Shown piece by piece: positions 1 through 33,709 of a DNA stretch of 33,709 nucleotides. The DNA comes from Phycisphaerae bacterium (GTDB taxonomy: Bacteria > Planctomycetota > Phycisphaerae > Sedimentisphaerales > Anaerobacaceae). The translations under genes and the position numbers were made by a program. The stretch spans positions 1 to 33,709 of the forward strand of contig JAAYBV010000117.1 of NCBI GenBank assembly GCA_012744475.1, given 5' to 3'. The notes under the pieces are model-generated. The model was given only the letters and a program-made list of their open reading frames with translations, was not told the DNA's origin and did no database searches. Every line of letters begins with the position of its first letter. Within the stretch, counting starts at the first letter, position 1.

Positions 1-100
1 CGCCTCCGGTGGCGAACCTGGCAGGCGGCCAAATGAAGAAGGTTGCCCTCTTCCCGTCGGGGCCGGATGCCCGGCCGGCAGGAGAACCGTCAATACGGCA

Positions 101-2278
101 ATGAATATCATTGTGACACAGCCTGTGAGCTGGACGCCGGGCGAATTCGCGGCCACGCACGATGTGTACTTCGGAACCGCCTTCGACGACGTCAACGCGG
201 CCAGCCGGGCCAATCCGATGGGCGTGCTGGTCAGTCAGGCCCAGAGCGCGACGACCTACGATCCAGTCGGACGGCTGGACTTCGAGACAACGTACTACTG
301 GCGCGTGGACGAGGTCAACGCGGCGCCCGACAACACGATCTTCAAAGGCGAGGTCTGGAGCTTCACTTCCGAGCCATTTGCGTATGCCGTCCCGAATGTC
401 GCAGCCACGAGCAACGGCGTGTCGGAAGAGGGGGCCGGGCCGGAGAATACAGTCAACGGTTCGGGCCTGAATGCCAACGATCAGCACTCGACCGACAGCA
501 CCGACATGTGGCTGGCGATGCCGGGCGCCGAGCCGCTGTGGATTCAGTACGAGTTCGACCGCATCTACCAACTGCACCAGATGCTGGTCTGGAACTACAA
601 CGTGCAGTTCGAGCTGATGCTCGGCTTCGGGGTCAAAGGGGCAACGGTGGAGTACTCCGTGGACGGTGCGGACTGGACGGTCCTGGGCGACGTGGAACTG
701 GCCCGGGCGACGGCCAAGACCACGTACACCTACAACACCACGGTCGATTTCGGCGGTGTCCCGGTGAAATACGTTCGCCTGAACGTCAGCAGCGGTTTCG
801 GCATGATGGGCCAGTTCGGCCTGAGCGAAGTGCGGTTCATGTTCGTTCCCAGTCACGCACGGCAGCCGGAACCGGCCGATGGAGCGACCGACGTCGATCC
901 GGGCATGCCTCTCGGCTGGCGAGCGGGGCGGCAGGCCGCTTCGCACGAGGTCTACCTTGGGACCGATCCGGCGGGCCTCTCTCTGGCCGGGACTGTTGGT
1001 AGCAGCAGCTTCACGGCCGATGATCTGGTGTATGCAGGCACCTACTACTGGCGCGTGGACGAGGTCAACGAGGCCGAGGCGATCAGCCGCTGGGAAGGCG
1101 ATGTCTGGAGCTTTGCGACGGCGGCGTACGGGATCGTCGATGATATGGAAAGCTATACGGACGATCTGGATGCCGGCACTACGATCTTCGACACCTGGAT
1201 TGATGGCTGGGTCAATGGCAGCGGCTCGACGGTTGGGTACTTCGACGCGCCCTTCGCCGAGCGAACCATCGTGCATGGCGGCGGGCAGTCCATGCCTCTG
1301 GGGTACGACAACACCGTTTCGCCGAACTACTCCGAGGCGGTACGGACCTTCGATTCTCCGCAGGACTGGACCGGCCATGGCGTGCAGAGCTTGGGTCTGT
1401 ACTTCCGTGGTACGGCCGGCAACGGCGGCCAGTTGTACGTGAAGATCGACGGGACCAAGGTGGTGTATGATGGCGATGCGGCTGATATCGGCCGGACGCT
1501 GTGGCAGCCCTGGAACATCGATCTGTCGGCCGTGGGCAACCTGAGCCAGGTCACGGAGCTGGCGATCGGCGTGGACGGCGCAGGCGCGACAGGCATGTTG
1601 TACATCGACGATATCCGTCTGTATCCGAACGCGGTGGAGTACATCACGCCGAGTGAGCCAACGGCCGGTCTGGTGGCGCGGTACGCCCTGGATGGCAACG
1701 CCGATGACAGTTCGGGCAACGGCTACAACGGCACGGCCATGGGCGCGCCGACCTATGTCACCGGTGTGCAGGGGCAGGCCGTTCAGCTCGATGGTGTGGA
1801 TCAGTACATCGATTTTGGCAATCCCGCCGGCTGGCCGTCGGGGACGGCGTCGCGCTCGATGGCTGCGTGGGGCAAGCCGAGTGCGGTCTATGCGGGCTGG
1901 CGTTTCATGGCGGCGTACGGCAACGACGCTACCGGGCAGGCCATGTTCATCGGCATGAACGGGCCTGACCTGTATGGCGGCGGCTACGGTGACGATATCG
2001 GTGTGGTCGGGTTCTGGGTGCTGGACGAGTGGCGCCACGTCGCCCTGACCTACGACGGCGCGACGGCGACGTTGTACGCCGACGGCATCGAGGTCATCTC
2101 GGCCGCCAGGAACTGGAATCTGGTTCCGGACCGCGCCCACATCGGACGCCAGGTGAACGATCTCGCCGAATTCTGGGCCGGCGCGGTCGATGAAGTGCGC
2201 CTCTACGATCGGGCGCTTTCAGCCGACGAGATTGCCTGGCTGGCCGGCAGGACCACGCCGATGCACAAATCGTTCTGA
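101..2278 (+). CDS. Multidomain LamG/discoidin surface or secreted protein (5' end uncertain)
   Basis: The 725 residues from the first ATG form a chain of extracellular binding modules. An Fn3-like module (about 1-90) contains HDVYFGT and YYWRVDEVN. An F5/8 type C-like module follows (about 95-250). A second Fn3-like module (250-345) again has HEVYLGTD and YYWRVDEVN. Next comes a jelly-roll-like module starting DDMESYTDD (about 346-515), then a LamG/concanavalin-like domain (about 520-718) ending ALSADEIAWLAG. This order is typical of planctomycete proteins thought to bind polysaccharide or act in adhesion; no catalytic residues are visible. The start is doubtful: there is no signal peptide, the first Fn3-like module lacks its usual lead-in, and this frame stays open to the left edge. 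The ATG also overlaps a stop of another frame as ATGA. The true N-terminus probably lies upstream or behind a frameshift. The function is inferred from modules only. Confidence 0.8.
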   Translation: MNIIVTQPVSWTPGEFAATHDVYFGTAFDDVNAASRANPMGVLVSQAQSATTYDPVGRLDFETTYYWRVDEVNAAPDNTIFKGEVWSFTSEPFAYAVPNVAATSNGVSEEGAGPENTVNGSGLNANDQHSTDSTDMWLAMPGAEPLWIQYEFDRIYQLHQMLVWNYNVQFELMLGFGVKGATVEYSVDGADWTVLGDVELARATAKTTYTYNTTVDFGGVPVKYVRLNVSSGFGMMGQFGLSEVRFMFVPSHARQPEPADGATDVDPGMPLGWRAGRQAASHEVYLGTDPAGLSLAGTVGSSSFTADDLVYAGTYYWRVDEVNEAEAISRWEGDVWSFATAAYGIVDDMESYTDDLDAGTTIFDTWIDGWVNGSGSTVGYFDAPFAERTIVHGGGQSMPLGYDNTVSPNYSEAVRTFDSPQDWTGHGVQSLGLYFRGTAGNGGQLYVKIDGTKVVYDGDAADIGRTLWQPWNIDLSAVGNLSQVTELAIGVDGAGATGMLYIDDIRLYPNAVEYITPSEPTAGLVARYALDGNADDSSGNGYNGTAMGAPTYVTGVQGQAVQLDGVDQYIDFGNPAGWPSGTASRSMAAWGKPSAVYAGWRFMAAYGNDATGQAMFIGMNGPDLYGGGYGDDIGVVGFWVLDEWRHVALTYDGATATLYADGIEVISAARNWNLVPDRAHIGRQVNDLAEFWAGAVDEVRLYDRALSADEIAWLAGRTTPMHKSF

Positions 2279-2361
2279 TGCCACGCCACAGGGGGCGGCC
2301 ATGCCGCACGCAGACTGAGCCCTCTGGGAGCGTCCGTGTTTGTCAAGGCGCCAGTTGTCAG

Positions 2362-2394
2362 AGGGCAGGGCGGCGCCAAGCCGTCCTGCCCTTT
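2362..2394 (+). terminator. Hairpin terminator after the LamG gene
   Basis: A 13-bp stem (2362-2374 with 2380-2392, one G-T pair) closes a 5-base loop and is followed by a short TTT. It lies 84 bases after the stop codon of the LamG protein and before the next gene. The T-tract is weak, so it may act with Rho or as an mRNA 3' stabiliser. Confidence 0.6.
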
Positions 2395-2417
2395 GGCTTG
2401 CGGCCTCCAAATGGCGA

Positions 2418-2446
2418 TTGCAATCAGCCCTCCCTCTCGGTAGAGT
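2418..2446 (+). promoter_or_regulatory. Possible sigma70-type promoter for the HD-domain gene
   Basis: TTGCAA and TAGAGT are separated by 17 bases, about 40 bases before the HD-domain gene. Each box matches consensus at four of six positions, so this is only a candidate. Confidence 0.3.
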
Positions 2447-2488
2447 AAGCGGCTGGCGCAAGATACTGTTCTGATAGAGGTTCTGCCG

Positions 2489-3079
2489 ATGCAACAAACT
2501 GCTCCGACACGGGACCAGGCCCTGGCGCTTCTCCAGGAATACAACGAGAATGAAGCGTTGCTCCGGCACGCGCTGGCTGTTGAGGCGGTGATGCGGCATT
2601 GGGCGCGAAAGGCAGGCCAGGACGAAGAGAAGTGGGGCGTCATCGGTCTGGTCCACGATTTGGATTACGAACGGTTCCCGGAGCAGCACTGCAAGAAGAC
2701 CGAGGAGATCCTGCGTCAGCGCGGCTGGCCCGAGGACTACATCCGCGCAGTCGTCTCGCACGGCTGGGGCATCTGCAGTGATGTGGAACCGCAGAGTGAG
2801 TTGGAGAAGGTGTTGTACGCGATGGACGAGTTGACGGGGCTGGTGGCGGCCACGGCTCTGGTGCGTCCGACCAGGAGCGTGATGGACCTGACGGCCAAGT
2901 CGGTCAGGAAGAAATGGAAAGAGAAGTCGTTTGCCGCCGGAGTCAACCGCGAGGTCATTGAGAAGGGGGCCGCAATGCTCGGAGTCGAGCTGACGGTCCT
3001 GATCGAAGATGCGATCGCCGCTATGCAGGAAGTGGCCGATCAGATCGGACTGCGAGGCACTGCGGGCGATCCGAGTTAA
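2489..3079 (+). CDS. HD-domain (HDIG-type) hydrolase
   Basis: This 196-residue soluble protein has the metal-binding pattern of the HD phosphohydrolase superfamily. H27 lies in an RHALAVE helix, the HD pair is H56-D57 in GLVHDLDYE, and downstream His (VVSHGW) and Asp (AMDELTGL) positions complete the usual set. Stand-alone proteins of this type are annotated as HDIG-domain hydrolases or phosphodiesterases acting on nucleotides, but the substrate cannot be read from the sequence. The start is supported by AGAGG eight bases before the ATG. The C-terminal half (about 110-196) is helical and ends in a short polar tail. It stands just upstream of the isomerase lipoprotein gene on the same strand with a gap of about 40 bases, so co-transcription is possible. 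Confidence 0.8.
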   Translation: MQQTAPTRDQALALLQEYNENEALLRHALAVEAVMRHWARKAGQDEEKWGVIGLVHDLDYERFPEQHCKKTEEILRQRGWPEDYIRAVVSHGWGICSDVEPQSELEKVLYAMDELTGLVAATALVRPTRSVMDLTAKSVRKKWKEKSFAAGVNREVIEKGAAMLGVELTVLIEDAIAAMQEVADQIGLRGTAGDPS

Positions 3080-3121
3080 CGGGGCGCATCAATTGCCTCT
3101 TCACTGGGGGACAATCTCAGG

Positions 3122-4324
3122 ATGCACAAGAGTCGAACGAAGTTGATGTGTGATCCATCAAGCGCGGGTCTGATCCTCGCGGTCGTGGCCGTCGCAGCGG
3201 CCCTCGCGATAGCCGGCTGCGGTGGGACCGAGGCCAAGAAGGCGTCGCTGACGGAGCAGGAGGTCCAGCGTCTGAGCGAGGCGGCCAGGCCCGTAGCGCC
3301 CGACGAATTGATCGTCAGCGGCGAGCGGATCACCTGCGAGGACATCATGACCATCTCGTCCGGACAGGAGGCGTCGAACGCGTCGTTCAAGACGTGGCTT
3401 GAGGAGATGGCGAAGGTCGCAACGCTGGAGCAGTTCATGGAAGTCGCGCGGCCCCGCCTTCGTCAGCAGCTCGGCGCCAACGTCAGCAATATCGTGCTCT
3501 ACAAACGGGCGCAGCGTCAATTGGGAGACAAGATTGACGACACGCTCGACAAGCTGGTCGACAAGGAACTGCGAAGATTCGTGATCGAGCATGGGGGCAA
3601 CAACGCCGAAGCCGACGAAGCCCTCCGGGCGATGGGCATGAATCGCACGACGTTCAAGGAACACAAGAAGAAGCAGATTCTGGCGCAGTACTCGGTGGAG
3701 TCAAAGCTGTCGCGGAACCGGCCGATTACGCACAGCGAGCTGGCCGCGACGTACGAGCGGATGAAGGATCAGGCGTTCGTCCAGCCGGGCCTGATTCAGT
3801 TTCGGCTGATTGACATCTCGGCGGCCCGCGTGGAGCTGGCGGATCCGAACGACAGTCCTGTGGAGACGGCGCGCCGGCTGGCCGAAGCGTTGGTCGCCCG
3901 AATTGAGGCGGGCGAGGATTTCGGCAAGCTGGCCGAGGAGTATTCGGAGTACGCGGAGTACTACGTCGGCGGGTCGGAAGGCCTGTGGCCGGCTCGCGAT
4001 CCCGAGTCGCTGGCTCCGCCCTACGCGGTGCTGGTCGACTGGGCAAAGAAGATGAAAGAGGGTGATCTCGCCGGTCCCCTCGACGCGCCGGGCCACGCGT
4101 TCATCATGAAACTGGTCCAGAGGCGTGACAAAGGATATCTCCCGATGGCCGAGGTACAGGAGAAGGTGGAGGCAAACATCGAGGAGACCCGGCGCATCGA
4201 GGCCATCGCCCGACTGGATGACGAGATCGTTGAACAGATGGCCCTGGCCGACACGGACGGGTTCGTCAACGGCTGTCTCGAACGTTTGTACTATGCCGTC
4301 AATTCCCCGGCGCCTGCACCGTAA
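3122..4324 (+). CDS. PpiC/SurA-type peptidyl-prolyl isomerase lipoprotein
   Basis: This 400-residue exported protein has a basic N-terminus, a hydrophobic stretch (about 15-30) and a lipobox IAGC with C33 as the lipidated cysteine, so it is probably a membrane-anchored lipoprotein. A helical chaperone-like region (about 60-215) is followed by a parvulin/rotamase-like domain (about 220-345), seen in the GLIQFRLIDIS strand, the EAGEDFGKLAEEYSE helix, the GGSEGLWPA loop and the later GHAFIMKLVQR strand. A charged helical C-terminus (about 350-390) resembles the SurA/PrsA layout. The likely role is folding of exported proteins by cis-trans proline isomerisation. The catalytic activity is uncertain because parvulin active-site residues are hard to place here. 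A GGGGGA lies about 11 bases before the ATG. acpS follows after 27 bases. Confidence 0.78.
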   Translation: MHKSRTKLMCDPSSAGLILAVVAVAAALAIAGCGGTEAKKASLTEQEVQRLSEAARPVAPDELIVSGERITCEDIMTISSGQEASNASFKTWLEEMAKVATLEQFMEVARPRLRQQLGANVSNIVLYKRAQRQLGDKIDDTLDKLVDKELRRFVIEHGGNNAEADEALRAMGMNRTTFKEHKKKQILAQYSVESKLSRNRPITHSELAATYERMKDQAFVQPGLIQFRLIDISAARVELADPNDSPVETARRLAEALVARIEAGEDFGKLAEEYSEYAEYYVGGSEGLWPARDPESLAPPYAVLVDWAKKMKEGDLAGPLDAPGHAFIMKLVQRRDKGYLPMAEVQEKVEANIEETRRIEAIARLDDEIVEQMALADTDGFVNGCLERLYYAVNSPAPAP

Positions 4325-4351
4325 AGACCCCACGTTTCCTGCGAGCCAGAA

Positions 4352-4750
4352 ATGGACATCATCGCTCATGGCATCGATTTGGTGGACTGCCCCCGCATTG
4401 AGGAGATGTGCGAGCGGCATGGCGAGCGGTTTCTCAACCGTGTCTTCACGCCGGCCGAGCAGGCCTGCGCGCGGGGGCGAATGAACTCGATCGAGAACTA
4501 CGCGGGCCGGTTTGCGGCCAAGGAGGCGATTCTCAAGCTGGTGGGGACCGGCTGGCGGGGCAAGATCGCCTGGACGGATATCGAGGTGACCAACGATCCG
4601 TCAGGCCGGCCGGAGGTGACTCTGTCCGGAGAGGTCCAGAGGATCGCCTGGGAGCTGGGGATCGAACGGATCAGCATCAGCATTACGCACACGGCCAACT
4701 TCGCCATCGCCTCGGCCGTGGCGCTGGCACGGTCCCATGAAGCCCAATGA
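4352..4750 (+). CDS. acpS: Holo-[acyl-carrier-protein] synthase AcpS
   Basis: AcpS transfers the 4'-phosphopantetheine arm of coenzyme A to the conserved serine of acyl carrier protein, a step needed for fatty acid synthesis. The 132-residue length is normal for the family. The Mg-binding residues are visible: D9 in GIDLVD and E58 in RFAAKEA. The family segment RVFTPAEQ and the C-terminal SITHTANFAIA are also present. The protein is cytoplasmic. The gene overlaps the start of mnmG by 14 bases, which suggests translational coupling. Confidence 0.95.
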   Translation: MDIIAHGIDLVDCPRIEEMCERHGERFLNRVFTPAEQACARGRMNSIENYAGRFAAKEAILKLVGTGWRGKIAWTDIEVTNDPSGRPEVTLSGEVQRIAWELGIERISISITHTANFAIASAVALARSHEAQ

Positions 4751-6581
4751 CTTTGACTGCGTCGTCGTGGGGGCGGGGCACGCCGGAATCGAGGCCGCAC
4801 ACGCGGCCGCCAGGATCGGCGCTCGGACCTGCCTGATCACTCTCCGCCGGGACACGATCGCCAAGATGAGCTGCAATCCCGCCATCGGCGGACTTGGCAA
4901 GGGCCAGATCGCCTGCGAGGTCGATGCGCTGGGCGGCCTGATGGGTCTGGCGACGGATGCGACGGGCATTCAATTCCGCTTGCTCAATCGCTCCAAGGGA
5001 CCGGCGGTCCGCGCGCCAAGGGCCCAGGCGGACAAATACCGCTACCAGGATTTCATGCGGGCCGCCCTGGAACAGACGCCGAACCTGACCATTGTCGAGG
5101 CGATGGCCAGCGAGGTTCTTGCGGAGCAGAACCGTGTCCGGGGTGTGCGCTGTCAGGACGGAGGAGTTTTCTTTGCGCCGACGATGGTACTGACCACCGG
5201 AACGTTCCTGCGGGGCCTGATGCACGTGGGGAGCGAGCAGCAGCCGGGCGGGCGACTCGGCGAACCGCCGGCGGATGAACTGTCGGAGAGCCTTGAACGC
5301 CTGGGGCTCGATGTGCGGCGTCTCAAGACCGGCACGCCCGTGCGGCTTGACGCCTCCACCTGCGACCTCGATACGCTCGAAATCCAATATGGCGACGGTG
5401 ACCCTGTCCCGTTTTCCTTCATGACCGATCGGATCGACCGCGATCAGACACCGTGCTGGATCACCTACACGAACGAGCGGATTCACCAGTTGATTCGGGC
5501 TAACCTCGATCGCGCTCCCTTGTACACAGGCCAGATTCGCTCGACCGGGCCTCGCTATTGCCCCAGTATCGAGACCAAGATCCTCCGCTTTGCAGACAAA
5601 GATCGCCATCAGGTGTTCCTCGAACCGGAGGATGAGGCGCGGACGACCATCTACTGCAACGGGATCAGCACGTCGCTGCCCAAGGAGGTGCAGGAACAGA
5701 TGCTCCGCCTGATGCCCGGCACCGAGCGCGCGCGGATCGTACATTACGCCTACGCCATCGAATACGACTACTGTCCTCCGACGCAGTTGCAGCCCAGCCT
5801 GGAGACCAAGCGCATCGGCGGTTTATTCCTGGCCGGGCAGATCAACGGGACCAGCGGCTACGAAGAGGCGGCGGGGCAGGGCATCCTGGCCGGCATCAAC
5901 GCAACGCGAAGGCTCTGCTCGCAAGAGCCTTTGGTGCTGCGCCGCGATCAAGCCTACATCGGCGTCCTGATCGACGATCTGATGACGCGAGGGATTGACG
6001 AGCCGTATCGCATGTTCACGTCGCGCGCCGAGCATCGTCTGGCCTTGCGCTACGACAACGCGGACCGGCGGCTGACGGAGATCGGCCGGACCATCGGTCT
6101 CGTCGACGACGTTCGCTACGCCCGGTTCCAGAGGAAGCTGGCCGATATCGCCGGCCTCTGCTCGTATCTGCAAACGACACGACGCGACGGCAGCAGTCTG
6201 TGGGATCTGTTGCGCAGGCCGAACAGCGACCTGGCCGGGCGGTTGGCGGAATTGCCCGAAGTCAAGGCTGCCGGGTATGGGCGGGACGTCATCGAGGCGG
6301 CCGTCGTCGACGCCAAGTACGAGGGCTACCTCGTCAAGCAGCAGCGCGTCGTGGCCTTGCAGCAGAACCTCGACAGCAAGAGAATTCCCTCTGATTTCGA
6401 CTATACTGCCGTGACGCACCTTCGCTGCGAGGCCCGGGAGAGACTCTCCGCCTTCAAGCCGGCCACGCTGGGCCACGCCTCTCGCATCAGCGGCATCACC
6501 CCGGCCGACATCACGGTTCTGCAAATCTGCCTGAAGAAGCTCTCGGGCCCGGCGCAGGGGACACGGAAAGGGCCGGCGTGA
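4737..6581 (+). CDS. mnmG: tRNA uridine-5-carboxymethylaminomethyl modification enzyme MnmG (GidA)
   Basis: MnmG works with the GTPase MnmE to install the cmnm5 group on the wobble uridine of certain tRNAs, using FAD and methylenetetrahydrofolate. The 614 residues match the family length. The FAD dinucleotide fold is at the N-terminus ([12 protein letters not shown], about 10-21), followed by [12 protein letters not shown]. The conserved TGTFLRG, the [13 protein letters not shown] stretch and the [10 protein letters not shown] segment are clear. The helical C-terminal domain thought to contact MnmE and tRNA is complete. The start ATG lies inside acpS, with no strong ribosome site of its own. 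The stop overlaps the GTG of the radical SAM gene. mnmE is not in this window. Confidence 0.96.
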
Positions 6582-7603
6582 CATCCATGTTTGATCTGTC
6601 GGACAATGCGTACAATCGTGTTTTGGCGCGGGATGAACCGAAGTTCAAGCTGTGGCGTTCGGCGGGGCTGCTGCTGACGTACCGGTGCAATGCCGCATGC
6701 GAGTTCTGCTATTATCATTGCTCCCCTGAGAAGGGGGGGCTCATGCCCGTCGAGACCTGCCTTGCCGCCTGGCGATCGCTGAAGAACCTGGCCGGCGACA
6801 CGGCGAGGATCCACCTGACCGGAGGCGAGCCGTTTCTCTACTGGGACCACCTCGTCGATATCCTCGCTGAAGGCACGAGGCAGAAGCTCGGTCCCGTTGA
6901 TCTGGTCGAGACGAACGGCTTCTGGGCAACGAGCGAATCCGTAGTCGAGGAGCGACTCGATGCGCTCTTGATCCTGGGCGTTCAACGCCTGAAGATCAGC
7001 GCCGACCCGTTCCACCAGGAATACGTGGATATCAAGCCCGTCCATTTCCTGGCCTGTATGGCTCTGGAGATGTTCGATCCCGATAACGTGCTGGTCCGCT
7101 GGGAGAAGTATCTCGTCAAACCTGTACCTACGAAAGGGCTCTCGCCGACTCAGCGAGATGAGGCCTATGTGAACAGCGCCCGCGATTATCCATTTCGTTT
7201 TACGGGCCGCGCCGCCGGCCGTCTGGCGAACCTGCTCGCTTCGAAGCCTGCGGAGGCCTTCGCGGATGCGAATTGTCTGGGTGATTTCCTCGGCGCCAAG
7301 GGTGTGCACATCGACCCCTATGGCAACGTCTTCAGCGGCACATGCAGCGGGATCGTCCTCGGCAATGTCAACGACAAGCCACTCGAAGAGATCTGGAGAC
7401 AATTCGATCCTCGTGCGGTGGGGCTCATCGGGACGCTGTGCCAGAAGGGGCCCTACGGCTTACTTGACAAAGCCGAGTCTCAGGGCTACCGCCGACTCGA
7501 CGTCTACGCCGACAAGTGCCATCTCTGCACCCACATCCGCCAGTTTCTTCTTGAGAACAGGGTGGAGAAGGGGATCATCGGCCCAAGTGACTGCTATCGA
7601 TAG
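6578..7603 (+). CDS. Radical SAM protein with a cysteine-rich C-terminal region
   Basis: The 341-residue protein has the radical SAM signature C37-x3-C41-x2-C44 ([11 protein letters not shown]) that binds a [4Fe-4S] cluster and SAM, followed by the GGEP motif at 82-85. The C-terminal part has a SPASM-like pattern: a Cys in ANCLGDF, then [13 protein letters not shown], and a late CHLC pair, suggesting further Fe-S clusters. Such proteins often modify peptides or cofactors, but no precursor peptide gene was recognised nearby and the product is unknown. The GTG start overlaps the mnmG stop (GTGA) with GAAAGGG a few bases upstream; an ATG at 6587 is an alternative. The stop lies one base from the end of the convergent hisA. 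Confidence 0.85.
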
Positions 7604-7604
7604 G

Positions 7605-8318
7605 CTACCTTGCGGCGGCGATGGCTTCGCGCAGGGTGAGCGTTCCTTCATAGAGGCTGCGGCCGACGATCACGCCGGCGACGCCGATGGGATTGAGCCG
7701 GCGGATGTCGTCAACTTCCTTGACCCCGCCGGAAGCGATGACCGGGGTCCTCACGGCCTTGGCCAGGGCCTTTGTCCGCTCGATGTTCGGTCCGGTCAGC
7801 ATCCCATCCTTGGCGATGTCGGTGTAGATGATCGCGGCCAGAGGCAATTCGTCCGCACGAGCGGCAAATTCGAGAACGGTTTGTTTGCTGTCCTCGAGCC
7901 AGCCGTGCGTGGCGACCATCGAGCCTCGCGCATCGAGACCCAGCACGATCCGGCCGGCGAACATCTCGGCCATCCGACGGAACCAGTCGAAGTCACTGAC
8001 TGCTTTGGTCCCGATGATGACGCGCGTCACCCCCATATCGAGCAGTTGCGCGATCGAGGCCTCGTCGCGCAGGCCGCCGCCAACCTCGATCTCCAGCAGG
8101 CCCAACCTGGCGATGGCCTCGATGCTCGCGGTATTGACCGGCCGGCCCGCCTTGGCGCCGTCGAGGTCGACAACGTGCAGCCATCGGGCGCCGTCAGCGT
8201 GGAACTGCCTGGCCTGTTCGGCCGGGTCGTCCCGGTACGTGATCTGCTTGTCGTATTGCCCCTGAATCAGCCGGACGACCTTGCCGACCCGCAGGTCGAT
8301 CGCTGGAATCACATCCAT
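7605..8318 (-). CDS. hisA: HisA, phosphoribosylformimino-AICAR ribotide isomerase
   Basis: HisA catalyses the Amadori rearrangement of ProFAR to PRFAR, the fourth step of histidine biosynthesis. The 237 residues form a TIM barrel. The catalytic aspartates are D8 (PAIDLR) and D129 (GLDAR), and the phosphate-binding loops GGGLR, YTDIAKDG and IASGGV are present. AAAGG lies about eight bases before the ATG. The gene stands alone, apart from other his genes, and is transcribed away from the nucleoside hydrolase and towards the radical SAM gene. TrpF-type dual function (PriA) is possible in principle but nothing here points to it. Confidence 0.95.
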   Translation of the reverse strand: MDVIPAIDLRVGKVVRLIQGQYDKQITYRDDPAEQARQFHADGARWLHVVDLDGAKAGRPVNTASIEAIARLGLLEIEVGGGLRDEASIAQLLDMGVTRVIIGTKAVSDFDWFRRMAEMFAGRIVLGLDARGSMVATHGWLEDSKQTVLEFAARADELPLAAIIYTDIAKDGMLTGPNIERTKALAKAVRTPVIASGGVKEVDDIRRLNPIGVAGVIVGRSLYEGTLTLREAIAAAR

Positions 8319-8335
8319 GAGCCGGACCTTTGCAA

Positions 8336-8364
8336 TTGACTATGTGCGGTTGACGATTTACTAT
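8336..8364 (+). promoter_or_regulatory. Possible promoter for the nucleoside hydrolase/ribose operon
   Basis: TTGACT and TACTAT are separated by 17 bases, about 70 bases before the nucleoside hydrolase start and in the divergent gap with hisA. The -35 box matches five of six consensus positions and the -10 box four of six. Confidence 0.42.
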
Positions 8365-8432
8365 CGCGAGCGAGTGCCAATCGTAAACTGTGGACCTTCA
8401 CCTGTAAATCGCGAATCGCGGGAGGCTGCATT

Positions 8433-9470
8433 ATGACAGGACCGAAGCCGATTGCCATCTTCTCGCTACGCAGAGCCGCTCTGGCGTGCCTGTCGGCTGT
8501 GATGGCGGTTCTGAGCCTGGCGCCTGCGGCCGGCGCCGCGGCCAAGCCGGTGATCCTCGACACGGACATCTGCGACGACATCGACGATACCTGGGCGCTG
8601 GCCCTGCTGCTCCAGTCGCCCGAGTTGGACTGCAAGCTGGTTACCACGGCCGTGGGCAACACGGAAGCCAAGGCCCGGGTGGTCGCCAGGTTCCTCGACC
8701 GAGTCGGGCGGGCGGATATCCCGGTTGGGATCGGCGTCAAGCAACACGACGGGACGCATCGCCAGATGGATTGGGTCCAGGGATATGATCTTTCCACTTA
8801 CCCCGGGACCATTCACCAGGATGGCGTCCAGACGCTGATCGACACCGTCATGAACTCGCCGGGGCGGGTGACCATCATCGCCCTCGGGCCTCTGCCCAAC
8901 ATCGCCGCGGCGCTGGAGCGGGAGCCTCGCATCGCGGAGAAGGCGAATTTCGTCGGCATGCACGGCAGCATCTACAAGGGCTACGGCGGCAGCGACAGGC
9001 CCAGCGCCGAGTACAACGTTGTGGCCGACGCCAAGGCCTGCCGCAAGGTCTTCACCGCCGGCTGGCCCATCACGATTACGCCGCTGGACACTTGCGGTCT
9101 GATCCACCTTCGCGGCGACAAGTATCAGAAGGTCCTCCGCCGTAACAGTGCCATCACCAGCAACCTGATCCAGAACTATCGCGCCTGGCAGGCTGACGGA
9201 CTGAAGGGCGAGCGCAAGGGCATCGACGCCGCCAACCTGGCGCGACTGGTCAACAACCAGCTCAACAGCGCCAGTTCCACGTTGTTCGACACGGTGGCGG
9301 TCTATCTGGCAATCAACACGGACCTGGTCAGGATGGAACAACTGCCTGTCGAGGTTACCGACGATGGTTACACGAAGATCGTCGAAGGGGCCAAGGTCAT
9401 CAACTGCGCCGTCGAGTGGAAATCCCTGGATGGATTCGAGGGTTTTCTGGTCGAACGGCTCACGAAGTAG
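8433..9470 (+). CDS. Exported nucleoside hydrolase (IUNH family)
   Basis: The 345-residue protein begins with a basic SLRR region and a hydrophobic stretch (about 15-33), then an AxA-type cleavage site near AAGAAA, so it is probably exported. The mature part starts with the Asp-rich Ca-binding motif of inosine-uridine nucleoside hydrolases, DTDICDDIDD (43-52). The IIALGPLPNIAAAL segment and a later TPLDTCGL with the expected Asp also fit. These enzymes split the N-glycosidic bond of ribonucleosides to give base and ribose. The gene is followed on the same strand by ribokinase and ribose-type importer genes, which supports a role in extracytoplasmic nucleoside salvage. GGGAGG precedes the ATG. 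The exact substrate range is unknown. Confidence 0.88.
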   Translation: MTGPKPIAIFSLRRAALACLSAVMAVLSLAPAAGAAAKPVILDTDICDDIDDTWALALLLQSPELDCKLVTTAVGNTEAKARVVARFLDRVGRADIPVGIGVKQHDGTHRQMDWVQGYDLSTYPGTIHQDGVQTLIDTVMNSPGRVTIIALGPLPNIAAALEREPRIAEKANFVGMHGSIYKGYGGSDRPSAEYNVVADAKACRKVFTAGWPITITPLDTCGLIHLRGDKYQKVLRRNSAITSNLIQNYRAWQADGLKGERKGIDAANLARLVNNQLNSASSTLFDTVAVYLAINTDLVRMEQLPVEVTDDGYTKIVEGAKVINCAVEWKSLDGFEGFLVERLTK

Positions 9471-9548
9471 CGATGCGCTGCAGGATTCGGCGCGTCACGG
9501 CATGTCATAGGAGGCCATATCATCACCCAACAGCCAGCGAAGATCGTA

Positions 9549-10445
9549 GTGGTCGGCAGCTCGAACATGGACCTGGTCGTCAAGACGCCGCGAATTCCGT
9601 TGCTCGGCGAGACGGTGCTGGGCGGCGACTTCGTCATGGTGCCGGGCGGCAAGGGCGCCAATCAGGCGGTCGCGGCCGCCAAGCTCGGCGCCGAGGTGTA
9701 CTTCGTTGCCCGGCTCGGCGACGATCTGTTCGGCCAGCGGTCGCTGGCCAACTTCGAGAGGGAAGGGGTCCGCACGGCCTACGTCGCCTCGACGCCGGGG
9801 GTGGCGTCCGGCGTGGCGCTGATTGCGGTGGATTCGGCGGGCAACAACATGATCGTGGTAGCGCCCGGCGCCAACAGCCGGCTTGGTCCCGATGATGTGA
9901 GACGGGCCCAGCGCGAGATCGCTTCGGCCGGTGCGGTGGTGGCCCAGTTGGAGGTTCCTGTCGAGACGATTGAGTGTGCGGCCAGGATGGCCGGCGACGC
10001 GGGCGTGCCTTTTATTCTGGACCCGGCGCCGGCGCAGAAGCTGCGGCCCGAGTTGCTCAAACAGGTGACGGTGCTGACGCCCAACGAGACCGAGGCGCAG
10101 ATCCTGACGGGGATGGAGGTGAGCGATGAGGCCGGCGCGTCGCTGGCGGCCGAGTGGCTGCTGTCGTCGGGTGTCGGGGCGGTGATCGTCACCATGGGCG
10201 CCAAGGGATTTCTGCTGGCGGACGGGACTACAAGCGAATTCGTTCCGGCGGCGCCGGTCCGGGCGGTGGATGCCACGGCCGCCGGAGATGCCTTCACCGG
10301 CAGTCTCGCGGTGGGCCTGGCCCAGGGACAGTCGCTTCGCCAGGCCGCTATCTTCGCCGGCCGCGCCGCGGCGCTGTCGACCACCCGGATGGGAGCCCAG
10401 CCGTCGATGCCGACGAGGCAGGAAGTGGAAGCGTTTTGTCCCTGA
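9549..10445 (+). CDS. rbsK: Ribokinase (PfkB family); start codon atypical
   Basis: Ribokinase phosphorylates ribose to ribose 5-phosphate with ATP. The first PfkB signature is seen in PGGKGANQAVAAAKLG. The second is DATAAGDAFTG, with the catalytic base at D247 (counting from the GTG). The substrate-side GSSNMDLV segment is at the N-terminus. The only in-frame canonical start is the GTG at 9549, which cuts the first beta strand and lacks a good ribosome site. The same frame reads IITQQPAKIVVVGSS upstream, and a strong TAGGAGG at 9508-9514 lies 7 bases before an ATC codon at 9522. Translation may start there, or a base may be wrong in the sequence. The gene sits between the nucleoside hydrolase and the binding lipoprotein. 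Confidence 0.9.
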   Translation: MVGSSNMDLVVKTPRIPLLGETVLGGDFVMVPGGKGANQAVAAAKLGAEVYFVARLGDDLFGQRSLANFEREGVRTAYVASTPGVASGVALIAVDSAGNNMIVVAPGANSRLGPDDVRRAQREIASAGAVVAQLEVPVETIECAARMAGDAGVPFILDPAPAQKLRPELLKQVTVLTPNETEAQILTGMEVSDEAGASLAAEWLLSSGVGAVIVTMGAKGFLLADGTTSEFVPAAPVRAVDATAAGDAFTGSLAVGLAQGQSLRQAAIFAGRAAALSTTRMGAQPSMPTRQEVEAFCP

Positions 10446-10470
10446 CGAAATGGACTGACAGGAGAACGCC

Positions 10471-11421
10471 ATGAGTCATTCGAATCGATCGATCGTGAAG
10501 ATGCTGGTCATGACGCTAACGGCCTTCGTCGTGACCTTCAGCGGGTGTCAGAAGAAGGACGACCGGCCGACCGTCGCCCTGGTGATGAAGTCGCTGGCCA
10601 ACGAGTTCTTCAAGACCATGGAGGAAGGAGCCCGCGCCCATCACGCCGAGCACAAGGACCAGTACCACCTGGAAGTTCGCGGAATCAAGGACGAGACGGA
10701 TGTCACCCAGCAGATCGCGTACGTCGAGATGATGATGGCCCAGGGGGTCGATGCGATCGTCATCGCGCCGGCCGACTCGAAGGCCCTCGTCGCGGTCTGC
10801 AAGAAGGCGATGGACGCCGGCATCGTCGTGGTCAACATCGACAACAAGTTCGACGACGACGTGCTCAAGGACAAGGGCATCAAGATCCCGTTCGTCGGGC
10901 CGGATAACCGCAAGGGGGCCAAACTGGCGGGCGCGTATCTGGCGGCCCGGCTCAAGCCGGGCGACAAGGTCGCCATCATCGAGGGAGCCCCCAACGCCTT
11001 CAACGGCATCCAGCGCAAGGCCGGGTTCGACGACGCCATGATCGGCAGCAGCATGGACATCGTGGCCTCGCAGACCGGCTACTGGGAAACGGACAAGGCC
11101 CAGCCCATCGCCGCAGCGTTGATCAACGAACATCCGGACCTCAAGGCCCTCCTCTGTGCCAACGACAGCATGGCCCTGGGCGCGGTGGCAGCGCTTCGGG
11201 ACGCGGGCAAGTCCGACTCGGTTTATGTCGTCGGATTCGACAACATCGCGGCGGTTCGGAGGTTGCTCAAAGAGAGCAAGATCCTCTGCACCGTCGATCA
11301 GCACGCCGACAAGCTGGCGCTGTATGGGATTCAGTACGCCCTCGACATCCTCGCGGGCAAGGCAACGCCCGCCGACAAGGAAACCCCCGTCGATCTGGTC
11401 ACGGCGGAAACACTCGGATGA
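10471..11421 (+). CDS. rbsB: Ribose-type sugar ABC transporter substrate-binding lipoprotein
   Basis: This 316-residue protein has a lipoprotein signal ending FSGC (C26), so it is tethered outside the cytoplasmic membrane. The mature part is a periplasmic-binding-protein type 1 fold of the RbsB group. ALVMKSLANEFFKTMEEG forms the first lobe start, QGVDAIVIAPADS and GIVVVNIDN the central strands, and a late VYVVGFDN the second lobe, with CTVDQHA near the end. AGGAG precedes the ATG. The gene follows rbsK by 25 bases and its stop overlaps the start of the ATPase gene, so the three form one operon. Ribose is the best substrate guess from context with ribokinase; another pentose or a purine nucleoside is possible. 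Confidence 0.88.
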   Translation: MSHSNRSIVKMLVMTLTAFVVTFSGCQKKDDRPTVALVMKSLANEFFKTMEEGARAHHAEHKDQYHLEVRGIKDETDVTQQIAYVEMMMAQGVDAIVIAPADSKALVAVCKKAMDAGIVVVNIDNKFDDDVLKDKGIKIPFVGPDNRKGAKLAGAYLAARLKPGDKVAIIEGAPNAFNGIQRKAGFDDAMIGSSMDIVASQTGYWETDKAQPIAAALINEHPDLKALLCANDSMALGAVAALRDAGKSDSVYVVGFDNIAAVRRLLKESKILCTVDQHADKLALYGIQYALDILAGKATPADKETPVDLVTAETLG

Positions 11422-12929
11422 TGCCTTCTGCGACCGATGTGCTGCTGACCGTCACGGGTATCGACAAGGCTTTTCCGGGCGTCCAGGCGCTCTCGCAGGT
11501 CGCGCTCGATCTGCGTGCCGGCGAGGTGCACGCCCTCGTTGGCGAGAACGGCGCCGGCAAGAGCACGCTGACGCGCATCATCGCCGGGATCGAGACGGCT
11601 GATGCCGGACAGATGCTTCTGGACGGGCAACCCTACAACCCCGGTGGCAGGCGGCAGGCGGAGGCGGCGGGGGTTCGCATGGTGATGCAGGAATTGAACC
11701 TCATTCCCAATCTGAGCGTCGCTGAGAACATATTCATTGAGCGACTGCCCAATCGGTTTGGCTTCATCGACTACAGAACTCTGAACCGCTCCGCCCGCGA
11801 GGCGATGCAGCAGGTGGGTCTCTCGCAGATTGATCCGTCGACGGCGGTCGGCGCCTTGGGCGTCGGGCAGCAGCAAATGGTGGAGATCGCAGCGGGGCTG
11901 TCACGGCGGTGCCGCGTCCTGGCGCTCGATGAGCCGACCGCGTCGCTGACCGACAGCGAGGTGGAGCTGCTTTTCACCCAGATCGCCGGACTCAAGGCCA
12001 ACGGGGTCGGGATCATCTACATTTCGCACCGGATCGAGGAAGTGCTTCGGATTGCCGACCGTGTCACCGTGCTGCGAGACGGCAAGGTCGTGACCACTCG
12101 CGATGCGGCAGGGTGGGATTCGGATGACGTGATTCGCCTCATGGTCGGGCGCGACCTGGACCGAGACGCTCTTGCGCCGGGCGGGCGGCGGGGGGCGCTG
12201 GCCCTTCGCGCGGTGCGGCTGCGGGCGGGCGCGAAGGTTCGCGACGTGTCGTTCGAGGTCTATCGCGGCGAGATCCTCGGGGTGGCGGGCCTGATGGGTT
12301 CGGGCCGGACCGAGACGATGCGCCTGGTCTTCGGAGCCGATCCGCTTGAAGCCGGGAGCATCTACCTGCACGGATCTGACAAGCCCTCGACGATCCGGCG
12401 ACCGAGCGACGCCGTGCAACTCGGGATCGCGCTGCTGACCGAAGACCGCAAGGAGCAGGGGTTGTTCCTGCCCCTCGCGATACGGGCAAATGTCTCGATT
12501 GCCCATCTGGACGATGTCAGCACGTTGGGCTGGCTGAGCGAAGCGCATGAAAAGGCGGTTGCCCAGCGATACGTCGATTCGCTGGACGTACGCTGCTCCT
12601 CATGCGAACAGGCGGTTGGCCAGCTCAGCGGCGGCAACCAGCAGAAGGTGGTGATCGCCAAGTGGCTCTACCGCGACTGTGACATCCTCATCTTCGACGA
12701 GCCGACGCGCGGGATCGACGTCGGCGCCAAGTTTGAGATCTACCGCATGCTGGCCTCTCTGGCGCAGCAGGGTAAGACAATCGTTTTCGTTTCATCCGAT
12801 CTGAAGGAACTGATGGCGATCTCTCATCGGATTCTGGTGCTTTCGGTCGGTCGCGTGGCCGGGACGTTCGATCGCGAGGAGTGGTCCGAAGAGCAGATTA
12901 TGTCCGCCGCGTTCAGCGAATACGTCTGA
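11418..12929 (+). CDS. rbsA: Sugar ABC transporter double ATP-binding protein (RbsA/MglA type)
   Basis: The 503 residues contain two ABC domains, as in RbsA, MglA and XylG. The first has Walker A GENGAGKST, a Q-loop near QELNLIPN, a signature-like LGVGQQQMVEIA and Walker B VLALDEPTA. The second has the usual degenerate Walker A (GLMGSGRTE), a clear LSGGNQQKV signature and Walker B ILIFDEPTRG. It would power uptake of the sugar delivered by the binding lipoprotein just upstream, with which it shares an ATGATG/TGA overlap. A permease gene normally follows in such operons; here the next gene is an unrelated M50 protease and no membrane permease is seen in the window. Confidence 0.93.
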   Translation: MMPSATDVLLTVTGIDKAFPGVQALSQVALDLRAGEVHALVGENGAGKSTLTRIIAGIETADAGQMLLDGQPYNPGGRRQAEAAGVRMVMQELNLIPNLSVAENIFIERLPNRFGFIDYRTLNRSAREAMQQVGLSQIDPSTAVGALGVGQQQMVEIAAGLSRRCRVLALDEPTASLTDSEVELLFTQIAGLKANGVGIIYISHRIEEVLRIADRVTVLRDGKVVTTRDAAGWDSDDVIRLMVGRDLDRDALAPGGRRGALALRAVRLRAGAKVRDVSFEVYRGEILGVAGLMGSGRTETMRLVFGADPLEAGSIYLHGSDKPSTIRRPSDAVQLGIALLTEDRKEQGLFLPLAIRANVSIAHLDDVSTLGWLSEAHEKAVAQRYVDSLDVRCSSCEQAVGQLSGGNQQKVVIAKWLYRDCDILIFDEPTRGIDVGAKFEIYRMLASLAQQGKTIVFVSSDLKELMAISHRILVLSVGRVAGTFDREEWSEEQIMSAAFSEYV

Positions 12930-13004
12930 GTGTTCAGTCGCTTGTCTTGGTGGCAGGTGCGTACATCAGCGCCGCCACCGCCTTCGGAGAACGGAAAGAG
13001 GCGC

Positions 13005-14003
13005 ATGACTCCAACCAACCAGGGATCGATTCGGCTGTTCCGCCTGGCAGGCATCGAGCTGTACCTGCACTGGTCATGGTTCCTCGTGGCGTACTATGGG
13101 ATCCAGATGCGGGCGGGACGCTATCCGTCCATAATGTGGAGCGCGCTGGAGTACTTGGCGCTGTTCGGCATCGTCCTGCTTCACGAGTTCGGCCATTCGC
13201 TGGCCTGTCGTCAGGTGGGAGGCCGCGCCGATCGCATCGTCCTGTGGCCTTTGGGCGGCGTCGCCTACGTGGACCCGCCGCAACGGCCCGGCGCCATTCT
13301 CTGGAGCATTGCGGCCGGACCGCTCGTGAACGTCGTGCTGGCGCCCACATTCTTCCTGCTGGTACTCTGGATGGATGCCTCGGGTCTGGCCGAGCAGGCG
13401 TCGAATCTATTCAGGCTGCTTCGGACCATCGTAGCCATCAACGTCGGCCTACTGGTCTTCAACCTCCTGCCGATCTATCCGCTGGACGGCGGCCAGATTC
13501 TCCGATCGCTGCTGTGGTTCGTGCTTGGTCGGGCCTGGAGCCTGATCTCCGCGACGGTGATCGGCCTGATCGGTGTCGTGGGCCTGTTCGTACTGGCCCT
13601 CTGGGAGCGGTCGGTCTGGCTCGGGATTCTCGCGGCGTTCATTCTGCTGAACTGCTGGAACGGGCTGCGGCATGCGGTGCACCTTGTGCGCGTAAGCAGG
13701 TTGCCGCGTCACGCCGCGTTCGCCTGTCCGGTCTGTCGGACGGCGCCGCCGGCCGGTGCGATCTGGACCTGCGGCCACTGCCGCAACCCCTTCGACATGT
13801 TCGAGCATCGGGCTGTCTGCCCCCAGTGCGGCGTCGCCTACCCCGCCATTCCCTGTCCCGACTGCGGCACGGCTCATCCCTTCGCCGCCTGGACTCCTCT
13901 GTCGCCATCCTGGGCCAACCCGCCAGACAGGTCGTCTTCCCTCCCATCTCCCCATCCGCCCAGTTCCAGTGCTGCGGCCGGCAACAGGCCATACGGGCTG
14001 TGA
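13005..14003 (+). CDS. M50 (site-2 type) metalloprotease with C-terminal zinc ribbons
   Basis: This 332-residue membrane protein has the zinc-binding HEFGH motif at 60-64 in a hydrophobic helix, and the second motif NLLPIYPLDGG with D161. Several membrane segments lie between about 15 and 225. These are the marks of the SpoIVFB/Rv-type M50 family, which cuts substrates within the membrane. After the membrane part, about 230-290 holds eight paired cysteines (CPVC, CGHC, CPQC, CPDC), like a double zinc ribbon. A Pro/Ser-rich tail ends the protein. The ATG at 13005 is preferred because GGAAAGAGG lies before it; a GTG directly after the rbsA stop would add 25 unlikely residues. The substrate is unknown. 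Confidence 0.85.
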   Translation: MTPTNQGSIRLFRLAGIELYLHWSWFLVAYYGIQMRAGRYPSIMWSALEYLALFGIVLLHEFGHSLACRQVGGRADRIVLWPLGGVAYVDPPQRPGAILWSIAAGPLVNVVLAPTFFLLVLWMDASGLAEQASNLFRLLRTIVAINVGLLVFNLLPIYPLDGGQILRSLLWFVLGRAWSLISATVIGLIGVVGLFVLALWERSVWLGILAAFILLNCWNGLRHAVHLVRVSRLPRHAAFACPVCRTAPPAGAIWTCGHCRNPFDMFEHRAVCPQCGVAYPAIPCPDCGTAHPFAAWTPLSPSWANPPDRSSSLPSPHPPSSSAAAGNRPYGL

Positions 14004-14072
14004 TCGTTGGGGGCCAGAGGGCCATCGCTCGACGGTGTAACCCGCCGCCCAAATGGGAATTGGCGTTTTCGG

Positions 14073-14101
14073 TTGACAGGTCTGTAACGGGGGCCTATTA
14101 T
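14073..14101 (+). promoter_or_regulatory. Near-consensus sigma70 promoter for the etf operon
   Basis: A perfect TTGACA (14073-14078), a 17-base spacer and TATTAT (14096-14101) make one of the best promoters in the window. The predicted transcript starts near 14108 and has a leader of about 150 bases before the ETF fusion gene. The leader contains only a small GGACG/CGTCC hairpin and no recognised riboswitch. Confidence 0.75.
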
Positions 14102-14258
14102 GCGCCATCTACTGTCAGAAGTACGGATGGTGGTCGTGTAACGGTGGACGGTCTATCGTCCCTGAAGCACACGGTGGGCTCGCGGGCGGCGCGCGTCTGG
14201 AAGAAGCTCGATCAACCCCGACAGTGGGAGTGTTTCTTTTCTTTGGGGAAAACGGTCT

Positions 14259-16355
14259 ATGAGTGACTACATCGTTCTCGTCAAGCAGGTCCCTGACGTC
14301 TCGCAAATCACCGACAACGCCTTCGACCCGGAGACGGGTACGCTCGTCCGATCCCGACTGGCCAACGTCGTCAACGAACTCGATGCTCAGGCGCTGGCCT
14401 TCGCCCGATACATGAAGCAGATTAGCGGCGATGCCAAGGCGCGGATCATCGCACTGACGATGGGTCCGCCGATGGCGGAGGAGGTCCTCCGCTACAGCCT
14501 GGCCCGTGCGGCTGACCAAGTGGTTCTCCTGACGGATCGTGCACTGGGCGGGGCCGACACCTGGGCCACCGCCAATCCGCTGGCCTACGCGATTCGCCGG
14601 ATCGTCAAGGAAATCCTCCACTGCGGCGACGATTACTTCGTGGTCGCCGGCATGCAGTCGGTGGATGGCGATACCGCTCAGGTACCGGGGCAGATCGCCG
14701 AGGAACTGCAACTGCCCTGCATCGCGTACGCCACCGGCGCCGAGTACAAGAAGAAACGCTTCGAGTTCACCCGCATCATCAGCGGCGGCAGCCAGACCGT
14801 CGCGACCAGGAAGATGCCCGCGGTCATCACCGTCGCCAAGTACGAATACCCGCTGTTCGCGACGTTCGCCGGAACGCGGTGGGCCAACAAAGTCGACGTC
14901 GTTAAGTGGGGCGCCGACGATATCAATGCCACGCACATCGGAGCCAAGGGCTCTAAGACCGCGGTGATCCGCGTTTTTCCGCCCGGCAAGAGCACCCGCA
15001 AGTGTCAGGAAGTCAAGGACGTCAAATCGCTGGCGAAGATCATCGTCGAGAGCTTCAAGAGCGGCAATGGCGAAGGGGGCAAGGCCGATGAGGGGCCGGG
15101 ACCGTACGTGTTGCCCGCTCGACGCAAGAGCCTCCTGGAGCGGCCCTATGAGGCGACGAAGAAGGAGCAGGACGACTACGACATCCTGACCGCCATCCTC
15201 AAGGAGATGGAGATAGCCGACGCCGCCAAGCTCGATGATGCGACAAAAGACAAGGTCGTGGAGAAGGCGGGCGGGGCGTTCCACAAGAAGGCTCTCGAAG
15301 ACATGATCGGCGGCTTCGGCTTGGTCGAGCCGGCTTTCAAAGGCGAGGTGTGGGTTGTCGCCGAGCACAGTGGAGACGGCGTCATCCATCCCGCGACGTT
15401 CGAGCTGACCGGCAAGGCGCGCGAGCTGGCCGATTCGCTCGAAACGAAAGTCGGCGTTTGCATCGCCGGCGACAACGTCGCGCACATGGCCGAAGAGTTG
15501 ATTGCGGCCGGCGCCGACCACATCTACGCGATCGAGCACAAGCTGCTCAAGGAGTTCGATCCGACGGCCTACCGCAAAGCGGTTTCCGACGCGATCGACA
15601 AGTACGTGCCGCAGATCGTGCTGTACGCAGCGACGCCGCAGGGACGCATGCTGGCTCCGATGGTCTCGTACAAGACCGGCTGCGGCCTGACCGCCGATTG
15701 CACGGGCCTCGACATTCGCGACAGCTCTCGCAAAGGCGATATCGGCCTGCTGCTTCAAACCCGTCCGGCCCTCGGCGGGAACGTCATGGCGACGATCCGC
15801 ACGAAGAACTCCAAGAGCCAGATGGCGACGGCCCGGCCCGGCGTGATGAAGCGGATTCCCGCCGACCCCAAGCGCAAGGGCAAAGTCATCAAGCACAAAG
15901 TCGAGTTGACCGATGAGGACGTCAGTCTCGACATCATCCGGACCGAACTGGGCAGCGGGCAGGTCAACTTCGGCGCCGAAGCCATCGTCTCCGGCGGCAA
16001 AGGCATGCAGAGCCGCGACGGCTTCGACCGGTTGCTTCACATGCTCTGCGCGGAGATGAGCAGGAAGCTGGACACTGCTGTCGAGTACGGCGCTTCCAGA
16101 GCGGCGGTCGAGCAGGGCTTCGTCGAACGCGTTCATCAGGTCGGACAGACCGGGACGGCGGTCGGCCCGAAGCTCTACGTCGCGATCGGCATCTCGGGCG
16201 CCATCCAGCACATGATCGGCGTCGCCAACACCGAGACGATCGTGGCGATCAACAGCGACCCCAACGCACCGATCTTCAGACAGTGCGACTACTATATCGT
16301 TGGAACCGCCGAAGACGTTGTCCCGGACCTGGTGCAGGCTCTCGACAACATGTGA
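14259..16355 (+). CDS. Electron transfer flavoprotein, beta and alpha subunits fused
   Basis: The 698 residues join both ETF subunits in one chain. Residues 1-260 are the beta subunit: MSDYIVLVKQVPD, VNELDAQALAFA, and the nucleotide-binding segment GMQSVDGDTAQVPGQ (131-145). Residues about 260-350 are a charged linker and helical insert. Residues about 350-698 are the alpha subunit: EVWVVAEHSG, the C-terminal FAD domain with VSGGKGMQSRDG (near 577-588), QVGQTG (627-632), GISGAIQH and AINSDPNAPIF. ETFs carry electrons from dehydrogenases to a quinone oxidoreductase, and some forms bifurcate electrons. The DGDTAQV stretch resembles bifurcating ETFs more than mitochondrial-type ones. The gene starts a unit with a strong promoter; its partner oxidoreductase gene follows after about 60 bases. 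Product identity is clear; bifurcation is inference. Confidence 0.93.
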   Translation: MSDYIVLVKQVPDVSQITDNAFDPETGTLVRSRLANVVNELDAQALAFARYMKQISGDAKARIIALTMGPPMAEEVLRYSLARAADQVVLLTDRALGGADTWATANPLAYAIRRIVKEILHCGDDYFVVAGMQSVDGDTAQVPGQIAEELQLPCIAYATGAEYKKKRFEFTRIISGGSQTVATRKMPAVITVAKYEYPLFATFAGTRWANKVDVVKWGADDINATHIGAKGSKTAVIRVFPPGKSTRKCQEVKDVKSLAKIIVESFKSGNGEGGKADEGPGPYVLPARRKSLLERPYEATKKEQDDYDILTAILKEMEIADAAKLDDATKDKVVEKAGGAFHKKALEDMIGGFGLVEPAFKGEVWVVAEHSGDGVIHPATFELTGKARELADSLETKVGVCIAGDNVAHMAEELIAAGADHIYAIEHKLLKEFDPTAYRKAVSDAIDKYVPQIVLYAATPQGRMLAPMVSYKTGCGLTADCTGLDIRDSSRKGDIGLLLQTRPALGGNVMATIRTKNSKSQMATARPGVMKRIPADPKRKGKVIKHKVELTDEDVSLDIIRTELGSGQVNFGAEAIVSGGKGMQSRDGFDRLLHMLCAEMSRKLDTAVEYGASRAAVEQGFVERVHQVGQTGTAVGPKLYVAIGISGAIQHMIGVANTETIVAINSDPNAPIFRQCDYYIVGTAEDVVPDLVQALDNM

Positions 16356-16415
16356 AATGCCATCGGTCCTAATGGTCCCCTCGGACTTGTTCCCTGATTG
16401 ATTGAGGAATGGAAA

Positions 16416-18083
16416 GTGCCGAACAACAGCGAATACAACAAGGTCTCGGTTCTGGTCGTGGGCGCGGGCCCGGCCGGTCTGGCGACGGCGATCCAACTGC
16501 GGGTCCTGCGGCCTGACATCGACGTGTGCGTCATCGACAAGGCCCTCGATTTGGGAAACCATAATCTCTCGGGTGCTGTGCTGGAGAAGGAGCCGCTGCA
16601 TTCGCTGCTCGATGCGGCCAAGCCCGACTGGCGCGAGACCCCCGAGGCCAAGGACGTCCTGGCCAACGTGATCGACAAAGACGACATCATGTTCCTGCTC
16701 GGCAAGAAGATGTCGTTCAACATCTTCTGGGCTCTCAAGATGGCCCGATCCATGGGCATCGGGTGGGGACAGATGATCCACCACGGTGACTACTCTCTCT
16801 CGATCAGCAAGCTCACCAAATGGCTCGGCAGCATCGCCCGCGAGAAGGGCGTGGAGGTGCTGACGGGGTTTGCTGCCGATCACGTCGTGCTGGACGGCGC
16901 GGGAACCGCCGCCGGCGTCAAGCTCATCGATCAGGGCGTCAACAAGGAAGGGCACAAGCAGCCCAACTACGTCGAAGGCGAGACCATCGAGGCGACGTTC
17001 GTCGTGCTGGCCGAGGGCTGTGACGGCCTGGTCACTGAGCGGTTCGTCGAGGCGGCGGGTCTGAAGCGTGAATCGCATCAGCTCTACTCGCTCGGCGTCA
17101 AGGAGCTGATCAAAGTCACGCCCGAGCAATATGCGAACTTCTCTCGCGGCCGCGTCGTGCACGCCATGGGCTATCCGATCTGGACCCCGGTCATCGGGCC
17201 AGGCATGTTCGGCGGCGGGATCGTCTACGCCGGCGCCGAGGACAATCTGGCAGTCGGCATGATCGTCGGACTGGACTGGAAGTACCGCAATTTCAACGCG
17301 CAGGATGCGCTGGTCCGCCTCAAGGAGCACCGCTACATCAAGCCGTTCATCGAGGGCGGGACGGTCGTCGAGGCCGGCGCCAAGATGATCCCCGAGGGGG
17401 GCTGGTACGCGGTCCCGCGCGATCCGCACACCGGCAGCATCGGCAAGGGCAATGTCATGATCCTGGGCGACAGCGCCGGCTTCGTGAACATGCTCAAGAT
17501 CAAGGGCCTGCACAATGCCATCGATTCGGGCATCCAGGCCGCCAGGGCCATCGTAACCTGTATGGACAAGCCGGAAGGGGCCGCCCGGCGGTACACCGAT
17601 AACGTCGAGAGCTCGAACATCGCCAAAGAGATGAAGATCGCCAAGAACTCGCGGCATACGATCGCCAAGTTCGGGCCGTTGCAGGGCATGCCCCTGTCGG
17701 TGCTGGGCGGCTGGCTGCCCAAGTTCAAGGTGGAGCCGGACTATGAGATGATGACGACGGCGCCCTATCGTCTCAAGCCGAATCAGAACTTCGACAAGGA
17801 CACGTTCACTGCGGTCGCGGCTACCGCACATCGCGAGGAGGAGCCCTCGCACCTGACGATCCTCGACAGGACGATCTGCGAGACGAAGTGTACGCCGGTC
17901 TATGGCAGTCCGTGCATCACGTTCTGTCCGGCGGGCGTCTACGAGACCATCCACGGGGAGGTCAAGCCGGCCAACCCTTCGAACTGCCTGCACTGCAAGA
18001 CCTGCCAGCGCAAGTGTCCGTTCGACAACATCCGCTGGACCGCCCCCGAAGGCGGCGGCGGACCCCGCTACAAACGCATGTAA
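16416..18083 (+). CDS. ETF-quinone oxidoreductase/FixC-like flavoprotein with FixX-like ferredoxin domain
   Basis: The 555-residue protein starts with an FAD fold (LVVGAGPAGLATA). It has the family segments NHNLSGAV, GFAADHVV, GKGNVMILGDSAGFVN and the GLHNAIDSG helix, and ends in PEGGGGPRYKRM as in ETF-QO. ETF-QO passes electrons from ETF to membrane quinone. Ordinary ETF-QO has four cluster cysteines; here the C-terminal domain has eight: C488, C492, C500, C504, C524, C527, C530 and C534, spaced CX3CX7CX3CP and CX2CX2CX3CP. This fits a two-cluster FixX-type ferredoxin fused to FixC. The GTG at 16416 is preferred over a TTG at 16398 because GAGG lies eight bases before it. A hairpin terminator follows the stop. 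Confidence 0.92.
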   Translation: MPNNSEYNKVSVLVVGAGPAGLATAIQLRVLRPDIDVCVIDKALDLGNHNLSGAVLEKEPLHSLLDAAKPDWRETPEAKDVLANVIDKDDIMFLLGKKMSFNIFWALKMARSMGIGWGQMIHHGDYSLSISKLTKWLGSIAREKGVEVLTGFAADHVVLDGAGTAAGVKLIDQGVNKEGHKQPNYVEGETIEATFVVLAEGCDGLVTERFVEAAGLKRESHQLYSLGVKELIKVTPEQYANFSRGRVVHAMGYPIWTPVIGPGMFGGGIVYAGAEDNLAVGMIVGLDWKYRNFNAQDALVRLKEHRYIKPFIEGGTVVEAGAKMIPEGGWYAVPRDPHTGSIGKGNVMILGDSAGFVNMLKIKGLHNAIDSGIQAARAIVTCMDKPEGAARRYTDNVESSNIAKEMKIAKNSRHTIAKFGPLQGMPLSVLGGWLPKFKVEPDYEMMTTAPYRLKPNQNFDKDTFTAVAATAHREEEPSHLTILDRTICETKCTPVYGSPCITFCPAGVYETIHGEVKPANPSNCLHCKTCQRKCPFDNIRWTAPEGGGGPRYKRM

Positions 18084-18110
18084 GACCCGCGCTTGCGATA
18101 TCAGGAAACC

Positions 18111-18147
18111 ACGGGCGAGGCCCTCCACCGCCTCGCCCGTTTCATTC
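18111..18147 (+). terminator. Hairpin terminator between the etf operon and the convergent blaR1-like gene
   Basis: An 11-bp perfect GC-rich stem (18111-18121 with 18130-18140) closes an 8-base loop and is followed by TTCATT. It lies 27 bases after the oxidoreductase stop and just beyond the end of the minus-strand M56 gene, so it may serve both directions. The T-tract is short. Confidence 0.7.
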
Positions 18148-18155
18148 GATCTGTG

Positions 18156-21100
18156 TCATCGGTTGTTGCTGGCTACGGCGATCCCAAGCTGGTCCGCGAG
18201 CTGCCGGAGTTCGGCAACGTCCGCAGGCGTCAGTTCCAGGTACTGGGTACTGACGCCGTTGGGGATGGTGTAGACCACGCGGATGGGACTGGGGGTATCA
18301 CCTTGCCGATAGGTCGGGTGCCGCGTGATCTGCCCCAGGAGTTCGGCAATCATCTCTCGGACGTTTGCGACTCTCTGCTCTTCGATGACGTGGAAGCAGT
18401 AGGTCTTCTTCAAATCGCCGATCTGGAGCCGTCGGTGATCGACTCCAGGGGCGAGAATCATCACGCCATCCGTTGAGAAACCATATGGAAAAAGATCGTA
18501 GGCTGTCTCAAGCTCGGCCGTGACATCGACCAACTGCATGCCGAAGAGCGTGACAGGTTCGAGGGGACTCTTCAGTTCGATTCGTGTCATCCTCAGCGTC
18601 ATCTCGTCGTCTCGTGCGCGGTTCACGAAGGGTGCCAGCGCAACGGCTTTCTGATCGATTTCGCCGGCGAATGCGCGCAAGGTCAAGGTTCCGACCTCAG
18701 GAAGGCCGGCCAGCTCGAAACGTCCATCGCTGTCAGTCGTGGCGTCCCTGAGGATCCGCTCCTGAATGGCTTGCACGGTGACACCTGCGGTAGGGCGGCC
18801 ATTGGCGTCCTGCACCACGCCCGTGATTCTCCGACCCGGCATCAGTACCACGCGAAGCGAACGGCGCTGCTCGGCCGGGAGGTCATACAATCCGCTACGC
18901 CTCTCGGGCAGCGCTTTCGGGGACGTGAAAGACAACTCGGCTCTCCCACCGGCCTGCTGTTCCAACGGGAAATCGAAGATTTCAAATCGGCCCCGCTCGT
19001 CTGTTTCCGTACTGCTGACCCAGGCAGTACCGCTATCCGTGTAGATGTAGCCGGCGACCTTCACACCTGGCAGAGGCACGCGCTGGGGGGCCGTGACGGT
19101 CCCGGCAACGTAGATCGCGCGCGTCAACAGGATCGTCAGGTTCGAGGATTCGCTCTCCGAGGCACCGGTAAGAGGGAGCCATTCGAGATTCGGATTGTTG
19201 CCTCCGCCGTACCCGGTCCCGGCGGCGGTGCCGAATCCGGGAGCCCACGCGTCGACGGAGAACGACTCATTGCCTTCCTTCGCGGGGACGATCATCTCGA
19301 ACCGGCCCTCGGAGTTCGTCCTCGTCTCGTAGATATCCGATGTTGTTCCATCTTCCTGGGTGACTTGCCTCGACGGGCCTCTGGCATCCCGCATATCCAC
19401 CGCCGGGACGGCGACACGAATGAGGGCATCGGGGATGGGCTCCCGCGTGTCACCCGCCAGGACCCGGCCGGCCACGCGCACGGCCGAATCGTCTTCTGGT
19501 TTGACGCCGGTAGATGGAGTCTCCGGCTGCGGCGGGACGAGCAGATCGGCGTACCGCGCGAGCAGCGCATCCGGACTGAAGATGTCGTCCGGGAACGTGG
19601 GGTCCAGGTCGAGATAGACTGCGTTGATTCGCGAAGGTTCGCTGGTCATGGGTTTGCGCATGTGCTTGTACCCGAACTCACTGATCTGGAGAGGATACCA
19701 TTGTCCTTGGTCGGTTCGTGCGTACTCGGTGATTTCCTCCGCGTAGTCATTGTGGGGTTCGAGTCTTCGCCGACAGAGGTAGTCCCGCTCGGGATTGAGG
19801 TAGAATCGCGTAGTCAGCGTCACCTTTTCTCGACCGTCTCTGATGGCTTCGTGCTGCTCTTCGATACAGATCAGGCTGTGGTCCAGAGCGTACCGGTCCG
19901 TTGAGATCAGTCTTAACTTGGATTTCGCGCCACCAAGCAACGGCCAGCCCCGCCCGCCAAGCGTCGGCAGAAACATCTCGTCTGGAGGAGAAGCTGTTTT
20001 CTGGCCGCCCTCGAAATGGCCGTAGCCGTCGGGCCACAGGCTGCACGTGTACGTCCCGTCATGGACCTCCACGTTCTGGGGCGTGTGCTGCTGGGCCCAT
20101 GCAAGGATGGACCGGATCGTCTCTCCGGCGTTCGTTTGGTCGTTCGCCACCGCCTGCATGTCCACGTTCTGCCCGGCCCTTGGCGATCCGAAGGCGTACT
20201 TGGCCCGGTAGAGTTGCACTTCGTTCTGGTAAGTGACATAGACGTCAGAGTTGTTCTTGACCACCATCAGATACCTGCGGGGCGCCGCGTTGCGGCTGGC
20301 CTCGTATGCCGCGACCACCTCTTCAAACGTGGCTTTCCTCTCTGACGTCTGGCCTTCCGCCCGCGCCCGGACGGTCAGGACCACCGCGGTCGGGACGATC
20401 AGGATCGCCGTCAGGAGGACGACGAGCGCCGCAGGGCCGCTGGGTCTTCGATAGAATTGTCTTCCCGGTTTCAACATGGTTTTGATCCTTTCCTCAAGGT
20501 TTCTCGCCGGTCCGGCTACGGCCAACGAGGGAACGGGCCGGGCCGACGTCTCCGCACTCGCCAAGGTCTCCACCACCGCATGACAATACTCTCTCGGTTC
20601 CGTCCCCAACTGCGCCACGGCCATCTCGTCGCAGCATTTCTCTCGCTCTCGTCGAATCTCGCGGTTGGCCCACCACACGAGCGGATGAAACCAGAATAGC
20701 CCCTGGGCGAGGGTCTGTAGCGCGTTAACCGCCGCATCGCAACGAAGAACATGGCTCAATTCATGGGCCAGCACGTGCCGTCGATGCGTGCGGTCCCCGA
20801 TCTTCAGGAAGTGGGAAGGCACGTAAATGCTGCCGCGCAGGAGGCCCCATACAAAGGGCTGGCCGATCTCGTCGATGACCCAGATGGGAGGCACGGGCCT
20901 TCGGCCAGGAATCGAGAGCAGGGTCTCCGTCTCCTTCCGTATCGCATCGGGCAGGGGCCGGCGCCTCGCATGGAGCCAGTATCGGCCCCGCAAGGCTCTC
21001 AGCAGGTTCATCGCCAAATACAGACCTGCACCGGCGATCCAGACCATCGCAGCCCAGACGCGAAGGTCTGCTGGCTCGCTCGGGTGGTAATCAGCCCGCG

Positions 21101-21434
21101 TCAACGGCACCGTGGGCTCGGCCTGGCTCGATTCGACTTTCGGGCCCGGCACCGAAGGGAGCCCCGACCCGATTGGAACGCTGCTTCCCGCGTCGACCGC
21201 CGGGGTTTCCACAACCGTGTGCGAGGCCGTCTTCTCGGGCAAAACCCTCAGCGGCACCGCGAAGAACGGCGGCACCAAGCACTTGGCTAAGACGATCAGC
21301 CAGAGCAGGTAGCGGATGTGGGCAGTCTTGTGCCGCAGTGCCCACGTCGCGCCGGCCACCACGAGGGTCAGTACAGCGATCTGCCAGCTCTGCGCGGCCA
21401 GATACCGCACCAGTTCGGTCAGATAGAGATTCAT
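18156..21434 (-). CDS. BlaR1-like M56 protease with carboxypeptidase-regulatory-like extracytoplasmic domains
   Basis: The 1092-residue protein starts like BlaR1/MecR1, with membrane helices near 15-32, 42-60 and 125-147. A cytoplasmic M56 zinc protease domain follows, with HELSH (H224, E225, H228) and a downstream Glu in EREKCCDEMA. A further helix lies near 333-352. The long outer part lacks the penicillin-binding sensor of BlaR1. It has a region of unknown fold (about 360-660), then repeated carboxypeptidase-regulatory-like beta domains (AGRVLAGDTREPIPDA, GTVTAPQRVPLPG, GVVQDANGRPTAGV), and a short C-terminal domain. It would sense some outside signal and inactivate the BlaI repressor encoded directly upstream; that signal is unknown. 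GGAGGTG precedes the ATG. The gap from blaI is 25 bases. Confidence 0.87.
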   Translation of the reverse strand: MNLYLTELVRYLAAQSWQIAVLTLVVAGATWALRHKTAHIRYLLWLIVLAKCLVPPFFAVPLRVLPEKTASHTVVETPAVDAGSSVPIGSGLPSVPGPKVESSQAEPTVPLTRADYHPSEPADLRVWAAMVWIAGAGLYLAMNLLRALRGRYWLHARRRPLPDAIRKETETLLSIPGRRPVPPIWVIDEIGQPFVWGLLRGSIYVPSHFLKIGDRTHRRHVLAHELSHVLRCDAAVNALQTLAQGLFWFHPLVWWANREIRREREKCCDEMAVAQLGTEPREYCHAVVETLASAETSARPVPSLAVAGPARNLEERIKTMLKPGRQFYRRPSGPAALVVLLTAILIVPTAVVLTVRARAEGQTSERKATFEEVVAAYEASRNAAPRRYLMVVKNNSDVYVTYQNEVQLYRAKYAFGSPRAGQNVDMQAVANDQTNAGETIRSILAWAQQHTPQNVEVHDGTYTCSLWPDGYGHFEGGQKTASPPDEMFLPTLGGRGWPLLGGAKSKLRLISTDRYALDHSLICIEEQHEAIRDGREKVTLTTRFYLNPERDYLCRRRLEPHNDYAEEITEYARTDQGQWYPLQISEFGYKHMRKPMTSEPSRINAVYLDLDPTFPDDIFSPDALLARYADLLVPPQPETPSTGVKPEDDSAVRVAGRVLAGDTREPIPDALIRVAVPAVDMRDARGPSRQVTQEDGTTSDIYETRTNSEGRFEMIVPAKEGNESFSVDAWAPGFGTAAGTGYGGGNNPNLEWLPLTGASESESSNLTILLTRAIYVAGTVTAPQRVPLPGVKVAGYIYTDSGTAWVSSTETDERGRFEIFDFPLEQQAGGRAELSFTSPKALPERRSGLYDLPAEQRRSLRVVLMPGRRITGVVQDANGRPTAGVTVQAIQERILRDATTDSDGRFELAGLPEVGTLTLRAFAGEIDQKAVALAPFVNRARDDEMTLRMTRIELKSPLEPVTLFGMQLVDVTAELETAYDLFPYGFSTDGVMILAPGVDHRRLQIGDLKKTYCFHVIEEQRVANVREMIAELLGQITRHPTYRQGDTPSPIRVVYTIPNGVSTQYLELTPADVAELRQLADQLGIAVASNNR

Positions 21435-21459
21435 CGTTGCACCTCCGCAGCGAACGAGT

Positions 21460-21840
21460 CTATGGGTTGTCGATGAGCTTCTTGAGTTCGTCGAGGTCTT
21501 TGGCTTCGAGATGGCCGTCTTTGGCCAGGAACTGCATCAGCGGCTTGGGGTCGCCTCCGAAAAGCCGGTCGACGAAGTCGAGCACGGTTCGCCGGACGAC
21601 CTGCTCGCGGTGGACCGCCGGGACGAAGACGTGGGCCTTGCCTTCCGTCTTGTGCTGGAGATAGCCTTTTTCCTCCAGGCGGCGCAGCAGGGTCTGCACG
21701 GTCTTGTAGGCGATCTTCCGCTCGGGCGGCAGGGCCTCGCAGACTCCCTGGACGGTGGCCTCCTCAAGCTGCCAGACCAGCCGCAGGATCTCGGTTTCCG
21801 CCGGGCTCATCGCACGCAAGTGCTCCTTGGTCATAGTCAT
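21460..21840 (-). CDS. BlaI/MecI-family transcriptional repressor
   Basis: This 126-residue DNA-binding protein has the winged-helix domain of the BlaI/MecI/CopY family: LSPAETEILRLVW-like helix, then KIAYKTVQTLLRRLEEKGYL as recognition helix and wing, about residues 10-75. The C-terminal helices serve dimerisation. Such repressors bind TACAnnTGTA dyads and are cleaved after a BlaR1-type sensor is triggered. Two matching operators overlap the promoter just upstream, so it probably represses its own two-gene operon, with the M56 sensor as second gene. AGGAG lies before the start; a second ATG two codons later is possible. Confidence 0.93.
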   Translation of the reverse strand: MTMTKEHLRAMSPAETEILRLVWQLEEATVQGVCEALPPERKIAYKTVQTLLRRLEEKGYLQHKTEGKAHVFVPAVHREQVVRRTVLDFVDRLFGGDPKPLMQFLAKDGHLEAKDLDELKKLIDNP

Positions 21841-21846
21841 CTCCTC

Positions 21847-21858
21847 TTACAAATGTCA
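21847..21858 (-). promoter_or_regulatory. BlaI-type operator, proximal copy
   Basis: TTACAAATGTCA is a near-palindromic BlaI-like dyad just before the blaI ribosome site. It repeats the TACAAATGT core of the distal copy exactly 24 bases away, about two helical turns, so two dimers could bind side by side. Confidence 0.6.
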
Positions 21859-21864
21859 GATATT

Positions 21865-21892
21865 ATTATCGTACAAATGTAAGACTTGTCAA
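21865..21892 (-). promoter_or_regulatory. Sigma70 promoter of the blaI-blaR1-like operon
   Basis: On the minus strand a perfect TTGACA (21887-21892) and GATAAT (21865-21870) are 16 bases apart. The distal operator lies inside the spacer and the proximal one just after the -10 box, which would block RNA polymerase. Confidence 0.75.
21872..21881 (-). promoter_or_regulatory. BlaI-type operator, distal copy
   Basis: TACAAATGTA fits the TACAnnTGTA consensus known for BlaI/MecI operators exactly. It lies between the -35 and -10 boxes of the blaI promoter. Confidence 0.7.
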
Positions 21893-21979
21893 CAGGAAAA
21901 ATGAGAAATCTTTCGAAGACACCTGCTTGCCCGGAAGACGTCCGGAATCGCCCCCCGTTGGGTTGCCGCAGGGGGCTTG

Positions 21980-22008
21980 TTGCAGACAACCATCGAATCG
22001 CGTAGAAT
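21980..22008 (+). promoter_or_regulatory. Possible promoter for citrate synthase
   Basis: TTGCAG and TAGAAT stand 17 bases apart, about 135 bases before the citrate synthase gene. The -10 box matches five of six positions, the -35 box only three, so support is modest. Confidence 0.35.
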
Positions 22009-22142
22009 TCTCCGCGTCGGACCCGGCCCCGGCCGTCTGGGGAACGGGACGGATGTATGCCGTGGTGCCATGCCGAAGGGGAGATTCCTTCATGGTCACG
22101 CCGGCAGGCGGTTTGCAGCAACTTCCTTGAAAAGAGGTGTGG

Positions 22143-23438
<1,296 letters not shown>

Positions 23439-23467
23439 GGGCCTTTCGCCATCGGGTGGAGACCGAC

Positions 23468-23986
23468 ATGATCGAACTGCTCAGGAATCGGCGGAGCATC
23501 CGCCAGTACCTCGACCGCCCGATCGAGCCCGAAAAGATCGAGCGGCTCAGAGAGGCGGCACTGAGAGCCCCGTCCTCGCGGAACATCGATCCGTGGGAGT
23601 TCATCTTCGTCGACGACCGCGAGCTGCTGGCGAAGCTGGCGACGTGCAAGCCCCACGGGGCCGGTTTTCTCAAGGGAGCGGCACTGGGGATCGTCATCTG
23701 CGGGGACGGCACGCAGAGCGACGTCTGGATCGAGGACTGTTCGATTGCCTCGATCCTCGTGCAGATGACAGCGCAGTCGCTGGGACTGGGCAGTTGCTGG
23801 ATTCAGGTCCGACAACGAATGCACGACGACCAGGTCAGCTCCGAGCAGTATATTCAGAAGCTCCTGGACATTCCCGAGCACATCCAGGTCGAGTCCATCG
23901 TGGCGGTCGGCTATGCGGCCGAGCGGAGGACGCCATTGCCGGTCGACGAACTGAAGACGTCGAAGGTGCACCTCAACCGGTTCTGA
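23468..23986 (+). CDS. Nitroreductase-family FMN oxidoreductase
   Basis: This 172-residue protein has the FMN-binding start of the nitroreductase superfamily, IELLRNRRSIRQY, with the Arg-Arg-Ser phosphate contacts. It is followed by AALRAPSSRNIDPWEFIFV, which holds the flavin-contacting Ser and Asn, and by the GLGSCWIQV segment late in the protein. Members reduce nitroaromatics, quinones or flavins with NAD(P)H as homodimers; the physiological substrate is unknown. The ATG at 23468 has GGTGGAG seven bases upstream, so the GTG at 23456 is rejected. It follows citrate synthase by 29 bases and may share its transcript. It ends 18 bases from the convergent GH127 gene. Confidence 0.88.
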   Translation: MIELLRNRRSIRQYLDRPIEPEKIERLREAALRAPSSRNIDPWEFIFVDDRELLAKLATCKPHGAGFLKGAALGIVICGDGTQSDVWIEDCSIASILVQMTAQSLGLGSCWIQVRQRMHDDQVSSEQYIQKLLDIPEHIQVESIVAVGYAAERRTPLPVDELKTSKVHLNRF

Positions 23987-24004
23987 GGCCGGATCGAGAA
24001 CAGG

Positions 24005-26443
24005 CTACTCGATCACCACCTCCTGTACGCCGGCCGACCACTTCTCGTCGAGCACGATCTCGATCGTGATCGCGTCGGTCTCGACAGCTTCGAACGTCAC
24101 CGTGTTGAACACGTCCTTCTGGGTGCCATAGGAATCGGCTGTGCTGACAGGCTGGAAGGCGCCGGCAGCATCGCGATAGAGCACACGCCAGGATTGCGGC
24201 ACGCGGCAGCCGCCGTGATCGCTGTCGTCGAACCAGTAGACCTTGACGCGGGAGATTCTCTCCTTGCGGTCCCACTCGAACCGGAGCCACTCGGTGGTGT
24301 TTTTGTGCGGCCAGAAGTCCAGTTGCCCGGCCGAGGCGTCGGCCGAGTTGGCCGGCACGATCTGGTCTTTGATCGCGTCGAGCGATTTATGAACGAACGA
24401 GGCGGTTGCCCTGCTGGTGTAGGCCAGCGTATCGGCCGGCTCTGGATAGGCGGCTTCCGGCACGCGGGCCGGCCAGACGGTCATCGGACTGCGTCCCCGA
24501 TGCGCCCAGGCGTAGTAAGGAATCGCAGTGAAGGGCTGCTCTCGTGTCAGGACGACGTCTCCTTCGAGCGTGCGTTTGGCAGTCCGGGCTTTGCCGGTAA
24601 CCACCGTAACGCCGCCCAGGAGATCGCGGCGGTGTTTGGTTCTGAGTTTGGCATCGTCCGGGATCACCAGACTCAGCACCGCAGCTTCGTTGTCGCATCC
24701 TTCAAGGCAGAACACCAGGGGGCCTCGCTGAAGGGCCACCTTGCCCCGGTCGGCCTTCACGGCCTCGTGCGCAACGATCCGGCGGACCGGCATCGGCAAA
24801 CGCAATTCGATCGTATCGCCCTTTTCCCATCGCCGTTCGATGCGGGCGTACCCTCGCACGACCGGCGGCGAGAGGCGCTTGCCGTTCACCTCCAGAGTCG
24901 GTTCGTCCTTCATGGACTCCACGAATCGGTACAAGTCGCTCGGAACGGCCTCGTTGCGGGCCCAGCCCGGAATGCGGACACAGATGGAGAATGCCTTGCT
25001 CTCCTGCGGCTCGACGCGGATCGTGACCTTTCCCTCCCACGGATACTCCGTCTCCTGCGTGAGGGTCACCGCATTGTCGGCGGTCTGAATCGTGCTGTTT
25101 CCGCCGACGAACAGATTCACGTAGATGTCGCGGTCTTTGTGAGCGTAGACATATCCGGGAACCGACGGGATGAACCGCGCCACGTTCGACGGGCAGCACG
25201 CGCAGGCAAACCAGGGGCTGCGTTCGTCTCCGGCAGCGGATTCCAGCACGTTCGGATAGAAGAAGCGATCGCCCTGCATGGAGATGCCGGACAAGGCGGC
25301 GTTGTACAGCGTGCGTTCGAGAACGTCGATGTACTTGCCGTCATCGTGCATGAGGAACATGCGGTGGTTCCAGTAGACGTTGGCGATCGACGCGCATGTT
25401 TCGCAGTAGGCGGTCCGGTTGGGCAGCTCATACGGCTCGCTGAAACCCTCGTTGCCTCCGCTGGCTCCGATGCCGCCGGTGACATAGAGTTTGGTCCCCA
25501 CGGCATCGTTCCAGATCGCGTCGATGGCCCGGATGTATTCCCGGTTGCCCGTCAGGGCGGCGACGTCGGCCATGCCTGTGTACAGGTAGGCGGCGCGGAC
25601 CGAGTGTCCCACGGCCTTCGTTTGCTCGATCACTGGTTTGTGGTCCTGTGCGTACTCACCGTAGAGCGCCCCGTTGCCGTCGGGTCCGCGCCGACCGGTG
25701 CGACCGCGCTGATCGAGGAAGAACTTGGCCTGATCGAGGTACTTCTCATTGCCGGTCGCCCGATAGAGTCGGCACAGCGCGATCTCGATCTCTTCATGTC
25801 CCGATGGATCGGTGCGCTTGTCCGGCGCAAAGATGTCACAGATCAGGTCTGCATTATCGGTGGCGATCTTCAGGAAGGACGCATCGCCGGTGACTTGATA
25901 GTGTGCGACGGCCGCCTCATACATATGCCCGACGCAGTACTGCTCGTGCATCGACTGGATGTTGGTCCATCGCATCTGCGGCTGTCTTTCGGGAATCGAG
26001 TAGAAGGTGTACAGGTAGCCGTCTTCCCACTGGGCCTTGCCCATGACCGCAATCAGCTTGTCGAGGTAGAGTCTCATCATGGTGTCGGGGCTGACCTGGA
26101 GCGAATAGGCCGCTCCCTCCATGACCTTATAGACATCGGAGTCGTCGAAGTAGATTCCTTCGTGTTTGCCCTCCCGCAGGCCGGCGGCTTTCTCGAAGTT
26201 GCGAATGCGGCCGGTTTCCTCGCATTTTCCGAACGCGTAGGGAATCGTCACCGTGCGGCTGGTCTCCAGGCGAGGCGTCCAAAGACCATCATCGATGTGA
26301 ACGTGATGGAATGGGACGGGCTTGACGTTGTAGTCCCGTTCGAGTTTGGCCTGATCCTGACTGACGGCATACGATACAGCCGAGAGTCCGAATATGATGA
26401 CAGATGTACACAGACCGGCGATTCTTCTCGTTCGATGTGACAT
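24005..26443 (-). CDS. Secreted GH127-family glycoside hydrolase (beta-L-arabinofuranosidase type)
   Basis: The 812-residue protein begins with a basic SHRTRR and a hydrophobic signal stretch (about 8-28), so it is probably exported. The catalytic part (about 40-660) is the alpha/alpha barrel of GH127 (DUF1680). The zinc/nucleophile residues known from HypBA1 are visible: E348 and C350 in AYCETCA, and the pair C416-C417 in FACACCPSN, the second place being the Cys cluster near the nucleophile. A C-terminal beta module (about 690-810; WLRFEWDRKERISRVKVYW) resembles a discoidin-like domain. It likely removes L-arabinofuranose from plant or algal glycans. The ATG at 26443 has AAAGG nine bases upstream; the ATG at 26452 has none. 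No sugar cluster surrounds it. Confidence 0.88.
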   Translation of the reverse strand: MSHRTRRIAGLCTSVIIFGLSAVSYAVSQDQAKLERDYNVKPVPFHHVHIDDGLWTPRLETSRTVTIPYAFGKCEETGRIRNFEKAAGLREGKHEGIYFDDSDVYKVMEGAAYSLQVSPDTMMRLYLDKLIAVMGKAQWEDGYLYTFYSIPERQPQMRWTNIQSMHEQYCVGHMYEAAVAHYQVTGDASFLKIATDNADLICDIFAPDKRTDPSGHEEIEIALCRLYRATGNEKYLDQAKFFLDQRGRTGRRGPDGNGALYGEYAQDHKPVIEQTKAVGHSVRAAYLYTGMADVAALTGNREYIRAIDAIWNDAVGTKLYVTGGIGASGGNEGFSEPYELPNRTAYCETCASIANVYWNHRMFLMHDDGKYIDVLERTLYNAALSGISMQGDRFFYPNVLESAAGDERSPWFACACCPSNVARFIPSVPGYVYAHKDRDIYVNLFVGGNSTIQTADNAVTLTQETEYPWEGKVTIRVEPQESKAFSICVRIPGWARNEAVPSDLYRFVESMKDEPTLEVNGKRLSPPVVRGYARIERRWEKGDTIELRLPMPVRRIVAHEAVKADRGKVALQRGPLVFCLEGCDNEAAVLSLVIPDDAKLRTKHRRDLLGGVTVVTGKARTAKRTLEGDVVLTREQPFTAIPYYAWAHRGRSPMTVWPARVPEAAYPEPADTLAYTSRATASFVHKSLDAIKDQIVPANSADASAGQLDFWPHKNTTEWLRFEWDRKERISRVKVYWFDDSDHGGCRVPQSWRVLYRDAAGAFQPVSTADSYGTQKDVFNTVTFEAVETDAITIEIVLDEKWSAGVQEVVIE

Positions 26444-26492
26444 TGCGACCATCCTTTGCCATGAGGGTTATCATGAACGAATCGAAGACCCG

Positions 26493-26520
26493 ATCATACC
26501 CGCTGTGAGGATTCGTGCAA
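26493..26520 (-). promoter_or_regulatory. Possible promoter for the GH127 gene
   Basis: On the minus strand TTGCAC and TATGAT are 16 bases apart, about 50 bases before the GH127 start. The -10 box matches five of six positions; the -35 box is weak. The rest of the 26453-26734 gap holds only the csrA terminator. Confidence 0.38.
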
Positions 26521-26635
26521 CCCCGTAGGGTGACGTTGCCGACTTCGGCCGAGAGTCTCGGGAATTATCGGGCGAGCCAAAAGGGCCAGATCAATGGCGA
26601 ATGCGCCGCGACATTGGGTGTCAGAGCAACCGGGG

Positions 26636-26667
26636 GACAGAAAACCCTCTTATGGGACCAGAGGGTT
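26636..26667 (-). terminator. Rho-independent terminator of csrA
   Basis: On the minus strand AACCCTCT (26660-26667) pairs with AGAGGGTT (26643-26650) across a 9-base loop, and TTTTCTGT follows. It lies about 70 bases after the csrA stop. Confidence 0.75.
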
Positions 26668-26734
26668 GCAGGATACTGAGGTGAGGCGTGGCAGCGGCGA
26701 TGCGGTAGGAAACAGACTCAGAGGGGCAATACTC

Positions 26735-26965
26735 TCAAGATTCCTTCGGTGAGGATTTCTCCTCAGCGCCTTTGGCCTCCCCGCCCTCGGCCTTCTCGGC
26801 CTTCTCCTTCTGGATGGCGTCGTAGATCTCCCTGCGATGGACCGGGATGTGCTTGGGCGCGTTGATGCCCAATCGCACCTTGTCCCCGCGGACATCGACG
26901 ATCGTGATCTCGACGTCATCGCCGATCATAATGGATTCATCTCTTTGTCTGCTCAGAACCAACAT
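26735..26965 (-). CDS. csrA: Carbon storage regulator CsrA
   Basis: CsrA is a small dimeric RNA-binding protein that controls translation by binding GGA motifs in mRNA leaders. The 76 residues begin with the family sequence [17 protein letters not shown], followed by [18 protein letters not shown] and the RNA-contacting [11 protein letters not shown]. The tail (about 54-76) is an unusually long Lys/Glu/Ala extension. The ATG at 26965 has AAGGAG about eight bases upstream; longer readings of this frame are not supported. No flagellar genes or fliW lie nearby. A clear terminator follows the gene. Confidence 0.96.
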
Positions 26966-27144
26966 CGTTAACTCCTTTTGCCGGCTGGTTTTACAGTGTT
27001 CCCTACGTAAAGTAGTATTTCTGTGTTCGTTTTGTTGACTCTCTACGTTGTCAGACAGCCATGGCAACGCAGCCATACGCCGGTCCCGTATCCTCCCAAC
27101 AGGGGGTAAGGACATCTATATGTCGGTCAATTGGGCGGGCGAAA

Positions 27145-27168
27145 CCAAAGAATTCTGTTTTTCTTTGG
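27145..27168 (-). other. AT-rich hairpin downstream of the membrane protein gene
   Basis: CCAAAGAA and TTCTTTGG pair perfectly around an 8-base loop, about 100 bases past the membrane protein stop and upstream of csrA. On the minus strand TTTCGCC follows, so it might be a weak terminator. The rest of 26966-27270 shows no gene; a GACATCTATATGTC dyad lies at 27111-27124. Confidence 0.35.
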
Positions 27169-27270
27169 CCCAAGGGAGGCGTCCAAGTGGTGAAGTGAAC
27201 GTAACCGTCTCATAGAAAGGGAGTTGCGTGCATGAGAGCCGGCAGAAAAAAGGGGATTGTCTGTCGATTA

Positions 27271-28167
27271 TCAGTCGCTACCGTGCTGCCGCCAGTAATC
27301 ATACTGAATCGCCAGCCAGTAGCCGATCACCGAGCCGATGGCCCCGAAGGCCACAAGCTGCACGGGCAGGACGGCGAAGATCGCGTGGGGAAAATACACC
27401 GCCGGCAGGGCCTCCGCGAACTTCTGGATCGTGTCGGATCGGTAGTAGGCCATGGTGGCAAAAGGGAGCACGAGGGCTGTGGTCAGGATGGTCCAGGCAT
27501 AGGTCAGATCGAAGAACTTCTTGACGACGAACCCGGCCACAGCAAAGGCCGCGATTCCGGCAAAGACAATCTGACCTCGCGGAGGCTGAGCGGCTGGTGT
27601 CTTGGCCGAGGTGGGCAAGCCTTGCGCCAAGACCCCGATGAAGAAGTTGGAGAGAAGAACTGCCACGACCAGGGCGAGTAGACCGATAACCGCCGCGTTG
27701 GATTTGAGGCAGTTCTGAAGTTTGGCAATGCCAGGCTTGGAGGTCTGATTGGCACTGATGCACTGGGCGACCACAACACCGGCAAACCCGGCCGCGACGA
27801 TCAGCAGCCAGTAGACCGGTTCGAACAGCAGGGACCGGACAACCTCCTGCCTTGCCTGAGCGGTGGCATGCGATTGGGTAAGAGACAGCATCGGCCCGGA
27901 ACGAATGGCCCACGCCGCCAGGCCGAACGGTACCGCGAGAATGCCGATCTCGCGGCCGTGAGGCCAGGCCACGAAGAAGCTGATAGCGCCGACGGCAAAA
28001 CTCAGAGCCAGAAGCAACAGAGTGCCGACGAAACCGATGTCGCTCGACCGGACGGGGGACATGGGATCGTCCGGAGCCGCCAGAGGCCAGGCGAAAACGC
28101 CGATGACCACGATGCCCAGTGCAATGACTGCGCCGATGCGCAACTTGTTAATCCAGGACAACTCCAT
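27271..28167 (-). CDS. Eight-helix membrane protein of unknown function
   Basis: I do not recognise this 298-residue protein. It has about eight hydrophobic segments (near 10-30, 44-68, 74-90, 113-136, 157-181, 199-217, 222-241 and 258-287). A polar loop with many prolines lies at 184-199, and the C-terminal tail is YDYWRQHGSD. There are few charged residues inside the helices and no transporter or enzyme motif I can name. The ATG at 28167 is chosen because AGGAG lies eight bases upstream; the frame extends 39 codons further back, but that part is not protein-like. A candidate promoter lies shortly upstream. It stands alone between csrA and the cold-shock gene. Confidence 0.8.
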   Translation of the reverse strand: MELSWINKLRIGAVIALGIVVIGVFAWPLAAPDDPMSPVRSSDIGFVGTLLLLALSFAVGAISFFVAWPHGREIGILAVPFGLAAWAIRSGPMLSLTQSHATAQARQEVVRSLLFEPVYWLLIVAAGFAGVVVAQCISANQTSKPGIAKLQNCLKSNAAVIGLLALVVAVLLSNFFIGVLAQGLPTSAKTPAAQPPRGQIVFAGIAAFAVAGFVVKKFFDLTYAWTILTTALVLPFATMAYYRSDTIQKFAEALPAVYFPHAIFAVLPVQLVAFGAIGSVIGYWLAIQYDYWRQHGSD

Positions 28168-28192
28168 AGTTACATCTCCTAAGGCTGTGCTG

Positions 28193-28221
28193 AGGTTATC
28201 ACCGAAGTGCCGTTGCGTCAA
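28193..28221 (-). promoter_or_regulatory. Possible promoter for the membrane protein gene
   Basis: On the minus strand TTGACG and TAACCT are 17 bases apart, about 25 bases before the start codon. The -35 box is good (five of six), the -10 box poor, so this is tentative. Confidence 0.38.
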
Positions 28222-28360
28222 CCTCGGTTTGGCGGGCGGAGCGGTGTACCGGGACGGGACTGTCACAGCAGGGCATCCGCCCAAAGGGGATCACAGGCCG
28301 GCCCGCGATATCCGAGCGGAGGCTGCGTCAGTGTAGCGAAGAGGACGGGCAGGATGCTCC

Positions 28361-28529
28361 TTTGCATTTTTTTTGCGTTTTTGCCGTCATTTTTATTGGC
28401 CAGAGGACGTCGCGGCGATAGCATGGCACGCATGTGAAGGTGTATGCTTTCTTCCCTCGAAGTCTACCCCTTTTTCACAAGCAGAGGGAAAGCGCATTAC
28501 AGGCCCGCTGGGCCTAAGGAGAAGAGCAA
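28361..28529 (+). promoter_or_regulatory. T-rich tract and long leader of the cold-shock gene
   Basis: The gap 28168-28529 has no gene. It begins with the minus-strand promoter region; 28361-28397 is strikingly T-rich in this GC-rich genome. About 130 bases of possible 5' leader then end in AAGGAGA before the GTG. Long leaders are known for cspA-type mRNAs, but no specific fold was worked out here. Confidence 0.35.
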
Positions 28530-28733
28530 GTGGGTACAGGCACGGTAAAATGGTTCAACGCGGATAAGGGATACGGATTCATCACTCCGGATGATGGCGG
28601 CGACGATCTGTTCGTGCATCATTCCGAAATCAGGACCGAGGGCTACGCCACCCTGGACGAGGGCCAGAAGGTGGAGTTCACGGTCGGGCAGGGCAAAAAG
28701 GGCCCGTGCGCGACCAACGTGATCCCCGGCTGA
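28530..28733 (+). CDS. Cold-shock domain protein (CspA family)
   Basis: This 67-residue protein is a single cold-shock domain. RNP1 is seen in KGYGFITP and RNP2 in DLFVHHSEI, and the start [13 protein letters not shown] is typical. Such proteins bind single-stranded RNA or DNA and melt mRNA structure. GTG is the start codon, with AAGGAGA eight bases upstream. The gene is monocistronic, with a long leader before it and a strong terminator after it. Confidence 0.96.
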
Positions 28734-28758
28734 TTGTCAGCAAGACTCCAGAGTCTGG

Positions 28759-28788
28759 AAGGCTCTGCTTTGCGGCAGGGCCTTTTTC
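28759..28788 (+). terminator. Rho-independent terminator of the cold-shock gene
   Basis: A 10-bp stem (28759-28768 with 28775-28784, one G-T pair) closes a TTTGCG loop and runs into TTTTTC. It lies 26 bases after the stop codon. A small AGACTC/GAGTCT dyad precedes it. Confidence 0.88.
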
Positions 28789-28901
28789 ATTTCCGGCGCA
28801 TCACGTCTTTCGATTCCCGCTCACGCTGCCTCAGATGGAAATGGACATTCCCGGGTTGAGTGTCAGTGAACAGTCTCGTGTCCTTCTGAAAGGGGATATC
28901 C

Positions 28902-29095
28902 ATGATTGCGCCGCGCACGTTCTCGGCGCAGGCAGCAGAAGTTCAGATTCTCCGGCTGCACCTGCTGTAGGATAGACCGATCCCGGAGATCTACGAGCGC
29001 TACCAGCTCAACCGCAACGTCTTCTATCGCTCGCAGAAGGAGTTGCTCGACCATGAGACTGCCGCCTTCGGGCGGGCGGACAACGGCGCCACAGG
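28902..29095 (+). pseudogene. Remnant of an IS3-type OrfA transposase (interrupted and truncated)
   Basis: Reading from the ATG at 28902 gives FSAQAAEVQILRLHLL, then an in-frame TAG at 28968-28970, then DRPIPEIYERYQLNRNVFYR and SQKELLDHETAAFGRA. This matches the helix-turn-helix N-terminus of IS3-type OrfA transposases (pattern ILRLHL...P.SE.C..Y.L.PNVFYRWQKEL). The similarity fades after about 29095, and the normal coiled-coil part and OrfB are missing. AGGGGAT still precedes the ATG. No terminal repeats or target duplications were found. The rest of the 28789-29295 gap holds nothing recognisable. Confidence 0.7.
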
Positions 29096-29295
29096 GTCGG
29101 AATACGCGAAGGTCCCTGCAAGGGCACAGGGGGAGGGGCCGCAGTTCAAGTGGGAGAAGCTCTCCAGGCGAGCCCGGACCTTGTGCATTCGGATTCACAC
29201 TTTCGTCCGGTGGCGGGACCGATTAGAATCCCCCGGTTCTTCGGAGACGTCCGAACGGGTGCTGCAAGGCCTTGCTGGAGCGCAGATAAACCGCG

Positions 29296-30543
29296 ATGTA
29301 TGCGTTAGGAGCCATTCTCGTCTCGTTGCTGGTCCTGGTGGTGCTGCTGCGATTCCGAGTCAAGATCGGTCTGTCGCTGGTGGTGGCTGCCGGCGTGCTG
29401 GCGATCCTGCTCGGCGTGACGCCACAGGCGATGTGGGCGCAGTTGGTGGACGAGTGGACGAACAAGGCGCTGACACAGACGACTCCTTATCTGTTCGTGT
29501 CGCTGACTTCCCTGCTGCTGCTGGTCAACGTCGTGGGCGAGGCAATGGGGCAGATCGGGCTCTCGTCGCGTCTGGTGCCGGCCATGCAGGGGCTGTTCCG
29601 CAGCCGTCGGGTGGCGCTGGCGGCAATTCCGCTGATGATGGGGATGCTGCCGACGCCGGGAGGCATCATGCTGTCGGCGCCGATGGTGCGCGAAGCCGGG
29701 GACAAGATCGGTGTTGACCGCAGTCGCCTGGCGGCGATCAACTTCTTCTTTCGTCATCAGTGGGAGCCGGTCTGGCCGCTGTTCCCGGCGATCCCGCTGA
29801 TCCAGGGCATGCTGGGCGTCTCCGCCGGACGGCTGCTTGGTCATCACATTGTCCTGACCGTCGCGGGAATCGTCAGCGGCATCGTGTTTCTGCTGCTGGC
29901 TGGGATTCCCCCTCGGCAGCGCGAACACATGGAGGCCAGGGCCGGCCTTCGCTCGCACACGAAGGACTTCGTGCATGCCTTCTGGCCGATTGCGTTCACG
30001 GCGATTCTGTACGTCGTGCTGGATGTGCCGCCGGCGATTGCGATCTTCCTGGCGATTCTCGGCCTGCTCCTGCTACATCGCGTGAGCGTCCGACGATGGC
30101 CCGGCATCTTCAAGGCGGCCAAGGAGCCGGACATGGTCCTGCTGCTGTTCGGGGCACTCTGGTTCAAACTGAACCTCGAGGCCGGCGGCGCGGTTCCCAA
30201 TGTGGTGGGCTTCTTTGCCCAGCTCCACATGCCCGTGGCCTTGATCGTGTTCTTGCTGCCGTTCCTGGTGGCCGCCAGCACGGGCGTAACGATGGGCACG
30301 GTGGCGATCACCTATCCGTTCCTGATGGCCTACATCACGCAAGGGGGGCAGACGAACCTGGGGCTGGAAACGCTGGCGTTTGCGGGTCTGCAATTCGGTC
30401 TGTCGATCAGCCCGATCCACCTGTGCCTGGCGCTGTCGGCCAGCTACTTCGACACGCCTTTGGCACGCATCATCCTCCGCGTGTTGCCGCCGGCGCTGTG
30501 CATCGCGGCCGCCGGCTTCCTGATGGCGTTCTTTGCCCCTTGA
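29296..30543 (+). CDS. DUF401-type multi-spanning membrane transporter
   Basis: The 415-residue protein is almost entirely hydrophobic, with about ten or more membrane helices from residue 3 to the end. The layout resembles the DUF401 family of the ion-transporter clan (relatives of GntP and anaerobic C4-dicarboxylate carriers). Motifs include PTPGGIMLSAP (119-129) near the first half's re-entrant loop, RHQWEPVWPLFPAIPL, and a second-half STGVTMGTVAITYP with GLSISPIHLCL. The two halves look like an internal duplication, as in that clan. The substrate is unknown. No strong ribosome site is seen before the ATG. It ends 12 bases from the convergent lipoprotein gene. Confidence 0.82.
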   Translation: MYALGAILVSLLVLVVLLRFRVKIGLSLVVAAGVLAILLGVTPQAMWAQLVDEWTNKALTQTTPYLFVSLTSLLLLVNVVGEAMGQIGLSSRLVPAMQGLFRSRRVALAAIPLMMGMLPTPGGIMLSAPMVREAGDKIGVDRSRLAAINFFFRHQWEPVWPLFPAIPLIQGMLGVSAGRLLGHHIVLTVAGIVSGIVFLLLAGIPPRQREHMEARAGLRSHTKDFVHAFWPIAFTAILYVVLDVPPAIAIFLAILGLLLLHRVSVRRWPGIFKAAKEPDMVLLLFGALWFKLNLEAGGAVPNVVGFFAQLHMPVALIVFLLPFLVAASTGVTMGTVAITYPFLMAYITQGGQTNLGLETLAFAGLQFGLSISPIHLCLALSASYFDTPLARIILRVLPPALCIAAAGFLMAFFAP

Positions 30544-30555
30544 GAGGGCGACGAC

Positions 30556-31329
30556 TCAGCGGATGCGGATCGAGCCGACGTTCGTGCGGAGCGTGACGTC
30601 TGCCTCAGCGTTGCCGAGTGTGGCTTTGATGGATTTCTGGATCTTCCCGGTGATGGTCAGTGGCCGGTCGGTGTCGATGGAGCCAACGTTGACGGTGGCG
30701 GCCAGGCGTGCGGACATCTCGGTTGGGCCCGTGAGGTCCACGTTGCCCACATTGGTGGCGGCAGTGATGTCGAGTGCGGCAGGAGCGTCCGCCGCATACG
30801 CCGCATGGATATCGCCCACATTGGTGTGAAGATCGGCGTCGCCGCGCAAGTCGGTGCAGCGAATGGCGCCAACGTCTGTCTTGGCGGCCACGCGATCGCT
30901 GAAACCCGTCACCTGGATGTCGCCCACATTGGTGGTGCAGTCAAGAGCCAGGCGAGCGGGGGCCGTGATGGTGAAGTCCACCGCAAGCTGGTTGCGGCCG
31001 AAGTCCGACGGCTTCTCCGCCTTGATGACGAGGGTCCGGCCGGAGGGCTCGGCGACGACCTGTACCTCGCTGACGAGGGCCTCCGCCTCTTCCTCCGTCT
31101 TGGCCTTGACGGTGATCTCGGCGGTGACCTGTACCTCGCTGACGTCGGCGCTCTGGAGCGTGATGGTTCCCACGTTGGTGCGGACATCCAGGCCGGTCAC
31201 GTCCGCCACGGGAACGGTCAGGTCCTCGGTTCGCTGGGCCTTGGCCCGATAGTCGTTGCCCACGTTGACACAGCATCCGACGAAAAGCGCCACGAATACG
31301 AGCGTGCCGACAAGACTGATTCTGGCCAT
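30556..31329 (-). CDS. Exported DUF4097-like beta-repeat lipoprotein with TNVG repeats
   Basis: The 257 residues start with a signal stretch (about 3-18) ending VGCC, a likely lipobox with C19. The mature part is a beta-helix-like DUF4097 fold. A short motif recurs: TNVGTI at 51, TNVGDI at 133, TDVGAI at 151, TNVGDI at 169, TNVGNV at 192, VNVGSI at 213 and TNVGSI at 249. Each marks a turn of the solenoid, with steps of 18-23 residues in the central part. DUF4097 proteins are often envelope proteins of unknown role or putative adhesins. The gene has its own candidate promoter and is flanked by a convergent transporter gene and a divergent asnA. Confidence 0.83.
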   Translation of the reverse strand: MARISLVGTLVFVALFVGCCVNVGNDYRAKAQRTEDLTVPVADVTGLDVRTNVGTITLQSADVSEVQVTAEITVKAKTEEEAEALVSEVQVVAEPSGRTLVIKAEKPSDFGRNQLAVDFTITAPARLALDCTTNVGDIQVTGFSDRVAAKTDVGAIRCTDLRGDADLHTNVGDIHAAYAADAPAALDITAATNVGNVDLTGPTEMSARLAATVNVGSIDTDRPLTITGKIQKSIKATLGNAEADVTLRTNVGSIRIR

Positions 31330-31394
31330 ATGAGTATCTCCCGTCTGAGGTTAGTCTGGAACCAATACAATTCTGTAGTCGCTGCCGGCGGGCG

Positions 31395-31423
31395 ATTATT
31401 GCATCTGAATTTGAGGTTTTCAA
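31395..31423 (-). promoter_or_regulatory. Promoter candidate for the DUF4097-like gene
   Basis: On the minus strand TTGAAA and AATAAT are 17 bases apart, with five of six matches each, about 65 bases before the start codon. It lies back to back with the asnA promoter candidate. Confidence 0.52.
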
Positions 31424-31442
31424 GGCAGAAGCTCGTTTTGCT

Positions 31443-31471
31443 TTGACCTCGCGACGGGTCCCCGGTATGGT
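31443..31471 (+). promoter_or_regulatory. Promoter candidate for asnA
   Basis: TTGACC and TATGGT are 17 bases apart, ending about 50 bases before asnA. The -35 box matches five of six positions and the -10 box four. Confidence 0.5.
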
Positions 31472-31521
31472 CTGAGACCGTTACTGAGGGGGAGTTGACC
31501 GGAAAGACGTGGGAGGTTTCG

Positions 31522-32562
31522 ATGCCTGAGCTGATTTTGAACGGTGAGTACCGACCCATTTTGAACCTGCGGCAGACGGAGCAGGCCATCAAGTTCGTCA
31601 AGGACTTCTTCCAGGACCACCTGGCGGCGGCGCTGAATCTCCAGCGGGTCTCGGCGCCGCTGTTTGTGAGGAAGGGCTCCGGCGTCAACGACGACCTGAA
31701 CGGCATCGAAGCCAAGGCCACGTTCCGGATCAAGGACGACGGCTACAGCGAGGCCGAGTGCCTGTTCTCGTTGGCGAAATGGAAACGGATGGTGCTGGCC
31801 GATTACGGGTTCGGTCCCGGCGAAGGGCTGTACACCGACATGAACGCCATCCGGCCGGACGAGGAGTGTCTGGACAACCTGCACTCGGTCTACGTCGATC
31901 AATGGGACTGGGAGCGTGTCATCCACGACAGCGATCGAACCCTCGACTTTCTGAAGGCTATTGTCCGGGCCATCTACGCGGTGCTTCGCCAGACCGAGGC
32001 GGTTGTCTGCGAGCGTTATCTCCACATCGAGCCGATGCTGCCGGAAGAGATCGCTTTCGTGCATGGCGAAGAGCTATTGGAGCGCTGGCCCGATCTGGGG
32101 CCGCGCCAGCGGGAGGACCGGATCGTACAGGAGCGAGGGGCGGTCTTCGTCATCGGCATCGGCGGCGAGCTGGCCGATGGAACCCTGCACGATGGGCGCG
32201 CGCCGGACTACGACGATTGGGTGACGCCGACAGGCAGCCGCACCCGGGGGCTCAACGGCGATATCCTGCTGTGGTATCCGCTGTTGAACCGGGCGTTCGA
32301 GATCAGCTCGATGGGGATCCGCGTCGATAAGAACAGTCTGCTGCAGCAACTGGAGATTCGCGGGGCCCTGGAGCGGCGGCAGTACGAGTGGCACAAGCGC
32401 CTGCTGGCGGGCGATCTGCCCTTGAGCATCGGCGGCGGCATCGGCCAGTCGAGACTGTGCATGTTTTTCCTGCGCAAGCTCCACGTCGGCGAGGTCCACG
32501 CCAGCGTCTGGCCGGCGGAGATGGTCGCCAAGTGCCGTGCGGCCGGCATCACGCTGTTGTAG
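31522..32562 (+). CDS. asnA: Aspartate-ammonia ligase (asparagine synthetase A)
   Basis: AsnA makes asparagine from aspartate, ammonia and ATP via an aspartyl-adenylate, using a class II tRNA-synthetase-like fold. The 346 residues are slightly longer than the E. coli enzyme (about 330). Family segments are visible: TEQAIKFVKDFFQ and LNLQRVSAPLFV at the N-terminus, GLYTDMNAIRPDE, VDQWDWERV, and the C-terminal motif 3 region LPLSIGGGIGQSRLCM with the conserved Arg. The ATG at 31522 has GGGAGG five bases upstream, so an earlier start at 31495 is rejected. A hairpin follows the gene, shared with the convergent coiled-coil gene. Confidence 0.95.
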   Translation: MPELILNGEYRPILNLRQTEQAIKFVKDFFQDHLAAALNLQRVSAPLFVRKGSGVNDDLNGIEAKATFRIKDDGYSEAECLFSLAKWKRMVLADYGFGPGEGLYTDMNAIRPDEECLDNLHSVYVDQWDWERVIHDSDRTLDFLKAIVRAIYAVLRQTEAVVCERYLHIEPMLPEEIAFVHGEELLERWPDLGPRQREDRIVQERGAVFVIGIGGELADGTLHDGRAPDYDDWVTPTGSRTRGLNGDILLWYPLLNRAFEISSMGIRVDKNSLLQQLEIRGALERRQYEWHKRLLAGDLPLSIGGGIGQSRLCMFFLRKLHVGEVHASVWPAEMVAKCRAAGITLL

Positions 32563-32588
32563 TCCGCCCTCAGTCCCGTCCGAACACC

Positions 32589-32623
32589 AAATAGAAAAGG
32601 GGATGGCTTTCGGGCCATCCCCT
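32589..32623 (-). terminator. Hairpin terminator between asnA and the coiled-coil gene
   Basis: A perfect 10-bp stem (32598-32607 with 32614-32623) closes a 6-base TTTCGG loop. On the minus strand it runs into TTTTCTATTT, a good tail for the coiled-coil gene; on the plus strand it may also stop asnA transcripts. Confidence 0.8.
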
Positions 32624-32656
32624 CGACTGTTCCGTACCTGTGATGTCGTGCGCCGG

Positions 32657-33709
32657 TCAGGGCAGTGGGATCTGCTCGGGCTGGGCCTTGGAACTCTTGA
32701 TCTCCGCCGGAACCAGGGCGCTGTTGCTGTCGGTCTTTTGCTGCAACTGCTCGATGGCCGAGAGAAGATCCTCGGTCTGGCTCTCGCTGCTGCTCTGCAT
32801 TTCCTGGATTCGCTTTTGCAGGCCGGTCTGAGCGTCTCTCAACTGGACGAGCGAATCGCCCAGAGACTGCACGTCCTGGCGAACCGTCTCCTCGAATTGG
32901 GCCTGTCGCTGCGACTTCGCATCGAGCAGAGTGTTCAGATCGTTGAGGCTGCTCTGCAGGGTCCCCTGAAGCTTCATGACCCGCTGTTCGAGCGAGGCGA
33001 TGCCCGTGGCCATTGCTTCGATGTTTGCCTGTGCGGCGTCGAAGCGCGTCAGCCATTCCTGCTGGCCTTGGGCGATCTCGGTGAGTCTGGCGACCAGTTC
33101 CTGGCGGTTGGTTTCGAAGGCTCGTTCGAGCTTGCCCTGATTCTCGCCGACCTGGACAACGTCACGAGCGACCTGCGTCGCCGTGGCCGTGATGGTTTCA
33201 AGGTGGCCCTGCACCTGCTGCTGGCCCTCGGTCACTGTCGAGAGCTCCGCGGCAATCGCCTGTTGGCCGGCCTGCAAGGTCTGGGCCTGCTGCACCTGGC
33301 TATCATGTCCGGCCAGGACATCCAGTGCCACCTGCGCGGTCGTTGCACCGATCGTGCCGAGGCTGTCTCGAATCTGCTGCTGGTCCTGTGCGGCGGCGTC
33401 GAGTCTGGCAACGACCTGCTGTTGGTTGGCCTGGATTGTCTGCGTCTGTCCGGCCTGAACTTCACTGACGGTCAGGACGTCGAGAGCGGTCTGCGTCGTG
33501 GTGGTGGTGATCGTGTCGAGACCGTCTCGGATCTGCTGCTGGTTCTGGGCCGTTGCGTCGAGCCTGGCGACAAGCTGGTGTTGGTTGGCCTCGATTGTCT
33601 GCGTCTGTCCGGCCTGGATTTCACTGACGGTCAGGACGTCGAGAGCGGTCTGGGTTGTGGTGGCTGTGATCGTATCGAGACCTTCTCGGATCTGCTGCTG
33701 GTTCTGTGC
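32657..33709 (-). CDS. Gln-rich coiled-coil repeat protein, C-terminal part (5' end outside window)
   Basis: The frame is open from the right edge to the stop, giving at least 350 residues, with no start needed inside the window. The sequence is almost all helix-forming (Gln, Ala, Leu, Thr, Glu, Asp) with heptad spacing and no Cys, Pro or Trp in the core, apart from one Trp, so a long coiled coil is expected. The part nearest the edge consists of 53-residue repeats (LDVLTVSEIQAGQTQTIE, then QLVARLDATAQNQQQIRDGL). Towards the C-terminus the repeat decays into a plain coiled coil (RVMKLQGTLQSSLNDLNTLL, RIQEMQSSSESQTEDLLSAI) and a short polar end with EQIPLP. The pattern recalls methyl-accepting or filament-like proteins, but no known domain is recognised. 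A signal or membrane anchor could lie beyond the edge. Confidence 0.82.
   Translation of the reverse strand, partial: AQNQQQIREGLDTITATTTQTALDVLTVSEIQAGQTQTIEANQHQLVARLDATAQNQQQIRDGLDTITTTTTQTALDVLTVSEVQAGQTQTIQANQQQVVARLDAAAQDQQQIRDSLGTIGATTAQVALDVLAGHDSQVQQAQTLQAGQQAIAAELSTVTEGQQQVQGHLETITATATQVARDVVQVGENQGKLERAFETNRQELVARLTEIAQGQQEWLTRFDAAQANIEAMATGIASLEQRVMKLQGTLQSSLNDLNTLLDAKSQRQAQFEETVRQDVQSLGDSLVQLRDAQTGLQKRIQEMQSSSESQTEDLLSAIEQLQQKTDSNSALVPAEIKSSKAQPEQIPLP
33207..33709 (-). repeat. 159-bp tandem repeats within the coiled-coil gene
   Basis: The markers TCTCGGATCTG (33684 and 33525, with TCTCGAATCTG at 33366), TTGGTTGGC (33581 and 33422) and TCAGGACGTCGAGAGCGG (33631 and 33472) recur at exactly 159 bases, 53 codons. 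Units 33366-33524 and 33525-33683 are closely alike, 33684 onward starts another, and 33207-33365 is a diverged copy. More copies probably lie past the window edge. Confidence 0.85.

Follow-up and report, generated by a model that had tools for sequence, protein, structure and literature searches.

This analysis indicated that the window (the whole stretch of DNA analysed, 33,709 nucleotides) encodes an ETF-QO-type protein, hereafter the QO protein, with eight cysteines in its C-terminal tail, and that its gene follows that of a fused EtfB-EtfA (EtfBA). We consider it probable that this tail is the EtfX-like end of a fused EtfC-EtfX, that the protein forms with EtfBA a two-polypeptide relative of the EtfABCX complex, and that two [4Fe-4S] clusters are bound, the distal one stabilising or tuning, with any low-potential exit running via the flavin of EtfBA. 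We file the pair as an apparent two-polypeptide EtfABCX-like variant on an ETF-QO body, and not as a proven member of EtfABCX, since the exact motifs and the subunit layout differ and the activity is putative. If this reading is true, planctomycetes of this group and anammox bacteria would have a four-protein electron-splitting complex reduced to a minimum of two proteins, which would make expression and dissection easier. No description of the fused pair or of an eight-cysteine ETF-QO was found in literature titles and abstracts, a scope outside which lie a 2017 J Bacteriol survey of ETFs and a 2021 PNAS structure paper that may bear on it.

The eight-cysteine tail of the QO protein

16398..18083, + strand: ETF-QO/EtfC-EtfX-type protein, 561 aa (frame, Pfam and PDB sequence matches)
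17085..17390, + strand: ETFQO_UQ-bd domain, residues 230-331 (Pfam PF21162, 59.7 bits)
17787..18074, + strand: Fer4_ETF_QO ferredoxin domain, residues 464-559 (Pfam PF05187, 94.6 bits)
17877..18017, + strand: predicted ligands of the distal (second) cluster, C494, C498, C506 and C540 (codons 17877, 17889, 17913 and 18015; aligned with C29, C33, C38 and C71 of Thermotoga maritima EtfX)
17925..18005, + strand: predicted ligands of the proximal (usual ETF-QO) cluster, C510, C530, C533 and C536 (codons 17925, 17985, 17994 and 18003; aligned with C42, C61, C64 and C67 of T. maritima EtfX and with the four cysteines of pig ETF-QO)

The QO gene may start at TTG 16398 or at GTG 16416, the latter with GAGG a few bases 5' of it; the choice leaves the ferredoxin domain unchanged. 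Residue numbers given here count from the TTG and are higher by six than those of the original prediction, which counted from the GTG. That prediction announced eight cysteines in the C-terminus, in two groups ending in CP, and this is exactly what the frame translation contains: cysteines 494, 498, 506, 510, 530, 533, 536 and 540 (codons 17877-18017), with both groups terminating in CP. Only three other cysteines occur in the protein.

The architecture is indeed that of an ETF-QO, with full-length FAD, ubiquinone-binding and Fer4_ETF_QO parts. Sequence matches in the PDB were pig ETF-QO over residues 5-560 (2gmh, 1.7e-71), T. maritima EtfC over residues 17-421 of the body (7koe_C, 2e-18) and T. 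maritima EtfX over residues 479-559 of the tail (7koe_D, 2.8e-14); the body is nearer to ETF-QO than to EtfC by sequence (244 vs 69 bits). An AF2 model built on 39 sequences (pLDDT 84.4, pTM 0.90) was matched with VIA-align to pig ETF-QO (2gmh, Z 42.1, 518 residues aligned, rmsd 3.4) and to EtfC (7koe_C, Z 34.5, 369 aligned, rmsd 2.4). The blocks of the tail were modelled with moderate confidence (pLDDT 66-85), and structural coverage of this ferredoxin part is that of the whole-chain 2gmh match.

The tail departs from pig ETF-QO in its cysteines. Fold, domain order and the four proximal cysteines (510, 530, 533 and 536) are shared, whereas the other four positions are Pro, Asn, Glu and Asp in the pig protein, the eighth being Asp in pig and Cys in the window; the single [4Fe-4S] cluster on four cysteines typical of ETF-QO is thus replaced by eight cysteines of cluster type. 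All eight coincide one for one with the cysteines of T. maritima EtfX (C29, C33, C38, C42, C61, C64, C67 and C71, by counting along the chain of 7koe_D), the loop between the second and the third being three residues longer in the window. The expected ETF-QO/FixC-type protein with a two-cluster ferredoxin tail was therefore recovered, and alignment with ferredoxin domains of this family placed the four extra cysteines on the ligands of the second cluster of EtfX.

T. maritima EtfX is reported to carry two [4Fe-4S] clusters, with 7.1 Fe per EtfABCX complex and two EPR signals, and that paper treats C29 and C33 as distal ligands and C61 and C64 as proximal ones (PMC10734219). From ferredoxin topology, C38 and C71 would also be distal ligands, and the rest of the assignment would follow likewise. 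That the tail of the QO protein is positioned for two [4Fe-4S] clusters is well supported by this alignment, and both are predicted to be occupied.

The likeness to FixX proposed originally held in part. A review attributes two [4Fe-4S] binding motifs to FixX (PMC6085437), and rhizobial FixX shares with the window the proximal cysteines and the eighth cysteine. However, it is a separate small protein, and the first three distal cysteines are missing in both of the rhizobial sequences compared, a pattern that differs from that of the window. Judged by alignment, the close match of the tail is EtfX of the Thermotoga type, not rhizobial FixX.

The cysteines of the tail are strongly conserved. In an alignment of the window with 38 relatives, down to 50% identity, all eight were kept in 39/39 rows, while the three other cysteines of the protein were kept in 28, 35 and 9 of the same rows, and we therefore take the eight to reflect more than chance.

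The fused EtfB-EtfA partner and the probable route of electrons

14259..16355, + strand: fused EtfB-EtfA, 698 aa, ending 42 bases upstream of the QO gene (Pfam, PDB scores)
15060..15338, + strand: EtfB/EtfA linker, residues 268-360 (about 93 in all), modelled as mostly helical

Gene pairing was found to be very stable. EtfBA is on the contig in 78/80 related loci and on the same strand as the QO gene in all 90 loci holding both genes; exceptions to the pairing are L018 and L073, which are without EtfBA, and L034, where the gap reaches 2.2 kb. The linker matched no Pfam family, and no cysteine occurs between residues 249 and 401. By PDB scores rather than by a tree, EtfBA resembles group 2 (bifurcating-type) EtfAB: five ETFs of bifurcating complexes outscored the other ETFs matched with both the alpha half (254, 251, 225, 214 and 179 bits vs 81-109) and the beta half (136, 131, 124, 95 and 89 bits vs 34-50). 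The model of EtfBA (pLDDT 79.3, pTM 0.79) matched ETFs of both kinds, the best being 5ol2_A (Z 29.9, rmsd 8.8), and this structural match appears to say little about ETF type.

The pair thus resembles EtfABCX of T. maritima (Fix, PDB 7KOE) in its EtfAB type by sequence, its EtfC-type flavoprotein and its eight-cysteine EtfX-type tail. It differs in having two fused polypeptides instead of four, a flavoprotein body closer to ETF-QO than to EtfC, and altered flavin-site motifs in EtfBA. The partner also sets the QO protein apart from pig ETF-QO, whose ETF differs from this fused one, which is nearest to ETFs of bifurcating complexes. RXGV, present in "most" group 2 sequences (PMC10734219), reads RSRL in the window, with Leu for Val in 22/22 EtfBA sequences; the Pro of GXXSPTXV (position of P239) is Lys or Arg in 22/22, and RPXFGG reads RPALGG, again with Leu in 22/22. 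None of the three exact motifs is present, but the key Arg, Val and Arg are kept: the positions matching R38 and V242 of T. maritima EtfA are conserved in 22/22 (R31 and V236), as is DGDTAQ, and the position of R140 of T. maritima EtfB is R502, an Arg in 22/22.

These altered motifs lend some weight to a different reading, in which the pair is a non-bifurcating ETF, fed by NADH or by an acyl-CoA dehydrogenase, with its quinone oxidoreductase, the two clusters being an inherited relay and no ferredoxin being reduced. This remains a tenable though less probable view. In line with it, the best NCBIfam ETF match of EtfBA, below its cut-off, was an acryloyl-CoA reductase subunit, whose ETF is described as not supporting ferredoxin reduction (PMC5736913), and the same genome has a separate cluster of EtfB, EtfA and acyl-CoA dehydrogenase; the EtfB of this cluster has its highest scores with ETFs of bifurcating complexes. 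Two points speak against it: the retained R502, since T. maritima R140 variants lost ferredoxin reduction and this Arg is needed for bifurcation, and the T. maritima variants at R38, P239 and V242, which still bifurcated at least partly in the mutagenesis study (PMC10734219).

In the T. maritima complex, the quinone branch is described as leading from the bifurcating flavin to the electron-transferring FAD (ET-FAD), cluster II of EtfX, the FAD of EtfC and menaquinone, and the bifurcating flavin is also what reduces ferredoxin, with the low-potential electron (PMC10765413, PMC10734219). The clusters of EtfX are assigned to the high-potential branch in both papers; according to one of the two, cluster II alone lies on the path and the clusters have an inferred potential of about +37 mV, and the other places both on it (PMC10734219, PMC10765413). 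Homology with this EtfX leads us to place the tail on the quinone branch, and makes stabilisation or tuning a more likely role of the distal cluster than that of an exit. Among ligand variants of T. maritima EtfX, only C29A gave an intact complex, which held both clusters or none, and the authors concluded that stability of the complex requires both (PMC10734219). Altered ligands mostly blocked the intact complex, so these variants could not settle the role of the second cluster (PMC10734219).

In the EtfABCX-like reading that we prefer, the QO protein would be a membrane-associated flavoprotein of ETF-QO type, a fused EtfC-EtfX, whose proximal cluster (C510/C530/C533/C536) would pass electrons from the electron-transfer flavin of EtfBA to the FAD of the QO protein and on to quinone. 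The distal cluster (C494/C498/C506/C540), beside the proximal one, would most likely stabilise or tune the docking domain. If EtfBA bifurcates, its bifurcating flavin would hand the low-potential electrons to a soluble ferredoxin, and the tail would be bypassed. Ferredoxin is probably in use in this genome, given that it encodes RnfC and POR-type domains besides the separate EtfB, EtfA and acyl-CoA dehydrogenase cluster mentioned above. Regarding the other end of the route, the PF02621 domain, which we take to mark MqnA/MqnD, was not found in the genome, which is 99.6% complete, and MenD gave no match above the cut-off in this same genome; two weak MenD matches were seen, the first of which resembles acetolactate synthase by eye. 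Quinone as the acceptor is unproven, since neither of the two markers tried was found.

Since no MqnA-type domain and no MenD above the cut-off was found, the membrane acceptor may be something other than quinone. This enters a broader and unlikely proposal, in which the distal cluster would serve as a genuine second port for electrons. The QO protein would then be a three-way hub linking EtfBA, this membrane acceptor and a soluble partner, for example the corrinoid-protein system that half of the relatives encode beside the pair. The mitochondrial single-cluster ETF-QO would then be a stripped-down relative that lost the port when its ETF stopped bifurcating.

The second cluster had originally been seen as a low-potential exit that a simple ETF-QO lacks. 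In favour of this view, the additional ligands do exist and are conserved, and an external carrier receiving the electrons could in principle dock to an exposed ferredoxin domain; neither quinone-pathway marker was found, and a corrinoid protein is encoded next door in 29/60 relatives. Corrinoid proteins need low-potential electrons for reactivation. However, no corrinoid gene adjoins the pair in the window, and the assignment of both EtfX clusters to the high-potential branch, for which one paper infers about +37 mV, with ferredoxin reduced by the bifurcating flavin, speaks against the claim (PMC10734219, PMC10765413) and makes such an exit very improbable. Finally, that the protein is an ordinary single-cluster ETF-QO in which four cysteines are structurally incidental, as Pfam, fold and length would allow, is hardly credible in view of the invariance of the eight cysteines next to variable others and of their one-for-one match to a two-cluster protein.

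Spread of the tail types among relatives

Tails were sorted in 105 distinct relatives in which this part is readable, a count without L001 (the copy in the window itself), two duplicates, and L037 and L067, which are cut: 86 have all eight cysteines, one has seven (L045, outside the alignment above, with Gly in place of the first tail cysteine) and 18 have seven plus Asp. A close match, defined as at least 469 bits, was present in 57/75 genomes of the window's order, the tails being read in part of these 57, and a 58th genome gave only an 82-bit match. Among 294 genomes drawn from the phylum, 12 had a match of at least 469 bits, the window included, and all 12 tails were of the eight-cysteine type. 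A quick tree rooted on FixC, for which the flavoprotein body was used and the tail left off, grouped the eight-cysteine proteins in one clade (SH-aLRT 99). By their titles, anammox loci belong to this set (Brocadiaceae L074, Scalindua L076 and L077, Anammoxibacter L078 and Brocadia L079), and we read these data as a two-polypeptide EtfABCX-like enzyme occurring in Phycisphaerae-type planctomycetes and anammox bacteria.

Further loci lie outside Planctomycetota by title, namely in Latescibacterota (L055, L056) and UBP9 (L062, L075). L072, titled Spirochaetes, comes from G310, which holds the only close match among 149 genomes of its phylum; 19 of these 149 gave any match at E<=0.001, and after G310 the highest score was 63 bits. 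Such titles may be misleading. L064, titled Candidatus Kuenenia stuttgartiensis and found in G313, has coordinates and score equal to those of G308 of the window's order and is probably a mislabelled assembly; misbinning is also probable for L006 (Methanoperedens) and L071 (Burkholderiales).

The statement that classical ETF-QO has four cluster cysteines was only partly upheld. It describes the pig protein and five proteobacterial plasmid ETF-QO, which have four Cys plus Asp, but not the other planctomycete ETF-QO, in which 53 of 58 tails (L093-L110 and L114-L153) have seven Cys plus Asp and thus share three of the four distal cysteines with the window, the eighth position being Asp. This Asp is common to the seven-cysteine and four-cysteine ETF-QO read. 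Tails with seven plus Asp may carry a [3Fe-4S] cluster, a [4Fe-4S] cluster with Asp as a ligand, or no second cluster. Forty of the 58 loci had been hand-picked to span different families; 35 have seven plus Asp and five have a degraded tail (L135, L140, L146, L151 and L152, the last ending at a contig edge), with three of the eight positions still Cys. These degraded relatives may have lost the cluster altogether. The sets with eight cysteines, with seven plus Asp and with four plus Asp are naturally occurring variants in which the role of the second cluster of EtfX could be probed.

The 18 loci L093-L110 showed no EtfBA in their short flanks. When two EtfB of seven-plus-Asp genomes were compared with the PDB, both matched a canonical ETF best, that of Paracoccus, at 138 and 130 bits (CarD 132 and 116), and one such genome, G266, has in addition an EtfB (L178) nearer to that of the window (95 bits; other EtfB of the set 35-72). 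A link between cysteine number and ETF type is only a suggestion, because two EtfB were compared, with small margins, and because of this EtfB of G266.

The quick tree rooted on FixC seemed to nest four-cysteine and three-cysteine proteins among those with seven plus Asp. A decay in the order eight, seven, four was considered and set aside: a tree constrained to keep the seven-plus-Asp proteins together on one side of a branch is not rejected by the AU test (p 0.546) and was better by 2.65 log units, and the FixC branch is very long.

Gene neighbourhood of the pair

12930-14003: M50-peptidase-like gene, upstream of EtfBA in the window
18156-21840, opposite strand to the QO gene and directly behind it: BlaR1-like M56 peptidase with a carboxypeptidase-regulatory-like domain, and BlaI-like (Penicillinase_R) repressor

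After removal of frames overlapping the pair, a divergent gene whose product is of corrinoid type (B12-binding at 100.7 bits and B12-binding_2 at 80.4 bits in Pfam) was found upstream of EtfBA in 29 of the 60 loci with at least 1.2 kb there, and in 30 loci in all. It starts 70-424 bases from EtfBA in 26/30, and examples are L014 2895-3524, L057 2989-3804 and L066 1949-2656, all divergent to EtfBA. A gene with sigma-70 regions and a MerR-like helix-turn-helix lies behind it in 17 of the 29, and in 18 loci in all. The window has no corrinoid gene next to the pair, and neither do the loci nearest to it (such as L002-L007 and L068) or the anammox loci. The presence of this gene in half of the relatives hints that part of the clade links the pair to methyl-group metabolism, and says nothing direct about the window. 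In Moorella, EtfABCX is part of a proposed redox-balancing scheme during growth on methanol (PMC13391211). The remaining neighbour genes recur in at most 18/80 loci.

The end of the QO gene presented a further peculiarity. Among the 73 relatives with downstream sequence, six have its last 62-190 bases repeated on the same strand, with 84-98% identity, at a distance of 0.6-5 kb downstream, and no such repeat was found within 9 kb downstream in the window.

Same-strand repeats of the QO 3' end:
L002 7683-8724
L003 7683-8725
L009 2579-3364
L026 7665-8906
L051 7650-8443
L008 7668-13017

The copies in L002, L003 and L026 share their starting point, which lies about 114 bases from the end of the QO gene. 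This looks like insertion into the 3' end of the gene with the gene restored. The cargo before the copy is a HEPN and nucleotidyltransferase pair in L002 and L003; elsewhere it includes BrnT with a CopG antitoxin, a PEP-CTERM protein or a methyltransferase, and in L008, by eye, an ankyrin-repeat protein together with a BlaR1/BlaI-like set.
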